Source: Leisingera sp. SS27 (GTDB lineage: Bacteria; Pseudomonadota; Alphaproteobacteria; Rhodobacterales; Rhodobacteraceae). Taken from it: 64,000 bases of DNA. Both the position numbers and the translations under genes were made by a program. The notes beneath the pieces were generated by a model. That model was not told the origin of the DNA, searched no databases, and saw nothing but the letters and a program-made list of their open reading frames with translations. Position 1 is the first letter of the stretch. Each line of letters starts with the position of its first letter. The stretch covers positions 62,001 to 126,000 of the forward strand of contig NZ_JAQNCY010000010.1 in the NCBI RefSeq assembly GCF_028368855.1. Direction: 5' to 3'. This document shows positions 1 through 64,000 of the stretch, one piece after another.

Positions 1-394
1 TCATCTGGCCGTACATCATCAACCCTTTCTTATCGAGCTCGTTGAAGTGGTCCCAGTTGGCCCAATGCGGCACCAGGTTGGAGTTGGCGATCAGCACCCG
101 GGGCGCGTCCTTGTGGGTCTGGAAAACGCCGACCGGCTTGCCGGACTGCACCATCAGGGTCTGGTCGTCGTCGAGGTTCTTCAGGGTCTCAACAATGAGG
201 TCAAAGTCCTTCCAAGTGCGCGCGGCGCGGCCGATGCCGCCATAAACCACCAGCTCATGCGGGTTTTCGGCGACGTCGGGATGCAGGTTGTTCATCATCA
301 TCCGCATCGGCGCCTCGGTGACCCAATGCTTGGCAGTGATTTCCGGGCCGGTGGGCGGGAAGATGTCGCGGGTGTTCTTGCGGGGATCGCTCAT
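1..394 (-). CDS. hutU: urocanate hydratase (urocanase), N-terminal part, cut by window edge
   Basis: Reading the minus strand from the ATG at 394 gives [20 protein letters not shown] and then a typical urocanase N-terminus, with the segment [16 protein letters not shown] and further on [12 protein letters not shown] and [14 protein letters not shown]. Urocanase converts urocanate to imidazolone propionate in the cytoplasm, the second step of histidine breakdown. Only about 131 of the usual roughly 555 residues are in the window; the gene continues past the left edge, so NAD-binding and catalytic parts further on cannot be judged. Its start codon overlaps the hutG stop (ATGA), so it is the most distal gene of the hut operon seen here. 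Family assignment is secure from the conserved N-terminus and the context. Confidence 0.93.
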
Positions 395-1176
395 ACCGAG
401 GGCCTCCAGTTTTTGAGATCGGTCAGAATGTTGGTGAGATGGGCTCGCAGCTGTCCTGCGCGCTCCGGCAGATAGGTCCAGGGGGGGCTCTCCTGGCAGT
501 AGGTGGCCTGCGCCAGTTCCATCTGGATCGCGTGCAGGCCGTCCGCAGGCCGCCCGTAATGGCGGGTGGTCCAACCGCCCTTGAAGCGCCCGTTCAGGGT
601 GGAGGTATAGCCCTCCGCCGCCTCGCAATGGGCCACAGTCAGCGCCTCAATGGCTGCGTCACAGGTTTCACCCATGTTGGTGCCCACGTTGAAATCCGGC
701 AGGCGGCCTTCGAACAGGAAGGGGATATCGCCGCGGATCGAGTGGCAATCGTACAGTATGGCAAAACCGTGGATTGCCTTCACCCGCTCCAGCTCCGCCA
801 TCAGCGCCGCGTGATAGGGCGCGTGATAGGCGTCGCGGCGGCGGGTGATTTCCGCCTCATCGGGTTCCTTGCCCTCCTGCCAGATCGGCAGCCCGTCAAA
901 ATCCGTGAGCGGCACCAGAGTAGTGGTGTTTTGCCCGGGATAGAGACTGAGTCCGGCGGGATCGCGGTTCACGTCGATCACATAGCGGTGGATCGGCGTG
1001 CGGACGGTCGTGATGTCCTCCACCAGCCTGGAATACAGGTCGTGGATATGCCAGTCTGTGTCCGCCAGCGCCCTGCCCGTCTCATTGAGGCACTCCCAAA
1101 CCTCCGGCGGCACATCGGTGCCGGTGTGGGGCAGCCCCAGCACCAGCGGCGAGGCGCCTTGGGTCACTTCGATCAT
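391..1176 (-). CDS. hutG: N-formylglutamate deformylase (N-formylglutamate amidohydrolase)
   Basis: A 261-residue protein of the N-formylglutamate amidohydrolase family. It starts [21 protein letters not shown], where the LPHTG stretch is typical of the family's N-terminus, and has LYDCHSIRG, a probable metal/substrate-binding segment. The enzyme hydrolyses N-formyl-L-glutamate to glutamate and formate, the last step of the five-step histidine pathway that passes through formiminoglutamate deiminase (HutF). HutF is not in this window and may lie beyond the left edge. The gene overlaps hutH upstream and hutU downstream by 4 bases each, which implies translational coupling. Length is normal for the family. 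Confidence 0.92.
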
Positions 1177-2705
1177 GCCGCCACCTTCACGCCAGCGGCA
1201 TCCGCCACGCGGCCCGCGCGGACCATGGCGCTGGCGGTTTCAATGTCGGGCGCCAGATAGCGGTCCTCGGCCAGCGCGGGGATCTCCTCGCGCAGCATCG
1301 CCAGCACGTCCTGCAAGCGGGCCGAGGTCTTGAGCGGCGCACGCGCCTCAACCCCTTGCGCGGCACAGAGCATTTCGACGCCCAGGATCACCGACAGATT
1401 TGCATTCATCTTCGCCAGACGCAGCGCGCCGTGGGCGGCCATCGACACGTGGTCCTCCTGGTTGGCCGAGGTCGGGGTCGAGTCAGTCACGCAGGGGTTC
1501 GCGAGATGCTTGTTCTCGCTCATGAGCGCGGCAGTGGTCACCTCGGCGATCATGAAGCCGGAGTTCAGACCGGGATCGGGCGTCAGGAACGGCGGCAGGT
1601 CGTGGCTGAGGGTCGGGTCCACCATCAAAGCCACCCGGCGCTGCGCAATGGCGCCGATTTCAGCCACCGCCAGCGCAATCTGGTCAGCAGCAAAGCCTAC
1701 GTATTCGGCATGGAAGTTGCCGCCGGAAACGATCCGGCCTTCATTCACCAGCACCAGCGGGTTGTCGGTGACGGCATTCGCTTCGATCTCCAGCGTTTTG
1801 GCGGCCATCCGCAGCACGTCCAGCGCCGCGCCCACCACCTGCGGCTGGCAGCGGATGCAATAGGGATCCTGCACGCGGGTGTCATCCTCGCGGTGGCTCT
1901 CGCGGATTTCGGACCCGTCCATGATGGCGCGCATTTCGCGGGCCACGTCGATCTGCCCGGCATGGCCGCGAAGGGAGTGGATGTCGGCCACCAGCGGCGC
2001 AGTAGATCCCATGATGGCGTCCGTGGTCAGCGACGCGATGGTCATTGAGGCCTCGGCCATGCGCCAGGCATCGAACAGTCCGGCCAAGGCGCAGGCGGTC
2101 GAAAACTGGGTGCCGTTGATCAGCCCCAGGCCCTCCTTGGGACCCAGTACAATAGGCTCTAACCCTACCTTTTTCAGCGCATCCGCGCTGGACATGCGGG
2201 TGCCTTCAAACGTGGCCTCCCCTGCCCCGATCATCGCCGCCGCCATATGTGCCAGCGGTGCCAGGTCGCCGGAGGCGCCGACGGAACCCTGCGACGGGAT
2301 CACCGGCACCACGCCGCGCTCCAGCATCTGTTCGATCTGGTCAATCACCAGCCAGCGCACGCCGGATGCGCCGCGTCCCATCGACAGCAGTTTCAGCGTC
2401 ATCATCAGCCGGGTCTTATCCTCCGGCAGCGCCTCCCCTACCCCGCAGCAATGGCTGAGGATCAGGTTGCGCTGCAGGGCGGCGGTGTCAGCCGGTGCGA
2501 TCTTGGTCGAGGCCAGCTTGCCGAAACCGGTGTTGATGCCATAAACAGCTTCTTCTCCGGCAGCGGCATCCGCAACCATTTTGGCTGCAGCCTCCACCGG
2601 TTCACGGGCTGATGCGTCCAGTTTGGCCGGGGTCAGGTTGCGGTAGATATCTTCCAGCGTGGCCAGGGTCACTGTGCCCGGAACCATCTGAATCATCTCG
2701 ATCAT
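1173..2705 (-). CDS. hutH: histidine ammonia-lyase (histidase)
   Basis: A 510-residue aromatic amino-acid lyase, full length for HutH. The MIO-forming tripeptide Ala-Ser-Gly is visible in [14 protein letters not shown], and the family segments [10 protein letters not shown] near the N-terminus and [12 protein letters not shown] in the middle are present. The enzyme deaminates L-histidine to urocanate, the first pathway step. The ATG at 2705 overlaps the hutI stop codon (ATGA); in-frame ATGs three and six codons later are possible alternative starts. It lies in the order hutI-hutH-hutG-hutU, so the operon is transcribed from upstream of hutI. Confidence 0.96.
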
Positions 2706-3910
2706 CGTTTTCCCTCATAAATACGGGTGTAAAGCGGGTTGAAGCCGATGCGGTAGGCGAGCTCGGCAGGGCTCTCTACGTCCCAGACCGCCAGATCGGC
2801 GCGCATACCGGCGGCAATCCGGCCGCGGTCCGCCAGCCCCAGCGCGCGGGCTGCGTGCCGTGTAACGCCTGCCAGCGCTTCCTCCGGGGTCATGCGGAAC
2901 AGGGTGCAGCCCATGTTCATCGTCAGCAGCAGGGAGGTCAGAGGCGAGGAGCCGGGATTGCAGTCGGTCGCCAACGCCATCGGCACGCCGTGCGCGCGGA
3001 AGTGTTCGATCGGCGGCATCTGGGTTTCGCGGATGGTATAGAAGGCACCGGGCAGGATCACCGCAACGGAACCCGCGGCAGCCATCGCCTTGGCGTCGTC
3101 TTCGGTTGCATATTCCACGTGATCGACTGACAACGCGCCATACTGCGCCGCCAGCGTGGTGCCGCCCTGATGGCTCAGCTGTTCGGCGTGCAGTTTCACC
3201 GGCAGGCCCAGTTCCCGTGCTACCTTGAACACCCGTTCGATCTGGGCGGGGGCAAAGGCGATGTTTTCGCAGAAGCCGTCGACCGCATCCACCAGCCCTT
3301 CCGCAAAAGCGGCGCGCAGGGCGGGGATGCAGACCTGATCGATGTAGTCATCGTCGCGGCCCTTGTACTCACCGGGCGTCGCATGAGCGCCGAGGAAAGT
3401 GGTTTTCACCGTCACCGGGCGCAATTCGCCCAGGCGGCGGGCAGCGCGCAGCATGTTCAGTTCGGTGGTCTGGTCCAGCCCGTAGCCGGATTTCACCTCC
3501 ACCACCGCGGCACCCTCAGCAATCAGCGCGTCGAGCCGCGGCAGCGCGCCCTGCACCAGCTGCTCCAGCGCGGACTCGCGGGTGGCAGACACGGTGGAGA
3601 CGATGCCGCCCCCTGCCCTTGCAACCTCCTCATACGTGGCGCCATTCAGGCGCATCTCAAACTCCATCGCGCGGTTGCCGCCGAATACGATATGGGTGTG
3701 GCAGTCGATCAGGCCCGGTGTCACCAGCCGCCCGTCCAGATCAACATGCTTCCAGGGAAAATTGTCAGCTGACAATTCCTGCCGCGGCCCGGCCCAGACG
3801 ATTTTCCCGTCCGAGACCGCAACAGCCCCGTCCTCAATCAGCCCGTAAGGCGCGTCTGAGCCGACCATCGTGGCCAGCCGTGCACCTGTCAGAACGTAGT
3901 TGCCAGTCAC
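2702..3910 (-). CDS. hutI: imidazolonepropionase
   Basis: A 402-residue amidohydrolase-superfamily enzyme that hydrolyses imidazolone-5-propionate to formiminoglutamate. Metal-binding motif [12 protein letters not shown] is present, then [21 protein letters not shown] and [10 protein letters not shown], as expected for HutI. The start is a GTG at 3910 preceded by GGGGAGA, a good ribosome site; it is the first gene of the hut operon. Oddity: residues around ELSADNF are encoded by an 18-base perfect palindrome (3760-3777) identical in its core to two palindromes beside repC, so the gene seems to carry a plasmid centromere site inside its coding sequence (entered separately). Confidence 0.95.
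3760..3777. repeat. parS-like palindrome inside hutI
   Basis: Perfect 18-base palindrome AATTGTCAGCTGACAATT. The 14-base core TTGTCAGCTGACAA recurs at 5441-5460 and 5589-5602 next to repC, and I found no other copy in the window. RepB proteins of alphaproteobacterial repABC plasmids bind perfect palindromes near the rep genes; this copy lies about 1.8 kb downstream of repC, inside the hutI reading frame, and encodes Leu-Ser-Ala-Asp-Asn-Phe. Confidence 0.72.
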
Positions 3911-3960
3911 GCAAATCTCCCCGAGTCGCTTGGTTGCCGGTTTGGCAATAAGCTACTCAT

Positions 3961-3984
3961 TTAGGATATTATGTCTAGTCATAA
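3961..3984 (-). promoter_or_regulatory. candidate hut promoter with overlapping operator
   Basis: Upstream of hutI the sequence turns AT-rich. On the minus strand TAATAT (3966-3971) could be a -10 element. It overlaps the imperfect 16-base palindrome TTATGTCTAGTCATAA (3969-3984; 14 of 16 bases symmetric), a plausible repressor site such as for a GntR/HutC-type regulator. No hutC gene is in the window, and the -35 element is weak, so this remains tentative. Confidence 0.35.
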
Positions 3985-4015
3985 AATGAATAAGCGGCGC
4001 CTTTGGCCGGCGGTG

Positions 4016-5341
4016 CTAGGGTCCCTCTTTCTGCGGTATCCGCGGGTGCAGATCGTCGATGATGATCGGATGCGCATGCGGGTGGCCGCCCTGCAGATGC
4101 GGATGATCGGGCGGCAGGTCCGGGTGCTCATGCGCAACCGGCGCTGCGCTATCCGCAGGCCACAGACGCTGCGCGGCGGCCAGCCCCGCGGCAGCCAGCA
4201 GTGCCAGCACCAGCATTGCGGCCCCTGCCCCCCAGGATGCCATCAGCCAGGCCGACAGCGGATAGAACACCAGCCAGCAGGCATGCGACAGGGTGAACTG
4301 CGCGGCAAAGATCGCGGGCCGGTCTGCCGCATGGGCCGAGCGTGCCAGCAGCCGCCCCGAGGGTGTCATCACGGCGGAATAGCCAAGGCCGATCAAGAAC
4401 CAGGCAATTGCCAGCCGTGCAAAATCCAATGGCTGCGCCAGCACGGTCAATGCCAGCACCATCAGCACGGCAGTCCCCAGCGCGCTGCCCGCCAGCATCA
4501 CGCTGCGGTCGGGAACACGCTCCAGCAGCCGAGGCAGCAGCATTGCCGACAGCATCGAACCGCCGCCGAAACAGGCCAGTGCCAGCGCCACCGCGCTTTC
4601 CCCCTGCCCCAGCCCGGCGCGCACCAGCACCACGGTATTGACCAGCACCATCGCGGCCATTGCCGAGACCACCCAGTTCATTGCCAGCAGCCCGCGCAGC
4701 CGCGGGGTACGCAGATAGTTGCGGATGCCCCGGGTGGTGCGCTGCCAGATGGGCCGGGGCGCCTTGGGTGCTGGCGACGGCAGAACGATTGAAACGAGCA
4801 GCAAGGCTGAGGCCGCAAACCCCGCCGCGGTACCCCAGAACAGCGTCGAGGAACTGACCAGCACCAAGAGCGCCGCCGCCAGCATCGGACTGATGAGGCT
4901 TTCCAGTTCATACGCCATCCGCGACAGCGACAGCGCCTGAGTATAGTCCTTCTCCTCCGGCAGCACATCGGGGATCGAGGCCTGGAAGGCGGGCGTGAAT
5001 CCGGCTGAGGCAGACTGCAGCACAAAGATCAGCAGATAGACCTGCCACACCTCCGTGACGAACGGCAGGCAAACGGCCACTGCCACCCGCACCATGTCGA
5101 GGCTGATCAGCATCCGGCGGCGGTCCAGCTGTTCCGCCCAGGCGGCGGCGATGGGGGCGATTGTGACATAGGCCACCATCTTGATCGTCAGCGCCGTCCC
5201 CAGCACCACCCCCGCGCGTTCCCCGGCCAGATCATAGGCCAGAAGGCCAAGCGCAACGGTTGCCAGGCCGGTGCCAGTCAGCGCCACAATCTGGGCCAGG
5301 AACAGGTGCCGGTAGGTCCGGTTACGCAGGATGGAGAGCAT
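4016..5341 (-). CDS. MFS transporter with histidine-rich C-terminal tail
   Basis: A 441-residue major facilitator with about 12 hydrophobic segments. It starts MLSILRNRTYRHLFLAQIVAL, as in many drug- and metal-efflux MFS proteins, and has the A-like loop AEQLDRRRMLISLD between early helices. The last roughly 40 residues are soluble and carry a cluster of histidines and acidic residues (HEHPDLPPDHPHLQGGHPHAH), which suggests divalent metal binding. NreB-type nickel exporters also combine an MFS body with a histidine-rich tail, so metal efflux is the best guess, not a demonstrated function. It lies between the hut operon and repC on the same strand as both. The start at 5341 follows a GC-rich leader with no strong ribosome site; upstream are a 14-base palindrome (5515-5528) and two parS-like sites. 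Confidence 0.8.
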   Translation of the reverse strand: MLSILRNRTYRHLFLAQIVALTGTGLATVALGLLAYDLAGERAGVVLGTALTIKMVAYVTIAPIAAAWAEQLDRRRMLISLDMVRVAVAVCLPFVTEVWQVYLLIFVLQSASAGFTPAFQASIPDVLPEEKDYTQALSLSRMAYELESLISPMLAAALLVLVSSSTLFWGTAAGFAASALLLVSIVLPSPAPKAPRPIWQRTTRGIRNYLRTPRLRGLLAMNWVVSAMAAMVLVNTVVLVRAGLGQGESAVALALACFGGGSMLSAMLLPRLLERVPDRSVMLAGSALGTAVLMVLALTVLAQPLDFARLAIAWFLIGLGYSAVMTPSGRLLARSAHAADRPAIFAAQFTLSHACWLVFYPLSAWLMASWGAGAAMLVLALLAAAGLAAAQRLWPADSAAPVAHEHPDLPPDHPHLQGGHPHAHPIIIDDLHPRIPQKEGP

Positions 5342-5440
5342 GGGGGCCTTGCCTTCTGGCTGGGAATATCCCCGCCACTGTGGCCGCCGGGAGGCCGGGA
5401 AAGCAATGGCCCCTGCAGCCGCAGCCGAGGTGAAGGAGAA

Positions 5441-5460
5441 AATTGTCAGCTGACAATTTC
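5441..5460. repeat. parS-like palindrome downstream of repC
   Basis: Perfect 20-base palindrome AAATTGTCAGCTGACAATTT in the intergenic region between the MFS gene and repC. It is the longest and most symmetric of the three copies. Location just downstream of repC and identity of the core to the other copies fit a RepB-binding centromere site. Confidence 0.78.
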
Positions 5461-5514
5461 ATTCAGAACGCGCCGGTGCCGGCATGCACCGATGTGATTT
5501 TCAGCCCTCGTAAC

Positions 5515-5528
5515 TGTGGCGCGCCACA
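5515..5528. promoter_or_regulatory. 14-base perfect palindrome upstream of the MFS gene
   Basis: TGTGGCGCGCCACA is fully self-complementary and unrelated to the parS-like palindromes beside it. It lies about 175 bases upstream of the MFS start and 65 bases past the repC stop. It could be an operator for the transporter gene or part of the replication region; the sequence alone does not decide. Confidence 0.3.
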
Positions 5529-5588
5529 TCCGTGCTCCCTGCGGCAAACGGTTTCGCACGCAGGCGGGATTAGTGATGTTCCCGAAAA

Positions 5589-5602
5589 TTGTCAGCTGAC
5601 AA
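5589..5602. repeat. parS-like palindrome spanning the repC stop codon
   Basis: TTGTCAGCTGACAA is perfectly palindromic. The minus-strand repC stop codon (TGA, 5594-5592) lies inside it, so the last codons of repC (Val-Val-Ser) are written in the site. The left flank keeps the AA of the longer copies, but the right flank has a C interrupting the symmetry. Confidence 0.75.
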
Positions 5603-6734
5603 CTTCCGCCTGTTTCCCTGCCTGCAGCAGCGCATTCAGCATCGGAGCCGTGGAAAACTGACCCGCTCGCGCCTTTTGCGCCAAGCGTCTGAGGTAGGCG
5701 CCTGGACTGCGGATGGTACCGAGTTTTTCCAGCATGCAGATCACCGCCGTTGCGGCCTCCTTGCGGCCCATGGCCGCGCGTGCGTCGCTCAGCACCGGCA
5801 TGTCGATGCCCATCATAGGTGACAGGGTTTCTGCGATGCGGTCGGCATCCTGCCAATTTCGCAGCGCGCCGGGGTAATAGGTTTGAACCTCGGGACAGGC
5901 ACGCAGGACAGTGGCCAGATCACTGCTTTTCTCAGCTGTGCTGTCCCTGGCATCTGAATGCAAAGGCTGAGGGCAGCGCGTCTTGGTCTGCGGCGCTTCA
6001 GAGTCAGAATCTTTTTTTATTGAATCCTGTATGTGCCGCTCATTCTGGCTGACAGGGGCGCTCATTTTGCCTGCAGCGGGCAGGGCGGCTTGCGGCGTTT
6101 CCTCCGGTGTCCGGCTGGCAATTTCCGAGCGCAGCAGCTTGGCCATGTCCGACAGGTCCGCTTCGCAGGGTTTGCGGCGCAGCAGTTTGCGGGCCGTCTC
6201 CAGCAATGCCTCTGCCGTGCCGTCAGCCAATTCCAGCAGTTCCTGCCGCAGAACGGCAACACGGTCGCGCAGCACTGCCAGGTGCTCGGCACGGGCCTTG
6301 GCCTCCAGCGCGGCACCGAAGATTTGACCGGCATGGCGGGCGAGGGGGGAGAGATCGAAGCCAAAGGCGAGGGCCGTGTCATCACCGCTGCGGCGCGCGT
6401 AACGCTTGCGGTTGGGGCTGTTCTTCCGGCTGACAATGCCGATGCGGGTGAGGGCGGCCAGATGCCGGCGCAGGGTGCTTTCGGGCATCCCGTTCAGCCG
6501 CTCCATCAGTTTGCGGTTCGACGGAAACACGATGGCGCTGTCCGGGTCTGCTGGCAATGCGCGTTCCGGGAAGAACGTCAGCAATGCCTTCAGGACGCCA
6601 AGGGTGCGGTGGCTCAGTTCAAATTCCGCGGCGGCGTGCGTCAGCGCGGCCAGAAGATCCCACTTGTCGTGAGTACCCGCCAGCCGGCCGCACGGATCCT
6701 GCCGCCCAAATGCGATTTGGGACGCCTGTTCCAT
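5592..6734 (-). CDS. repC: RepC replication initiator of a repABC replicon
   Basis: A 380-residue RepC. The N-terminal half contains the winged-helix initiator region with the family stretch DLLAALTHAAAEFELSHRTL, then FPSNRKLMERLNGMPESTLR and HLAALTRIGIVSRKNSPNRKRY. The C-terminal part has DLATVLRACPEVQTYYPG and ends in MGIDMPVLSDARAAMGRKEA, as in other RepC proteins. RepC starts replication, with the origin usually inside repC itself. I chose the ATG at 6734; an upstream GTG (6746) or TTG (6755) in frame is possible. The 160-base gap to repB carries the candidate antisense RNA that would control its expression. The plasmid compatibility group cannot be named from reading alone. Confidence 0.94.
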   Translation of the reverse strand: MEQASQIAFGRQDPCGRLAGTHDKWDLLAALTHAAAEFELSHRTLGVLKALLTFFPERALPADPDSAIVFPSNRKLMERLNGMPESTLRRHLAALTRIGIVSRKNSPNRKRYARRSGDDTALAFGFDLSPLARHAGQIFGAALEAKARAEHLAVLRDRVAVLRQELLELADGTAEALLETARKLLRRKPCEADLSDMAKLLRSEIASRTPEETPQAALPAAGKMSAPVSQNERHIQDSIKKDSDSEAPQTKTRCPQPLHSDARDSTAEKSSDLATVLRACPEVQTYYPGALRNWQDADRIAETLSPMMGIDMPVLSDARAAMGRKEAATAVICMLEKLGTIRSPGAYLRRLAQKARAGQFSTAPMLNALLQAGKQAEVVS

Positions 6735-6785
6735 GATTATTTTCACGAAAGACAAAGAATTCCCGCCCCCATGCAGCGCATGGAG

Positions 6786-6815
6786 TTGACACTAAGGAGT
6801 CTGAAGGGCTATTCC
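6786..6815 (+). promoter_or_regulatory. promoter of the candidate repABC antisense RNA
   Basis: On the plus strand in the repB-repC gap, TTGACA (6786-6791) is a perfect -35 box, followed after 18 bases by TATTCC (6810-6815) as a -10. It points against repC, as the ctRNA promoter does in known repABC plasmids. Confidence 0.6.
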
Positions 6816-6819
6816 AAAG

Positions 6820-6875
6820 GTGCTAAATCTGAGAACGGCCTTCTGGGATGTAATGTCCTGGGGGGCTTTTCTTTT
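6820..6875 (+). ncRNA. candidate counter-transcribed RNA (incA-like) controlling repC
   Basis: A short RNA of roughly 50-55 nt is predicted antisense to the repB-repC leader. Its 3' half forms a stem pairing GCCTTCTGGGA (6838-6848) with TCCTGGGGGGC (6856-6866), including G-U pairs, with a 7-base loop, followed by TTTTCTTTT (6867-6875), an intrinsic terminator. Known repABC plasmids encode such a ctRNA at this place; it represses repC and causes incompatibility. Position, promoter and terminator all fit; the 5' end is estimated from the promoter. Confidence 0.68.
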
Positions 6876-6916
6876 GCCTGCTTACGTGCCTCCTGTCCTG
6901 TTTTCTCTGCTCTTCT

Positions 6917-7891
6917 TCAGTCTTCCGGCTGCTCGGGCTGGTCTTTTTGCCAGCGGCCGTGAAGCTCTGCCATGATCTCTTCTGCGTTTTTGTCGAACCA
7001 GGCGTCAAAGCCGGGCGTGTCCTTGCCGGAGATCGTCAGGGTGATGCCCTTGGCGGTGGATTTGATGCCTGCCACAGCGGCGCCGTTGCTGCCCGGCAGG
7101 GCGCGGGACTTTGGCGGGGCAGGGGGGGCTTTCACCTCCTGGCTCACGCCTTGGGCATGGGTCAGAACCGCCTCGAACCGGCCGTCGGAGTCAAAAGTGG
7201 TGAAATCGGGCCGGTTTGTCCGGGTGATGGCCCGCGCCCGTGCCGCGGGATCGTCAAACAGCTTGACCAGCAGCATCCAGCGGTCGCGGCCAATGCCGGG
7301 GGCGGAGCCGATGGCGCGCAAAAACGGCAGCTCAAACGCGGTGCCGACTTTCAGCATCCGCGAGACCATTGGCAGGTCGATCGAAAGCGCCGCGGCGATT
7401 GTCGGCCGGTCATAGCCGTCGTTCTGCAGTTGCGCCGCAAAGGACGCCTTTTCGATAAAGCTAAGATCCAGGCGCGAGGTGTTTTCCTGCCCCTGCGCCA
7501 TCACCAGCGCGTGGTCGTCCAGCTGCCGCACCATCGCCTTTACGGCCATGCCAAGTTCGCGCAAGGCTGCGAGGCGGCGGCGGCCATAGACGATTTCGAA
7601 ACGCCCCGGCGCCTTGGGGTGCGGGCGCAGCAGCACCGGCACCTGCTGGCCGTAGGTCCGAAGGCTCTCCACCAGCTGGAGATGCGGGGCGCCGTCGCCG
7701 CCCAGCCGGTCCTCGTAACCGGCGTCGTCGATCAGCGCCGGGTCAATTTCCTGCACCGCGCTTTCCTGCAGCTTGCTGAGCGAGGATTGCAGCGCGCCGA
7801 CCGCGCCGCGGGGCATCATCTTGGGTTTCGGCCCCGGAGCGGATGCTGCGTGGCTGCTGAGTGCCGTGCTGAGAATACCTTTGCGTGCCAT
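6917..7891 (-). CDS. repB: RepB partition protein (ParB family, repABC)
   Basis: A 324-residue ParB/Spo0J-family centromere-binding protein. The ParB N-domain is seen in RTYGQQVPVLLRPHP, YGRRRLAALRELG and MAQGQENTSRLDLSFIEKA, followed by a helix-turn-helix around YDRPTIAAALSIDLPMVSRM. RepB binds parS palindromes, here most likely the TTGTCAGCTGACAA sites, and works with RepA to segregate the plasmid. The start at 7891 is chosen because ATG overlaps the repA stop (TGATG) and GGAGG stands six bases upstream; an in-frame ATG four codons earlier is less well placed. Confidence 0.95.
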   Translation of the reverse strand: MARKGILSTALSSHAASAPGPKPKMMPRGAVGALQSSLSKLQESAVQEIDPALIDDAGYEDRLGGDGAPHLQLVESLRTYGQQVPVLLRPHPKAPGRFEIVYGRRRLAALRELGMAVKAMVRQLDDHALVMAQGQENTSRLDLSFIEKASFAAQLQNDGYDRPTIAAALSIDLPMVSRMLKVGTAFELPFLRAIGSAPGIGRDRWMLLVKLFDDPAARARAITRTNRPDFTTFDSDGRFEAVLTHAQGVSQEVKAPPAPPKSRALPGSNGAAVAGIKSTAKGITLTISGKDTPGFDAWFDKNAEEIMAELHGRWQKDQPEQPED

Positions 7892-9066
7892 CAACGCCTC
7901 CATGCTTGTTGAAGGAGCGATTCTATTTCATCGTTAACTTGATTCAGTGAATCCACCGCACGGTCGTAGGTTGACCTGTGAAACATGGACCTTTCGACCT
8001 CATAGACGGTTTGCTGGGTCAGGCCTGCATCGGAAATCGCGGTGGATTTCAGCATCGGGGCGACCATCACTTCCTCGCCGAACAATTGCCGCAGGAATGC
8101 AACCACCTGTTGCTGCGGGCCGTCGTTCGGCTCGTACCGGTTGATAAGGAAGCGCAGGAAATCGAACTCCAGCGCGGCACCGGCGTTGGAGACCACGTCC
8201 AAAAGCTCGGCGGACATCTGCAGGAACTGCGACATCGAGGCGATGTCGAGCATGTTCGGCACCACAGTGATGATCACGCCGGTGGAGGCGCAGAGCGCCG
8301 ACATGGTCAGATAGCCCAGCTGCGGCGGGCAATCGAAGATGATCACGTCGTAATCCTTCTCGACCTCCTGCAGCGCGGCGGCCATGCGCGAGAAAAACGC
8401 GGGCTGCACGTTGTTGATCAGTGCCTGCGGGGTCTCGTGTTCGAACTCCTGCAGGATCAGCCCGCCGGGGGCGAGGTCCAGATTGGCGAAGTATGTCTCT
8501 TGGATGATGTCGCGCAGGGGCAGGGGGTCATCATAGCGGATTGCGTCATAAATCGTCCCTGTTTCAAGGAAATCGACCTCTGGACGGTATCCGAAAAGCG
8601 TCGTCAGCGACGCCTGCGGGTCGATATCCACCGCCAGCACCCGGTAGCCCTTGAGCGCCAGCCGCTGTGCGGTGTGAATGGACGATGTGGTCTTGCCCGA
8701 TCCGCCCTTGAAATTCAGGAACGACAGCACCTGCACCTTGTCTCCCTCGCGGCGGCCGCGCAGGTAGGTGCCGGGCGTCTTGGCCGCGGCATCCAGGATC
8801 TTGCGCATCTCCATCAGGTCGGCGGCGGAATAGTGGCGGCGCCCGCCCGGGGTGGTGTGCACCTCGGGGAATTTGCCGTCAAAATGCAGCTTGCGCAGGA
8901 AGCTTGGGGAGATCCCCAGCATCTCAGCCGCCTCGCCGGCGCTGAACAGGCGCAATTCCTTCCTTGCATCCGGCGCAAAACTGGCCAGCATGTGGCTGTT
9001 GAGGGCCGCACTGAGGTTCTCCGCGTTCTCGCGGATACGCTGATTGATGTGGAGTGCTACTGCCAC
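7891..9066 (-). CDS. repA: RepA partition ATPase (ParA family, repABC)
   Basis: A 391-residue ParA-type ATPase. The N-terminal region has a MerR/ParA-like helix-turn-helix (FSAGEAAEMLGISPSFLRKL) used for autorepression. The deviant Walker A motif KGGSGKTT is at about residues 119-126, and YDVIIFDCPPQLGYLT matches Walker A'/B regions. RepA drives segregation with RepB and represses the operon. The start is a GTG at 9066; the next in-frame ATG would remove 26 residues. It is the first gene of the repABC operon, with a 470-base upstream region that contains a perfect DnaA box. Confidence 0.95.
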   Translation of the reverse strand: MAVALHINQRIRENAENLSAALNSHMLASFAPDARKELRLFSAGEAAEMLGISPSFLRKLHFDGKFPEVHTTPGGRRHYSAADLMEMRKILDAAAKTPGTYLRGRREGDKVQVLSFLNFKGGSGKTTSSIHTAQRLALKGYRVLAVDIDPQASLTTLFGYRPEVDFLETGTIYDAIRYDDPLPLRDIIQETYFANLDLAPGGLILQEFEHETPQALINNVQPAFFSRMAAALQEVEKDYDVIIFDCPPQLGYLTMSALCASTGVIITVVPNMLDIASMSQFLQMSAELLDVVSNAGAALEFDFLRFLINRYEPNDGPQQQVVAFLRQLFGEEVMVAPMLKSTAISDAGLTQQTVYEVERSMFHRSTYDRAVDSLNQVNDEIESLLQQAWRR

Positions 9067-9279
9067 CTGCTGCCCTCTCGATAGTAACGCTGTTTTGCGT
9101 CAGCGCTTTATTTATCGTTTCTATACGCAATGCGAACGCAGTTGTGCAATAGATTCCTTCAGTTAGAGGTTGCAGCGGGGCTTGCCGGTTCCCCGCCAGA
9201 CACGGTGTATTTCGATTGAATTTCCTGTAAGCCATTGAAATTGAATGATGCGCTAGGTGTCAGAGGCACAATCACGGCC

Positions 9280-9288
9280 TGTGGATAA
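9280..9288 (-). promoter_or_regulatory. perfect DnaA box upstream of repA
   Basis: TGTGGATAA, the complement of TTATCCACA, matches the DnaA-box consensus exactly. A single 9-mer can occur by chance in 64 kb, but its place 214 bases upstream of repA makes a role in replication or repA control reasonable. Confidence 0.45.
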
Positions 9289-9417
9289 TTTTTCGATGCG
9301 GTATGCATGATGCGCAAAAACGATGGGGCCCGCGAGTCGCAAAGCCAGGGAGATTCCCGGAAAAACTGCTTATTTAGGGTCTATTCGCATGTTCTGTGCC
9401 TTGTGCGGGATTAACGG

Positions 9418-9433
9418 GTCCTGCCCCCAGGAC
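9418..9433. repeat. small hairpin upstream of mttB
   Basis: GTCCTG (9418-9423) and CAGGAC (9428-9433) form a six-base-pair stem with a CCCC loop about 105 bases upstream of the mttB start. There is no following T-run, so it is not an intrinsic terminator; it may be a leader structure or an operator. Confidence 0.3.
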
Positions 9434-9536
9434 GGTTCCGCCGGGCAGAGTGTCGGTTTTTGCAACCGGATTTCGCAATCCTGCAGGTGAAACCCGATTC
9501 ATTTGGTGAAACTTACTGTCAAAGGAGACCCCTGCG

Positions 9537-11093
9537 ATGACTGAGCAAGCCACTGCCCCGCGCACCCGCTCCGGCGGCCGCCACGCCCGCCGCGCCCTGC
9601 GCACCGCCCCGAAATTCGACATGCTGCCGGGCCTGACCCGCAATATCCCGCTGTGCGAGGTGATGGACGGTGCCCAGGTTGAGATGATCGACAACGCCTC
9701 GATGGACATTCTGGAAAACGTGGGTGTCCAGTTCCGCGACCCCATCGCGCTGGAGGATTGGAAACGCGCAGGCGCCAAGGTCGCGGGCGAGCTGGTCTAT
9801 CTCGACCACGGCCTGGTGCGGGAACTGATCAAGACCATTCCCAGCGATTTCACCTATCACGCGCGCGACCCCAAGAAGAACATCCGTCTCGGCGGCAGGC
9901 ATTCGATGTTCATCCCGATGACCGGCGCGCCGTTCCTGCGTGATCTGGACGACGTGCGCCGCAATCCGATGCTGGAAGACCTGGCGATGTTCCACAAGCT
10001 GGCGCATATGATGCCGGCGATGCATTCCTCGGCGCATCACATCGTGGAACCCTATGATCACCCGATCAGCCAGCGGCATCTGCGGATCACCTATTCGTCG
10101 ATGAAATACTCCGACAAGACGTTCATGGGCATGACCACCAGCCCCAAGAACGCCGAGGATGTGATCGACATGTGCGCGATCCTGTTCGGAGAGGATTTCA
10201 TCGACAGCCACCCGGTCGTTACGGGCAACTGCAACGGCAACTCGCCGCTGGTCTGGGATGAGACCATGCTGGGTGCCATGCGCGCCTTCTGCCGCAGGAA
10301 TCAGCCGGTGCTGTGCTCTCCTTTCGTGCTGGGCGGCGCCAATACGCCTGCGTCCGTCCCCGCAACCGTTGCGCAGCTGAATGCTGAGGCGCTGAGCGCA
10401 CTGGCCTATACCCAAGTGATCCGCAAGGGCGCGCCGGCGATCTATGGCCATTACCTGTCGACCGTCAGCATGAAATCCGGCGCGCCGATGGCGGGCACGC
10501 CCGAGATTTCGCTGATGAACTTCATGATAGGACAGATGGCGCGGTATTACGGCGTGCCATGGCGCACTTCCAACACGCTGGGCGGTGCCAAGACGTTTGA
10601 TGCGCAGGCGGGTTATGAATCCGCCACCACCCTGTCGGCGGTCATGCATGCCGGCGCCAATTACATCTGGCACTCGGCAGGCTGGAACGAGGCGGGCATG
10701 CACTGCTCTGTCGCCAAATTCATCGTCGATGCAGAGCAATGCGCCATGGCATACCGGATGGCGGAAGGCCCGAAATGGCATGATTTTGATCAGGCGCTGG
10801 CGGCGGTGCCGGATGTCGGCCCCGGCGGCCACTACCTGGGCCACCCGCATACGCAGGAGAACTTCCAGGAGGCATTCTTCATGCCGGAGCTGTTCGACAA
10901 TAACTCGATCGAGCAATGGCAGGCTGAAGGCAGCGTCGAGATCACCGAACGCGCCCTGACCCGCGCGAAAAAGCTGCTGGCGGAATACCAGGAGCCAAAG
11001 CTGGATCAGGCCAAGAATGAAGAGCTTCTGGAATATATCACCCGGCGCGAGCGGGAAATCCCCGCGGCGGATGAGCTGAACCAAAGCTACTAG
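9537..11093 (+). CDS. MttB-family (trimethylamine methyltransferase-like) corrinoid methyltransferase, non-pyrrolysine
   Basis: A 518-residue MttB superfamily protein. Recognisable segments are [55 protein letters not shown] and [18 protein letters not shown]. True archaeal MttB reads an in-frame amber codon as pyrrolysine; this frame is open without one, so it belongs to the non-Pyl group, whose known members demethylate glycine betaine, proline betaine, carnitine or related quaternary amines by methyl transfer to a corrinoid protein. No corrinoid-binding partner or reactivase is in the window. AAAGGAG precedes the ATG, and a strong terminator at 11109-11142 follows the gene, so it may be transcribed alone. 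Its neighbour is an HpbD-like betaine epimerase, which suggests a proline- or hydroxyproline-betaine substrate. Confidence 0.85.
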
Positions 11094-11108
11094 GTTTCCT
11101 CCCCGACT

Positions 11109-11142
11109 GGCCCGCCCCCGCGATAGAGGGCGGGCCTTTTTT
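11109..11142 (+). terminator. intrinsic terminator after the first mttB homologue
   Basis: GGCCCGCCC (11109-11117) pairs perfectly with GGGCGGGCC (11128-11136) around a 10-base loop and is followed by six T residues (11137-11142). Confidence 0.88.
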
Positions 11143-11158
11143 CTACAGGGCACAGAAC

Positions 11159-12262
11159 ATGAAAATCGCGGAAATCCATATCTATCAGCACGATCTGCCG
11201 GTGAAAAACGGCCCCTACACGATGGCTAATGCAGAGGTCTGGGCGCTGGACACGACGCTGGTAAAACTGGTGGCGGACAACGGGCTGACGGGCTGGGGCG
11301 AGACCTGCCCGATTGGCCCCACCTATGCCGAGGCCCATGCTGGAGGTGCCCGCGCGGCGCTGGTTGCGATGGCCGAAGGGCTGATCGGGGCCGAGGTGGC
11401 ACCGGTGAGCCTGCACCGGCAGATGGACGGGCTCTTGAACGGTCACAGCTACGCCAAGGCCGCCATCGACATCGCGGCGCATGATCTCTTGGGCAAGCAC
11501 TTGGGTGTCAGCGTCTCAACTCTCCTGGGCGGCGCAGCTACGGACCGCGTGCCGTCCTACTACGCCACCGGCGTCGGCGCCCCGGACGATATTGCGCGCC
11601 TCGCGGCAGACAAACTGGAAGAGGGCTATCCGCGCTTGCAGATCAAGGCCGGCGGCCGCCCGGTGGAGCTGGACATTGAGACCATCCGCAAGGTCTGGGA
11701 AGTGGTTCGCGGTTCCGGGATGCAGCTGGCGGTGGACGGCAACCGGGGCTGGACCACGCGGGATGCGCTGCGTGTCAGCCGGGAATGCCCAGATGTGCCT
11801 TTTATCATGGAGCAGCCCTGCAACACGCTGGAAGACCTGCAGAAAATCCGCCCTCAGGTCAGCCATGGCATTTATTTGGATGAAAACAGCACCAGCCTGA
11901 ACACGGTGATCACCGCTGCGGGCACTGGTCTGGTGGATGGTTTCGGCATGAAGGTCACCCGCATCGGCGGACTGCATCCAATGCGCACCTTCCGCGACAT
12001 CTGCGAGGCCCGCAACCTGCCGCATACCTGCGACGACAGCTGGGGCGGCGATATCATTGCCGCGGCCTGCACCCACATCGGCGCCACCGTGAAACCGGGG
12101 CTGCTGGAGGGCGTCTGGCTGGCGGCGCCTTATATCGAAGGCAACTATGATGCGGAAAACGGCCTCCGCATTCAGGGCGGCCATATCGCGGTGCCGCAGG
12201 GGCCCGGTCTGGGCATCACCCCGGACGAGACCCTGTTCGGCGCGCCGGTAGCCTCATTCTGA
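11159..12262 (+). CDS. HpbD-like enolase-superfamily enzyme (4-hydroxyproline betaine 2-epimerase or cis-3-hydroxyproline dehydratase subgroup)
   Basis: A 367-residue MR/MLE-type enolase-superfamily member. Metal ligands are Asp193 (VDGN), Glu219 (MEQP) and Asp241 (LDEN); candidate acid/base lysines are Lys163 (QIKAGG) and Lys265 (GMKVTR). The start [15 protein letters not shown] and the segments [20 protein letters not shown] and [11 protein letters not shown] closely resemble what I recall of HpbD from Pelagibaca bermudensis, which epimerises hydroxyproline betaine and proline betaine. A related subgroup dehydrates cis-3-hydroxy-L-proline, and sequence reading does not separate the two. It begins 17 bases after the mttB terminator and is closely followed by two SDR genes, so the three form an operon. 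Confidence 0.75.
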
Positions 12263-12274
12263 GTGGAGAACGTT

Positions 12275-13009
12275 ATGGATTTTCAGGGAAAATGCGCGCT
12301 GGTCACTGGCGCGGCGGGCGGCATCGGGGCTGCCATCGTACAGCGCCTGCGGGCGGCGGGGGCCAGGGTGGCGGCCGCCGACCGCGACACCCGTGCAATC
12401 GAGGCTGAGGCGCATCTGCCGGGTGATCTTCTGGATGCGGATTACGCCAATGCCTTGCCGCAGGCGGCCCATCTGGCACTTGGCGGACTGGACATCGTCA
12501 TCAACAACGCGGGCGTCATCACCCGCGGTGCGGTGACCGAAACCTCGGACGCGGACTGGGATCTGTCGATGGGGGTGAATGTCGAAGCACCCTTCCGCAT
12601 CTGCCGCGCCGCGATCCCGATCCTGGCGAGCGCGGGCGGCGGCGCCATCGTCAACACCGCCTCCTGCTGGGGCGGCAAGGCGCCGGGGCCGAACCACGCG
12701 CTTTACTGCATGACCAAGGCGGCCATTGCCTCGCTGACGCAATGCATGGGAATGGATCACGCCCATCAGGGCATCCGCATCAACGCGGTCTGCCCGAATG
12801 AGGTGAACACACCGATGCTGCGGACCGGGTTCGAAAAGCGCGGCTTTGATCCCGATACCGCGGTGGCGGAGCTGGGCAAATCCGTGCCGCTGGGCCGGAT
12901 TGCCGAGCCGGAGGATATTGCCGATGTGGTTCTGTTCCTGGCCTCTGATGCCGCGCGCTACATGTGCGGTGCGCTGGTTGAGGCCAATGGCGGGAAACCG
13001 GTGTCATGA
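12275..13009 (+). CDS. short-chain dehydrogenase/reductase
   Basis: A 244-residue classical SDR. The NAD(P)-binding motif TGAAGGIG is near residue 11, NNAG is present in VINNAGV, the catalytic Ser lies in VNTASCWGG and the YxxxK motif is YCMTK. I start at ATG 12275, with GGAGAA six bases upstream; an in-frame GTG at 12263 is a weaker choice. The gene follows the HpbD-like gene by 12 bases and overlaps the next SDR by four (ATGA). It probably oxidises or reduces a hydroxyl/keto intermediate of the pathway; the substrate is unknown. Confidence 0.85.
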
Positions 13010-13740
13010 TGCGGTTTCAGAATAAGATCGCGCTGGTCACCGGCGGGCGCAGCGGCATCGGGCAGGCGATTGCCCGGCGGCTGCGCGATGAGGGTGCGCG
13101 GGTGTTCACCGCGCAGCGCGGTGCGGATCCGGAGTTCGAGGCGATCCCGGCGGATTTCACCGATCCGGACTGCCCTGCGCAGGTCTTGGCGGAGGTCGCC
13201 AGCAGGGCAGGGGGGCTGGATGTGCTGGTGAATAACGCGGGCATGATGCAGGAGGCGCGGGTTGAGGAGATGACCCTCGCCGATTGGCAGCGCAATCTGA
13301 CCGTGAACCTCACCGCGCCCTTCCTGATGATCCAGGCCGCGCTGCCTCATCTGCGCAAGGCCAAGGGCAGCATCGTCAACACAGGCTCTATTGAAGGCTT
13401 GGGCAGCAATCCGGGCCATGCAGCCTACTGCGCCTCCAAGGCCGGGCTGCACGGGCTGACCCGCGCGGTGGCAGTGGACCACGGGCACGAGGGCATCCGC
13501 TGCAACGCGGTGGCGCCGGGCTGGATTGACACCGATCTCAACATGGATTTCATCGAAAGCATGCCGGACCCGGAGGCCTTCCGCCGCGATATCGGCCGCA
13601 TCCACCCGGTGGCGCGCACCGGCAAGCCGGAGGAAGTGGCGGCGCTGGTGGCCTTCCTGGCCTCCGGGGACGCGGGCTTCATCACCGGCCAGGTCTATAC
13701 CGTCGACGGCGGGCGGATGGCCAAGCTGAGCCTGCCATAA
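13006..13740 (+). CDS. short-chain dehydrogenase/reductase
   Basis: A second 244-residue classical SDR, clearly paralogous in layout to the upstream one: TGGRSGIG cofactor motif, NNAGMM, Ser in VNTGSIEG and YCASK as the catalytic Tyr/Lys pair. The start ATG overlaps the upstream stop codon, which implies translational coupling. A tandem SDR pair after an epimerase suggests successive or stereoisomer-specific oxidation of hydroxyl groups, for example on a hydroxyproline-derived intermediate; this is inference. A conserved intergenic element and hairpin follow at 13768-13821. Confidence 0.85.
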
Positions 13741-13767
13741 AACGGCTCTCCAAGGCCCGGATCCCTC

Positions 13768-13821
13768 TTCATCTGGCTGAAAGTATCCCGGGGGAGGCCG
13801 CAGGCCGGGGGCAGCGCCCCC
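13768..13821. repeat. recurring convergent-end element with hairpin (copy 1)
   Basis: Begins TTCATCTGGCTGAAAGTATC, then CCGGGGG, and ends with GGGGGC/GCCCCC pairing (13807-13821). A related element with the same order, TTCATCT...AAA.TA..CCGGGG then a G/C-rich hairpin, is at 45561-45608. Both lie between converging genes, so a bidirectional terminator role is likely. Confidence 0.55.
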
Positions 13822-13830
13822 CTCAACCTG

Positions 13831-15171
13831 CTATTCCTTCCCGGACCGCCATTCCTTCCACATCAGGTAGGTATTGGCGCCAAGGGAGGTAAAGGGTTCC
13901 GGCGGCAATTTGGGCGGCAGCGGCTGGGCCAGGAAATGGCTGGCAATCTGTGATCCGCCTTGCAGCAGCAGTTCGGCAATGCCCATGCCCTGCAAGGTGC
14001 CGCGGGCGATGCCGAGGCCGTTCTGGCAGCAGGCGGAAAAGACGCCCTGGTCCAGCTCTCCGAACGCCGCCGAGCCGTTGCGGCTGAGGCAGAGCATGCC
14101 CGCCCATCGGTGTTCCATCTTGACCCCTTCCAGCTGCGGGAAGCGTTCGTTGAACTTGCGGTCATGCACCCAGCCAGCATTGCGCAGGCGCATTTGACTG
14201 GTCTCGATCGTCGGGTGAAAACTGGAGCAGCTGCGGATCAGAATCCTGTCGCCGTAAGAGCCGGAAATCCGCCGCACAGACGTGCCCATCGGGTTCGCGG
14301 GCGTCACCGACCAGCGGGAGGCGCCGCCCAGCCGCTTGATCTGTTCCGGTGTCAGCTGTTCGGTCATCGAGGCGTAAAGGCAGATATGCATCAGGCGGCG
14401 CTGGTAGAAACCGAAGCTTTCCAGGTGGCCGTTGCTGGCGAGGATGACTTTACCGGTGCTGATGCACCCTTTGGGGGTCGTGACCAGCCAGCCGCCCGCC
14501 TGTTTTTCAAACCCGGTGGCCGGGGTGGTTTCAAAGACCCTGATCTGCCCCGCCAGATGCGCCGACAGGGCGCGGATGTAGGCGGCGGGCTGGATCATCA
14601 CCGTCCCCGGCGCATAGAGGCCGGAAGTGTAATGCGGGCTGCCGGTGCGTTCCTGCATCTCCTGCCGGCTCAGCAGCTGATGCGGCTCTCCCAGCCGCTC
14701 CAGATGGGCGGCGAAATCGCGGTTGTGTTTGTCGCCTGCGCGGGTGGCGGCGGCGTTGATCTTGCCCGCGGGGTCGAACATCTCCTGCGGCAGGGCGCAG
14801 TCCCCGGCCACCTCCGTGGCAAAGGATATCGCCTTGCGGTTCATGGCGATGGCGGCCCGGTCAGCCTCCAATGCGTCGCCTGCATAATTGTCCGAGGCCA
14901 GATCATGCGGCAGGTCGATCATGAAACCGGAGTTGCGCCCGGCAGACCCCTCGGCAAAACGCCCGGCCTCCAGCAGGGCCACCTTCAGCGAGGGGTCCAG
15001 CTGGTGCAGGCGGCGGGCGGCGGACAGGCCCGCAAATCCGCCGCCGATGATGGTCACATCGGCGGTCAGGTCGTGATCCAGCACCGGCAGCGGGGCCTGC
15101 GGCGGCAGGATGGCATTCCATCCCGCCGCGCCGGTCTGCCGGGGCAGGCGTTTGGCAGTGTAGGCGGTCAA
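13831..15171 (-). CDS. FAD-dependent amine/amino-acid oxidase (DAO family, PuuB-like)
   Basis: A 446-residue DAO-family flavoprotein. The dinucleotide-binding motif IIGGGFAGLSAARRL is at about residues 41-55, preceded by a 40-residue lead typical of gamma-glutamylputrescine oxidase-like proteins. SAGRNSGFMIDLPHDL and a C-terminal NGLGIARGTLQGMGIAELLL stretch are also family-like. It oxidises a C-N bond of an amine or imino acid and releases hydrogen peroxide or passes electrons on. In the leftward operon GntR-DapA-aldehyde dehydrogenase-oxidase, the last three match the classes used in hydroxyproline breakdown (D-hydroxyproline oxidase, pyrroline-carboxylate deaminase, semialdehyde dehydrogenase). 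Polyamine-type oxidation is the main alternative. Its start overlaps the aldehyde dehydrogenase stop. Confidence 0.8.
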   Translation of the reverse strand: MTAYTAKRLPRQTGAAGWNAILPPQAPLPVLDHDLTADVTIIGGGFAGLSAARRLHQLDPSLKVALLEAGRFAEGSAGRNSGFMIDLPHDLASDNYAGDALEADRAAIAMNRKAISFATEVAGDCALPQEMFDPAGKINAAATRAGDKHNRDFAAHLERLGEPHQLLSRQEMQERTGSPHYTSGLYAPGTVMIQPAAYIRALSAHLAGQIRVFETTPATGFEKQAGGWLVTTPKGCISTGKVILASNGHLESFGFYQRRLMHICLYASMTEQLTPEQIKRLGGASRWSVTPANPMGTSVRRISGSYGDRILIRSCSSFHPTIETSQMRLRNAGWVHDRKFNERFPQLEGVKMEHRWAGMLCLSRNGSAAFGELDQGVFSACCQNGLGIARGTLQGMGIAELLLQGGSQIASHFLAQPLPPKLPPEPFTSLGANTYLMWKEWRSGKE

Positions 15172-16667
15172 TCCACGGCCTCGTCAGCGTCGTCGGCCAG
15201 GTCGATCCAGATGGTTTTCAGCTGGGTGTACTGGTCGTGGGCGTGGACAGAGTTGTCGCGGCCGCCAAAGCCCGACTGTTTGTAGCCGCCGAAGGGCGTC
15301 GAGATGTCGCCCTCGCCAAAGCTGTTCACTGTCACTGTGCCTGCCCGGATGGCCCGCGCGCCGCGGATCGCGCGTTTGGCATTGGCGGTGAAGATCGAGG
15401 CGCAGAGGCCGTATTGCGTGTCATTGGCGATCTGGATTGCCTCGTCGAAACCGGAAACCTTAATCACCGACAGGACGGGGCCAAAGATCTCCTCGCGTGC
15501 CAGCACTGCGTCATTGCCCGGCACCTCGACCACGGTGGGTTCAACAAAGGCGCCGCACTGTGTCTTGCCGCCCAGCACCACATTGTCTGCCTGTTCCAGA
15601 TAGCCGCAGACCTTGTCGAAATGCGCAGATGAAACCAGCGCGCCCATGCGGGTTTCTGGGTCCAGCGGATCGCCGATGTTCCACGCCTTGGCGTGATGGG
15701 TGATGCGCTCCAGCAGCTCTGCCTTGACGTCCTTGTGCACGATCAGGCGGGAGGAGGCGGAGCAGTTCTCGCCCATGTTCCAGAAGGCGCCGTTGACGAT
15801 GTGCTGGGCCACCCGGTCAAGGTTTTCGGCGTCGTCCATCACAATGGCCGGGTTCTTGCCGCCCATTTCCAGCACCACTTCCTTGGCGTTGCTCTCGGCT
15901 GAGTAGGTCAGGAAGCGCTTGCCGGTCACGGTGGAGCCGGTGAAGGACACCATGTCGATATCCATGTGGCGGCCGATGGGCTCGCCCACCTCGGCACCGC
16001 CGCCGGGCACGATGTTCAGCACGCCGCGGGGCAGTCCGGCTTCCATTGCCAGTTCCGCGACGCGCAGCGCGGTCAGGGTGGTTTCCGCTGCCGGTTTCAC
16101 CACCACGGAGCAGCCTGCGGCCAGTGCCGGGCCGATCTTCCAGGCCAGCATCAATAGCGGGAAGTTCCAGGGCAGCACCAGGCCCACGACGCCGATGGGC
16201 TCCCGCACCACCATGGCGATGTGATCGTCGGAGGCTGGCGAGACCTGGTCATAGATCTTGTCGATGGCTTCGGCGTGCCATTTGATGCAGTGGATGGTTT
16301 CCGGAACATCGACGGTTTCGCAGTCATAGATGGTCTTGCCGCTGTCGAGGCTTTCCATCACTGCCAGTTCGCGGGCGTTGCGTGTCATCAGTTTGCAGAG
16401 CCGGATCAGCACGTCCTTGCGTTCGGACGGGTGCAGGCGGGACCAGCGGCCATCGTCGAAGGCTTCGCGGGCTTTCTCAACCGCAACATCAACGTCGTCG
16501 GCACCGCAGGATGCGATGTCCGCCAGCTTTTCGCCGGTGGCCGGGTTCACGGTTTCAAAGGTTTTGCCGGAAGCAGCCGGGCAGTATTTGCCGTCAATGA
16601 ACGCCGCCGTCGGCAGGTCCAGATTGGCGGCGATGGATTTGTATTCGTCCTGAGTGAGCAGTGTCAT
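15168..16667 (-). CDS. NAD(P)-dependent aldehyde dehydrogenase
   Basis: A 499-residue aldehyde dehydrogenase. It has the cofactor segment GLVLPWNFPLLMLAWKIGPA, the general-base Glu in LEMGGKNPA and the catalytic Cys in GENCSASS. The C-terminus has GTVTVNSFGEGDISTPFGGY. It overlaps the downstream oxidase by four bases and follows the DapA-family gene by three, so the products probably act in sequence: the oxidase or lyase makes a semialdehyde and this enzyme oxidises it to the acid. By sequence it is closest in style to PuuC-like dehydrogenases; alpha-ketoglutarate semialdehyde is a context-based guess. Confidence 0.88.
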   Translation of the reverse strand: MTLLTQDEYKSIAANLDLPTAAFIDGKYCPAASGKTFETVNPATGEKLADIASCGADDVDVAVEKAREAFDDGRWSRLHPSERKDVLIRLCKLMTRNARELAVMESLDSGKTIYDCETVDVPETIHCIKWHAEAIDKIYDQVSPASDDHIAMVVREPIGVVGLVLPWNFPLLMLAWKIGPALAAGCSVVVKPAAETTLTALRVAELAMEAGLPRGVLNIVPGGGAEVGEPIGRHMDIDMVSFTGSTVTGKRFLTYSAESNAKEVVLEMGGKNPAIVMDDAENLDRVAQHIVNGAFWNMGENCSASSRLIVHKDVKAELLERITHHAKAWNIGDPLDPETRMGALVSSAHFDKVCGYLEQADNVVLGGKTQCGAFVEPTVVEVPGNDAVLAREEIFGPVLSVIKVSGFDEAIQIANDTQYGLCASIFTANAKRAIRGARAIRAGTVTVNSFGEGDISTPFGGYKQSGFGGRDNSVHAHDQYTQLKTIWIDLADDADEAVD

Positions 16668-16670
16668 GGA

Positions 16671-17588
16671 TCAGCCCTCCGCCTCGATATCTGCGATCTT
16701 CTGTTTCAGCACCCGCACGACCTGTTCCAGCGCGCGTTTGTCGTCCTTGTTCAGGCCCTTCAGCGGCGGCCGCATGGCACCGGCTGCGATGCCGTTCAGG
16801 GTGACGCCGTATTTGATGGTCTGGATGAACTTGCCGCCCTGTTCGAGAACGCGCATCAAAGGCATCATCGCTGACATGATGCGGCGGCCCTTGGCAAAAT
16901 TGCCCTCGATCACGCAGGCATTATACAGCGCGACGTGTTCGCGCGGCAGGAAGTTCGAGCCGCCGCAGACCCAGAAGGGGGCGCCCCAGGCAAAAAACTC
17001 CAGCGCCTGGTCGTCCATGCCGCAGCCCAGCTGGATATGCGGATAGTCGCGAGCCAGAAGGTGCACCCGGTTGATATCGCCCGAGCTTTCCTTGATGCCG
17101 CAGAAATTGCGGGAGCGGCCCACGCGGTCCAGGAACTCCTCGCCCATCATGGTGCCGGTGCGGTGCGGGTAGTTGTAGAGCATCACCGGCAGATCGGCGG
17201 CCTTGTCGATGGCCAGCGCATTCAGCGCGTTTTCGCGGTCGGTCGGGACCGAGTAGGGCGGTGAGGCCAAGAGGATCGCATCGGCACCGATCTCCTTGGC
17301 ACCGGTCGCCAGCGCAATGGAATCGCCGGTGAGCATCGCCCCGGTGCCCACCACCAGCGGCAGGCGGCCTTTCAGCTGTTCATGGGTGAAGCGGGCCAGC
17401 GCCAGCCGTTCCTCGACGGTCTGGGCATAGTTCTCGCCGGTTGAGCCGCCAGAGATCAGACCGTGCACGCCGTTGCCGATCAGGTAGTCGATCACCTCAG
17501 CCAGCGCGTCCCAATTGACGCTGCCGTCTTCGAAATGGGGGGTCACCACGGGGGTGTAGATCCCTTCGAACTTGAAAATAGGGGTCAT
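16671..17588 (-). CDS. DapA/N-acetylneuraminate lyase-family (beta/alpha)8 lyase or deaminase
   Basis: A 305-residue member of the dihydrodipicolinate synthase family. The Schiff-base Lys166 is in FCGIKESSG, the active-site Tyr region is VMLYNYPHR and the carboxylate-binding motif is GGSTGENY. True DapA is an essential housekeeping gene, so a copy in a catabolic operon under a GntR regulator is more likely a catabolic lyase. In hydroxyproline pathways a DapA-family enzyme deaminates pyrroline-4-hydroxy-2-carboxylate to alpha-ketoglutarate semialdehyde, which would suit the adjacent aldehyde dehydrogenase. The start at 17588 has AGGA five bases upstream; ATG at 17600, overlapping the gntR stop, is an alternative. 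Confidence 0.85.
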   Translation of the reverse strand: MTPIFKFEGIYTPVVTPHFEDGSVNWDALAEVIDYLIGNGVHGLISGGSTGENYAQTVEERLALARFTHEQLKGRLPLVVGTGAMLTGDSIALATGAKEIGADAILLASPPYSVPTDRENALNALAIDKAADLPVMLYNYPHRTGTMMGEEFLDRVGRSRNFCGIKESSGDINRVHLLARDYPHIQLGCGMDDQALEFFAWGAPFWVCGGSNFLPREHVALYNACVIEGNFAKGRRIMSAMMPLMRVLEQGGKFIQTIKYGVTLNGIAAGAMRPPLKGLNKDDKRALEQVVRVLKQKIADIEAEG

Positions 17589-17596
17589 CTGCGTCC

Positions 17597-18307
17597 TCAT
17601 GCAGGGGTTTTGCGGGCAACGGTTCCGAGCGGCAGGTCCAGCCCGGCGGGCATGACAAACAGCTCGATCTGGTCGCGCGACAGGTTCCAATGGTCGGTGG
17701 CCAGCTGGCCTGCCGCCGCCTCGTCGCCGGCCTCAATGGCGGCGATGATGGCGTCGTGCTGGGTGCTGGCCTCATCCAGGTTTTCCGCCATCCGGGCGTC
17801 CTGCGGGCGGTAGAAGGTCATGCCGATGCGGGCATGGTCGATCAGCAGCCGCTGAAAGGACGGCAGCAGATAGATGTTGTCGGCCATTTCGCCGGTGATC
17901 TCATGGAACCGGTTGTTGGCCATCGCCCGGTCGGCACTGGTGCCGGTGCGCAGGGCGGACTTGAAGTCTTCCTGCGCCTCTTTCAGCGCTGAGATCTGCT
18001 CGGGCGTCGCGTGCTGGGCAGCCAGCTGCATCACCGCGCCATAGATCATCGGCGCGGCCAGGAAGAAATCGCGCAGGGTCATATGCGACATCTCGCTGAC
18101 CCGCGCACCGCGGTTTTCCCGCAGATCCACATAGCCCTCGCCCGCAAGCTGGCGCAGCACCTCGCGCAGCGGGGTGCGCGACAGGCCCGACTCCTCAGAG
18201 AGTTTCGCCTCGTCCAGATCGGCGCCGGGGCGCAGCTCCAGCGTCATGATCGCGGTCTTGAGGCGGCTGTAGAGCGCGGCCTTCCGGTTCTTTGAGGCGT
18301 CTTTCAT
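17597..18307 (-). CDS. GntR-family transcriptional regulator (FCD subgroup)
   Basis: A 236-residue regulator. The N-terminal winged helix contains LSEESGLSRTPLREVLRQLAGEGYVDLRENRGARV, the GntR signature, followed by an all-helical FCD-type effector domain. The start is at 18307, with AGGAGG just upstream; a longer reading to 18409 would run through the promoter and operator and is rejected. It heads the leftward operon with the DapA-like, aldehyde dehydrogenase and oxidase genes, so it probably regulates that operon and itself. TGTGTACACA at 18379-18388 is a plausible binding site. Confidence 0.9.
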   Translation of the reverse strand: MKDASKNRKAALYSRLKTAIMTLELRPGADLDEAKLSEESGLSRTPLREVLRQLAGEGYVDLRENRGARVSEMSHMTLRDFFLAAPMIYGAVMQLAAQHATPEQISALKEAQEDFKSALRTGTSADRAMANNRFHEITGEMADNIYLLPSFQRLLIDHARIGMTFYRPQDARMAENLDEASTQHDAIIAAIEAGDEAAAGQLATDHWNLSRDQIELFVMPAGLDLPLGTVARKTPA

Positions 18308-18378
18308 GGGGTTCCTCCTGCCGCCGCGGCGGAACGGGATTCTCTGGTTCGCGGCCTCTATGACATGAAAATACATAT

Positions 18379-18388
18379 TGTGTACACA
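18379..18388. promoter_or_regulatory. candidate GntR operator
   Basis: TGTGTACACA is a perfect 10-base palindrome, within ATTGTGTACACAG, in the AT-rich part of the divergent gntR-araC gap (18308-18520). FCD-type GntR proteins often bind TTGTnnACAA-like sites. A similar TGTATACA site occurs at 60976-60983. Confidence 0.45.
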
Positions 18389-18520
18389 GAAAAAATATGG
18401 TGTGTGCAATCAGCGGGCGCATCGCGGCTTGCCGCAGGCAGGGCAGTAGGCATAGCCTGTCCGGACGGCAAGGGCAGTGCAGCCAGGCCCGCCCAGCGTT
18501 TCTTGTCAGGCGGTTGACCC

Positions 18521-19471
18521 ATGACCAAAACCCAGCATTTCGCCTTTCTCCTGGTTGAGGAATTTTCGCATCTGGCGTTTTCCTGCGCGGTGGAGCCGCT
18601 GAGGATCGCCAATCTGGTCAGCGGCCAGGACTTGTATGACTGGTCGTTCGGGGCGGAGAACGGCGAGACCGCAACCTGCTCAAACGGATCGGTGACGCTG
18701 GTGCATTACGGGTTCGACGCAATTCCGAAATGCGATCGGCTGTTTGCTCTGTCGGGGATCCATATGCGCAACCATGTGACCAAGCCGCTGCTGGCCGCGC
18801 TGCGCCGGGAAAAGGCGCGCGGTGTTGCGGTGGGCGCGCTCTGTTCTGGGGCCTGGGTGCTGGCAGAGGCCGGGTTTCTGAACGGAATGCAGGCGGCGAT
18901 CCATTGGGAATACCACGACAGCTTCATGGAGGCGTTTCCGGAGATAAACCTGGTGCGCAACGTGTTTGTGGCCGACGAAAAGCATGTGACAGCATCCGGC
19001 GGCACTGCCACGGCGGACCTGATGCTGCATCTGATTGAGCGGGATCATGGCTATGATCTCGCTATCGCTGTGGCGGATCAGATGGTTTATAACGCTGTGC
19101 GTCATGCCACCGCTGAACAGAAAGTTTCACTGCAATCGCGCAACGGCATGCGCAACGCCCATCTGGCCCGCGCGATCCAGATGATGCATGACCACATCAG
19201 CGATCCTATCTCCCCTGCACGCATTGCAGAGGAAATCGGCATTTCGACCCGCCAGCTGGAGCGGCTTTTCGGCAAGTATCTCAACACCTCGCCCAAGAAA
19301 TACTCGATGGAGATGCGGCTGGAACGCGCCCGCAATCTGCTGATCCAGACAGAGGCCTCGGTGACAGATGTGGCGCTGTCCTGCGGTTTTGACAGCCCGG
19401 GGCATTTCTCGCGCGTTTACAAGGCGGCCTTCAACGTGACGCCGATGCTGCAGCGCGGGCGGATCGGTTGA
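18521..19471 (+). CDS. GlxA-type AraC-family regulator (amidotransferase-like domain plus HTH)
   Basis: A 316-residue regulator with an N-terminal DJ-1/PfpI-like domain (HFAFLLVEEFSHLAFSCAVE, then VGALCSGAWVLAEAGFL with the nucleophile-elbow Cys) and a C-terminal AraC helix-turn-helix (ISPARIAEEIGISTRQLERLF, VTDVALSCGFDSPGHFSRVYK). This is the architecture of GbdR and CdhR, which control betaine and carnitine catabolism in Pseudomonas, so it fits the betaine-type genes around it. It is divergent from the gntR operon and followed by a dense set of hairpins. Confidence 0.88.
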   Translation: MTKTQHFAFLLVEEFSHLAFSCAVEPLRIANLVSGQDLYDWSFGAENGETATCSNGSVTLVHYGFDAIPKCDRLFALSGIHMRNHVTKPLLAALRREKARGVAVGALCSGAWVLAEAGFLNGMQAAIHWEYHDSFMEAFPEINLVRNVFVADEKHVTASGGTATADLMLHLIERDHGYDLAIAVADQMVYNAVRHATAEQKVSLQSRNGMRNAHLARAIQMMHDHISDPISPARIAEEIGISTRQLERLFGKYLNTSPKKYSMEMRLERARNLLIQTEASVTDVALSCGFDSPGHFSRVYKAAFNVTPMLQRGRIG

Positions 19472-19475
19472 GGGA

Positions 19476-19547
19476 GCCGGAAACCGGCGCGGTTTCCGGC
19501 CATGAAAAATCGATTTTTCATGGCCGTTTTTCTTGCAGAAAAACGGC
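19476..19547. terminator. three contiguous hairpins with a 30-base perfect palindrome
   Basis: Three adjoining inverted repeats: GCCGGAAACC/GGTTTCCGGC (19476-19500), a central perfect palindrome covering 19497-19526 with core CATGAAAAATC/GATTTTTCATG, and GCCGTTTTTC/GAAAAACGGC (19523-19547). The central palindrome shares bases with both flanking stems, so the folds compete. The element starts five bases after the araC-type stop codon and ends before a LysR gene, so termination is the simplest role. Confidence 0.65.
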
Positions 19548-19640
19548 TGGCGCCTGAAATTTCCGGTCTGGCCTTCAAAGATGTTTTCCTCATATTGAAA
19601 TGAAGCCCATTCACCCCAGCCCAAAGGCCAGGAGCTGCAG

Positions 19641-20555
19641 ATGTCCCGCCGCCACTATAACCTGCCGCCGCTGACCACGCTTGCGGCCTTTGAGGCCGCA
19701 GCCCGGCATCTGAGCTTCAAGAACGCGGCGCAGGAGCTGTCCGTCACACCCGGCGCGGTCAGCCATCAGGTCAAGGCGCTGGAGGCCGAGTTGCAGGCGC
19801 CGCTGTTTCAGCGCAAGCACCGCGGCGTGGAGCTGACAGAGGAAGGCGAAGCGCTGTTTGAGGCGCTGGCAACCTCGTTCTCGAAAATATCCCTCAGCCT
19901 GAAGACCATCCGCGACCGGCAGACCGGGGATACCGTCACCATCGGATCCACCTCCGCTGTTGCCTCGCTTTGGCTGTCGCCCACGGTGGTGCGGTTCTGG
20001 CGAGAGCACCCGGATGTGAACGTCAACCAGATCGTCAACGACCGCCCCCTGCGTGGAATACCGGATGTGGATTTTTATATCCGTTACGGGCGCGAACGGG
20101 ATGCCCGTGTGGAGCAGACGGAGCTGTACCGCGACCATCTGGTGCCGGTCGGAAATACGGAACTGGCAGATAAGCTCACCGGCTGTCCACTGGAGGAACT
20201 GGCGCACCAGCGTCTGCTGCATCTGGAATCCGACGACAAGAGCTGGACCACCTGGGCCGACTGGTTTCAGCAGCTGGGTTATGATGGCCCCATCGCACCG
20301 GGCGTGCGCGTCAACAACTACGCGGTGGCGCTGCAGGCAGCCCAGGACGGGGTGGGGCTGGTGCTGGGCTGGCAGCGGCTGCTGCATCCCCTGCTGACCA
20401 GCGGTCAGCTGGTGCCGATCGGCCCGCATGTTCTGGCGGCGCCGCACGGGTTCCATCTGGTGGGCCGCCCGGATGCGGACCTGTCGGAATCCGCCCGTTT
20501 GCTGCGCAATTGGGTCATTGACGAGGTCAATCGAAGCTCAGGTGAGGTGAGCTAA
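19641..20555 (+). CDS. LysR-family transcriptional regulator (GcvA-like)
   Basis: A 304-residue LysR regulator with N-terminal helix-turn-helix LPPLTTLAAFEAAARHLSF / AAQELSVTPGAVSHQVKALE, in the style of GcvA, and a periplasmic-binding-protein-like effector domain. The ATG at 19641 follows AGGAGC. The Rieske oxygenase gene starts 96 bases downstream on the same strand, so it may regulate that gene and the aldehyde dehydrogenase behind it, although LysR genes are more often divergent from their targets. Confidence 0.9.
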   Translation: MSRRHYNLPPLTTLAAFEAAARHLSFKNAAQELSVTPGAVSHQVKALEAELQAPLFQRKHRGVELTEEGEALFEALATSFSKISLSLKTIRDRQTGDTVTIGSTSAVASLWLSPTVVRFWREHPDVNVNQIVNDRPLRGIPDVDFYIRYGRERDARVEQTELYRDHLVPVGNTELADKLTGCPLEELAHQRLLHLESDDKSWTTWADWFQQLGYDGPIAPGVRVNNYAVALQAAQDGVGLVLGWQRLLHPLLTSGQLVPIGPHVLAAPHGFHLVGRPDADLSESARLLRNWVIDEVNRSSGEVS

Positions 20556-20651
20556 CCTCAGAGCGAATTTTCCTGATATTGAGTGAATCTGGTCTCTGCC
20601 TTCAATGGCGCAAAACGCGCACATCTTTTTCCTGCCTTGGAGAGACCCCAG

Positions 20652-21806
20652 ATGAACAAGCATGACTCGCTTGCCCCGGTGATGGCTCCGGTCAACGTTG
20701 CCAACGGCCTGCCGAACGCCCATTACATCGACCCTGCTGTTTTTGCAGAAGAAAAACGCTCTGTGCTGTTTGCCAACTGGTCCGGCATCGGCTTTGGCAA
20801 GGACGTGCCGGAACCGGGTTACGCGAAGCCGGTGAATTTCCTGGGCATGCCGCTGCTGATCGTGCGCGACAAGGACGGCGAGGTTGGCGTGTTCCAGAAC
20901 ACCTGCCGCCACCGCGGCATGATCCTGGTCGAGAAGGCCGGCAAGATCCGCGGCGCCATCCGCTGCGCCTATCACAGCTGGTGCTATGGTCTCGATGGCC
21001 GTCTGGTTTCCACCCCGCATGTCGGCGGCCCCGGCAACAACAAGCATGAAGACATCAAGCTGGACGAGCTGGGTCTGGTCCGCATCCGCTCCTATGTCTG
21101 GCGCGACGTGGTTTTTGTGAACGTCGACGGCACCGCGCCGGAGTTCGAGGAAGCCCACGCCGACCTGCTGGAGCGCTGGAAGGAATTTGAAACGCCGGTG
21201 CATCACGGCGGCGCAGACTCCGGCTTCAAGCTGGAAGTCAAGACCAACTGGAAACTGGCCGTCGAGAACTACTGCGAAAGCTACCACCTGCCGTGGGTGC
21301 ATCCGGGTCTCAACAGCTATTCCCGGCTGGAGGATCACTACAACATCGAGGTGCCGGGCAAGTATTCCGGCCAGGGCACTCTGGTCTACCGCCAGCTGAA
21401 GGGCGAAAACGGCGAGCTGTTCCCGGATTTCGAGGGCCTCAGCAGCAAATGGGATGAGGGCGGCGAGTACACCGCGGTTTACCCGAACGTACTGCTGGGT
21501 GTGCAGCGCGACCATGCCTTTGCGATCATCCTGGAGCCGGTCGACACCGAGAACACCGTCGAGCACATTGAGCTCTATTACGCGAAGTCCAATGAAGACA
21601 CGCCGGAGCTGGAAAACCTGCGCACCGAAAACGCGAAACTGTGGAAGACCGTGTTCGAGGAAGACGTCTTTGTTGTCGAGGGGATGCAGAAGGGCCGCCA
21701 TGGCGAGCTGTTCGATGGGGGCCGGTTCTCGCCTGCGATGGACGGGCCGACCCACAATTTCCATGCCTGGGTGGCCGATCAGGTGACCAAGGGCCGCGAG
21801 GCATGA
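20652..21806 (+). CDS. Rieske non-heme iron oxygenase, alpha subunit (betaine demethylase type)
   Basis: A 384-residue Rieske oxygenase. The Rieske [2Fe-2S] ligands are in CRHRG and CAYHSW (C-X-H...C-X2-H), and the mononuclear-iron region is ENYCESYHLPWVHPG. This layout is shared by glycine betaine (GbcA) and proline betaine (stachydrine) monooxygenases, which remove a methyl group as formaldehyde. No reductase subunit gene is adjacent, so electrons must come from elsewhere. I start at ATG 20652 after GGAGAG. Its stop overlaps the aldehyde dehydrogenase start (ATGA). With the HpbD-like epimerase it supports betaine demethylation; the exact betaine is open. Confidence 0.85.
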   Translation: MNKHDSLAPVMAPVNVANGLPNAHYIDPAVFAEEKRSVLFANWSGIGFGKDVPEPGYAKPVNFLGMPLLIVRDKDGEVGVFQNTCRHRGMILVEKAGKIRGAIRCAYHSWCYGLDGRLVSTPHVGGPGNNKHEDIKLDELGLVRIRSYVWRDVVFVNVDGTAPEFEEAHADLLERWKEFETPVHHGGADSGFKLEVKTNWKLAVENYCESYHLPWVHPGLNSYSRLEDHYNIEVPGKYSGQGTLVYRQLKGENGELFPDFEGLSSKWDEGGEYTAVYPNVLLGVQRDHAFAIILEPVDTENTVEHIELYYAKSNEDTPELENLRTENAKLWKTVFEEDVFVVEGMQKGRHGELFDGGRFSPAMDGPTHNFHAWVADQVTKGREA

Positions 21807-23254
21807 GTTCTTTCCTGAAAGACGGGCTGGCCAGGAATTTCCTGGCCGGTGCCTGGGTTGAGGGCGACGGCGGTGCACGCATGGCCGTCGAGGATCCGGG
21901 TAACGGACAGCACGTGGGCGACTGCGCACTTGCGGGTGAGGAAAGCCTGGCAAAGGCGCTGGAAGCGGCGCGGGCAAGTTTCGAACGCGGCGATCTGGCG
22001 GCAATGAAGCCCGCCAAGCGCGGCCAGCTGATGCAGCGCATCGCGGCGGAGATCCGCGGTATTGCCGATGAGGGCGCGGATCTGCTGTGCCGGGAAAGCG
22101 GCAAGAGCCTCAGCGCGGCGCATGACGAGTTTGAAGAGGCCGCGCAGTATTTCGAATATTACGGCGGCATGGCCGACAAGATCGAAGGCAAGTCGATCCC
22201 GCTCGGCCCGGATTATGCCGACTATACGGTCTATGAGCCCTATGGCGTTTCTGCCCAGATCGTGCCGTGGAACTTTCCGGTGTCGATTGCGGCGCGCTCG
22301 CTGGCGCCCGCGATGGCCGCGGGCAACTCGGTGATCATCAAATCGCCTGAGCTGGACCCGATGGCGCTGGCAATGCTGGGCGTGGCGCTGGAACGCGCGG
22401 AGGTGCCTGCGGGCGCGGTGTCGATCCTGAACGGCATCGGTTCGGAACTCGGCGCGCGGCTGGTGGAAAGCTCCGCCGTCGACCAGATCGTCTTCACCGG
22501 TTCTGTTCCGACTGGCCAGGTGATCCTGCGTGCCGCCGCCAATCCGGTGACGCCCGCGCTGATGGAGCTGGGCGGCAAATCCGCCGCGGTGGCCTTTGAG
22601 GACGCCAATCTGGACACGCTGATGTCCTCCCTGCAAAGCGGCATCTTCTATAACGCCGGGCAGGTTTGTTCCGCCATGTCGCGGGTGCTGGTGCACCGCT
22701 CGATCTATTACGAAGCCGTCGAACGCGCCGCCGCGCTGGCAAACGGTCTGAGCGTCGGGCATGGCTTGGAAAATCCCGGCCTCACCCCGGTGATCTCCGC
22801 CCGTCAGCTGGACGGGATCGAAACCCTGACCGCCACCGCCCGCCAAAGCGGCGCCCGCGCAGCTTCGGGCGGTGCGCGGCTGGAGCGTGAGGGGTATTTC
22901 ATGGCGCCGACCATCCTGGCGGATGTGGACCCTGCGTCCCGCGTCGCGCAGGAGGAGATCTTTGGCCCCGTCACCTGCTTCACTCCGTTTGATACCGAAG
23001 CCGAGGCAATCGCCATGGCGAACGGGACTGAGTTCGGGCTGGTAGCCGGTGTCTTCACCCGCGATCTGGCGCGCGCGCACCGGGTGGCGAACCGTCTGCG
23101 GGCGGGTCAGGTGTTTGTGAACGAGTGGTTCGCGGGCGGCATTTCCACCCCGTTCGGCGGGGTCGGCAAGTCCGGTTTCGGGCGCGAGAAAGGCTTGGAG
23201 GCGCTGTATAACTACGTGCGCACCAAGAACATCGCGATTTCGCTGAAGGGCTGA
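21803..23254 (+). CDS. aldehyde dehydrogenase coupled to the Rieske oxygenase
   Basis: A 483-residue aldehyde dehydrogenase with cofactor segment QIVPWNFPVSIAARSLAPAM, general base in MELGGKSAAV, catalytic Cys in GQVCSAMS and C-terminal GQVFVNEWFAGGISTPFGG. The start ATG lies in the Rieske stop codon, so translation is coupled. It may oxidise a ring-opened semialdehyde or the formaldehyde released by demethylation; the first is more usual for this family. It is distinct from the dehydrogenases at 15168 and 38297. Confidence 0.87.
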   Translation: MSSFLKDGLARNFLAGAWVEGDGGARMAVEDPGNGQHVGDCALAGEESLAKALEAARASFERGDLAAMKPAKRGQLMQRIAAEIRGIADEGADLLCRESGKSLSAAHDEFEEAAQYFEYYGGMADKIEGKSIPLGPDYADYTVYEPYGVSAQIVPWNFPVSIAARSLAPAMAAGNSVIIKSPELDPMALAMLGVALERAEVPAGAVSILNGIGSELGARLVESSAVDQIVFTGSVPTGQVILRAAANPVTPALMELGGKSAAVAFEDANLDTLMSSLQSGIFYNAGQVCSAMSRVLVHRSIYYEAVERAAALANGLSVGHGLENPGLTPVISARQLDGIETLTATARQSGARAASGGARLEREGYFMAPTILADVDPASRVAQEEIFGPVTCFTPFDTEAEAIAMANGTEFGLVAGVFTRDLARAHRVANRLRAGQVFVNEWFAGGISTPFGGVGKSGFGREKGLEALYNYVRTKNIAISLKG

Positions 23255-23257
23255 GCG

Positions 23258-23497
23258 ATGGAGTGCGCAGACCTCGACCACGCGCTGCTGAAAGCGCATG
23301 AGGACAAGGACAGCGCGGAGCTGGTCCGGCTCTACACGCTGGCTGGGGATCAGGCGGAGGAGGAGGGCAATATTGACGCCGCCTGCTTCTACCTGACCCA
23401 CGCCTTTGTCTTTGCGCTGGAGGCCGGATTGCCGGAGGCGAAAGAGCTGAACCGCCGTCTGGCGGAGCGCGGCCGCGCGCATCCGCTGGAGCTGTGA
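23258..23497 (+). CDS. small helical protein of unknown function
   Basis: A 79-residue acidic protein that starts three bases after the aldehyde dehydrogenase stop, so it belongs to the Rieske operon. It is mostly helical by composition (LVRLYTLAGDQAEEEGNIDAA, then CFYLTHAFVFALEAGLPEAK), reminiscent of a TPR-like helix pair. No signal peptide, metal motif or membrane segment is visible. I do not recognise its family; its tight position suggests an accessory or regulatory role in the oxygenase operon. Confidence 0.65.
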   Translation: MECADLDHALLKAHEDKDSAELVRLYTLAGDQAEEEGNIDAACFYLTHAFVFALEAGLPEAKELNRRLAERGRAHPLEL

Positions 23498-23620
23498 TGC
23501 AAGATTCAGGCCGGTGGTCCCGATGGGGCATCAGCCTGTTTTGGCCGGCAGGGGAGGGCCGGCCAATCTAATTTCCAGGTTTGTACTGCATTCATTTGCA
23601 TTCACGCGGCACAAGCCTGA

Positions 23621-23680
23621 GCATTTTAAATGCGCATGTTCGAGAAGCCCAAAACCGGTTCCCACTTTTGGGCAACATGC
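23621..23680. repeat. REP/RIME-like palindromic intergenic element
   Basis: Two palindromes in tandem: GCATTTTAAATGC (23621-23633), then a nested hairpin with ends GCATGTT (23634-23640) and AACATGC (23674-23680) and inner arms GCCCAAAA (23647-23654) and TTTTGGGC (23666-23673). The loop CCGGTTCCCAC is like that of repeats common in alphaproteobacterial intergenic regions (RIME-type, from memory). It ends one base before the ribosome site of the next gene. Confidence 0.65.
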
Positions 23681-23698
23681 TTGGAGGGAGGTAAGGGC

Positions 23699-24793
23699 AT
23701 GATCCCAGAGAAAATGGCGGCGGTCCTGCTGACCGGCCACGGCGGCATCGACAAACTGGACTACCGCACCGACGTGCCGGTACCGCAGCCCGGACCGGGT
23801 GAAGTGCTGATCCGCGTGGCGGCAGCGGGCATCAACAACACCGATATCAACACCCGCATCGGCTGGTATTCCAAGGCGGTGGACGCGGACACCAATGCGG
23901 GCGGTGCCTCGGGGTTCGACAGCGTCAACGACGATGACGCCAGCTGGTCCGGCAAGCCGCTGGAGTTTCCGCGCATCCAAGGTGCGGATGCCTGCGGCCG
24001 CATCGCAGCGGTGGGGGAGGGGGTCGACGCATCCCGCATCGGCGAGCGGGTTCTGGTGCGCAATATGCTGCGGACCTATGTGGACTACCGGCCCTATGAA
24101 TGCTGGACCTTCGGCAGCGAATGCGACGGCGGCTTTGCCCAGTTTGCGGTGGCGCCTGCGCGCGAAACCCATGCGGTGACCTGCGATTGGTCTGATGCAG
24201 AACTTGCTTCGATCCCCTGCGCCTATTCCACGGCTGAAAACATGCTGCATCGGGTGGGGCTGGGCGCGGAAACCGTGCTGATCTCCGGCGCATCTGGCGG
24301 CGTCGGCTCCGCCGCCGTGCAGCTGGCCAAACGCCGCGGCGCAACCGTGATTGCGCTGTCTTCCGCCGCCAAGGCGGAGGAGGTGCTGGCGCTTGGTGCC
24401 GACCGCGTGGTCGACCGCAACGCCGATCTGGTGAAGGAACTGGGCGAAGGTTCCATCGACGTGGTTGTTGATCTGGTCGCGGGTCCGCAGTGGCCGTCGT
24501 TCCTGGACGTGCTGCGCCGGGGCGGGCGATACACCACCGCCGGCGCCATCGCCGGGCCGATTTCAGAGATCGACGTGCGCACGCTTTACCTCAAGGATCT
24601 GACCCTGATGGGCTGCACCTTTCAGGAGGATGAGGTGTTCGCCAATCTGGTTTCCTATATCGAGGCGGGCGAAATCCGCCCGCTGGTGGCGAAGACTTAT
24701 CCGCTAAGTGAGATTGCCACAGCACAGGAGGATTTTCTGAGCAAGAAGCACACCGGCAAGCTGGTGCTGATGATCCCGGAAGCAACGCCATGA
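23699..24793 (+). CDS. medium-chain dehydrogenase/reductase (quinone oxidoreductase-like)
   Basis: A 364-residue MDR-family oxidoreductase. The N-terminal GroES-like part has PVPQPGPGEVLIRVAAAGIN and the Rossmann motif is LISGASGGVGSAAVQLAK. The catalytic-zinc Cys of alcohol dehydrogenases is replaced in GINNTDI, so it is zinc-independent in that site and closer to quinone oxidoreductases. I start at ATG 23699, just after GGAGGGAGG; a longer frame from 23630 would translate the palindromic repeat and is rejected. It overlaps the following MR/MLE gene (ATGA). Confidence 0.82.
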   Translation: MIPEKMAAVLLTGHGGIDKLDYRTDVPVPQPGPGEVLIRVAAAGINNTDINTRIGWYSKAVDADTNAGGASGFDSVNDDDASWSGKPLEFPRIQGADACGRIAAVGEGVDASRIGERVLVRNMLRTYVDYRPYECWTFGSECDGGFAQFAVAPARETHAVTCDWSDAELASIPCAYSTAENMLHRVGLGAETVLISGASGGVGSAAVQLAKRRGATVIALSSAAKAEEVLALGADRVVDRNADLVKELGEGSIDVVVDLVAGPQWPSFLDVLRRGGRYTTAGAIAGPISEIDVRTLYLKDLTLMGCTFQEDEVFANLVSYIEAGEIRPLVAKTYPLSEIATAQEDFLSKKHTGKLVLMIPEATP

Positions 24794-25914
24794 AGATCAA
24801 AAAGATCGAGCTGTATCAGCTGGACCTGCCGTATTCCGGCGGCGTTTACTTGCTGTCGGGCGGGCGGGAGTACCGCAGTTTTGACGCGTCATTCGTGCGG
24901 ATCACCACCGATACCGGGCTGGAAGGATGGGGTGAGAGCACGCCGTTCGGATCCACCTATATTGCCGCGCATGCCCTGGGTGCGAGGGCGGGGATTGCCG
25001 AAATTGCGCCCTATCTGCTGGGCCGTGACCCGCGGCAGATGGACCGGATTAACGAGGCGATGGATGAGGCGCTGCTGGGCCACAACCATGCCAAGTCTGC
25101 AATCGACCTGGCCTGCTGGGATCTGTTCGGCAAATCGGTGAACCTGCCGGTTTGCGAGCTGCTAGGCGGCTCCACCGGCAAACGCCTGCCGGTGATCTCC
25201 TCGATCTACGCAGGCAGCCCGGAAGACATGCGCGCCCGCGTCGCGCAGCACCGGGAGATGGGCTATCTGGGCCATTCGGTGAAGATCGGCGCCATGAATA
25301 GTGAAGGCGGACCGGCGCTTGATGCCGAACGCATCCGCGCGTCTTTGGCCGACCGTCAGCCGGGGGAGTTCTTTCTGGTTGATGCCAATGGCGGGCTGAC
25401 GCCGGAAACCGCGCTGCGGATGCTGCGGATGCTGCCCGAAGGGCTGGATTTTGTATTGGAGGCGCCCTGCAAGACCTGGCGCGAGACCATGTCGCTGCGC
25501 AAGCGCTGCACTGTGCCGATCATTCTGGATGAGCTGGTCCAGCAGGATGAGGACATCGCCCTGATGCTGGCCGAGGACGTGGCGGACGGCATCGGCCTCA
25601 AGGTCTCCAAGGCGGGCGGGCTGACCCATGGGCGGCGGCACCGGGACATGTGCCTGGCGGCGGGTGCCACGGTCAGCGTGCAGGATACTGTTGGATCCGT
25701 CGTGGCGTTCTCTGCCATCGCCCATCTGGGCGCCACGGTGCCGGAGCGGTCCCTGCGCTGCATTCTGGACTGCCGCGATATGGTGACGCTGAAGACGGCA
25801 GAGTTCGACGCACCGGTGCAGGACGGCGGCGTGCTGGTGCCGGACGCGCCGGGGCTGGGAATAACGGTGGACAGGGATCTGATGGGCGCGCCGCAGGCCG
25901 TTTGGGAGGCCTGA
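24790..25914 (+). CDS. second MR/MLE enolase-superfamily enzyme, substrate unknown
   Basis: A 374-residue enolase-superfamily protein. Metal ligands Asp198 (VDAN), Glu224 (LEAPC) and Asp247 (LDEL) are present, with candidate catalytic lysines Lys165 (SVKIG) and Lys271 or Lys274 (GLKVSK). It shares the KIKKIELYQLDLPYSGG-type start with amino-acid-betaine epimerases but is clearly divergent from the HpbD-like protein at 11159. It overlaps the MDR gene by four bases. An epimerase, racemase or dehydratase acting on an N-methylated or cyclic amino acid is likely; having two different enolase-family enzymes in one island suggests two stereochemical or dehydration steps. Confidence 0.8.
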   Translation: MKIKKIELYQLDLPYSGGVYLLSGGREYRSFDASFVRITTDTGLEGWGESTPFGSTYIAAHALGARAGIAEIAPYLLGRDPRQMDRINEAMDEALLGHNHAKSAIDLACWDLFGKSVNLPVCELLGGSTGKRLPVISSIYAGSPEDMRARVAQHREMGYLGHSVKIGAMNSEGGPALDAERIRASLADRQPGEFFLVDANGGLTPETALRMLRMLPEGLDFVLEAPCKTWRETMSLRKRCTVPIILDELVQQDEDIALMLAEDVADGIGLKVSKAGGLTHGRRHRDMCLAAGATVSVQDTVGSVVAFSAIAHLGATVPERSLRCILDCRDMVTLKTAEFDAPVQDGGVLVPDAPGLGITVDRDLMGAPQAVWEA

Positions 25915-26271
25915 ATACGCAGTATTTGGTAGAATCAGTTTCAACCGCGTGTTGAGACTGAAAGGCAGACTGGCCCGCCCTGGCGGAGCCTGCGGGAACG
26001 GCGTTGCCGTTTCCGCCTGTCCGCTTTGACGGTTTCCCGAAGGGCGTGAGCGCCAACAGTTTGATAAAAGCGCGCAGTACACAGGAAATTGGGAAACAGG
26101 CAGGGGCACAGCCTTGCCATTCGGTGCCGAATTTGATTCGAGTGCGCCGGAAATCAGGACAGGCTGTGCGGATGTGCGGAAAACGGCGTTTTGTGCGTTT
26201 TCTTTGCCGCCGCTGCCGGAACGGGGTAAGAACCGCCACGGGATTCGGCCTTGGAGGGACGTAGCGCAAAT
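25915..26271. other. 357-base gap between the catabolic island and the nqr operon
   Basis: Two inverted repeats are visible: TCAGTTTCAAC/GTTGAGACTGA (25935-25961) just after the preceding gene, and ATTCGG-TG-CCGAAT (26119-26132). GGAGGGA before nqrA is its ribosome site. The nqr promoter must lie here, but no consensus -35/-10 pair stands out. No coding sequence seen. Confidence 0.55.
25935..25961. terminator. hairpin after the second MR/MLE gene
   Basis: TCAGTTTCAAC (25935-25945) pairs with GTTGAGACTGA (25951-25961) with one A/G position forming a G-U pair, loop CGCGT. It starts 20 bases after the stop codon. No T-run follows, so it may be a processing stop or a rho-assisted terminator. Confidence 0.45.
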
Positions 26272-27615
26272 ATGAAGACATTTAACTTGAGAAAGGGGCT
26301 GGATCTGCCGGTGACAGGCGCACCGGAGCAGGTGATCCACGACGGTCCCTCCATCACCTCGGTGGCCGTGCTGGGCCCCGACTACATGGGCCTGAAACCC
26401 CGCATGCTGGTGCAGGAAGGCGAAGAAGTCCGCCGCGGCACCCCGCTGTTCTGCCACAAGGATGCCGAGGCCGCGCTGATGGTGGCGCCGGTGACCGGCA
26501 AGGTCGTGGCGATCAACCGCGGCGCCCGCCGGGTGCTGGAAAGCGTCGTGATCGCTGTTTCCGATGCCGAAGATACCGGCATTGATTTCTCTGCCACCGG
26601 CAATGCTGACACTGCCGAAGGCCTGACCGAGAAGCTTTGTGCCGCCGGTCTCTGGACCGCCTTCCGCACCCGTCCCTATTCCAAGATGCCGCAGCCGGGG
26701 TCCAAGCCCGCCGCGATCTTTGTCACCGCGATGGACAGCGAACCGCTGGCTGGCGACGCCGCCGTGATCATCAATGATGCGGCTGAGGCGTTTGAGGCCG
26801 GCCTCAAGGCCGTGACCCTGCTGACCGACGGCACCACCTATCTGTGCCAGAAGACAGGCGACAGCATTCCGGGTGCAAACCTTGCCGGGGTTGAGGCTGC
26901 AGGTTTCTCCGGCCCGCATCCCTCGGGCCTTGCAGGCACCCACATCCATTTCCTGCATCCCGTCCGCGCCAACGATCAGGTCTGGACCGTGTCCTACCCG
27001 GACGTGATTGCCATCGGCCGCCTGCTGCTGACCGGCCACCTGGACCCCTCCACCGTGGTTGCGATAGCCGGTCCCGCTGCGCGCAGCCCCCGTCTGGTCC
27101 GCACCGTCGCAGGTGCCTCCACCGATGAGCTGACCCGCGGCGAGATTGCCTCGGACGGTCCGGTGCGGGTGATCTCCGGGTCGATCCTGTCGGGCCGCCA
27201 GGCGGCTGGTCCGCTGGCGTTCCTGGGCCGTTTTGTCCGCCAGGTTGCCATTATCGAAGAAGACCGCAAGCAGATCCCGCTGGGCTGGATCCGTCCGATG
27301 GGCGGCAAATATGCGGTGCAGCCGGTGCTGGGCTCGGCGCTCAGCCGCAAGCTGTTCAACCTCACCAGCAACCTCAACGGCGGCCGCCGGGCGATGGTGC
27401 CCACCGGCACCTTTGAGCAGCTGATGCCGCAGGACTACCTGCCGACGCAATTGCTGCGCGCGCTCTTGGTGATGGACACCGACACCGCACAGGCGCTGGG
27501 TGCGCTGGAACTGGACGAAGAGGACATGGGCCTCGTCGGCTTTGCCTGCCCGGCCAAGTACGAATACGGGCTGGCGCTGCGCGACTGCCTGACCAAGATT
27601 GAAAAGGAGGGCTGA
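26272..27615 (+). CDS. nqrA: Na+-translocating NADH:quinone reductase subunit A
   Basis: A 447-residue NqrA, full length. It begins MKTFNLRKGLDLPVTGAPEQ and contains LGPDYMGLKPRMLVQEGEEV, APVTGKVVAINRGARR and GTHIHFLHPV, all characteristic. NqrA is the cytoplasmic peripheral subunit involved in ubiquinone binding in the six-subunit sodium pump that oxidises NADH and exports Na+. The start at 26272 follows GGAGGGACG; a few in-frame codons upstream are not needed. It is the first gene of nqrABCDEF. Confidence 0.96.
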   Translation: MKTFNLRKGLDLPVTGAPEQVIHDGPSITSVAVLGPDYMGLKPRMLVQEGEEVRRGTPLFCHKDAEAALMVAPVTGKVVAINRGARRVLESVVIAVSDAEDTGIDFSATGNADTAEGLTEKLCAAGLWTAFRTRPYSKMPQPGSKPAAIFVTAMDSEPLAGDAAVIINDAAEAFEAGLKAVTLLTDGTTYLCQKTGDSIPGANLAGVEAAGFSGPHPSGLAGTHIHFLHPVRANDQVWTVSYPDVIAIGRLLLTGHLDPSTVVAIAGPAARSPRLVRTVAGASTDELTRGEIASDGPVRVISGSILSGRQAAGPLAFLGRFVRQVAIIEEDRKQIPLGWIRPMGGKYAVQPVLGSALSRKLFNLTSNLNGGRRAMVPTGTFEQLMPQDYLPTQLLRALLVMDTDTAQALGALELDEEDMGLVGFACPAKYEYGLALRDCLTKIEKEG

Positions 27616-27620
27616 GCCGG

Positions 27621-28829
27621 ATGGGATTGCGCAGCTTCTTTGACAGGATCGAGCCCCATTTCGAGAAGGGGGGCAAGTACGAAAAGCTCTTCCCCGTCTA
27701 CGAGATGGTGGAGTCCTTCCTGTATACCCCGAAAACCGTCACCTCGGTGGCGCCGCATGCCCGCTCCTACGTCGATATGAAGCGGATCATGACCTATGTG
27801 GTGATCGCCACCATCCCCTGCATCCTGTGGGGCATGTGGAACACCGGTTATCAGGCGAACTCGGCGATTGCCGCGCTGGGGGCTGATGCAGCCACCGGCT
27901 GGCGGATCGCCATCCTGCAGATGTTCGGCATCTCGCTGGATGCGGCGAACCCGATGGCCAACATCGCGCACGGGTTCCTGTATTTCCTGCCGATCTACAT
28001 CGTGACGCTGGTTGCAGGCGGTATCTTCGAGGTGATCTTTGCCACCGTCCGCGGCCATGAGGTGAACGAGGGCTTCCTTGTGACCTCGATGCTTTACACT
28101 CTGATCATGCCGGCCTCCGCGCCGCTGTGGCAGGTGGCGCTTGGCATCATCTTCGGCGTGGTGATCGGCAAGGAAGTCTTTGGCGGCACCGGCAAGAACT
28201 TCCTGAACCCGGCACTGGTGGGCCGTGCGTTCCTGTATTTCGCCTATCCGGCGAACATGTCGGGCGACGCTGTCTGGACCCCGGTCGACGGCTTCTCCGG
28301 CGCGACCGCGCTGGGTGTGACCGCCGCCGACGGTGTGCAGGCGCTGGCCGCCAAGGGCATTGAATGGTCGGATGCGTTCTTTGGCACCATCCAGGGCAGC
28401 TTTGGCGAAACCTCGACGCTGGCCTGCGCAATCGGGCTTTGCTTCCTGCTGTTCACCAGGATCGCCAACTGGCGCCTGATCGTGGGCTGTCTGGCAGGCA
28501 TGATCGCCTTCTCGATGCTGCTGAACCTCATCGGCTCCGACAGCAACCCGATGTTTGCGATGCCGTGGTACTGGCACCTGGTGCTGGGCGGTTATGCATT
28601 CGGCCTGGTGTTCATGGTGACCGAGCCAGTTTCCGCGTCGCACACCAACGCGGGCCGCTACATCTATGGTGCCCTCATCGGCGTGATGGTGGTGCTGATC
28701 CGGGTGCTGAACCCGGCCTTCCCCGAAGGCATGATGCTGGCGATCCTGTTCGGCAACGTCTTTGCACCGCTGATCGACTACTTCGTCGTGCAGGCCAACA
28801 TCAAACGGAGGGCGCGCCGCCATGGCTGA
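27621..28829 (+). CDS. nqrB: Na+-NQR subunit B, flavinylated membrane subunit
   Basis: A 402-residue integral membrane protein with about 10 hydrophobic helices. The ApbE flavinylation motif DGFSGAT ends at Thr229, the expected site of covalent FMN, close to the position known in Vibrio NqrB (Thr236). NqrB also binds riboflavin and forms much of the sodium path. It starts five bases after nqrA and overlaps nqrC by eight bases. Confidence 0.96.
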   Translation: MGLRSFFDRIEPHFEKGGKYEKLFPVYEMVESFLYTPKTVTSVAPHARSYVDMKRIMTYVVIATIPCILWGMWNTGYQANSAIAALGADAATGWRIAILQMFGISLDAANPMANIAHGFLYFLPIYIVTLVAGGIFEVIFATVRGHEVNEGFLVTSMLYTLIMPASAPLWQVALGIIFGVVIGKEVFGGTGKNFLNPALVGRAFLYFAYPANMSGDAVWTPVDGFSGATALGVTAADGVQALAAKGIEWSDAFFGTIQGSFGETSTLACAIGLCFLLFTRIANWRLIVGCLAGMIAFSMLLNLIGSDSNPMFAMPWYWHLVLGGYAFGLVFMVTEPVSASHTNAGRYIYGALIGVMVVLIRVLNPAFPEGMMLAILFGNVFAPLIDYFVVQANIKRRARRHG

Positions 28830-29625
28830 TACCCAAAGCAAGGGCCTGATTGGCCGCTTCCTGGCCGCATCGCCGGATTCCGTCGGCAAGACCTTGTTCA
28901 TCGCTGTTGCTGTCTGCCTGGTGGCCTCGATGATCGTGTCCACCGCGGCGGTGTCCCTGCGCCCGGTGCAGGAAGTGAACCGCAAACGCGACAAGCAGCT
29001 GAACGTTCTGCAGGTGGCCGGCCTTTATGAGCCGGGCATCAAAGTGGCTGAGGCCTTCGCCGCCTTTGAACCGCAGGTGCTGGACCTGGAAACCGGTGAA
29101 TTCACCGATCAGTTCGACGCCGCCAATTTCGACGGTCTGGCCGCCGCGCAGGATCCGGAGCTGAGCCGCGCGCTGGAGAACGACCCGGCAGGCATCGGCC
29201 GCCAGTCGCGCTACAAGACCGTGTACCTGCTGCGCGAGGAAAACGGCGATCTGGACAAGGTGATCCTGCCGATCCACGGCTATGGCCTGTGGTCGACCCT
29301 CTATGGCTTCATCGCGATTGAGGAGAACGGCAACGACATCTTTGGCCTGCAGTTCTATCAGCACGGCGAGACCCCTGGCCTCGGCGCCGAGGTGGACAAC
29401 CCGCGCTGGAAATCCCAGTGGCAGGGCAAGAAGCTGCATGACGGCAGCGGCGAGCTGCAGATCAGCGTCGCCAAGGCGCAAGGCCCGGCCGGGCCGGAGC
29501 ACCACATCGACGCGCTGGCCGGTGCGACGCTGACCTCTGTCGGCGTGGACAACCTGGTGAAATTCTGGATGGGCGAAGAGGGTTATGCACCCTTCCTGGA
29601 CGCCCTTAAAGCGGGAGAGCTCTGA
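28822..29625 (+). CDS. nqrC: Na+-NQR subunit C, flavinylated subunit
   Basis: A 267-residue NqrC with one N-terminal transmembrane helix ([21 protein letters not shown]) and a periplasmic FMN-binding domain. The flavinylation motif is DALAGAT, with Thr236 as the likely FMN acceptor; the residue before GAT is Ala where Ser or Thr is more common. [14 protein letters not shown] and [16 protein letters not shown] are family features. Overlaps nqrD by one base (TGATG). Confidence 0.95.
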
Positions 29626-30278
29626 TGGCGCAGACCAAGAAAGACATGCTGGTCGACCCATTGGTCGACAACAACCCGATCACGCTGCAGGTTCTGGGCA
29701 TCTGCTCCGCGCTGGCGGTGACCTCCTCGCTGCAGGTGGCTTTTGTGATGACCCTGGCGGTGACCTTCGTGACCGCGTTCTCGTCGATGTTCATCTCGAT
29801 CCTGCGGAACCAGATCCCCAGCTCGATCCGGATCATCGTGCAGATGGTGATCATCGCCTCGCTGGTGATCCTGGTGGACCAGGTGCTCAAGGCTTACGCC
29901 TTTGAGATCTCCAAGACCCTGTCAGTCTTTGTTGGCCTGATCATCACCAACTGTATCGTGATGGGCCGCGCCGAGGCGTTTGCCATGAGCAATCCGCCGG
30001 TGGCGTCGTTTATCGACGGTCTGGGCAACGGTATGGGCTATGGCCTGATCCTGATGCTGGTCGGCATCATCCGCGAGCTGTTCGGCTCCGGTTCCCTCTT
30101 TGGCATCACCATCCTGGAGACCGTGAACAACGGCGGCTGGTATGTGCCGAACGGCATGCTGCTGCTGCCGCCTTCGGCGTTCTTCGTGATCGGCCTTCTG
30201 ATCTGGGCGTTCCGCACCTGGAAGCCGAACCAGGTCGAAGAGCGTGAATATAAAATCCAGAACGTGGAGGCGCACTGA
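29625..30278 (+). CDS. nqrD: Na+-NQR subunit D
   Basis: A 217-residue protein with six hydrophobic segments. It has the conserved half-motif [13 protein letters not shown], containing a Cys that with NqrE forms the intramembrane iron centre, and [21 protein letters not shown]. Paralogous to NqrE and to RnfE. It overlaps nqrC and nqrE by one base each, so the operon is tightly coupled. Confidence 0.95.
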
Positions 30279-30886
30279 TGGAAGGGCTGATTTCACTCGC
30301 CGTTAAGGCCATCTTTGTCGAGAACCTCGCGCTCTCCTTCTTCCTGGGCATGTGCACCTTCATCGCGGTGTCCAAGAAGATCTCCACCGCGCTGGGATTG
30401 GGGATTTCGGTGATGCTGGTGCAGGCCATTACGGTCCCGACCAACAACCTGCTGCTGACCTACCTGTTGAAGCCGGGCGCGCTGGCCTGGGCGGGTTTCC
30501 CGGATGTGGACCTGACCTTTCTCGGCCTGATCTCCTATATCGGGGTGATTGCGGCGATGGTGCAGATCCTGGAGATGATCCTCGATAAGTATTTCCCGCC
30601 GCTTTACAACGCGCTGGGGGTGTTCCTGCCGCTGATCACGGTGAACTGCGCCATCCTGGGCGGCTCGCTGTTCATGGTGGAACGCGACTACAACTTCGCG
30701 GAAGCAACCACTTACGGCCTCTCCTCCGGCTTTGGCTGGGCGCTGGCGATCACCGCGATGGCGGGCGTGCGCGAGAAGCTGAAGTATTCCGATGTGCCGG
30801 ACGGCCTGCAGGGCCTGGGCATCACATTTATCACCGCGGGTCTGATGGCGATGGCCTTCATGTCCTTCAGCGGCGTCAAACTGTAA
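30278..30886 (+). CDS. nqrE: Na+-NQR subunit E
   Basis: A 202-residue membrane protein paralogous to NqrD. It has [21 protein letters not shown] with the Cys of the intramembrane iron site, and [19 protein letters not shown], the second Cys-containing half. Six membrane segments and normal length. Followed after 15 bases by nqrF. Confidence 0.95.
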
Positions 30887-30901
30887 GGAGCGTCTGAAGT
30901 T

Positions 30902-32125
30902 ATGGAAACTTTCTCGCTCGGCGTTGTCCTGTTCACGTTGATCGTGCTGGCGCTGGTGGCCATCATTCTGGCTGCCCGCTCCCGCCTGGTCGCGTCCGGC
31001 AACGTCAACATCACCATCAACGGTGAAAAAACCATCTCGGTGCCTGCGGGCGGCAAACTGCTGCAGACGCTGGCGGCTGAGAAACTCTTCGTCCCCTCCG
31101 CCTGCGGCGGCGGCGGCACCTGCGCCCAGTGCCGGGTGCGTGTGCATTCCGGCGGCGGCTCCATCCTGCCGACCGAGGAAAGCCACATCACCAAGCGCGA
31201 GGCCGCCTGCGGCGACCGCCTGTCCTGCCAGGTTGCGGTCAAGCAGGACATGGAGGTTGAGGTTCCGGAAGAGGTCTTTGGCGTCAAGAAATGGCGCTGC
31301 AAGGTGCGGTCGAACGACAACGTCGCGACCTTCATCAAGGCGCTGGTGCTGGAGCTTCCCGAAGGCGAAGACGTGAACTTCCGCGCCGGCGGCTACATCC
31401 AGATCGAGGCGCCCGCCCACCAGCTCTCCTACACTGATTTTGATGTGCAGGAAGAATACCGCGAGGACTGGGACCGCTTCAATCTGTGGCAGTACAAGTC
31501 TGTCGTGGATGAGCCGGTCGAGCGCGCTTATTCGATGGCGAACTACCCGGACGAAAAGGGCATCATCATGCTGAACGTCCGCGTCGCCTCGCCGCCGCCG
31601 GGCAGCAGCGACATTCCGGCCGGTAAGATGTCGTCCTACATCTTCAATCTGAAGCCGGGCGACGAAGTCACCATCTCCGGTCCGTTCGGCGAGTTCTTTG
31701 CCCGCGACACCCAGAAGGAAATGGTCTTCATCGGCGGCGGTGCCGGCATGGCGCCGATGCGCAGCCACATCTTCGACCAGCTGAAGCGGCTGGAGAACCG
31801 CGATCGCAAGATCAGCTTCTGGTACGGTGCACGCTCGAAGAAAGAGATGTTCTTTGTCGAGGACTTTGACCAGCTGGCCGAGGAGTTCGACAATTTCGAC
31901 TGGCACGTCGCCCTGTCCGACGCGCAGCCGGAGGACGACTGGAAAGGCTACACCGGCTTTATCCATAACGTCCTGTTCGAGGAATACCTCAAGAACCACC
32001 CGGCGCCGGAAGACTGCGAGTTCTACATGTGCGGCCCGCCGATCATGAACCAGTCGGTGATCAACATGCTGTTGGATCTGGGCGTGGACCGCGAAGACAT
32101 CATGCTGGACGACTTCGGCGGCTGA
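30902..32125 (+). CDS. nqrF: Na+-NQR subunit F, NADH-oxidising flavoprotein
   Basis: A 407-residue electron-input subunit. One N-terminal membrane helix is followed by a [2Fe-2S] ferredoxin domain with Cys68, Cys74, Cys77 and Cys109 (spacing C-X5-C-X2-C-X31-C), then an FAD domain ([11 protein letters not shown]) and an NADH-binding domain ([34 protein letters not shown]). It accepts electrons from NADH in the cytoplasm. Last gene of the operon, with a strong terminator 26 bases after its stop. Confidence 0.97.
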
Positions 32126-32150
32126 GCCGGAGAGACTGCAAGAACAAGAA

Positions 32151-32179
32151 GCCCCGGATGGAGACATCCGGGGCTTTTT
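32151..32179 (+). terminator. intrinsic terminator of the nqr operon
   Basis: GCCCCGGATG (32151-32160) and CATCCGGGGC (32165-32174) form a perfect ten-base-pair stem with GAGA loop, followed by TTTTT (32175-32179). Confidence 0.92.
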
Positions 32180-32260
32180 GCTGTCTTCAAATCCGGGCCG
32201 GGGAGGGGGGTGACATCTGTGCACCCCCTGTACACCCCCCGTGCACCGGCTCGGCAGAAA

Positions 32261-32842
32261 TCACTCGGCCTTCAGCTCGCTGACGATATGGATGGTGATC
32301 GGCCCGGTGGAGAATCCGCCGACGCCGAACGCCTGGTGGTCGATGGTGGTGGTGGCCTCAAATGCCGCCCAGTCGCCCTGGTAGTATTCGATCGCGCCGC
32401 CCAGCGGGTGCGGGCCGAGGTGGGTCATGGTGGTGTCCAGCACCACGGACTGGGTGGTGCCGTGAATGGTCAGATCGCCGGTCACCTTGGCGGACTTGTC
32501 GCCGGTCTTCTCAATCCCGGTGCTGACAAAGGTGATCTCGGGGTAGGTTGCGACCTCCAGGAAGTCGGCGCTGGACAGGTGGTCGTCCAGCGGCCCGAAC
32601 CCGGTGGCGACGCTGTCCGCCTTGATGGTCACATTCAGGGTGGAGGCTTCGGGGTTTTCCGGATCCAGCACCAGAGTGCCCTGGGCGTCGGTAAACTCGC
32701 CGCTCTGCATAGAGACACCGGCGTGGCTCCAGCTGAAGCGGACTTCAGTATGGCCCTGGTCGGTCTTGTAGGTGGTGGCGGCAAAAGCGGAAGGCGCGGC
32801 CAGCAGCGCGGCGGCGGCGAGGGAGGCAATCCTGATCATCAT
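32261..32842 (-). CDS. YceI-family periplasmic protein
   Basis: A 193-residue secreted protein. A signal peptide (MIRIASLAAAALLAAPSAFA) is followed by a lipocalin-like YceI domain: YKTDQGHTEVRFSWSHAG, FGPLDDHLSSADFLEVATYPEITF and DLTIHGTTQSVVLDTTM are all typical. YceI proteins bind polyisoprenoid or amide lipids in the periplasm; physiological roles vary. The start codon may be 32842 or the adjacent ATG at 32839; AGGAAG precedes both. It is divergent from a MarR gene, a common arrangement that suggests control by that regulator. Confidence 0.9.
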   Translation of the reverse strand: MMIRIASLAAAALLAAPSAFAATTYKTDQGHTEVRFSWSHAGVSMQSGEFTDAQGTLVLDPENPEASTLNVTIKADSVATGFGPLDDHLSSADFLEVATYPEITFVSTGIEKTGDKSAKVTGDLTIHGTTQSVVLDTTMTHLGPHPLGGAIEYYQGDWAAFEATTTIDHQAFGVGGFSTGPITIHIVSELKAE

Positions 32843-32993
32843 GGCAGTCTTCCTGTCGGATGGGGTTGGGCCGGGAACGGCTCTTGTTACGTGAGGATGC
32901 GATTGATCCAGGATGGATGCTATGACATCTATCTGCCTGCATCCACCGGCAACGGCGGAACCTCTCTCTTGATCACCAACTCGTGAAGACCGC

Positions 32994-33437
32994 ATGACAC
33001 CCAGCACACGCGAAACTGCAATCTGGATCCTGCTGAACCGCGCCCACCGGCAGACCCACCGCGACATGGAGGCCAAGCTGCGGGCGGCGGGGTTGCCGCC
33101 GCTCAGATGGTATGACGTGCTGTGGGGGATCGAGATGGCCGGGGCGGACGGCGTGCGCGCCTATGAGCTGACCCGCAACCTGCTGTTTGAGCAATCCAAC
33201 CTGTCGCGCATTCTGGCGCAGATGGTGAAACAGGGGCTGGTGCGCGAAACCGTGTTCGAACAGGATCGCCGCGGCAAGCTGCTGCACCTGACAGAGACCG
33301 GCGCGGCGCTGCGGCTGCAGATGTGGCAGATCTACGGTGCGGCGATCAAACAGGCGATGGAACCGTTGGACAGAGCGGAGGATCTGGAGGTGTTTCTGGA
33401 GCGTTTGCAATGGACCGGCGGCGGGCCGTTTCCGTGA
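32994..33437 (+). CDS. MarR-family transcriptional regulator
   Basis: A 147-residue winged-helix regulator. Characteristic segments are RWYDVLWGIEMAGADGVRAYELTRNLLFEQSNLSRILAQMVKQGLV and the wing EQDRRGKLLHLTETG. Most such proteins repress a divergent gene and respond to small aromatic or oxidising ligands. The 151-base gap to yceI is where its operator should be; no strong palindrome was seen there. Confidence 0.9.
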   Translation: MTPSTRETAIWILLNRAHRQTHRDMEAKLRAAGLPPLRWYDVLWGIEMAGADGVRAYELTRNLLFEQSNLSRILAQMVKQGLVRETVFEQDRRGKLLHLTETGAALRLQMWQIYGAAIKQAMEPLDRAEDLEVFLERLQWTGGGPFP

Positions 33438-33458
33438 CCATCAGGTTCCGGCCTGAAT

Positions 33459-33614
33459 ATGACTAGGGCAGAACAGACAGAACCTTGGATCGCTGATTAC
33501 AAGGCTACTTTGAGGCGAACAGGGCATTCAGTTCGGGACATGCTAGAAATTGAATTGCGGGACGGAGCGGACCTTCGGTGCAGTTGTGCCAATGTCTGCC
33601 TTCTTCGAGCTTAA
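33459..33614 (+). CDS. possible 51-residue ORF, doubtful
   Basis: An ATG-initiated frame of 51 codons (MTRAEQTEPWIADYKATLRR, then TGHSVRDMLEIELRDG and a Cys-containing tail) fills the gap after marR and converges on the Imm21-like gene. No ribosome site is evident. It could be a remnant of a toxin or of another accessory gene, or a chance ORF. Confidence 0.2.
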   Translation: MTRAEQTEPWIADYKATLRRTGHSVRDMLEIELRDGADLRCSCANVCLLRA

Positions 33615-33638
33615 GCTGCGGAATATTGCAGCTTAAGC
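33609..33638. terminator. hairpin at the 3' end of the Imm21-like gene
   Basis: GCTTAAGCTGC (33609-33619) and GCAGCTTAAGC (33628-33638) are exact inverse complements around an eight-base AT-rich loop. The stem contains the TAA stop of the leftward gene. There is no clear T-run on either side. Confidence 0.55.
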
Positions 33639-34159
33639 CTTCGGACCACAATCATAAGAGATGTAGTTTCGAGACAGGCTGAAGTTGCATCATAGATCCC
33701 AGATCGCAGTTTGATTGGTATACTTGGTGCTACAAGGTCGTCACCAATTTCTGCAGCCTGTATGACTCGCATTTCACCGGGTTCGTGAATTTCGATACTG
33801 ATGTGTTCCGCTCGTTCGCTGGAAATTAGCTCTTCGAATTTCTTGGAACGCAGGGCAGGCAGGATTTCGGCTTCATCGTCCACCCCTAACCATTGAACCA
33901 AGTAACCGCCATCTAGTTCCTCTGTGGTGATCCATGAAACAGGCCCGATGTCTCCTCCAAGAACGTATCCTGTGTCGTCACCGCAACGTATTGGACCGAT
34001 CCAGTCTGAAATGTCGCACGCCCGACTATAATCACTAGCATCTTCGCCGTGCGTCTCAAACGTCCAGCCTTCCGTTCCGCGCCATGACGACAGCGACTCT
34101 TCCGCTAGCATAAGGAACGGTCCGCCTTCGGTATCAATCCACTCATGCAAATCTGGCAT
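33611..34159 (-). CDS. Imm21-family immunity-like protein, orphan
   Basis: A 182-residue protein resembling the Imm21 immunity family of polymorphic toxin systems: an N-terminal WIDTEGGPFLMLAEESLSSWRG segment, then DYSRACDISDWIGPI, a Gly/Asp stretch GYVLGGDIGPVSWIT, and LVQWLGVDDE. Such proteins neutralise a cognate secreted or contact-dependent toxin. No toxin gene, Rhs or VgrG module is nearby, so it is an orphan. The gene and its flanks (about 33.45-34.3 kb) look less GC-rich than neighbouring genes and are bounded by hairpins, which suggests a transferred accessory gene. The family call is from memory of the motif order and is moderate. Confidence 0.65.
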   Translation of the reverse strand: MPDLHEWIDTEGGPFLMLAEESLSSWRGTEGWTFETHGEDASDYSRACDISDWIGPIRCGDDTGYVLGGDIGPVSWITTEELDGGYLVQWLGVDDEAEILPALRSKKFEELISSERAEHISIEIHEPGEMRVIQAAEIGDDLVAPSIPIKLRSGIYDATSACLETTSLMIVVRRLKLQYSAA

Positions 34160-34260
34160 GCGCCCTCAAAGTTCCCATCCTCTACGGAGCCGACACTGGT
34201 GCAGGCGCAGCAACAAGTAAACAGGGCTCGAACCGGAGTTTCGCTGCATCAAGCGTGAAT

Positions 34261-34309
34261 GGCAGCAAAGCCTGCTGCCAGAAGTGATCCGCCCGAAGGC
34301 GGACCACTT
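34261..34309. terminator. two tandem hairpins downstream of the CBS gene
   Basis: GGCAGCA/TGCTGCC (34261-34279) and AAGTG-A-TCCGCC/GGCGGA-C-CACTT (34282-34309, loop CGAA, one A-C mismatch). They lie between the 3' end of the leftward CBS gene and the start of the Imm21-like gene and probably stop transcription between them. Confidence 0.55.
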
Positions 34310-34319
34310 GGTATAAGCC

Positions 34320-34844
34320 TCAGCCGACGATCATCTGCTTCATGCGCAGGGCTTCGTATTCCAGCTCTTTCAGGCGGAAGTTCACCACGTCGCCGACGGT
34401 GATCATGCCCGCAAGCTTGCCGTCTTTCAGAACCGGGAGGTGGCGGAAGCGGCCCTCGTTCATCACCTTGGCCACATCAATCAGCAGGTCGCCGGGCGCG
34501 CAGGTCTTGACCTCGCGGGTCATGATCTCCTCAACCAGCTGCGGCAGGGTGTGGCCGGGCGTGTCCGCCAGACGGCGCACGATGTCGCGTTCCGACAGGA
34601 TGCCCTGCAGCGCGCCGTTCTGATCGGTGACGACCAGCGCGCCGATGCGTTTTTCCTTCAGCGCCTCGACCGCGTGGCCGACCGTGTCATTGGGGCGGAT
34701 TGCAAAGATCGCGTCGCCCTTGGTTTCCAGCAGACTGGCGACTGTCGATTGGCCGTGCGACAAATTCGACTCGGCCGACTGGCTGTGGCTTTCCTGCCCG
34801 GCCTTGTCGCCCCGGGTGGGAGGCTGGTATGAGAACGGTGCCAT
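34320..34844 (-). CDS. tandem CBS-domain protein
   Basis: A 174-residue cytoplasmic protein made of an N-terminal polar tail of about 30 residues and a CBS pair (Bateman module): VASLLETKGDAIFAIRPNDTVGHAVEALKEKRIGALVVTD, then GILSERDIVRRLAD, VEEIMTREVKTCAPGDLLIDVAKVMNEGRFRHLPV and GMITVGDVV. CBS pairs bind adenosine nucleotides; free-standing proteins of this type are widespread in alphaproteobacteria. No partner enzyme is adjacent. Not in an operon with its neighbours. Confidence 0.9.
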   Translation of the reverse strand: MAPFSYQPPTRGDKAGQESHSQSAESNLSHGQSTVASLLETKGDAIFAIRPNDTVGHAVEALKEKRIGALVVTDQNGALQGILSERDIVRRLADTPGHTLPQLVEEIMTREVKTCAPGDLLIDVAKVMNEGRFRHLPVLKDGKLAGMITVGDVVNFRLKELEYEALRMKQMIVG

Positions 34845-34956
34845 GCGCGGGGTCTCCTCCTGTATCCTGCATCAGGTCATACCCCCATCTTAGCGGCGGA
34901 TTATGATCCGGGAAGGGGCGAAATGACGCGAGCGCTAACAACAGCGGAAAAACAAC

Positions 34957-35145
34957 ATGTTCGAAAGCCTCTACCTGACCCCCGTGACCGGTGCGCTGAC
35001 CGTGTTCCTGGTGGTGGTCTGCGGCCACCTGTACCGGCAGAACTGGAAGTCCGAGGCGCCAAACGCGCGGTTCCGGGCCTGGCTTTACGGGCTGCCGGCC
35101 GCGGTGGGCCTGCTGGCGCTGGCCTTTTTGCCTTTGAAGTTCTGA
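34957..35145 (+). CDS. small two-helix membrane protein next to apbE
   Basis: A 62-residue protein with hydrophobic segments at about residues 11-25 (TGALTVFLVVVCGHL) and 45-59 (LPAAVGLLALAFLPL), joined by a basic loop YRQNWKSEAPNARFRAW. It starts 112 bases after the divergent CBS gene and lies 80 bases upstream of apbE on the same strand. I do not recognise the family. Its place in the apbE-nqrM group suggests a possible accessory role in Na+-NQR assembly; this is inference from position only. Confidence 0.65.
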   Translation: MFESLYLTPVTGALTVFLVVVCGHLYRQNWKSEAPNARFRAWLYGLPAAVGLLALAFLPLKF

Positions 35146-35224
35146 GGCCTGCTCCGGCGCTCCGTTTGACTCTGCCGCGGGGCAGGGGCATAGCTGCGCC
35201 AGTTTTTCCGCCGGAGGTTGCCGA

Positions 35225-36271
35225 ATGCCCAGCCCGTTGCCCAGAAAACTCCTGATCGCCCTGACCCTGCCCGCGGTGCTGGCCATGTCCGGCTGCTGGT
35301 TCGGCAGCGACCCGGAAGAGGTGCGGCTGACGGGTGAAACCATGGGCACCACCTACAGCGTGATTGCGATTGGCGAGGATCTGGACGCCGGGGCGCTGGG
35401 GTCCGCGGTGGAGGGCACCCTGGCGGCGGTCAATGCCAGGATGTCGAACTGGGATCCGGCCTCCGAGGTCTCCACCTTCTCAGCCGAGCGCAGCACCGCG
35501 CCGGTGCGTGTGTCGCCGGAATTTGCCCATGTGCTGGCGGCGGCGGGGGACGTGCACGCCAAGACCGGCGGCAAGTTCGATGTGACCCTGGGCCCGCTGA
35601 TTGAGCTGTGGGGCTTTGGGCCGCGCAAGCCCGAAGATCCGGTGCCGTCGGATGCGGCCATCGCCAAGGCGCTGGAGGGCGTCGGCCAGGCGCGGCTGCT
35701 GGTGCTGGATGCAGAGGCCGGCACGCTCAGGAAATCCGCGCCGGAAACCGGCATCAACCTGTCGGCCATTGCCAAGGGCTATGGCGTGGATGCGGTGGCA
35801 GAGGCGCTGCAGGGGTTTGGCGTTGAGCATTACATGGTCGAGATCGGCGGCGATCTGGTGACCAAGGGCGAAAACGCCAAGGGCGAGGCCTGGCGCATCG
35901 GAATCGAGAAACCGGATGCGGCGGCGCAGACCGTGCAGCTGATCGTGCCGGTCAGCAACCACGGGCTGGCGACCTCGGGCGACTACCGCAATTACTTCGA
36001 GCATGAGGGCAAACGCTATTCCCACATCCTCGATCCGGTGGCCGGGCGGCCGGTCACCCATGCGACCACCTCTGTCACGGTGATCGCAGAAAACGCCATG
36101 CTGGCGGATGCCTGGGCCACTGCAATGCTGGTTCTGGGCCGCGAAAACGGGCTGAAGCTTGCTGAGGAGCATAAACTTGCCGTGTTTTTCATTGATCGGG
36201 ACGTGCAAGCCGGGCCGGATGCCTATATGACAGCGGCAAGCAGCGCGTTCGAGGCGCTGACCGCAAACTGA
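35225..36271 (+). CDS. apbE: FAD:protein FMN transferase (flavin transferase)
   Basis: A 348-residue ApbE lipoprotein. The signal peptide ends with lipobox LAMSGC (Cys24), followed by LTGETMGTTYSVIA, VNARMSNWDPASEVSTF, LSAIAKGYGVDAVAEAL, YMVEIGGDLVTKG and the Thr-rich THATTSVTVI, all family hallmarks. ApbE transfers FMN from FAD to Thr in NqrB and NqrC outside the membrane. It lies 3.1 kb downstream of nqrF on the same strand and 34 bases upstream of nqrM, so it serves the local Na+-NQR. Confidence 0.95.
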   Translation: MPSPLPRKLLIALTLPAVLAMSGCWFGSDPEEVRLTGETMGTTYSVIAIGEDLDAGALGSAVEGTLAAVNARMSNWDPASEVSTFSAERSTAPVRVSPEFAHVLAAAGDVHAKTGGKFDVTLGPLIELWGFGPRKPEDPVPSDAAIAKALEGVGQARLLVLDAEAGTLRKSAPETGINLSAIAKGYGVDAVAEALQGFGVEHYMVEIGGDLVTKGENAKGEAWRIGIEKPDAAAQTVQLIVPVSNHGLATSGDYRNYFEHEGKRYSHILDPVAGRPVTHATTSVTVIAENAMLADAWATAMLVLGRENGLKLAEEHKLAVFFIDRDVQAGPDAYMTAASSAFEALTAN

Positions 36272-36305
36272 CGCCGCGCACCAAGCTTCCTGCGAGGGAC
36301 ACCAT

Positions 36306-36551
36306 ATGAGCACCTTTCTTCTGGCCTTCATCCTGCTGCTGATCGTCACCCTGGGCATGTCGCTGGGCGTGATCCTGATGGGCAAGAAGATCAAGGGCAG
36401 CTGCGGCGGCCTGAATGCGATCTCGGGTGCCGACAAATGCGTGGTCTGCTCCAAGGATGTCGATCCCGACAGCCCGCTGCGGGACAAATTGCAGTGCAAA
36501 CGCGCGCGCAAGATGGTCGAGCAGATGGAACGCGAGGCGCAGCAGGCCTGA
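36306..36551 (+). CDS. nqrM: Na+-NQR maturation protein NqrM
   Basis: An 81-residue protein with one N-terminal membrane helix (FLLAFILLLIVTLGMSLGVIL) and four Cys residues at 33, 45, 48 and 64 in the order SCGGL, CVVC and QCKR. This is the NqrM (DUF539) layout. NqrM is required to deliver or insert iron into the NqrD/NqrE intramembrane site. It follows apbE after 34 bases, so apbE and nqrM form a maturation pair for the nqr operon. Confidence 0.93.
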   Translation: MSTFLLAFILLLIVTLGMSLGVILMGKKIKGSCGGLNAISGADKCVVCSKDVDPDSPLRDKLQCKRARKMVEQMEREAQQA

Positions 36552-36577
36552 GCCCGTCTGCGGCGTCCCGTTTCAGC

Positions 36578-37987
36578 CTATTCTGAAGGATTCACCGCCA
36601 CGACTGCGCTGCCCGGATCCTGGTGCGGCGCCCATCCCTTGCCCAGCGAAATCTGCAGGCTGGCCCAGGCCAGCGCCAGATCGCGCCGTGCGGTGATCAG
36701 GGCCAGTTCGTTGTCGCGCAGCGCTTCTTCGGTGTTCAGAAGGTCGAACAGGGTGATTTCACTGGCCTTGAAGGTTTCCCGCGCAAGATCGGCAACCTTG
36801 GTTCCCAGATTGACGGCGCGGGCCTGGGCAGCGGTGCGCTCACGGGCGGCGCGCAGGCTGCTTTGCTGCGACTGGACCTCTTCCACCGCGGCCCTGACTG
36901 CGGCGCGGTAGTCGTATTCGGTTGCCTTGGCCTCGGCGATGGCGCTTTTGTGGAAGGCGCGCAGCACCGGGCGGTTGAACAGCGGCAGGTTCAGCACCGG
37001 GCCGATCTGGTAGAGAGCACCGGTGCCACGGGTGGCGCGCACAGAGCCGGAAACCTCCAGCGAAGGATACAGCTCCGCTTCGGTGATGCCGGTATCGGCC
37101 GCAGCGCTGCGCAGCTGGGCCTCGGCCAGCAGCACATCGGGACGGTTGCGCAGCAGGGTAGCGGGCACGCCCAGTTCCGGCTGGCTGGCGGGGTAGGGCT
37201 GGCCATAGCTGCCCTGCATCATCGCAAAGACCTCTGCCGCGTCGCGGTCCAGAAGGGTTGCCAGGGCAAAGACAGAGGATTCGTAGCTGGCAACAAAGCC
37301 GGGCAGGTCCGCCTTGGCGCTGGCGACCTGAAGCTTGGTGCGCTCCACATCCAGCGCCAGCAGGGCACGGGCCGCCTGCAGTTCTTCCACAGTTGCCAGA
37401 ATCTGCTGGCGCAGCTGGATCGTCTTACGGGTCACGGCGGCGCCGCGCTGGAAGAACCGCGCCTCGATGTAGGTGCGGGTGATGGCTTCGATCAGCGCCA
37501 GCCGGGTGGTGGCCATCCGGTAGAATTCCGCGTCGCGGTCTGCCACTGCCCGTTCGGAGCGGCGCTGGAACTCGCCGAAGAGGTCAAAGACGTAGGTGGC
37601 GCCAACCTCTGCCGTGTCGGTGCTGGTGGAACCGTTCTGGGATTCGGGGCGCGCAAAGATGGAACTGCCGTCCAGATCGCCGCTGACTTGCTGCGGCCGG
37701 CCGGTGCCGCGGCGCAGGGCCTCTGCCGAGATCAGGCGCTGCTTGGCGGCCTTGAGCCCCAGGTTCTGCTGCAGTCCCGCGGTGATCAGCCTGTTCAGAG
37801 TGGCATCGTTCAGCCCGCGCCACCACGTCTCTGAGGCGCCTTTGGCGGTGGCATAGCTGCGGGATTGATAATAACTGGCAGGCACCGCGAAATCCGGGCG
37901 GTGGTAATCAATGCCGACAACAGTGCAGCCGCACAGGAAAGTGCCTGCCAGCAGCACGGAACGGGCTGTCCAACGGGGTTTGCTCAT
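36578..37987 (-). CDS. NodT-family outer-membrane efflux lipoprotein (TolC-like)
   Basis: A 469-residue outer-membrane factor. The signal sequence ends in lipobox LCGC (Cys21), and two repeats of the OEP domain follow: LITAGLQQNLGLKAAKQRLISAEALRRG in the first half and LLRNRPDVLLAEAQLRSAAADTGITEAELYPS in the second, the standard NodT/OprM signature. Such proteins form the outer duct of RND or MFS tripartite pumps. No membrane-fusion protein or pump gene is next to it, so it is an orphan within the window. It converges on nqrM with only 26 bases between. Confidence 0.9.
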   Translation of the reverse strand: MSKPRWTARSVLLAGTFLCGCTVVGIDYHRPDFAVPASYYQSRSYATAKGASETWWRGLNDATLNRLITAGLQQNLGLKAAKQRLISAEALRRGTGRPQQVSGDLDGSSIFARPESQNGSTSTDTAEVGATYVFDLFGEFQRRSERAVADRDAEFYRMATTRLALIEAITRTYIEARFFQRGAAVTRKTIQLRQQILATVEELQAARALLALDVERTKLQVASAKADLPGFVASYESSVFALATLLDRDAAEVFAMMQGSYGQPYPASQPELGVPATLLRNRPDVLLAEAQLRSAAADTGITEAELYPSLEVSGSVRATRGTGALYQIGPVLNLPLFNRPVLRAFHKSAIAEAKATEYDYRAAVRAAVEEVQSQQSSLRAARERTAAQARAVNLGTKVADLARETFKASEITLFDLLNTEEALRDNELALITARRDLALAWASLQISLGKGWAPHQDPGSAVVAVNPSE

Positions 37988-38296
37988 GGTTTGCCTCAGG
38001 GCGCCCTTTTTTGCGGGCTTTCAGGCAGGATAGCCATGGCGGGGGCAGTCCGCGAAGCGGTTCCGGCGCGGTGCGGAGTCTTTCCCGGTCACTGATGCGC
38101 CTATCCCACAGCTTTGCTTTGTCGGAAAAGGACCCGCAGGCTGGCGGTTTTGGCCTATCCTGCATACAAAAAGGCGGGCAGGCTGCCGGACCAGACCCGC
38201 CCGACCCAACCAGTGGCAGCCGCAGGTGCTGCAAGAAGCGCTGCGCCCTTGCCCCAACCTCAGCCGCCCCGGCGGTGCAACAGTGAGACCAGCCTG
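37988..38296. other. 309-base divergent intergenic region
   Basis: Lies between the leftward NodT-type gene and a rightward aldehyde dehydrogenase gene and must hold both promoters. No strong palindrome, consensus promoter or ORF with family features was seen. Confidence 0.5.
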
Positions 38297-39718
38297 ATGG
38301 ACCTGCAAAAATTCTATATCGGCGGCACCTGGGTGACGCCGCATTCGGCCCGCGAATTTCCGGTGCTGAACCCGGCCACGGAGGCGCAGATCGGGACCAT
38401 CATCCTCGGGGATGAGCATGATGTGAACGCCGCGGTGGCGGCGGCCAAGGCGGCGTTCGGGAGTTTTTCGCAGACCTCCCGCGCGGAGCGGATTGCGCTG
38501 CTGGAGCGGTTGCTGGAGATCAGCAGGGAGCGGCGCGAGGAGCTGGCGCAGGCGATGTCTGCTGAGATGGGGGCGCCGGTTTCGATGGCGCGGGACGCGC
38601 AGGCCGATTCGGGGATCGGGCATCTGGAAGGTATTCTGGCGGCGCTGAAAAGCCAGGAACTGCGCGAAACCCTGCCCAATGGCGATATCCTGGTGCGCGA
38701 GCCGATCGGCGTCTGCGGTCTGATCACACCCTGGAACTGGCCGGTGAACCAGATCGCGCTCAAGGTCCTGCCTGCGCTGGCGACAGGCTGCACCTGCGTG
38801 CTGAAACCATCGGAGCACACGCCGATGTCGGCCGCTGTTTATGCGCAGATGATCCATGATGCGGGCTATCCGGCGGGGGTGTTCAACCTGATCCATGGCG
38901 ACGGGCCGACGGTGGGCGCGGGCCTGTCGCGCCATCCCGACGTAGACATGATGTCCTTCACCGGTTCGACGAGGGCGGGCATTGCGGTGTCCAAGGACGC
39001 GGCCGACACGGTGAAGCGGGTGACGCTGGAACTGGGCGGCAAGTCTCCGAACCTGGTGTTTGCGGATGCGGATCTTGAGGCGAAGGTCACCGCATCGGTG
39101 CTGGAATGCATGTATAACACGGGGCAGAGCTGCGACGCACCGACCCGGATGCTGGTCGAGCGCAGCTGCTATGATCAGGTGCTGGAGATTGCCAAGGCCG
39201 CTGCCGAAGGCCAGGCGGTGGGCGATCCAAGCCAGGAGGGCGACCACATCGGCCCGATGTTCGACCGCATCCAGTACGACCGGGTGCAGGAGATGATCCA
39301 GAAGGGCATCGGGGAGGGGGCGACCCTGCTGGCAGGCGGACTGGGCCGGCCAGAGGGGCTGGACAAGGGCTGGTACGTGCGCCCCACTGTCTTTGCTGAT
39401 GTGACCAACGATATGGCCATAGCGCAGCAGGAGATCTTTGGCCCGGTGCTGGTGATCATTCCGTTCGAGGATGAGGAGGACGCCGTCCGCATGGCCAATG
39501 ACACGCCCTATGGGCTGGCGGCCTATCTGCAGACTGGCGATCCGGAGCGGGCCGAGCGGGTTGCCGCCCGGCTGCGGGCGGGCGCGGTGCATATCAACGG
39601 CGGCGGTTTCAACTACGGCTCGCCCTTCGGCGGCTACAAGCAATCCGGCAACGGCCGCGAAGGCGGCATGCTGGGGCTGGAGGATTATCAGGAAGTCAAA
39701 ACCCTGCATTTCGGCTGA
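38297..39718 (+). CDS. NAD(P)-dependent aldehyde dehydrogenase
   Basis: A 473-residue aldehyde dehydrogenase that begins MDLQKFYIGGTWVTP. It has cofactor segment GLITPWNWPVNQIALKVLPAL, general base in LELGGKSPNL, catalytic Cys in GQSCDAPT and C-terminal GGFNYGSPFGGYKQSG. I start at ATG 38297; the open frame upstream has no conserved sequence. It has no operon partners, with a strong terminator directly after it. The substrate is not predictable; it is a different subgroup from the two dehydrogenases in the betaine island. Confidence 0.88.
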   Translation: MDLQKFYIGGTWVTPHSAREFPVLNPATEAQIGTIILGDEHDVNAAVAAAKAAFGSFSQTSRAERIALLERLLEISRERREELAQAMSAEMGAPVSMARDAQADSGIGHLEGILAALKSQELRETLPNGDILVREPIGVCGLITPWNWPVNQIALKVLPALATGCTCVLKPSEHTPMSAAVYAQMIHDAGYPAGVFNLIHGDGPTVGAGLSRHPDVDMMSFTGSTRAGIAVSKDAADTVKRVTLELGGKSPNLVFADADLEAKVTASVLECMYNTGQSCDAPTRMLVERSCYDQVLEIAKAAAEGQAVGDPSQEGDHIGPMFDRIQYDRVQEMIQKGIGEGATLLAGGLGRPEGLDKGWYVRPTVFADVTNDMAIAQQEIFGPVLVIIPFEDEEDAVRMANDTPYGLAAYLQTGDPERAERVAARLRAGAVHINGGGFNYGSPFGGYKQSGNGREGGMLGLEDYQEVKTLHFG

Positions 39719-39723
39719 GTTCC

Positions 39724-39757
39724 CATCCCTCCCGGCAGGAGGATGCCGGGAGGGATG
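39724..39757 (+). terminator. strong hairpin after the aldehyde dehydrogenase
   Basis: CATCCCTCCCGGCA (39724-39737) pairs perfectly over 14 bases with TGCCGGGAGGGATG (39744-39757), loop GGAGGA. It is five bases past the stop codon, with a weak T-run after (CCGTTT). Confidence 0.8.
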
Positions 39758-39974
39758 CCGTTTGCGGCCTGCCAGGTGCCGCTTTCTGACCTAATGCGTG
39801 TCGCAATCCGCCAAGCGTGCCGCCCGGCGGCGGCTCAGGATGGAGACATGACACAGAACTTCATTCCAAAACGCATGGACCGCCGCGCAACCGGGTGCAA
39901 CTTGGCTGCTGCCTGAGTTCCGTTGCCCTTTGCGGGTTCTCACGGTTTCTCAACGGCGGACATTGGAATGACAC

Positions 39975-42077
39975 ATGACAGCATCACAGGCGCTGCGCCT
40001 TGCCATTGATATTGGCGGCACATTCACCGACACCGTGCTGGTGGCGGGCGAAGACACTATTCTGGCCTCAACAAAGACGCTGACCACCCGCCGGAGTCCG
40101 GCAGACGGTGCAATGGAAGGCGCGGCGCGGGTGATGGCGCAGGCGGGGCGTTCCCTAAGTGAGGTCACCGGTTTTATCCATGGCACCACGCTGGCCACCA
40201 ACGCGCTGATTGAGCGGCGCGGGGCGCGGGTGGCGACGGTCACGACCGAGGGGTTCCGCGATATTCTGGAGATCGCCTATGAGCGGCGCTATTCCCAGTA
40301 TGACATCAATCTTGAGAAGCCCGATCTGCTGGTGCCGCGGGAGCGGTCGCTGACCATCCGCGAGCGGATGTCGGCTGAAGGCTCAGTGCTGATCGCCATG
40401 GAGGACAGCGCGATTGAGGCGCTGATCGCGGAGCTGGATGCCAGCGGCGCCGAGGCGGTGGCGGTCTGCCTGATGCACGCCTATGCCAACCCGGACCATG
40501 AGCGGCGGCTGCGCGGTATTCTGGCGGCGCGGCGGCCCGGGCTGACGGTCTCGATCTCCTCCGAAGTCAGCCCCGAGGCGCGGGAGTTCGACAGGCTCTG
40601 CACCACGGTGGCAAACGCCTATATCCAGCCTCTGATGGAGACCTATCTGGCGCGGTTTGCCGCGCGTTTTGCTGTGGAAGGCGTGACGTGCCCGATCCTG
40701 ATGATGACCGCAGGCGGCGGCATGTGCACCATCCAGACCGCGGCGCGGTTTCCCATCCGGCTGGTGGAGTCGGGTCCTGCCGGTGGTGCCATCCTGGCGG
40801 CGCGGATTGCGGCGCAGGCGGGGCTTAAGCAGGTGCTGTCCTTTGATGTCGGCGGCACCACGGCCAAGCTGTGCCTGATTGACAATGCCCGCCCGCAGAC
40901 CTCGCGCCAGTTTGAGATTGCCCGCGCGGCGCGGTTCATCAAGGGCTCGGGGATGCCGGTGCGGATCCCGGTGATCGAGATGATCGAGATCGGGGCCGGC
41001 GGCGGTTCGATTGCCGGGGTGGACCGGCTGGGGCGGCTGACCGTGGGGCCGAAATCGGCGGGGTCGGAGCCCGGTCCGGTGGCCTTCGGCCGTGGCGGCA
41101 CGGAGCCGGCGGTGACCGACAGCGACGTCACGCTGGGATATATCGTGCCGGAGACCTTTGCCGAGGGGCATATCCGGATTGATCCGGAGGCGTCGAAAGA
41201 GGCGCTGAGCCGTGTGATTGGTTCGCGGCTGGATATGGACGGGATTGGCGCCGCGGACGGCGTCAGCCGGATCGTGGACGAGAGCATGGCCAGCGCCGCC
41301 CGCATGCACGCGGTGGAGTCGGGCAAGGATCTGGGTGCGCGCAGCATGATCGCTTTTGGCGGCAACGGGCCGCTGCATGCGACAAGGGTTGCGCGTTCCG
41401 CCGGGGTGTCGCGCATCGTGATCCCGCCCAATCCGGGCGTTGGATCGGCTGTGGGGTTCCTGTTTGCGCCAGTGAGCTTTGAAATCGTGCGCTCGCGCTA
41501 CTCTCTGCTGGAGGACATGGATCTGGAAGGTATCAACACGCTGTTTGCCCTGTTGATTGATGAGGCGCAATCGGTGGCGGCGCAGGGGGCGGGCGAGGCT
41601 GAAACGCTGGTCCAGCGCACTGCCTTCATGCGCTACAGCGGGCAGGGGCATGAGATCGAGATTGCTTTGCCGGACCGTGATCTGACGGCACAGGATCTTG
41701 GTCCGCTGACGGCGGCGTTTGAGGCGGAATACGCCAAGCAGTTCTCCCGACCCGTGCCGGGCATGAAGATCGAGATCCTGAACTGGGCGGTGCGGGTCGC
41801 GACTCCAGATGCAGAAGTGCCGCCGGTGCCGGACGTGCCGGAGCTGCGGACCATTGCCCCGGCTGCGCACCGGCCCATCATCTGCGATGTGGATGGCCGC
41901 GAAAAGCAGGTGGCATTTGTGCCGCGGGCCAGTCTGAAACCCGGTGACCGGATCATAGGCCCGGCGCTGATTACAGAGCCGCAGACCACCACGCTGGTCT
42001 CGGCGGATTTCTCCGCCCATGCGGATGCCATCGGCAATCTTGTCCTGATCCGGGATCAGAAAGGAGAAAAGCAATGA
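39975..42077 (+). CDS. hydantoinase/5-oxoprolinase subunit A (HyuA family)
   Basis: A 700-residue HyuA/N-methylhydantoinase A-family protein. The actin-like ATPase fold is seen in LAIDIGGTFTDTVLVAG, GFIHGTTLATNALIERRGARVA and LSFDVGGTTAKLCLID; IEIGAGGGSIAGVD and MIAFGGNGPLHATRVA follow. With HyuB it cleaves cyclic amides such as hydantoins, N-methylhydantoins or 5-oxoproline with ATP; related acetone carboxylases share the fold. It overlaps hyuB by four bases. This is the first gene of a coupled four-gene cassette with a HisC-like aminotransferase and a racemase-family enzyme, so the substrate is probably a cyclic amide derived from an amino acid. Confidence 0.9.
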   Translation: MTASQALRLAIDIGGTFTDTVLVAGEDTILASTKTLTTRRSPADGAMEGAARVMAQAGRSLSEVTGFIHGTTLATNALIERRGARVATVTTEGFRDILEIAYERRYSQYDINLEKPDLLVPRERSLTIRERMSAEGSVLIAMEDSAIEALIAELDASGAEAVAVCLMHAYANPDHERRLRGILAARRPGLTVSISSEVSPEAREFDRLCTTVANAYIQPLMETYLARFAARFAVEGVTCPILMMTAGGGMCTIQTAARFPIRLVESGPAGGAILAARIAAQAGLKQVLSFDVGGTTAKLCLIDNARPQTSRQFEIARAARFIKGSGMPVRIPVIEMIEIGAGGGSIAGVDRLGRLTVGPKSAGSEPGPVAFGRGGTEPAVTDSDVTLGYIVPETFAEGHIRIDPEASKEALSRVIGSRLDMDGIGAADGVSRIVDESMASAARMHAVESGKDLGARSMIAFGGNGPLHATRVARSAGVSRIVIPPNPGVGSAVGFLFAPVSFEIVRSRYSLLEDMDLEGINTLFALLIDEAQSVAAQGAGEAETLVQRTAFMRYSGQGHEIEIALPDRDLTAQDLGPLTAAFEAEYAKQFSRPVPGMKIEILNWAVRVATPDAEVPPVPDVPELRTIAPAAHRPIICDVDGREKQVAFVPRASLKPGDRIIGPALITEPQTTTLVSADFSAHADAIGNLVLIRDQKGEKQ

Positions 42078-43735
42078 CCGCCTCGTCACAGAACCTGTCA
42101 CCGGCTCGCCTGCAAGTGATGTGGAACCGCCTGCTGGCGGTGGTGGAGGAACAGGGGCAGACCCTGATCCGCGCGGCCTTCAGCCCGATTGTGCGTGAAT
42201 GCGGCGATATCTCTGCCGGGATTTTCGACGCACAGGGGCAGATGCTGGCCCAGGCGGTGACCGGCACGCCGGGCCATATCAACACCATGGCGGAGGCGGT
42301 GATGCATCTGCGCGAACGCTTCCCGGCGGAGACCATGAAGCCCGGCGATATCTACATGACCAATGACCCCTGGCTGGCCTCGGGGCATCTGAGCGATTTC
42401 CTGTTGATGATGCCGGTGTTCAAGGGGGGCAGGGTGGTGGGGTACACCTCCTGCACCTCGCATCTGGTGGATCTGGGCGGGCTGGGCATGGGGCCGGAGG
42501 GCTCTGACATCTATGACGAAGGGCTTCTGATCCCGCCCTGCAAACTGGTGCAGGAGGGCGAACCGAACGCGCTGCTGCTGGACATTGTCCGCGCCAACAG
42601 CCGCGAGCCGGTTGCCAATGAGGGTGACATTTATGCGCTGATCGCCTGCTGCGAGGCCGGGGCGGCACGGCTGGCGGGGATGATGGAGGAGTTTGGCCTG
42701 AGCGACCTGGATGTGCTGGGGGCCTATATCATCGAGACGTCCCGCCGCGGCACTTTACAGGCCATCGCCGAGGTGCCGGAGGGCGTCTACCGCAATGTGC
42801 TGAAAATGGACGGCTATGAAAGTGAACTGGAGCTGCATGCGACGCTGACTGTCTCGAAAGGGGGCATGCATGTGGATTTCACCGGCACCTCGGGCTGCTC
42901 CAGCAAGGGCATCAACGTGCCGCTGAACTATGCCACCGCCTATACGGTGTTTGCCCTGCGCTGCATTGTGGGGCCGGACATTCCAAACAATGCGGGGTCG
43001 CTGGAGCCCTTCACCGTGGATGGCCCCAAGGGCTGTATCCTGAATGCGCAGCGGCCGGTGCCGGTGGCGATGCGGCATACGCTGGGGCAGGTGACTCCGG
43101 ATCTGGTGCTGGGCTGCCTGCATCAGGCGCTGCCGGACCGGGTGCCCGCCGAGGGCGCCAGCTGCATGTTCGACCTGCCGATGCGCCACGCGCCGGAGGT
43201 TGCCCGCGACGGCGGCCGGAAATTTGCCATCGAGCCGGTCCACAACGGCGGCACCGGCGCGCGGCCCCATGCGGATGGCTTGTCAGCGACGGCCTATCCC
43301 TCTGGGGTCTATGGTTCGCAGGTTGAAATCACCGAGGCGGCCGCCCCGGTCATCATATGGCGGCGGGAGCTGCGGCCGGACAGTGGCGGGGCCGGAAGGT
43401 TCCGCGGCGGTCTGGGGCAGCGGATCGAGATGACATCCGCCAATGGAGCGCCTTTTATCGTGTTCCTGTCGGTGGAGCGGCTGAAGTTCCCGGCCTTGGG
43501 GCGCATGGGCGGCTTGCCCGGTGCGCCGGGGCGCATCCGGTTCCGCAATGGGGCGCAGGACATTCCGGGCAAGGGCGAGCTGCGGGTGGAGGCAGGCGAC
43601 TGCCTGATTTTTGAAACCCCCGGTGGCGGCGGTTTTGGCGATCCCTTGGAGCGCGACTCCGAGGCGCTGGCGCTGGATCTTCAGCGCGGTCTGGTGACGG
43701 AAGAAGGCGCGCGCGCCTACGGGGGCGGCAAATGA
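42074..43735 (+). CDS. hydantoinase/5-oxoprolinase subunit B (HyuB family)
   Basis: A 553-residue HyuB-family protein. It has VMWNRLLAVVEEQGQTLIRAAFSPIVRECGDISAGIF, then GDIYMTNDPWLASGHLSDFLLM, VDFTGTSGCSSKGINVPLNYA and PGGGGFGDPLERD, all diagnostic. It acts as a complex with HyuA. Its ATG lies in the hyuA stop, and its stop overlaps the following aminotransferase start, so the three are made in fixed proportion. Confidence 0.9.
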   Translation: MTASSQNLSPARLQVMWNRLLAVVEEQGQTLIRAAFSPIVRECGDISAGIFDAQGQMLAQAVTGTPGHINTMAEAVMHLRERFPAETMKPGDIYMTNDPWLASGHLSDFLLMMPVFKGGRVVGYTSCTSHLVDLGGLGMGPEGSDIYDEGLLIPPCKLVQEGEPNALLLDIVRANSREPVANEGDIYALIACCEAGAARLAGMMEEFGLSDLDVLGAYIIETSRRGTLQAIAEVPEGVYRNVLKMDGYESELELHATLTVSKGGMHVDFTGTSGCSSKGINVPLNYATAYTVFALRCIVGPDIPNNAGSLEPFTVDGPKGCILNAQRPVPVAMRHTLGQVTPDLVLGCLHQALPDRVPAEGASCMFDLPMRHAPEVARDGGRKFAIEPVHNGGTGARPHADGLSATAYPSGVYGSQVEITEAAAPVIIWRRELRPDSGGAGRFRGGLGQRIEMTSANGAPFIVFLSVERLKFPALGRMGGLPGAPGRIRFRNGAQDIPGKGELRVEAGDCLIFETPGGGGFGDPLERDSEALALDLQRGLVTEEGARAYGGGK

Positions 43736-44799
43736 TCCGCGCGGTGCCGCATGTGGCGGCGATGGCGCCTTATGCGTTGGCGGATCTGGGCAGGGCCGGG
43801 ACGGTCTCGCTGGCGCAGAATGAAAGTGCGTTCCCACCCAGCCCGGCGGCACTTGCGGTGGGCAGGGCGGTGCTGGATCAGATGCCGCTCTATCCAGACC
43901 CGGAGTGGCCGGACTTGCGCGCCGCGGTGGCGGAGGTGCATGGGCTGGACCCGGCAAAGGTTCTGTGCGGGGCCGGGTCGATGGAGCTGATCACCTGCCT
44001 GATCCGCGCCTTTGCCGGGCCGGGGGACCGGGTTTTGGGCACGGACTATAGCTATGCCTTTGCGGCTTCGGCCGCGGCGCAGGTGCAGGCGGAGTACGTC
44101 AAGGCGCAGGAGCGGGATTTGACTGTCTCGGTGGATGATATTCTGGATGCTGTAACGCCGGAAACGCGCATCGTCTTTGTCTGCAATCCGGGCAATCCGA
44201 CCGGAACGCTGATCCCCAACTGTGAACTCCTGCGCCTGCGCGCGGGGCTGCCTGCGGATGTGCTGCTGGCGGTGGATCAGGCCTATGCGGAGTTTGCCGA
44301 TGCGGAAAACAACCCGGGTGAAATCTTCGCGCTGGCAGAGCGCGGCGATACCGTGGTGCTGCGGACGCTCTCCAAGGCCTTCGGGCTGGCAGGGGCGCGG
44401 GCCGGCTGGGGGTTTTTCCCGCCGGATATTGCCGGGGAAGTGCGCAAACTCTTGAACCCAAACAACATCTCCATCCCGTCACAAGCGATGGCAGCGACGG
44501 CAATGCGCGATCAGGCGCATATGCGGAATGTAGTGGCAAAAACCGCCGCCATCCGGGACCGCTTTGCCGATGGCTGCCGCGCGCTGGGTCTGGACGTGCC
44601 GCGGTGCCATACCAATTTCGTGCTGATCCGCTTTGCCTCAGCGGAGCAGGCACGGGCGGCGGACGCGGCGCTGCGGGTGGAAAAACTGCTGATGCGCGGG
44701 ATGGGCGGTTATGGCCTGCAGGACTGCCTGCGCGCCACCATTTGCACTCGGGACGTGATGGACCGCGCGCTGGCTGTTCTGAAGGGAGTGCTGGGATGA
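43732..44799 (+). CDS. class I/II PLP aminotransferase, HisC-like
   Basis: A 355-residue fold-type I aminotransferase similar to histidinol-phosphate aminotransferase. It has LAQNESAFPPSP near the N-terminus, VFVCNPGNPTGTLI, DQAYAEFAD and the PLP-binding Lys215 in RTLSKAFGLAGARAGW, with the phosphate-binding Arg nearby. Authentic HisC is chromosomal and biosynthetic; this copy is coupled to hydantoinase genes by a four-base overlap, so it more likely transaminates or decarboxylates the amino acid released by the hydantoinase. It overlaps the following racemase-family gene by four bases. Confidence 0.82.
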   Translation: MIRAVPHVAAMAPYALADLGRAGTVSLAQNESAFPPSPAALAVGRAVLDQMPLYPDPEWPDLRAAVAEVHGLDPAKVLCGAGSMELITCLIRAFAGPGDRVLGTDYSYAFAASAAAQVQAEYVKAQERDLTVSVDDILDAVTPETRIVFVCNPGNPTGTLIPNCELLRLRAGLPADVLLAVDQAYAEFADAENNPGEIFALAERGDTVVLRTLSKAFGLAGARAGWGFFPPDIAGEVRKLLNPNNISIPSQAMAATAMRDQAHMRNVVAKTAAIRDRFADGCRALGLDVPRCHTNFVLIRFASAEQARAADAALRVEKLLMRGMGGYGLQDCLRATICTRDVMDRALAVLKGVLG

Positions 44800-45548
44800 G
44801 CGGTGAAGGTCAGAGCGAAACCCGCACCCGCGCCAGGATCGGCGTGCTGGTGCCCTATACCAACACCAACCTTGAGGCCGACATGATGCTGATGCGCTGT
44901 CCGGACACCACGGTGCATTTCCAGCGCATGGGCGGCTATGACGTGGAGGAGATCCCCGGCGCCGATCAAATGGCGGGGCTGGGGGCGTCGGATATCAGCC
45001 ATGACCTGCAGATGATTGCAGGCGTCCGGCCTGATGTTGTGCTTTACGGCTGCACCTCGGCGACGCTGACCCACGGGCCGGGGTTTGACGCGGATCTGGC
45101 GGTGCGGATCAAGGCGGGATCAGGTGCCGTTTCGCTGACCGCGGCGGGGTCGCTGGTGGCGGCAATTCAAGCGCTGGGGGCGGTGAAGGTTGGGTTTTCC
45201 TCCCCCTATCTGGGTGAGATCAACGCGCAGGCAAAGGAGTTTCTGGCGGCGAACGGGATTGAGACCGTCAGATGCGCGGATGTGGGCCGCGAGCTGGGCA
45301 ACTACGGCCAGGGCGAGCTGACGCCGGACGAGGTGTTTGATCTGGCCTGTCAGGTCGATCACCCGGAGGCGCAAGCCATCGTGCTGAGCTGCACCGACAT
45401 GCGGTCGGTGGAGGCGGTGGAGCGGATCGAGGCGCGCTTGGGCAAGCCGGTTGTCACCTCCAACCAGGCGATGATGTTCTGCCTGATGCGGGCGCTTGGC
45501 CTGCCGCGGCACGGTGGGCTGCCGGGGCGGCTGTTTGATCGGCTCTAA
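44796..45548 (+). CDS. maleate isomerase/Asp-Glu racemase-superfamily enzyme
   Basis: A 250-residue protein of the maleate cis-trans isomerase/arylmalonate decarboxylase group. Start GVLVPYTNTNLEADM is typical. Both active-site Cys residues are present, Cys86 in LYGCTSAT and Cys199 in LSCTDMRS, as in racemases and maleate isomerases. It ends the hyuA-hyuB-aminotransferase cassette. It could racemise a hydantoin or its amino acid, or isomerise an unsaturated diacid formed later. I start at 44796, where ATG overlaps the upstream stop; a longer in-frame reading is a shadow of the upstream gene. Confidence 0.82.
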   Translation: MSGEGQSETRTRARIGVLVPYTNTNLEADMMLMRCPDTTVHFQRMGGYDVEEIPGADQMAGLGASDISHDLQMIAGVRPDVVLYGCTSATLTHGPGFDADLAVRIKAGSGAVSLTAAGSLVAAIQALGAVKVGFSSPYLGEINAQAKEFLAANGIETVRCADVGRELGNYGQGELTPDEVFDLACQVDHPEAQAIVLSCTDMRSVEAVERIEARLGKPVVTSNQAMMFCLMRALGLPRHGGLPGRLFDRL

Positions 45549-45560
45549 ACCGGCGTCTGT

Positions 45561-45608
45561 TTCATCTTTGCAAAAATACTCCGGGGAGCGCGAGGGGCTG
45601 GCCCCTCG
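45561..45608. repeat. recurring convergent-end element with hairpin (copy 2)
   Basis: TTCATCTTTGCAAAAATACT, then CCGGGG, followed by the perfect stem CGAGGGGC/GCCCCTCG (45591-45608). Same layout as 13768-13821. It lies between the rightward racemase-family gene and the leftward second mttB homologue, so it probably terminates both. Confidence 0.6.
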
Positions 45609-45619
45609 CAGCCATTCCA

Positions 45620-47158
45620 TCAAGGCTCGCCGGACCCGATTTCTTGCTTCCGCCTGGCCGCATAGGCGTCCAGTTCCTCGCGGATGACCGGATCCATCAC
45701 CGGTTCCTCATAGTCCCGCAGCGCCTGCTGCCAGAGGCCGGTGGCACGTTGCAGCGCGTCCTTGGCACCTGCCGCTTCCCAGTTCTCGTAGTTCTGCCAG
45801 TCCGACAGCATCGGGCGGTAAAACGCGGTCTCGTAGCGCGCCATCGTGTGTTCGGCGCCAAAGAAATGGCCGCCGGTCGGGACCGATTGGATGGCGTCAA
45901 AGCCCAGCTCGTCCTCGTCGAATTTCATCGGCTTCAGGAACTCGATCATATTCTGGATGATCTCCACATCCAGGATGAACTTCTCATAAGACGCGGTCAG
46001 GCCGCCCTCCAGCCAGCCGGCCGCGTGATAGACGATATTGGCGCCGCCCAGCACTGCACCCCAGGTGGACATCATGGTCTCATAAGCCGCCTGCAGGTCC
46101 ACCGCATTGGAGGCATTTGCGTTGGAGGTCCGGTAGGGGATGCCATAGCGCCGCGCCAGCTGGCCGCCGGCGATATTGGCCTTGGCGTTTTCCGGCGTGC
46201 CAAAGGCGGGCGCGCCGCTGCGCATGTCGACATTGGAGGTGAAGGAGCCGTACATGACGGGTGTGCCGGGGTTGACCAGCTGGGTCAGCACCACACCGAA
46301 CAGCGCTTCGGCGTTCTGCTGGGCAAAGGCTGCGGGCAGGGTGACCGGGGTCATCGCCCCCATCAGGGTAAAGGGCGTCACCGTTACCGGCTGGCCGTAT
46401 TCGGCCATGGCAATCAGCCCGTCACCCATCGCGTCATCAAACAACCGCGGCGAGTTGACCGAGATGATGGTGATCACGCCGGGGTCGCCTTTCATCTCCT
46501 CCGGCGTCTGGCCGCGGGAGATTGCCATCATGTTGATCCCGTCCAGCGCCCGGCCGCGGCCGATGGCGGAGCAGTGGAAGCTGAGGTCGGCAAAGGCGAT
46601 ATTGGCCAGATAGGTGTCCAAGTGGCGGTTGTTGGCGGGCAGCTCCAGCGGCGCGGTGACTTGGTTGCCGATCAGGTGGATGGCGTTGAAGTGATGCGCC
46701 AGCTTGATGAAGTTCTGGTAGTCGGAAAGGTTGCCGGAGCGCCGCCCGTTGATGCAATCATGCACGTTGGGCGGGCCTGCCACCAGGCCGAAGGTCACGT
46801 TGTTGCCGCCGAGCGTGATCCGCTTGTCCCGGTTTCGGCCGGTCAGGGTGAACTCCGCCGGGACTGTCTTCAGTGCTTCAGTGACGATGCTTTCGTCGAT
46901 GCGGATGGTTTTGGTGTCGCGGTCGACGATGGCGCCGGCGGCCTCGAAGATGCCCATCACGTTCTCGCCCATCACCCGGATGCCGGCTTCTGACAGGATC
47001 CGCATTGAGGTGGCGTGCAGCTGGTCCATCTGCTCCGTGTTCAGGAGCTCAAACGCCGGGCAGGTGTTTTTTACCTGGCTCCAGGGGAGCTGGTCGATAC
47101 TGCCGCCGGAGCGGGAGGATTTTCCGCGGCGCCCGCCGCCGCGTCTGTCGCGTGCCAT
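45620..47158 (-). CDS. second MttB-family methyltransferase, non-pyrrolysine
   Basis: A 512-residue MttB homologue with a basic N-terminal tail (MARDRRGGGRRGKSSRSGG). Segments include TSMRILSEAGIRVMGE, FGLVAGPPNVHDCINGRRSG, PGTPVMYGSFTSNVDMRSGAP and IVYHAAGWLEGGLTASYEKF. The frame has no amber codon, so it is a non-Pyl member and uses a quaternary or tertiary amine other than trimethylamine. It is distantly related to the copy at 9537, so the pair is unlikely to be a recent duplication. It follows a MmgE/PrpD gene by 29 bases on the same strand. No corrinoid protein is nearby. Confidence 0.83.
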   Translation of the reverse strand: MARDRRGGGRRGKSSRSGGSIDQLPWSQVKNTCPAFELLNTEQMDQLHATSMRILSEAGIRVMGENVMGIFEAAGAIVDRDTKTIRIDESIVTEALKTVPAEFTLTGRNRDKRITLGGNNVTFGLVAGPPNVHDCINGRRSGNLSDYQNFIKLAHHFNAIHLIGNQVTAPLELPANNRHLDTYLANIAFADLSFHCSAIGRGRALDGINMMAISRGQTPEEMKGDPGVITIISVNSPRLFDDAMGDGLIAMAEYGQPVTVTPFTLMGAMTPVTLPAAFAQQNAEALFGVVLTQLVNPGTPVMYGSFTSNVDMRSGAPAFGTPENAKANIAGGQLARRYGIPYRTSNANASNAVDLQAAYETMMSTWGAVLGGANIVYHAAGWLEGGLTASYEKFILDVEIIQNMIEFLKPMKFDEDELGFDAIQSVPTGGHFFGAEHTMARYETAFYRPMLSDWQNYENWEAAGAKDALQRATGLWQQALRDYEEPVMDPVIREELDAYAARRKQEIGSGEP

Positions 47159-47187
47159 GTGTCAGTCTTTCTGGTCAGGTCGGTGGC

Positions 47188-48540
47188 TTAGTTTCCGGGC
47201 ACGTCATAGATGAGACGGCCAAGATCGGAGAATTTGCTGCCTTCAGTGGTGAAGCCCAGCACCGCATCGCGGATGGCGCTGGCGCGGGCCTCGCCCAGCG
47301 AAGGCGCGGCGAATTCCATGAACTTCCGCACGATGCCCTCTTGCGAGAACGGCGCCTCGGGGCCGCCGCGCGCGTGGACGTCGCCGGATTCAATGACCCG
47401 CCCGTCCGTCAGCGTCACCACAACATCAGCCACCCGGCAGGCGGGGAAGCGGACGGAATGGCGCGCGGCCTCTGCCACGGTGATGCGCTCGTGGATTGAC
47501 GCAACTAGCGGGTCGGCAAGGCCCGCGCCGGAAATATGCTCAACCCCAATCCGCCCGTATGCGGCCTGGATGGCAACGGCAAAACCCAGCGAATACTGTG
47601 CCTGGCTGGTGGTGGAAGGAATGCCTGGATAGAGGCAGGCGCTTTCGTGGAAAGTGTTGATGCGGATCTTGGCGATCTGTTCGTGGCTCAGCCCGTGTTC
47701 CAGCATCACCTGACGCACGGCGTCGATCGGCGCATGGGCCCAGCGGCAGATCGGGTATGGCTTCACATACTGATGCTCCATCTGCCAGAAGCTGCCGAGG
47801 TCCTCCCAGTGTTCCGCCACCCGGTCTTCCTCGATGGTGATTGCGGGCGCGCCGGTGAAGCCCTTTTCTGCCAGAACAGCCGCCGACATGCCTGCCATCG
47901 CGCCCCAACCGGAGCCGTCATGCAGCATCGAGGGGTTGGCAATCTCGCGCATCATCTGGCTGCGGGGGCCGTGGAATTCGGCGATCCCCAGCGCCTGACG
48001 CAGCTGATCCCGGCTGAAGCCGCGCATCCGGGCTGCAATCGCCGCCACCCCCAGCGCGTTCCAGGCGCCGGAGGTATGGTAGTCGCTGACAGTTGCATGC
48101 AGCGACAGCGCGGCGCGGCCTGCTAGCTCATACCCGAGCGTGGTGATCGCCAGCGCCTCAGGTCCGGAGAAATCCGGCACCGTTTCCGCCAAAGCCGCGA
48201 TTGCAGGGATCACCACCACGCCGACGTGGCCCTTGGTCGGGTAGTAGCCGTCGTGGCCATCCAGATTGTCGGTGGCGGTGGCGGCGGCATAGGCGGCGCC
48301 TGCGACGCTGACCCGGCGGCCATCAAACATCATCCGGGCACCCAGCACTTCTTCGCCGCCGCCATACAGAGCCACCGCGGTGTCGCGGGCGATGCGGCCC
48401 GCCTCCATCGGTGTGGCGCCGATGGTGATGCCCAGTGTGTCCAGGAACATCAGCGCCGCGGCTTTGCGGGTGGTTTCCGGCAGATCGCCGGGGGTCAGGC
48501 CAAGGGTGAAATCGGCGGCGCGGTCAAATGTGGCTGTCAT
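47188..48540 (-). CDS. MmgE/PrpD-family protein
   Basis: A 450-residue member of the MmgE/PrpD family, which includes 2-methylcitrate dehydratase and cis-aconitate decarboxylase. It has SLHATVSDYHTSGAWNALGVAAIAARMRG, ILHDGSGWGAMAGMSAAVLAEKGFTGAP-type glycine-rich motifs and QYVKPYPICRWAHAPIDAV, with His and Lys of the active-site region. No methylcitrate-cycle genes are nearby, so a dehydratase, hydratase or decarboxylase step on a carboxylic-acid intermediate is more likely. First gene of the leftward unit with the second mttB homologue; divergent from a LysR gene that probably controls it. Confidence 0.82.
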   Translation of the reverse strand: MTATFDRAADFTLGLTPGDLPETTRKAAALMFLDTLGITIGATPMEAGRIARDTAVALYGGGEEVLGARMMFDGRRVSVAGAAYAAATATDNLDGHDGYYPTKGHVGVVVIPAIAALAETVPDFSGPEALAITTLGYELAGRAALSLHATVSDYHTSGAWNALGVAAIAARMRGFSRDQLRQALGIAEFHGPRSQMMREIANPSMLHDGSGWGAMAGMSAAVLAEKGFTGAPAITIEEDRVAEHWEDLGSFWQMEHQYVKPYPICRWAHAPIDAVRQVMLEHGLSHEQIAKIRINTFHESACLYPGIPSTTSQAQYSLGFAVAIQAAYGRIGVEHISGAGLADPLVASIHERITVAEAARHSVRFPACRVADVVVTLTDGRVIESGDVHARGGPEAPFSQEGIVRKFMEFAAPSLGEARASAIRDAVLGFTTEGSKFSDLGRLIYDVPGN

Positions 48541-48750
48541 GTCAGGCGGTCCATATTGGTGCGTTGGCCAAAGCCTAGGGGCAGCCGCCGCAGGTGACCC
48601 GCAAATAAACCGGGGTCATAGGGCCGTCATATTTCGCGAAGGGTGCGCTAGACGTCGTTTTCTGACCCTCTCAGGGCGGGATCCCTTTGGAATTGCAGCC
48701 CAATCCATTGCATGGGAACATGGCCCCGAAACCGCCAGCGGACCCGTTTG

Positions 48751-49638
48751 ATGAAGAACCTGCCCCACCTGACATTCCTGCGCTCTTTTGAGGCCGCGGC
48801 GCGCTATCTCAGCTTCACTTCGGCGGCGGATGAGCTGAACTGCACCCAGTCGGCGGTATCGAACCATGTGCGCAGCCTGGAGGAATTCATCGGCCGCCCG
48901 CTGTTCGTGCGCCATCCGCGGTCGCTGTCGCTGACCGATGTGGGCGAGGCCTATCTGCCCTCGGTCCGCCACGCGCTGCAGGAGATTGATTCCGCCACCC
49001 AGCTCTTGATTTCGCAAAGCCACAAGCGGGAGGTGGTGATCTCCTGCCCGGTCAGCCTGGCGGAGCGCTGGCTGTTGAAGGTGATCGAGGGGTTTTCAGC
49101 GGCGCATCCGGATATCGACCTGACCATCCACAGCACGATCTGGGTGGATGTGGAGACCAATGTTTCGGACATTTCCATCACCATCAACCATGTCGATGAT
49201 GTGATGGGGCCGGCCGTCAAGCTGTGGGACGAGAAGCTGGCCCTGGTCTGTGCGCCGGATTTCCAGGTTGCGAGTGAGGCGCTGACACAGCCTGAGCAAC
49301 TGGTGCAGGCCAAGCTGGTCCATATTCTGGGGCGGCCGGTCTACTGGGAAAAGATTGCCAAGCATTTCGGACTGACCGGCCTTGAACTGAAGGGCGGCCT
49401 GCAAACCAATTCCTCCAACATGGCGCTGGAATTTGCAGCCAACGGGCTGGGTTGTGCGGTGTTACCCAAATCCCTGGTCAGCGCCCATGTGGAGGCCGGG
49501 CGGGTGGTGGAACCCTTCGCGTTCGATCTGGACTGCCCCTGGACCTATTTCGCCACCTTCAAGGACAAGGCCGCGACGCCTTCGGTCAAGCATTTCAAGG
49601 CCTGGCTGCTGAAGGCAGCAGCAGAGATGGAACTTTAG
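48751..49638 (+). CDS. LysR-family transcriptional regulator (GcvA-like)
   Basis: A 295-residue LysR protein: helix-turn-helix LPHLTFLRSFEAAARYLSF / AADELNCTQSAVSNHVRSLEEF, then the effector domain. I start at ATG 48751; in-frame codons upstream lack conservation. It is divergent from the PrpD-mttB unit across a 210-base gap, the normal arrangement for a LysR activator and its target. Confidence 0.88.
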   Translation: MKNLPHLTFLRSFEAAARYLSFTSAADELNCTQSAVSNHVRSLEEFIGRPLFVRHPRSLSLTDVGEAYLPSVRHALQEIDSATQLLISQSHKREVVISCPVSLAERWLLKVIEGFSAAHPDIDLTIHSTIWVDVETNVSDISITINHVDDVMGPAVKLWDEKLALVCAPDFQVASEALTQPEQLVQAKLVHILGRPVYWEKIAKHFGLTGLELKGGLQTNSSNMALEFAANGLGCAVLPKSLVSAHVEAGRVVEPFAFDLDCPWTYFATFKDKAATPSVKHFKAWLLKAAAEMEL

Positions 49639-49685
49639 GCAATCGGGACTGCCCGCGCGCGGCATTGAAATCTGGCGGCGCTTCG

Positions 49686-49707
49686 CGTATATACGTGTAT
49701 ATATACA
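49686..49707. promoter_or_regulatory. tandem palindromes upstream of the toxin-antitoxin operon
   Basis: CGTATATACG (49686-49695) is directly followed by TGTATATATACA (49696-49707); both are perfect palindromes and share GTATATAC. They end 12 bases before the antitoxin start codon and overlap the likely -10 region, so they fit an operator for autoregulation by an AbrB-type antitoxin. Confidence 0.6.
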
Positions 49708-49719
49708 TGAGGCCCGCCA

Positions 49720-49944
49720 ATGATTGAGACCAAGATCAGAAAAGTTGGAAACTCTGCCGTTATCACCCTGACGACGGAGATGCTGACGATGCTGGACGCC
49801 AAGGAGGGCGACACGCTGTTCGTGGTGCGCGGCGATGACGGCAGCCTGCGGGTGATGGCGCATGATCCAACGGTGGCCGAGGCATTGGCCGCCGCCGAAG
49901 TCGTGATGGATGAAAACCGCGACCTGCTTCAGGCGCTGGCGTGA
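49720..49944 (+). CDS. AbrB/MazE-type antitoxin
   Basis: A 74-residue antitoxin with an N-terminal SpoVT/AbrB swapped-hairpin DNA-binding domain (METKIRKVGNSAVITLTTEM-like, then LDAKEGDTLFVV) and an acidic C-terminal tail (EALAAAEVVMDENRDLLQAL) that would bind the toxin. It precedes the doc-like toxin gene, overlapping it by four bases (GTGA). The pairing differs from the classic Phd-Doc system, where the antitoxin is Phd. It likely stabilises this replicon by post-segregational killing. Confidence 0.85.
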   Translation: MIETKIRKVGNSAVITLTTEMLTMLDAKEGDTLFVVRGDDGSLRVMAHDPTVAEALAAAEVVMDENRDLLQALA

Positions 49945-50327
49945 GCACATTCATTTGGGTGCCGCTGGCGGCGGTGACCATCTTTCATGACCGGCAAATC
50001 TCGCGCCATGGCGGTGCGGCGGGGATGCGGGATAAGGCACTGCTGGAGATGGGCTGCGCGCGGGCGATGAACCTGGCGGCCTATTCCGATGCCGGCGTGG
50101 CGGAGGTTGCCGCGGCCTATGCCTTTGGCATCGCCAAGGCGCATGCGTTTGTGGATGGCAACAAGCGCACGGCCTTTGTGACGGCTGTGACCTTTCTGCG
50201 CCTGAACGGCTTCCAGTTCCGTCCGGACCCGGTGGAGGGCGTGCGGATGATGGAGGACCTGGCCACTGGCGATGTGGATGAGGCCGCATTTGCAGAGTGG
50301 CTGAAGGCGGGAATGCAGCCGATTTAG
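49941..50327 (+). CDS. doc: Doc-family (Fic-fold) toxin
   Basis: A 128-residue Doc-type toxin. The catalytic loop is HAFVDGNKRTAF, with His68 and Lys75-Arg76; as in Doc, the GNGR of Fic enzymes is replaced by GNKR. Doc phosphorylates elongation factor Tu and stops translation. It starts with GTG inside the antitoxin stop codon, so it is translated only after the antitoxin. Two hairpins follow before the converging dehydrogenase gene. Confidence 0.88.
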   Translation: MSTFIWVPLAAVTIFHDRQISRHGGAAGMRDKALLEMGCARAMNLAAYSDAGVAEVAAAYAFGIAKAHAFVDGNKRTAFVTAVTFLRLNGFQFRPDPVEGVRMMEDLATGDVDEAAFAEWLKAGMQPI

Positions 50328-50370
50328 CTCATCGCCACCTAGTTTGGCGGATTCCTTGCAAGCATGTCTC

Positions 50371-50418
50371 GCCCGGCTGCAAGCCGGGCAGCGCCCGTCC
50401 GCTCCCATGGGCGGGCGC
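50371..50418. terminator. two tandem hairpins between converging genes
   Basis: GCCCGGCT/AGCCGGGC with loop GCA (50371-50389) is followed by GCGCCCG/CGGGCGC (50391-50418). They lie between the doc toxin gene (rightward) and the leftward dehydrogenase gene, so a bidirectional terminator is likely. Confidence 0.6.
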
Positions 50419-50505
50419 TTCGCTTCCGCCCGCGGACAGATACTGCCCTTTTCGTATCCTTTCGGGCCGCCGATTGAGGCGGCCCGCTGACTGACTGGGT
50501 GGACC

Positions 50506-52923
50506 TCAGGCCCGAAGCCGTGCGCCTGAGGGGTCGAAGGCCGCCGCTTCCAGGATGCGTGCCTTGTGCGGCTTGCCGAGGATATAGACCTCGACCTCAT
50601 CCCCGGGCTTGGCAACGGCCGGGTTGGCATACCCCAGCGCCAGCGACTTGCCGACCGAGTAGCCATAGGCGCCGGAGGTGACACGGCCCACCGGCTTGCC
50701 GTCGGGCGTGAAAATCGGCTCGCCGCCGGAGGCATCGGCATCGTTCACCGCGTCGATCTCAAAGGCGGACAGCATTTCGCGCGGGGCGTTGTCCTTGACC
50801 TTGAGATAGGCGTCCTTGTGGAGGAAATCCTTGTCCAGCTTGATCAGACCGGCCAGGCCAACCTCCTGTGGCCAATATTCCTGACTGTATTCGCGGCCCC
50901 AGGAGCCGTAGCCCTTCTCAATCCGCAGAGAGCCAAGCGCACGGCCGCCAACGGGGCCGCCATCGAATTCTGCGGCAGCGGCCAGCAGGGCGGAGTACAG
51001 TTTGACCTGGTTTTCTTCGGCACAGTGCAGTTCCCAGCCCAGATCGCCGGTGAAGGACACGCGGATCGCCAGGCATTCCACACCCGCCACGTCGATGGTG
51101 CGGGAGCGCATGAAGCGGTAGTTTTCGTTCGACAGATCCGCATTGGTCAGCCGCTGCAGCATATCGCGCGATTTCGGACCGGCCACGTTGAAGCCCGCGA
51201 TGCGGTTGGTGGCGACCTCGAAGGTGGTGCCCTCGGGCAGCTCGACCATGTTGAAGAAACGCTGGTGATAGCGTTCCGCCATGCCGGAGCCGACCATCAT
51301 GTATTCGTCATCCGCCACCTTGGTGATGGTGAAGTCGCCGGCCACGCCGCCGCGCACGGAAATCAGCGGGGTGAGGCAGCTGCGGCCGACCTCAGTGGGC
51401 ACCTTGTTGGCGACCAGCTTATCCAGCCAGTCAAACGCGCCCGGGCCCTTGATCACGTAGTTGGCGAAGTTGGAGATGTCGATCACACCGACGTTTTCAC
51501 GCAGCATGCTGACCTCGCGGCCCACCGGCTCCCACCAGTTCTGGCGGGTGAAGCTGTTGGTGTCAGTGGTGCCGGGTGTGCCGGAGAACCACAGGGGATG
51601 CTCCCAGCCGCAATTGAGGCCAAAGACGCAGCCCATTTCCTTTTGCATCTCATACGCGGGGCGCACACGGGCAGGACGGCCGGCGCTGCGTTCCTCGTTC
51701 GGGAAGTGGATGGCAAAGCGGTGGGCGTACTGGTCCTCGACGCGGGCCTTGGTGAATTTCTTGTCGGCCCAGTCGCCAAAGCGCGCCAGATCCCAGGCGA
51801 ACATGTCGTATTGCGGCTCTCCCTCGATCATCCACTGCGCGGCCAGCAGGCCGAGGCCGCCGGACTGCGAGAAGCCGGGGATGATGCCGGTGCAGCAGAA
51901 GTAGTTTTTCAGCTCAGGCACAGGGCCCCAGATGGCGTTGGAATCCGGCGACCAGATCATCGGACCGTTGATGACGCGTTTGACGCCAGCGGTTTCGGCG
52001 CAGGGAACACGCTCAGTCGCGCGGATCACGTTTTCCATGATCCGGTCCAGATCGTCGGGGAACAACTCATGCGCAAAATCCAGCGGGGTGCCGTCCTCGG
52101 CCCAGAAGCGCATGTCTTTCTCATAGGCGCCGATCAGGAAGCCGTTGCCCTCCTGCCGGAAATAATATTCGCCGTCGCGGTCGGCGATTGAGGGCAGGCG
52201 GCGGCCCAGATTGGCGACCTCGTCGATGGATTCAGTGACGAAATACTGATGCTCGGTCGGCTGCAACGGCAGGGTGAGGCCAGCCATCGCCGCCACTTCG
52301 CGGCCCCAGAGGCCGCCTGCGTTCACCACCCATTGCGTGTGAATGTCGCCCTTTTCGGTTTTCACGATCCAGCTGCCGTCGGGCTGCTGTTCGGTGCCGA
52401 TCACCGGGCAGAAACGTTCGATCTGGGCGCCCATGGCGCGGGCGCCGGCGGCATAGGCCATGGTGACACCCGACGGGTCCACATTGCCGCCATCGGGTTC
52501 GAACATGATGCAGCGGATGTCGTCGAACTGCGCCAGCGGGTGCAGTTCCTTGGCCTGCTCGCGGCTGACCTCATGGAAGTTCAGGCCGTAGTATTTCGCC
52601 TTGGCCTCCTGCAGGCGCAGCTGGTGCTCGCGCTCCTCCGTCTTGGCCAGATACAGGGAGCCCGGCTGGAACACGCCGCAACCCTGGCCGGTTTCCTTCT
52701 CCAGCTCCTTATAGAGGTTCATGGTGTAGTGCTGGATGCGGGTCACGTTGTTGTTGTCGTGCAGGCCGTGGATGTTGGCTGCCGCGTGCCAGGTGGAGCC
52801 AGCGGTCAGCTCGTCGCGTTCCAGCAGGACCACGTCCTTCCAGCCGAGTTTCGCCAGATGGTAGAGGATCGAGCAGCCGACCAGCCCGCCGCCGATGACA
52901 ACTGCCTGTGCATGGGTTTTCAT
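50506..52923 (-). CDS. dimethylglycine/sarcosine dehydrogenase-like flavoprotein with C-terminal GcvT domain
   Basis: An 805-residue fusion. The N-terminal FAD domain has VVIGGGLVGCSILYHLAKLG and TAGSTWHAA, whose His46 corresponds to the covalent FAD ligand of dimethylglycine and sarcosine dehydrogenases. The C-terminal part has the aminomethyltransferase fold (NPLWFSGTPGTTD-type start, RVSFTGDLGWELHCAEE, RIEKGYGSWGREYSQEYWPQE), which passes the formaldehyde unit to tetrahydrofolate. It demethylates a secondary or tertiary N-methyl amino acid. In this context it could remove the last methyl of dimethyl- or monomethyl-amino acids left by the Rieske or MttB steps. It is a single gene, with a 155-base gap upstream. 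Confidence 0.85.
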   Translation of the reverse strand: MKTHAQAVVIGGGLVGCSILYHLAKLGWKDVVLLERDELTAGSTWHAAANIHGLHDNNNVTRIQHYTMNLYKELEKETGQGCGVFQPGSLYLAKTEEREHQLRLQEAKAKYYGLNFHEVSREQAKELHPLAQFDDIRCIMFEPDGGNVDPSGVTMAYAAGARAMGAQIERFCPVIGTEQQPDGSWIVKTEKGDIHTQWVVNAGGLWGREVAAMAGLTLPLQPTEHQYFVTESIDEVANLGRRLPSIADRDGEYYFRQEGNGFLIGAYEKDMRFWAEDGTPLDFAHELFPDDLDRIMENVIRATERVPCAETAGVKRVINGPMIWSPDSNAIWGPVPELKNYFCCTGIIPGFSQSGGLGLLAAQWMIEGEPQYDMFAWDLARFGDWADKKFTKARVEDQYAHRFAIHFPNEERSAGRPARVRPAYEMQKEMGCVFGLNCGWEHPLWFSGTPGTTDTNSFTRQNWWEPVGREVSMLRENVGVIDISNFANYVIKGPGAFDWLDKLVANKVPTEVGRSCLTPLISVRGGVAGDFTITKVADDEYMMVGSGMAERYHQRFFNMVELPEGTTFEVATNRIAGFNVAGPKSRDMLQRLTNADLSNENYRFMRSRTIDVAGVECLAIRVSFTGDLGWELHCAEENQVKLYSALLAAAAEFDGGPVGGRALGSLRIEKGYGSWGREYSQEYWPQEVGLAGLIKLDKDFLHKDAYLKVKDNAPREMLSAFEIDAVNDADASGGEPIFTPDGKPVGRVTSGAYGYSVGKSLALGYANPAVAKPGDEVEVYILGKPHKARILEAAAFDPSGARLRA

Positions 52924-53078
52924 GCGTCATGTTCCCTTGCCTGCGTGCCTGAAACAGCGCGCCCTGCAGGCCGGGGCGGGCCGCCAAATCCTTCCGGGCG
53001 ACCCTAGCTGCGGCGGGGGCGGATGACCCGTGAAGAATTCAGACCCAATGGCCTAGAATTCGATGGGTCATCCGGCGA

Positions 53079-54332
53079 TTATCCAGTGATCTCTTTCATC
53101 ACGCCCAGGAACTTCGCCACTTCGCCGATGCTGTTGTAGTGGCACATGGACACCCGCACGCAGCTGTCCATGCCAAGCGGGGTCAGGATATTGCCGGAAT
53201 AATGGTCCGCCTTGCGCAGATGGGTGCGGATGCCCTGTTCGTTCAGGCGTTTGACCACATCCACAGAGGGCACGCCCTCCACGGTCAGCGACACCAGCCC
53301 CTCTCGGGCCGGATTGTCCGGGCCGCCCAGGATGGTGACGCCTTCCATCTCCGCCAGGCCCGGCAGATTGCCGGTGCCGCGGATCATCGCGTCGGTCAGG
53401 GCTTTTTCGTGGGAATGAATTGCCTCGCCCGCGGCCACGAATTTTGCGCGCCGGTCCGTTGCATCGCTGACCTCGCCGCCGAGCCACTCCAGGTAAGCGG
53501 CCACATCAGACAGCGTCGCATAGCTGCCGGTGTCGCGGGTGCCCATTTCCCAGTTGTCTTCCGGGCCATCGATCAACGCGTTATGCGGCAGGGCAGTCAG
53601 GCGGTCCGAGATCCAGGCGAGCCCGTATCCGTGGCGCGAGAACATCTTGTAGGGCGAGATCACATAGCCATCGACGCCATAGGCTGCCAGGTCAATGCGG
53701 CCGTGGGCCGCGTGCTGGATGCCGTCGACGATGATGAAACACTCCGGCGCAACCTCGCGGATGGCGGCGGCGCAGGCGGCCACATCCACGCCCATGCCGG
53801 TGACAGGGGAGGTGTGCACGATGGTTGCCACAACCGTGTCCGGCGTGACCGCACGGGCATAGGCCTCAGCGGCGATGGTACCACTGGCGTCGTCATGCGG
53901 GACCAGCACATGGGTCTGCCGCGCCACCCCGGCCCAGCGGGCGCAGGCAGAGCGGGTGGCGGGATGCTCCAGCGTCGAACCCAGAACGGTGCCGCCTTCC
54001 GCGGTGCCGAGGCAGGCGTTCATGATCAGGCGAAACAGCAGCTCTGTGCCGCTTTCTCCTGCAAAAAACTGGCCGCCGGACGCGTTCATCATCACCCGCA
54101 TGTCGTCCTTGGCCTTGCTGATCACCCGAACCAGCTCGTGGCTGCCGGGGTTGTCGCGGCCCTGGTTGTCGGGGATCGCGGCGTAGCGTGCGGAAGTTTC
54201 CACCACCGAATTGAGCGTCAGTGCGCCGCCTGCGTTTTCAAAGAAGATACGAGCGCCTTGTTCGGGGCAATTGTCCACCTGGGCAAACCGGGCGCGGATC
54301 TGGTCCAGCAGGTTGTCGGAAATATGGGGCAT
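53079..54332 (-). CDS. class V aminotransferase / cysteine desulfurase-like PLP enzyme
   Basis: A 417-residue fold-type I enzyme. It has IFFENAGGALTLNSV near the N-terminus, SGTELLFRLIMNACLG, CFIIVDGIQHAAHGRIDL and the PLP Lys229 in VISPYKMFSRHGYG. It resembles the cysteine desulfurase-like SAM-independent aminotransferase group but lacks an obvious Suf or Isc setting. It probably acts on an amino-acid intermediate of the surrounding catabolic genes. It is separated by a bidirectional terminator from the racemase-DadA-TRAP operon and by 155 bases from the dehydrogenase gene. Confidence 0.8.
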   Translation of the reverse strand: MPHISDNLLDQIRARFAQVDNCPEQGARIFFENAGGALTLNSVVETSARYAAIPDNQGRDNPGSHELVRVISKAKDDMRVMMNASGGQFFAGESGTELLFRLIMNACLGTAEGGTVLGSTLEHPATRSACARWAGVARQTHVLVPHDDASGTIAAEAYARAVTPDTVVATIVHTSPVTGMGVDVAACAAAIREVAPECFIIVDGIQHAAHGRIDLAAYGVDGYVISPYKMFSRHGYGLAWISDRLTALPHNALIDGPEDNWEMGTRDTGSYATLSDVAAYLEWLGGEVSDATDRRAKFVAAGEAIHSHEKALTDAMIRGTGNLPGLAEMEGVTILGGPDNPAREGLVSLTVEGVPSVDVVKRLNEQGIRTHLRKADHYSGNILTPLGMDSCVRVSMCHYNSIGEVAKFLGVMKEITG

Positions 54333-54409
54333 GGCACATCCAGCAGCAAAGGTTTGTTACGTGCCACAGTAGGGGGATTGCCTCGGCCGGTGATACAAAA
54401 AAATCCGGG

Positions 54410-54444
54410 GCTAAGGGCTGGAAATCTCTGTGTCAGCCCCTAGC
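54410..54444. terminator. bidirectional intrinsic terminator
   Basis: GCTA-A-GGGCTG (54410-54420) pairs with CAGCCC-C-TAGC (54434-54444). Seven A residues (54397-54403) stand before it and TTTTT (54446-54450) after it, so it works in both directions. On the minus strand it ends the TAXI-TRAP-DadA-racemase operon just after the racemase stop. Confidence 0.75.
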
Positions 54445-54449
54445 GTTTT

Positions 54450-55178
54450 TCAGGTGATGAAACCGTGGAAAGGGGCGCGCAGCGCAGCCCTGTGCACCAT
54501 CTCAGACAGCGTGATGATGTCGAAAACGGGCCGGTTAAGCGCCGCTTGCAGGGCGTGGGCATAGGGCGGCAGGTCGGTGCATTCCAGAACAATCGGGCCG
54601 ATCTCCGGGTTGCGCGCGATCATGCCGCGGGCGGCGGCCAGCAGTTCGGCCTCAACCTTGGCCAGATCCATTGCAGTGCGTTCATTGCGCAGGATCACGG
54701 TGGAGAACTCTTCCGCGTCATCCAGCCCCTGGACAACCACGGGCGTGTTTTCTGCACCGACGCCGCGCAAATGCGCCTCGGTCAGGCTGGCGGCAGAGGC
54801 CGTGATCACCCCTACGGTGCGGCCTGTCATCTGATGCGCCAGCGGCACCTGGATCAGCGAGGAGACGAACACCGGCACATTCACCGCGGCTGCGATCTCC
54901 TTTTGAAAGATGGCGAGGAAGCCGCAGGAGCCGGTAATGGCCCGAACACCCTTGGCCTCCAGCCGCCGGGCGGCCTCGATCAGCCGGTCCTTCATTTCGC
55001 CAGTCGGGTTGGCCAGCAGTTTCGGCACGGTAATTCCGTCCAGCATTTCATAGAGCGTGGTGAAGGGCAGGCTGGAAGGGTTCTTGATATGGCCGGGCGG
55101 CTTGGGGAAGTAGCTTTCCAGTGCCAGCACGCCAATGGAGACGCCGCAGATGTTCTGGCCGCCGGGGTGGATGGTCAT
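54450..55178 (-). CDS. Asp/Glu/hydantoin racemase-family protein
   Basis: A 242-residue Asp/Glu racemase-superfamily protein with both catalytic Cys residues, Cys85 in TGSCGFLA and Cys200 in VLECTDLPP. It begins GVSIGVLALESYFPKPPGHIKN, a start common in a group of uncharacterised family members. Its start overlaps the DadA-like gene stop (four bases), so it is translated with a D-amino-acid dehydrogenase. Interconverting L and D forms of the imported amino acid is the straightforward role; the alternative is isomerisation of a related acid. Confidence 0.82.
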   Translation of the reverse strand: MTIHPGGQNICGVSIGVLALESYFPKPPGHIKNPSSLPFTTLYEMLDGITVPKLLANPTGEMKDRLIEAARRLEAKGVRAITGSCGFLAIFQKEIAAAVNVPVFVSSLIQVPLAHQMTGRTVGVITASAASLTEAHLRGVGAENTPVVVQGLDDAEEFSTVILRNERTAMDLAKVEAELLAAARGMIARNPEIGPIVLECTDLPPYAHALQAALNRPVFDIITLSEMVHRAALRAPFHGFIT

Positions 55179-56440
55179 GCCTTGATCCTTTCGTAGCGCC
55201 GTGTGCGGAACGGCGAGAGGTCTTCGTTCACGGGTGTTCCGCTGACGATATCCGCCACCAGCCGTCCGGTTTTCGGAGCCATCATCAGGCCGTAATGGCT
55301 GTGGCCGAAAGCGGCGATCAGGTCCGGGAACCCTTCAACCTCGCCAATGCAGGGCAGGCTGTCGGGCAGGCTGGGGCGCTGGCCGGACCAGGTTTCCATC
55401 TCGTCTGCGTGCAAGTCCGGCAGCAGGGCTTTGGCAAGCTCCACCAGCCCGTCGAGCCGTTTCTGATTAAGCGGCTGATCAAGGCCCGCGAACTCGGCGG
55501 TGCCGGCCACCCGCAGTCCTTCCTCCATCGTGGAGGCCACGAATTTCATGTCCATATCCATGATTGAGTTGTTGAGCGCGACGCCGGGGTTCTGGAACGA
55601 CACGTGGTAGCCGCGTTCGGATTCCATCGGGATCTTGATCCCCAGCGGCTTCAGCAGCTCGCCGGACCAGACACCCATCGCCAGCACCAGCTTGGGCGTC
55701 CAGTCCTGGCCCGCATCGGTGGTGTAAGTCCAGCCGCCGGTTTCCGACGGCAGGATGCCCCGCACAGTCCGGGTCTGGATATCACCGCCCATGGATTGAA
55801 ACTTCTCTGCCAGCACCGCGCCGATCCTGCCGGGAGAGAGCGCCCGGGCCTGGCCCTTGATCAGGATTGCAGCCTGAAACTCCGGCGTCAGCGCCGGTTC
55901 AAGATCCCGCAGCTCGGCAGCGCCGATCCGTTCCATGTCAGCGCCCTGCGCGGCCCGCAGCTGGTTGCCGAGACTGTTCAGGTCAGCCTCCGCCGGGTTG
56001 CGCGAGGCATGGACGTAATAGCTGTCCTTGACGAGCGACTCGTGGCCGGTGCCCGCCAGATGCAGCCGGAACCCTTCGACACAATTGCGGCAGAGAAAAC
56101 CCATAGCGTCAGAAATCCGGTGAATCCGCTCCTCACGCCCCTCGGCTAGGAACCGCAGCCCCCAAGGGGCGACCTTGGGCAGGTAGCCGGGCCTGACCGT
56201 CACAGGCCCCAGCGGATCCAGCAGCCAGCCGGGCACGTTCTTCCACAGGCCCGGCATCGACTGCGGCACCACCGACCAGGGGGAAATGATGCCTGCATTG
56301 CCGTAAGACGTTGCCTGGCCCGGTGCGTCCCGGTCGATAAGCCGGACCATGAGGCCCCGCTCGGCCAGGGACAGGGCCGAGCAGATACCGACGATCCCGG
56401 CACCCAGAACCGTCACATCAGGGGTAGCGGATGCGCTCAT
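55175..56440 (-). CDS. D-amino-acid dehydrogenase-like flavoprotein (DadA family)
   Basis: A 421-residue DadA-type FAD enzyme. It has VTVLGAGIVGICSALSLAERGLMVRLIDRD at the N-terminus, GQATSYGNAGIISPW, the SLEPALTPEFQAAI-like region and WSGQRPSLPDSLPCIG with AFGHSHYGLMMAPKTGRLVADI at the C-terminus, all DadA hallmarks. It oxidises D-amino acids to keto acids, feeding electrons to the quinone pool. It overlaps both the permease gene upstream and the racemase gene downstream by four bases, so uptake, racemisation and oxidation are coupled. Confidence 0.88.
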   Translation of the reverse strand: MSASATPDVTVLGAGIVGICSALSLAERGLMVRLIDRDAPGQATSYGNAGIISPWSVVPQSMPGLWKNVPGWLLDPLGPVTVRPGYLPKVAPWGLRFLAEGREERIHRISDAMGFLCRNCVEGFRLHLAGTGHESLVKDSYYVHASRNPAEADLNSLGNQLRAAQGADMERIGAAELRDLEPALTPEFQAAILIKGQARALSPGRIGAVLAEKFQSMGGDIQTRTVRGILPSETGGWTYTTDAGQDWTPKLVLAMGVWSGELLKPLGIKIPMESERGYHVSFQNPGVALNNSIMDMDMKFVASTMEEGLRVAGTAEFAGLDQPLNQKRLDGLVELAKALLPDLHADEMETWSGQRPSLPDSLPCIGEVEGFPDLIAAFGHSHYGLMMAPKTGRLVADIVSGTPVNEDLSPFRTRRYERIKA

Positions 56441-58662
56441 TGCACCGCCTTTGCCTGCAGTTTGCGCTGTTGGCCCAGTTGCTGGATCAGCACCGGCGCC
56501 ATCACAACAAGTGCCGCGATGTCAGAGCCGCCGGAGGGCGCCACCAGCAACAGGCCGCCGATGGCCATCAGCAGCCGCCAGACACCGCTGAGCGGGGCCA
56601 GGAAATAGGCCGAGACAGCGGTGGCGATGGCAAAGACCCCAAGCGCGCAGGTGCCTGTCACTTGGATGAACCCGGTCCAGGTAAAGTACTCCGGCAGCAC
56701 GATCAGCATTACCGGCGCATAGACAAACACCATTGGCACCATCAGCTTACCCAGCCCCAGGGTAAAGGCATTAAGCCCGGTGCGGAACGGGTTGGAGCCG
56801 GCAATCCCTGCCGCTGCATAGGCAGAGGCACAGACCGGCGGGGTGATTTCGGAAATCACACCGTAGTAGAGCACGAACATATGGGTGGCGAGCGGCGGTA
56901 CGCCCAGCTGGCTGAGGGCAGGCGTCGCAACCGCCACCAGCATGATGTAAAGCGCGGTGGTCGGCAAGCCGGCGCCCATCAGGATACAGGCCATGGCGAT
57001 CAGCACCAGCGACAGGAACTGCTGGATCGACGGCTGGCTGAACGCCTCGATGGAGGTCCAGTCCAGGAAGGGCGCAATGGCTGCCGCCATGTCCGCCGCG
57101 CCGCCGGTGACCATGAAACCGAGGCGGAAGCCGACGCCGGTGGTGTTGATAACACCGACCACGATGCCCACCGCGGCAGAGGCCGCGCCCACGGCCAGCG
57201 CGTATTGCACGCCGACGTGGAAGCTGTCGAACAGGTCGCGGAAGTTCTGACGCTCGTTCCGGTGCAGGCAGCCGATGATGGTGAGCGCCGCCAGCATCCC
57301 GGCCATCACCGGGGTATACCCCTCGCCGGAGTAGGGCGAGGCCTTCCACAAGATGAAGCCGAGCAGGGCAAAGGGGATCAGCAGTGTGGCCGGTTTGTCA
57401 AAGGCGCAGAAGCCGACGACGATACACAGGCTGAGACCGATAAAAGCGGCCATATTCGGCGAATATCCGGAGAACAGCACCAGCAGAAGTGCGATCAGCG
57501 GAATGATCGTGTACCAGCCGTCCTTCCAGACCTGCAGGAACTTGGGCAGCTGATCCTTGGGATAGGCGGTCAGGCCCAGTTTCTTGGCGGTGAAATGCAC
57601 AATCGAGATCACCCCGATATAATGCATCAGCGCCGGCACGATCGCGGCAATCACGATGGTGGTGTAAGGCACTTCCAGATACTCGGCCATCAGGAAGGAG
57701 GCCGCCCCCATGATCGGCGGGGTGATCTGCCCGCCGGCCGAGGCCGCGGCCTCAACCCCGCCTGCGAAATGGCCGGGGTAGCCCAGTTTCTTCATGTTGG
57801 GGATGGTGAGCGAGCCGGTGGAGACCGTGTTGGCAATCGACGAGCCGGAAATTGTGCCGAAGAAGGCGGATGAGACCACCGACACCTTGGCCGGACCGCC
57901 GGTATAACGGCCTGCCAGCAGCATGGCGTTGTCGACAAAAAACTGCCCCAGCCCCATCCGCTGCGCCACAACGCCGAACAGCACAAAATGGAACACCACG
58001 GTGGAGACCACCCACAGCGTCACGCCAAAGATGCCTTCGGACGGGAAGTACATGTTGTTGACGAACTGCTGCCAGTTGACGCCCGGATGCTTGAGGATTT
58101 GCGCGGGCATGTAGGGGCCGAACAGCGCATAGACCATGAACACCAGGATGATCAGCGGCAGCACAAAGCCGATGGTGCGGCGTGCGATCTCCAGCACCGT
58201 CAGGATCAGCACCGAGCCGAAGAATACATCCAGGCTGGACGGGTTGCCTTGCCGCAGCGCCTGTTCGGCGATGTCGAAGCCGAACATGTCAAAGCCGCGC
58301 CAGCTGACCCAAAGGAACAGCGCCGCCGCCATGCTGAGGCCGGTCAGCGCCCAGTCATATAACGGCACGTTTCCGGGGCGCAGCGGATTGGGTCCGCGCC
58401 ATTCCAGGCTGCGGGCCGATTTGATCAGCGGAAAGCCCACAAAGATGAACAGGAACAGGCCCGCAAGGTGAATACCCATATGCACATGGTCCACCGGGGT
58501 GCCGAAACCAGCCGTCCACAGGTGGTAGAGGGCAAAGGCGATGCTGGCCCAATAAATGACGCCAGTCAGCCTGGGTCCGTTGTCGCGCGTGTTCAGAGCG
58601 GAGTCATACTGCTTCTCCAGCTCCTCCAGCGCCTTGTTGTCGAGATGGGTATCCATGGACAT
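56437..58662 (-). CDS. TRAP transporter fused permease (TAXI-associated 4TM/12TM type)
   Basis: A 741-residue membrane protein in which the small DctQ-like part (roughly the first 200 residues) is fused to the large DctM-like part. Diagnostic segments are SSAFFGTISGSSIANTVSTGSLTIPNMKKLGY, GGQITPPIMGAASFLMAEYL and GAGLPTTALYIMLVAVATPAL. It imports a carboxylate-containing solute with a Na+ or proton gradient and partners with the TAXI binding protein 118 bases upstream. I start at ATG 58662 with GGAGA upstream. A Na+-driven TRAP system would benefit from the Na+-NQR encoded in this window. Confidence 0.92.
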   Translation of the reverse strand: MSMDTHLDNKALEELEKQYDSALNTRDNGPRLTGVIYWASIAFALYHLWTAGFGTPVDHVHMGIHLAGLFLFIFVGFPLIKSARSLEWRGPNPLRPGNVPLYDWALTGLSMAAALFLWVSWRGFDMFGFDIAEQALRQGNPSSLDVFFGSVLILTVLEIARRTIGFVLPLIILVFMVYALFGPYMPAQILKHPGVNWQQFVNNMYFPSEGIFGVTLWVVSTVVFHFVLFGVVAQRMGLGQFFVDNAMLLAGRYTGGPAKVSVVSSAFFGTISGSSIANTVSTGSLTIPNMKKLGYPGHFAGGVEAAASAGGQITPPIMGAASFLMAEYLEVPYTTIVIAAIVPALMHYIGVISIVHFTAKKLGLTAYPKDQLPKFLQVWKDGWYTIIPLIALLLVLFSGYSPNMAAFIGLSLCIVVGFCAFDKPATLLIPFALLGFILWKASPYSGEGYTPVMAGMLAALTIIGCLHRNERQNFRDLFDSFHVGVQYALAVGAASAAVGIVVGVINTTGVGFRLGFMVTGGAADMAAAIAPFLDWTSIEAFSQPSIQQFLSLVLIAMACILMGAGLPTTALYIMLVAVATPALSQLGVPPLATHMFVLYYGVISEITPPVCASAYAAAGIAGSNPFRTGLNAFTLGLGKLMVPMVFVYAPVMLIVLPEYFTWTGFIQVTGTCALGVFAIATAVSAYFLAPLSGVWRLLMAIGGLLLVAPSGGSDIAALVVMAPVLIQQLGQQRKLQAKAVQ

Positions 58663-58780
58663 CGGGGTCTCCAGTCCGGGGGCCGTGCCGGCGCGCGCCA
58701 TTCACCCGCATTGCGGACAGGGGCGCCGGGAAACAAAAACGGCAGCAAGGCGCACCCTGCTGCCGCAGTTCAAGGGAGGT

Positions 58781-59791
58781 TTACTTGAGCATGCCGATTT
58801 CGCGGTAGAAACGTTCAGCCCCCGGGTGCAGCGGCACACCGATGCCCGCGACGCCGTCCAGCGCGGTTTCCAGGGTGATCGCCTTGCCCTTGGGGTGGCC
58901 GTTGTCCAGCAATTTGCGTGCGGTGTCGGACCACATCGCCTTGGTGATCTCATAGATCAGGTCTTCGGACATGTTGGCATTGGTGACCAGCATGCCGGAA
59001 ACTGCGACGGTGTTCACATCATAGCCCACCCCCGGGTAGGTGCCTGCAGGAATTGTCGAAGGGATGTAGTAAGGCACGGTGGTGTTGGCCATCTTGACCT
59101 CTTCCGCCGACCAATTGTGCAGTTCCATGCCCTTGGTGTTGTCGAGCTGGATCATCGCCGCAACAGGTGTGCCGGCGGCATAGAAATAGGCGTCCAGCTG
59201 GCCGTCAGCGATACGCTCGGCAGACTGAGCGTTGTTCAGCTCGGCCTCGTCGATGTTGTCGCGGTTGACACCGTGGTCATTCAGGATCAGCTCCACCGCG
59301 ATCTGGGTTCCGGAACCGGCCTGGGCGATGCCAACGCGCTTGCCCTTCAGGTCGGCAAGCCCGCCCAGCGAGTGGCCCTTGGGCAGCACCAGATGCAGGT
59401 CTTCCGGGAACAGGTTGGCGATCACCCGCAGATCGGGCTTGGCATTGCCTTCGAACTTGCCCTTGCCGTGGTAGGCAAAATGCAGGGTTGCGGCGCCGGA
59501 CAGGCCTGCTTCCATCTGGCCCGCCTGGATGGCGTTCACGTTATGCGCCGAGGCGTTGGTCGACTGCGCCATCGCCACAAGGCCGGGCACGCCGCAGTTG
59601 CCGCCCTCGTCACAGGCGCGCGAGCCCGGCGGGTTGGAAATCGCGTTGGCAATGATGCCGCCGATTGGGAAATACGTGCCGCCCGCACCGCCGGTGCCGA
59701 TGCGGAAAAAGGTCATGTCCTGAGCCACTGCGGCGCCGGTCAGCATGGTGCAGGCCAATGCGGCCCCGGTCAGTTTCTTGAAAAACCCCAT
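58781..59791 (-). CDS. TAXI-family TRAP solute-binding protein
   Basis: A 336-residue periplasmic protein with signal peptide MGFFKKLTGAALACTMLTGAAVAQ. The TAXI-family start FRIGTGGAGGTYFPIGGIIAN and ADLKGKRVGIAQAGSGTQ are present. It binds the solute for the fused permease downstream; TAXI proteins often bind glutamate-like or other carboxylic compounds. It is the first gene of the leftward operon and divergent from a LysR gene. Two Cys residues (ACDEGGNC) may form a disulfide. Confidence 0.93.
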   Translation of the reverse strand: MGFFKKLTGAALACTMLTGAAVAQDMTFFRIGTGGAGGTYFPIGGIIANAISNPPGSRACDEGGNCGVPGLVAMAQSTNASAHNVNAIQAGQMEAGLSGAATLHFAYHGKGKFEGNAKPDLRVIANLFPEDLHLVLPKGHSLGGLADLKGKRVGIAQAGSGTQIAVELILNDHGVNRDNIDEAELNNAQSAERIADGQLDAYFYAAGTPVAAMIQLDNTKGMELHNWSAEEVKMANTTVPYYIPSTIPAGTYPGVGYDVNTVAVSGMLVTNANMSEDLIYEITKAMWSDTARKLLDNGHPKGKAITLETALDGVAGIGVPLHPGAERFYREIGMLK

Positions 59792-59869
59792 AATATCCTC
59801 CCTGGAGTAATGGCTGCGTCTCCTCGCGCGCAGCGCTCACCTGTGATCTTTGCATCATGGGTAAGGTAA

Positions 59870-59921
59870 AACATAAGTTCAAATTTAAAATTGTACTGTA
59901 TATATAAATCAGTTTTATGTT
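59870..59921. promoter_or_regulatory. AT-rich divergent promoter region with inverted repeat
   Basis: In the 153-base gap between the TAXI gene and the LysR gene the sequence becomes strongly AT-rich. AACATAA (59870-59876) is mirrored by TTATGTT (59915-59921) with an AAATTTAAAATTGTACTG core between. This is a plausible LysR-controlled divergent promoter. Confidence 0.4.
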
Positions 59922-59944
59922 AGCTTCACGCCTGAGGACAGATC

Positions 59945-60868
59945 ATGAATTCCCACCAACTTGCGGTTTTCCGCGAAGTCATGAAGACCGGCTCTGTCAG
60001 CCAGGCGGCCCGCAACCTGCACCGCACCCAGCCGGCCATCAGCGCTGCCATCAAGACTCTGGAAGAGGAACTGGGCCTCACGCTGTTCCTGCGCGAAGGC
60101 CGCCGTTTGGTTCCGGTGCCTGAGGCGCAGTACCTGATGGAAGAGGCAACGGAGATTCTGGCGCGGATGGAGACCGCGCAACAGAACCTCGCCAACATGC
60201 GCGACCGGGTGCAGGGCTCAATACGGATCGTGGCTATGCCAGGCCCGTCGACCTTTCTGCTTCCGGATTTCATCAGCCGCTTCGTGGCAGGCAAACCCGA
60301 GGTGCGGGTGACGCTGGCGACGCGCTCTTCGCCGCAGGTGCGCAGTCTGGTGGCAGCCGGGAGCTTTGACATCGGCTTCTGCGACATGACCCGGTTCCGC
60401 GGCGACCGCAAGCTGTATACGGCGGAGGAGCTGCCCAGCAACTGTCTGTGCGCAGTGCCCGCCAGCCATCCGCTGGTCGGCCGCCGTGTGATCACCGCCA
60501 CCGATCTGAACGGCCAGCCGATGGGCGCGCTGCAGCCGGACCACAACACCTACCAGGCCACCTCACAGGCCTTTCTGGCAGCCGGCTCCGAGTTCAACCT
60601 GCGTTATGATGCGCAGTATTTCCTGCCGCTGTTCCACTTCATCGCCGCGGGGCAGGCCTGTGCTGTTGTCGACGTGCTGAGCGCCGAGAGCTACCGGCGC
60701 AGCAATGCGGGAGAGGAGCGGATCCGGTTTCTGCCGTTTGAGCCGGCGATTCCCTTTGGCTATTCCATTCTGACACCCAGTGAGCGTCCGCTGTCACAGC
60801 TTGCGGCGAGTTTCGCCGTAGCCTGGCGCGGCTACGTGGCAGATCTGCTGGCGCAGCGTTTTGAATAG
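59945..60868 (+). CDS. LysR-family transcriptional regulator
   Basis: A 307-residue LysR regulator: helix-turn-helix HQLAVFREVMKTGSVSQAARNLHRTQPAISAAIKTLEEELG, then the effector-binding domain with SIRIVAMPGPSTFLLPDFISRF. The start ATG at 59945 follows GAGGACAG. It is divergent from the TAXI-TRAP-DadA-racemase operon and is its likely regulator. Confidence 0.9.
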   Translation: MNSHQLAVFREVMKTGSVSQAARNLHRTQPAISAAIKTLEEELGLTLFLREGRRLVPVPEAQYLMEEATEILARMETAQQNLANMRDRVQGSIRIVAMPGPSTFLLPDFISRFVAGKPEVRVTLATRSSPQVRSLVAAGSFDIGFCDMTRFRGDRKLYTAEELPSNCLCAVPASHPLVGRRVITATDLNGQPMGALQPDHNTYQATSQAFLAAGSEFNLRYDAQYFLPLFHFIAAGQACAVVDVLSAESYRRSNAGEERIRFLPFEPAIPFGYSILTPSERPLSQLAASFAVAWRGYVADLLAQRFE

Positions 60869-60975
60869 GACACTGTTTTTAAGCGATTTTCTGACACTTC
60901 AGCAGTGACTTGCCAACAGCCGCAAAGCGAAGCTGTGGCGTGGCGGAATTTTGCCTTCACATTTATCTACATTAT

Positions 60976-60983
60976 TGTATACA
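60976..60983. promoter_or_regulatory. short palindrome upstream of the ThDP enzyme gene
   Basis: TGTATACA, within ATTGTATACAG, lies 63 bases upstream of the ThDP gene start. It resembles the ATTGTGTACACAG site in front of the GntR gene at 18379-18388, so a GntR-type repressor may act here. Confidence 0.3.
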
Positions 60984-61045
60984 GTTTGGAGTGCAAACTC
61001 CGGGCTCTCCCCGGGCAGGTTTCATGCAGGCTTTGGGAGGTTCCA

Positions 61046-62737
61046 ATGAAGAACACGATGAATGGCGCAGAGGCTATGGTGCGCGCGCTTGAGGCGCATG
61101 GGGTCACCCATATCTTCGGCCTTTGCGGCGACACCACGCTGCCTTTTTACGATGCGATGAACCGGCTGGAGCATGGCATCACCCATATCCTCACCCGCGA
61201 TGAGCGCAGCGCGGCCTATATGGCCGACGGGTTTTCCCGCGTGACCGGCCGGGTGGGGGTCTGCGAGGGTCCGTCCGGCGGCGGCGCCACATATATTCTC
61301 CCGGGGCTGATCGAGGCCAACGAAAGCTCCTATGCGGTGCTGGCGATCACCACCGACATTTCCGTGGGCTCCTACGGAAAATACCCGCTGACCGAGGTCA
61401 ACCAGGAGGTCCTGATGGGGCCGCTGACCAAATTCAACACGGTCATCAAGCGCGCCGACCACATCCCGCGCATGGTGCGCCAGGCGTTCCGGGCAATGAC
61501 CACCGGCCGCTCGGGCTCGGCGCATCTGGGGCTGCCCTATGACATCCAGTATGATGATGTTCAGGCCGATGACATCTGGGGCGACCCCAAGCATCAAAGC
61601 TATCCCGCCTACCGCTCGGCACCGGAACCCGGCGCGGCAGAGGCCGCAGCTGAAGCCATCCTGTCCGCAAAATCGCCGCTGATCGTCTGCGGCGGCGGCG
61701 TGGTGATCTCGGGCGCGATGGAGGAGCTGGGCAGGCTTGCCTCCCGCCTCGACATTGCTGTGGGCACCTCGATCTCCGGCAAGGGATCGCTGGCCGATAC
61801 GCATCCGCAATCGCTGGGGGTTGTCGGCTCCAACGGCGGCACCGACGAGACTTGGGAGATGATGGAGGGCGCCGATCTGGTTGTCTTTATGGGCTGCCGC
61901 GCCGGGTCCACCACCACCTCGCGCTGGGAAGCGCCGAAATCCGGCCAGCGCATCGTGCATTTCGACAATGATCCGATGGTGATCGGTGCCAACTACCCGA
62001 CCGAGGTCGGTGTGGTGGCAGACCTGAAGCTCAGCTTGCAGGCGGTGAACGCCTATCTGGATGGCCGCGAGGGCAACCTGCCGGGTTTCGGTGCTGCTTC
62101 GAAAATCGCCGACATCAAGCAGCGCAAGTTCGCCAAGTTCGAGGAGCTGGCACACAGCAAGACCGACCAGGTGCTGCCGGAGCAGATCATTCATGCGCTG
62201 AACCAGAACCTGCCCGAGGATGCCATCGTGGTGTCCGACCCTGGCACCAGCTGCCCCTATTACAACGCTTATTCACAGCAGAAACACCCGGGGCGCCAGT
62301 ATATCACCAACCGCGCGCATGGCGCCCTGGGCTATTCGCTGTCGGCGTCGCTCGGCGCCTGGTTCGGGCGGCCCGGAGCCAAGGTCGTGGGGATGATGGG
62401 CGACGGCTCCTTCAACTTTACCTGCGGCGAGCTGGAGACCGTGGTGCGCTGTAATGCGCCGATCACCTATGTGGTGTTCTCCAACGCCAACTTTGGCTGG
62501 ATCAAGGCGAGCCAGCGGGACGATTGCGGCAAGCGGTACTACAATGTGGACTTCAACCGCACCAACCACGCCGCTGTGGCGGAAGCGTTCGGGGTCAAGA
62601 CCTGGCGGGTAGAGCGACCGGAAGATCTGGACGACGCCATCAAGGAGGCCTTTGCCCACGACGGCCCGACCCTGATTGACGTGGTCTGCCAGGCGCTGGA
62701 GGATTCCGCCGCCCCGGTCCGGCGCTGGATGGGCTGA
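61046..62737 (+). CDS. thiamine-diphosphate-dependent enzyme (acetolactate synthase-like), substrate unknown
   Basis: A 563-residue ThDP enzyme with the three-domain acetolactate synthase layout. The catalytic Glu is in LTRDERSAAYMADGFSR, the ThDP motif is GDGSFNFTCGELETVVR followed by NANFGW, and a central domain has CGGGVVISGAMEELG. No regulatory-subunit gene is present, and the sequence differs from true acetolactate synthases and from sulfoacetaldehyde acetyltransferase. It may carry out decarboxylation or carboligation of a 2-keto acid. I start at ATG 61046 after GGGAGG; a longer frame upstream includes the promoter and is rejected. It is followed after 116 bases by a PLP enzyme. Confidence 0.85.
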   Translation: MKNTMNGAEAMVRALEAHGVTHIFGLCGDTTLPFYDAMNRLEHGITHILTRDERSAAYMADGFSRVTGRVGVCEGPSGGGATYILPGLIEANESSYAVLAITTDISVGSYGKYPLTEVNQEVLMGPLTKFNTVIKRADHIPRMVRQAFRAMTTGRSGSAHLGLPYDIQYDDVQADDIWGDPKHQSYPAYRSAPEPGAAEAAAEAILSAKSPLIVCGGGVVISGAMEELGRLASRLDIAVGTSISGKGSLADTHPQSLGVVGSNGGTDETWEMMEGADLVVFMGCRAGSTTTSRWEAPKSGQRIVHFDNDPMVIGANYPTEVGVVADLKLSLQAVNAYLDGREGNLPGFGAASKIADIKQRKFAKFEELAHSKTDQVLPEQIIHALNQNLPEDAIVVSDPGTSCPYYNAYSQQKHPGRQYITNRAHGALGYSLSASLGAWFGRPGAKVVGMMGDGSFNFTCGELETVVRCNAPITYVVFSNANFGWIKASQRDDCGKRYYNVDFNRTNHAAVAEAFGVKTWRVERPEDLDDAIKEAFAHDGPTLIDVVCQALEDSAAPVRRWMG

Positions 62738-62761
62738 GGCCATTCAAATCAGATGAAGCAG

Positions 62762-62790
62762 AAGGCCGGGAACGTCACGTTTCCGGCCTT
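62762..62790 (+). terminator. hairpin between the ThDP and PLP enzyme genes
   Basis: AAGGCCGGGAACGT (62762-62775) pairs with ACGTTTCCGGCCTT (62777-62790), with one G-U pair and the apex closing around ACGTCACGT. A weak T/C run (GTCTC) follows, so read-through is possible. Confidence 0.6.
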
Positions 62791-62853
62791 GTCTCATTTG
62801 CGGGACGCCCGCTATGAATTCATCCAACCCGAACTCAGGAAAGGCGCCCGCAA

Positions 62854-63969
62854 ATGGATACCCCCAATGTCCCCAAACCCGGCGCCATGCTGCATTTGCG
62901 CGGCAACACGCTGTCCGAAGGTGATCCGGTTGCGCTGCCGCTGACGCAAAGCTCCATGTACCACCTGCCGGGCGACTGGACTGGCGGCCCCAGTTATGGC
63001 CGGGTGGACAATGCAACCTGGGAGCATCTGGAGCATGTGCTGGGCTACCTGGAAGACGCGCCAACGCTGGCCTTTCCGTCGGGCATGGCCGCAATCTCGG
63101 CCTCGCTGTTTGCAACACTCAGGGTTGGGTCCAGGATTCTGATCCCGTCGGACGGGTATTACGTCACCCGGCGCCTCAGTGAGAGGTTTCTGCAGAACCT
63201 TGGCGTTTCTGTTGAGCAGCGCCCGACCACCGCTTTTGCTGAAGGCGGGTTTGAAGGCTTTGACGTGGTATTTGCGGAAACCCCGTCGAATCCCGGCCTG
63301 GACCTTTGCGATCTGCGCGCAATTGCAGGTGCAGTGCACGCAGCAGACGGCATTCTCATTGTCGACAACACAACTATGACCCCGCTGGGTCAGCGCCCGC
63401 TGGAGCTGGGCGCTGATGTGGTTGTGGCATCCGACACTAAGGCACCGGGCGGGCATTCGGATGTGCTGATGGGGCATCTTGCCACCCGCAACGAAGACAT
63501 CCTGCAAGCCGCGCGCGAGTGGCGCCAGTTCGGCGGCAGCATCCCCGGCCCGCAGGAGGCCTGGCTGGCGCACCGCGGGCTGGAGACGCTGGAGCTGCGT
63601 TTTGAGCGGATGTGCAGCACCGCCGAGGTGCTGGCCGAACGGCTGGCGGCGCATCCGCTGGTGCAGGCGATCCGCTTTCCGGGGTTGAAGTCCGATCCCT
63701 CGCATAAGCTGGCGAAACAGCAGATGGCGCGGTTCGGTTTCCTGATCTCGATCACGCTGGACAGCGCGGAACAGGCCGATGCTTTCATCAACACCTGCCC
63801 GCTGATCCGCTCCGCAACGTCGTTTGGCGGGGTGCATACCTCAGCTGAGCGCCGCGCCCGCTGGGGTGATGCCGTGGCGCCGGGCTTTATCCGCATCTCA
63901 GTTGGTACTGAGCCGGCAGAGGAATTGTGGAGTGCTATGGCCGCGTCTCTGGACGCTCTGCTGGAATAG
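62854..63969 (+). CDS. cystathionine gamma-lyase/synthase-family PLP enzyme
   Basis: A 371-residue trans-sulfuration-family enzyme. It has LPLTQSSMYHLPGDWTGGPSYGRVDNATWEHLE at the N-terminus (ThDP-neighbour side), PSGMAAISASLFATLR, ETPSNPGLDLCDL, DNTTMTP and the PLP Lys196 in SDTKAPGGHSD. It is slightly shorter than typical 380-400-residue members. It could cleave C-S or C-N bonds of an amino acid, giving a keto acid for the ThDP enzyme upstream. The start follows AGGAAAGG. About 30 bases of window follow its stop, with nothing recognisable. Confidence 0.85.
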   Translation: MDTPNVPKPGAMLHLRGNTLSEGDPVALPLTQSSMYHLPGDWTGGPSYGRVDNATWEHLEHVLGYLEDAPTLAFPSGMAAISASLFATLRVGSRILIPSDGYYVTRRLSERFLQNLGVSVEQRPTTAFAEGGFEGFDVVFAETPSNPGLDLCDLRAIAGAVHAADGILIVDNTTMTPLGQRPLELGADVVVASDTKAPGGHSDVLMGHLATRNEDILQAAREWRQFGGSIPGPQEAWLAHRGLETLELRFERMCSTAEVLAERLAAHPLVQAIRFPGLKSDPSHKLAKQQMARFGFLISITLDSAEQADAFINTCPLIRSATSFGGVHTSAERRARWGDAVAPGFIRISVGTEPAEELWSAMAASLDALLE

Positions 63970-64000
63970 CAAAGCCTCAACCGCCGCAGCGAAAATGGGT

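Follow-up and report, generated by a model that had tools for sequence, protein, structure and literature searches.

In a 64-kb stretch of DNA from Leisingera sp. SS27 (hereafter, the window), three copies of a 14-bp palindrome, TTGTCAGCTGACAA, probably represent parS sites of the RepABC partition system encoded beside them, and the copy situated inside the metabolic gene hutI appears to be held there mainly by selection on DNA and not on protein; this joint reading is given a probability of roughly 0.7. According to the proposed mechanism, a RepB dimer would bind each palindrome and, together with RepA, would segregate the plasmid. The copies at the repC stop codon and in the adjacent intergenic region would form a proximal array, with the hutI copy, some 1.8 kb off, as the distal member, and the loop of HutI would tolerate the resulting Leu-Ser-Ala-Asp-Asn. 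The features concerned are collected in Table 1.

Table 1. Palindrome copies and genes around the repABC locus (positions within the window).
Feature	Position	Strand	Remarks
hutI, imidazolonepropionase, contains one palindrome copy	2702..3910	-	TIGR01224 hutI above cut-off
parS-like palindrome TTGTCAGCTGACAA inside hutI, codons 46-50	3762..3775		18-bp perfect palindrome with flanks
MFS transporter gene, between hutI and repC	4016..5341	-	Pfam
parS-like palindrome in the intergenic region separating repC from the MFS gene	5440..5459		20-bp perfect; 14-mer core 5443-5456
parS-like palindrome across the repC stop codon	5589..5602		exact 14-mer
repC, replication initiator (true start not settled)	ORF 5592..6755	-	Pfam RP-C, RP-C_C; NCBIfam NF040974 RepABC_RepC above cut-off
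repB, ParB-like centromere-binding protein, presumed palindrome reader	6917..7903	-	TIGR03454 partition_RepB above cut-off; ParB_N, RepB domains
repA, ParA-like partition ATPase	7891..9066	-	TIGR03453 partition_RepA above cut-off

The count of exactly three copies in 64 kb agrees with the preliminary description, as do the perfect 20-bp palindrome of the intergenic copy and the translation of the hutI copy, which is read in frame as TTG TCA GCT GAC AAT TTT and encodes Leu-Ser-Ala-Asp-Asn-Phe (HutI residues 46-51). No additional match is present in the window even when up to three mismatches are allowed, and none to the 14-mer appeared in 100 dinucleotide shuffles of it. Markov models of orders 1-3, for which 0.38 Mb of Leisingera DNA with the sites included served as training data, predict 0.0001-0.0005 occurrences per 64 kb and 0.01-0.04 per 4.8-Mb genome; the SS27 genome holds two further exact copies on other contigs. 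A chance origin of the matches is practically negligible and was rejected on these grounds and by comparison with a reversed pattern: 21 Leisingera genomes hold 101 exact copies versus none of the control (165 versus 1 with at most one mismatch), and outside the genus the pattern was matched in 6 of 149 genomes and the control in 1 of 149. A looser general operator, TTGTC-N4-GACAA, was likewise rejected, with nine matches in the SS27 genome against seven for its reversed control, five of the nine being the exact copies themselves.

The replicon in the window is a Leisingera plasmid, probably of the RepABC-8 group. The source that defined the RepABC groups is said to be Petersen 2009. In the available parts of their descriptions, the plasmids of two type strains, matched to two relatives in our genome set (G003 and G007), are classed as RepC-8 (PMC3910692, PMC3910543), and pCaer_B246 is listed in the available part of PMC3910702 as RepC-2 in Table 5 and as RepC-8 in Table 6. 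The palindrome is perfect and fits the core TTNNCNGCNGNNAA of the published repABC parS consensus, as given in the available part of PMC9040568; of the 16-mer consensus, the palindromes of the window lack the two end bases, G and C. The position is also that of parS: the repeated copies lie within the repABC operon or immediately after it. All five plasmids opened from other genera (chosen out of 43 other-genera rows among the matches listed) show the site within the 3′-terminal part of repC, with different genes next to it.

In a survey of the family (149 genomes, one per genus, the SS27 genome included), RepB of the same subgroup, defined by E of at most 1e-80 and showing 59-68% identity in the other genomes, was found together with the exact 14-mer in five genomes, the 14-mer alone in one (G110), RepB alone in one (G064, which has a site with one mismatch only), and neither in 142 (Fisher 6e-8). 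Five Leisingera genomes supplied seven RepABC modules whose RepB belongs to other groups; these bear TTCACAGCTGTGAA, TTTACCCGGGTAAA or TCCACCGCGGTGGA after repC, and the 14-mer, searched for within two mismatches, is absent from the fetched stretches of these seven. The palindrome sequence tracks the RepB subgroup, to which it seems specific and with which it appears to be co-inherited across genera. Consensus fit, position and this association together support its parS-like character, and it probably marks the plasmid for segregation.

Of 21 Leisingera genomes, 18 have the hutI site without a mismatch and three with a single one, and these three all have RepB. Synonymous diversity of its five codons is 0.036 versus a mean of 0.296, a value undercut in 3 of 394 windows along the gene and equalled in two others, and the contrast between DNA identity inside the site and protein identity around it is the greatest among 381 windows. 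By plain 14-nt identity, the site ranks only 22nd of 1205, invariant runs elsewhere in the gene reaching 20 nt. Beyond Leisingera, 69 of 73 HutI loci have Pro at residue 47 and not one has Ser; within the genus the residue is Ser in all 18 exact-site copies and Pro in the three mismatch copies. The site employs TTG and GCT, both rare codons in the 21 hutI genes (8.8% of Leu and 5.5% of Ala, respectively), and lies in a predicted coil (residues 46-53) whose neighbouring residues vary among Leisingera genomes. Low synonymous diversity and rare codons point to constrained codon choice, and the Pro-to-Ser change to a constrained choice of residue as well.

That a longer parS array left the hutI copy behind as a passive remnant, maybe still bound but now functionless, is unlikely, although several observations fit this explanation. 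Arrays of RepB-bearing Leisingera genomes contain one to three exact sites besides hutI; in one genome (G017) hutI comes directly after repC, with no match between the two and with its copy 390 bp from the next one. Moreover, the hutI site is still exact in G006 and G020, two of the 21 genomes, which lack RepB of the matching subgroup. The preliminary description had named such a case beforehand as speaking against its reading, but on branches as short as those of G006 and G020 a relic could persist, so that the site there is not decisive against recognition by RepB: with terminal branches of 0.06-0.07 substitutions per site in the hutI tree, about one synonymous change per lineage would be expected in the site by a rough reckoning, and its survival proves little (deep branches of the hutI and trmFO trees are without resolution). 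In G020, seven of nine sites (at most one mismatch allowed) carry a mismatch versus 57 of 155 for the 19 genomes that have RepB (Fisher 0.03, or 0.05 with G006 added, both post hoc), any such decay count being biased because the loci were found through their exact copies; the trmFO copy has one synonymous mismatch, the rpsB copy two, and the hutI and aldolase/LysR copies are exact. What argues against a relic is the near-invariance of the site in 21 genomes whose hutI genes, compared in pairs, differ at synonymous distances that run from 0.31 to 1.1 in the values listed, along with the replaced proline and rare codons amid variable flanking residues. In L. thetidis (taken as G020), the hut block with its exact site is carried, amid unrelated genes, by a plasmid that has a different palindrome at its own repABC. 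Of the initial interpretation, the parS-like palindrome and the codon constraint are supported, and the tie of the hut operon to the replicon, in the form first proposed, is not.

Apart from the copies in hutI and in the repC array, the 21 Leisingera genomes carry 40 exact ones, all at ten shared positions, seven of which are chromosomal and account for 29 copies. Chromosomal copies are found within the coding sequences of trmFO and murF and after the stop codons of spoVR and rpoH. In trmFO, eight genomes carry the 14-mer through recoding that reaches into both flanking codons, only differences outside the 14-mer being counted, since the groups are defined by carrying the site and differences inside it are expected. 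Other dispersed copies occupy the aldolase/LysR gap and the eutA-pehA position, and that at rpsB coincides in part with what reads, by eye, like the -35 of a promoter (TTGTCA, 17 bp, TATAGG). Taken as a set, the dispersed copies resemble a DNA site kept by selection. As a plasmid centromere is not needed on the chromosome, a different reader is conceivable, and the 14-mer might be primarily the site of a chromosome-encoded regulator or nucleoid protein, with the plasmid and hutI merely carrying copies. The number of chromosomal copies, the -35 overlap and the survival of the hutI site in two genomes without the RepB group would agree with such a protein; it is nevertheless rather unlikely, given that the 14-mer occurs in only 5 of 148 other-genus genomes, four of which have the RepB subgroup, and that its most consistent location in several genera is in or just after repC. 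Nor does the set fit a promoter operator: the copies at rpsB and in the aldolase/LysR gap may lie in promoter regions, but others are placed after stops or inside trmFO, murF and hutI. A role at the RNA level, as a hairpin or transcription terminator, is very improbable: where T-runs follow it, the palindrome could fold, and the rpsB copy is altered in two genomes to the still symmetric TTGCCAGCTGGCAA, but this candidate was rejected because copies sit in the coding sequences of hutI, trmFO and murF; furthermore, a GC-rich inverted repeat, as read from the sequence, comes as a separate element after the rpoH and BCCT copies, and base identity is mostly kept, beyond mere pairing. RepB is retained as the most likely reader of the dispersed sites, and the ten shared positions, with seven on the chromosome, suggest that its site set is likely wider than the plasmid. 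A parS2 site is present on Vibrio chromosome 1.

The available part of a survey of Rhodobacterales repABC plasmids (Czarnecki 2022, PMC9040568) describes parS also within ORFs downstream of repC, typically 0.5-4 kb away, with positive selection proposed even in coding sequences and cas genes as the most intriguing example; hence, the hutI site is a well-documented new case of a known arrangement. As in that survey, the palindrome fits the inner core of GTTNNCNGCNGNNAAC, and up to four copies follow repC, with others in the ORFs beyond; unlike the cases described there, the host gene is hutI, the site is traced codon by codon in 21 genomes, and a conserved residue is changed. Chromosomal copies were found here, and the available part of the survey makes no mention of any. 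Its 3parS locus of pAMI4 likewise lies at a distance from the repABC operon and matters for stability, but is a non-coding 2-kb locus 11.5 kb away and not a metabolic gene. According to what is available of PMC5613091, palindromes of RepABC groups 1 (TTAACAG/CTGTTAA) and 2 (TTCACAG/CTGTGAA) have the same length and place after repC and are diagnostic of the partition group; the sequence here, TTGTCAG/CTGACAA, differs from both and is assigned to RepABC-8 via the matched type-strain plasmids (PMC3910692, PMC3910543, in part). Among the matches listed in a literal half-site search, no publication was recognised that gives the 14-mer as a sequence for partition. The parS-like sites of SGI1 read by IncC ParB (PMC10954446, available part) also place a plasmid partition site off the plasmid, some copies being chromosomal; those lie mostly on an integrated mobile element and their binding was shown, whereas the putative sites described here occupy core-genome positions, including trmFO and murF.

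Throughout a genus, a protein-coding sequence yields to an apparent plasmid DNA-site requirement in a way that can be followed codon by codon, a kind of selection already proposed for repABC plasmids in the available part of PMC9040568. We infer from the sequence comparisons that RepB would bind these sites and that they would contribute to partition. It is put forward more tentatively, at somewhat less than even confidence, that RepB of the RepABC-8 plasmid binds its centromere, hutI and about seven core-genome positions, some arising from recoded trmFO or murF, so that the partition complex would touch or regulate the chromosome and the replicons would be evolutionarily locked. If RepB does read the chromosomal copies, a plasmid segregation protein would possess a conserved chromosomal binding map, and communication between the chromosome and extrachromosomal replicons would become directly testable in marine roseobacters.

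An exact search of the 64 kb window finds the palindrome TTGTCAGCTGACAA three times, one copy being inside hutI, just as the preliminary description had claimed. There are no matches in 100 shuffled windows, and allowing up to three mismatches adds no copy within the window. HutI, RepC, RepB and RepA of the window all pass their curated NCBIfam cut-offs. For the divergent ORF 9537-11093, beyond repA, several related plasmids give the annotation trimethylamine methyltransferase family. The contig also has a one-mismatch copy beyond the window, within a long ORF some 66 kb away from the array (position 1501 of locus L026, window-relative 71,753).

Palindrome copies in the window, and families of dispersed exact copies in 21 Leisingera genomes
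Site	Window position	Copies	Remark
Palindrome copy 1	3762-3775		hutI codons 46-50, Leu-Ser-Ala-Asp-Asn
Palindrome copy 2	5443-5456		between MFS gene and repC
Palindrome copy 3	5589-5602		contains repC stop
rpsB upstream		8	rpsB named from translation
trmFO		7	within gene
eutA-like/pehA-like gap		4	names below curated cut-offs
spoVR-adhC gap		4	
Aldolase/LysR-like gap		2	LysR regulator below curated cut-off
After rpoH		2	
murF		2	
Three families with plasmid members		5, 3, 3	

The 14-mer agrees with the inner core of the repABC parS consensus published in PMC9040568. It is present in the 3′ end of repC in all five plasmids opened among 43 listed rows of other genera (Ruegeria, Parasedimentitalea, Alloyangia, Salipiger, and Phaeobacter), where the genes adjoining it differ. 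Seven other RepABC modules from five Leisingera genomes bear one of three different palindromes after repC. In a family sample of 149 genomes, one per genus and with the window's own genome counted, the 14-mer occurs in six and the RepB subgroup (E ≤ 1e-80) in six, with both in five, while the reversed-pattern control matches in one of the 149. The two exceptions are G110, which has the 14-mer and lacks the RepB subgroup, and G064, which has the subgroup together with a one-mismatch palindrome directly after repC; one in-frame TGA is reported in repB of G064 and likewise of G108. In a further family genome, G040, one copy is located on a contig other than that of its repABC. The best explanation of the plasmid copies, including that in hutI, is a set of candidate parS (RepB) sites belonging to a system probably of RepABC-8 type. 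According to PMC9040568, parS sites within ORFs downstream of repC are known in Rhodobacterales, and the hutI copy would be one more instance.

The Leisingera genomes are relatives of the one bearing the window (on its contig 2), and sixteen plasmid records, all Leisingera, cover 80% or more of the hutI-MFS-repCBA query in a single place. In one of the related loci, L114 (Leisingera sp. NJS201 plasmid, 4505-5646), the annotation gives repC in two pieces, and the homology search likewise splits it. L. aquimarina pAqui_C182 and L. methylohalidivorans pMeth_B221, matched by length to replicons of the relatives G003 and G007, respectively, are classed as RepC-8 in PMC3910692 and PMC3910543. In PMC3910702, the 245,600-bp plasmid pCaer_B246 is listed under RepC-2 in Table 5 and under RepC-8 in Table 6, and the two tables also conflict on RepC-2/RepC-8 for pCaer_E70. 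Since the 70,306-bp contig of that same genome, the relative G004, bears the group-2 palindrome TTCACAGCTGTGAA at 1.4 kb beyond the RepB match (repC being unmapped there), Table 6 is favoured.

A strict tie of the hut operon to the replicon, as proposed initially, is not supported in that form. Two of the 21 genomes retain the exact hutI site while lacking this RepB group: G020 (matched to L. thetidis), whose best RepB matches are 37-39% identical, and G006, a draft of about 50 contigs with no RepB match at E ≤ 1e-40; this is the situation that the preliminary description had named as counting against its reading. Because the branches are short and G006 is a draft, the site may be a relic in both. 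On the 355,522-bp plasmid of L. thetidis, the hut block stands amid unrelated genes with hutI holding the only exact 14-mer, and the same contig has five further one-mismatch copies, possibly decayed sites. Among sites with at most one mismatch, 7 of 9 carry a mismatch in G020 vs. 57 of 155 in RepB-bearing genomes, a comparison made after the fact that hints at palindrome decay.

Exact copies in the 21 Leisingera genomes number 101, and allowing one mismatch raises the count to 165; the reversed control gives 0 and 1, respectively. By manual count from coordinates, 18 exact copies are in hutI, 43 in repC-proximal arrays, and 40 elsewhere. The dispersed copies are far above chance frequency and common to several genomes: all 40 fall in ten shared-position families, each in at least two genomes, although their number per genome varies and nine of the 21 have none. 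DNA matches over 400 bp were the basis for grouping into families; in one plasmid family, most members match in the gene beside the site. The first seven families in the table, with 29 copies in all, are each represented on multi-megabase contigs; the plasmid-type families hold the other 11 of 40, nine of which share a contig with repABC.

Upstream of rpsB, 8 of 21 genomes have the exact site, and other variants occur at this column, including the symmetric TTGCCAGCTGGCAA in two genomes. This 14-mer overlaps a promoter-like -35 element directed toward rpsB (TTGTCA, 17-bp spacer, TATAGG; by eye). In hutI, trmFO, and murF, the palindrome is read in one common frame as Leu-Ser-Ala-Asp, both murF copies giving LLSADN. 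In eight genomes, trmFO has TTA TTG TCA GCT GAC AAA (LLSADK), seven with the exact 14-mer and G020 with one synonymous change; the remaining 13 have LLAADK, or LLAAEK in G019, six of them as CTG CTG GCC GCC GAC AAG. Because the site itself separates these groups, only differences outside the 14-mer are informative; there, near-fixed differences occur at 3 of 446 codons, two of which flank the site (chance about 3e-5), and therefore the recoding of trmFO extends beyond the palindrome.

The main rival to RepB as reader of the dispersed copies is a chromosome-encoded protein. RepB would nevertheless be the favoured candidate because the 14-mer is nearly absent in the sampled genera that lack this RepB. 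No report of these chromosomal copies was recognised among the papers listed by the literature searches.

The palindrome occupies homologous hutI codons in all 21 Leisingera genomes, exactly in 18 and as the single variant TTGCCAGCTGACAA in three (G003, G009, G010). In G017 (locus L155), hutI directly follows repC with no intervening MFS gene, 390 bp separate its copy from the neighbouring one, and three palindromes lie within about 0.5 kb, the RepB being 74% identical to that of the window; this layout suggests how the coding copy could have entered the parS array. The claim that codon choice in hutI is constrained is supported. Across the 21 genomes, the 14-nt stretch has a mean pairwise identity of 0.982 vs. 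an average of 0.863 (rank 22 of 1205), and it tops all 381 windows in the contrast between DNA identity within and protein identity around; elsewhere in hutI, columns whose residue is conserved show an invariant codon in 6 of 34 cases for Leu, 2 of 37 for Ala, and 2 of 12 for Asp. Outside Leisingera, residue 47 is Pro in 69 of 73 HutI loci (a subset of the 80 kept) and Ser in none, and the DNA examined around these 73 holds no exact 14-mer. A structure model places the site residues in a predicted coil between two strands (mean pLDDT 84.5). A DNA requirement thus seems to shape the codons, and one residue, of this part of hutI.
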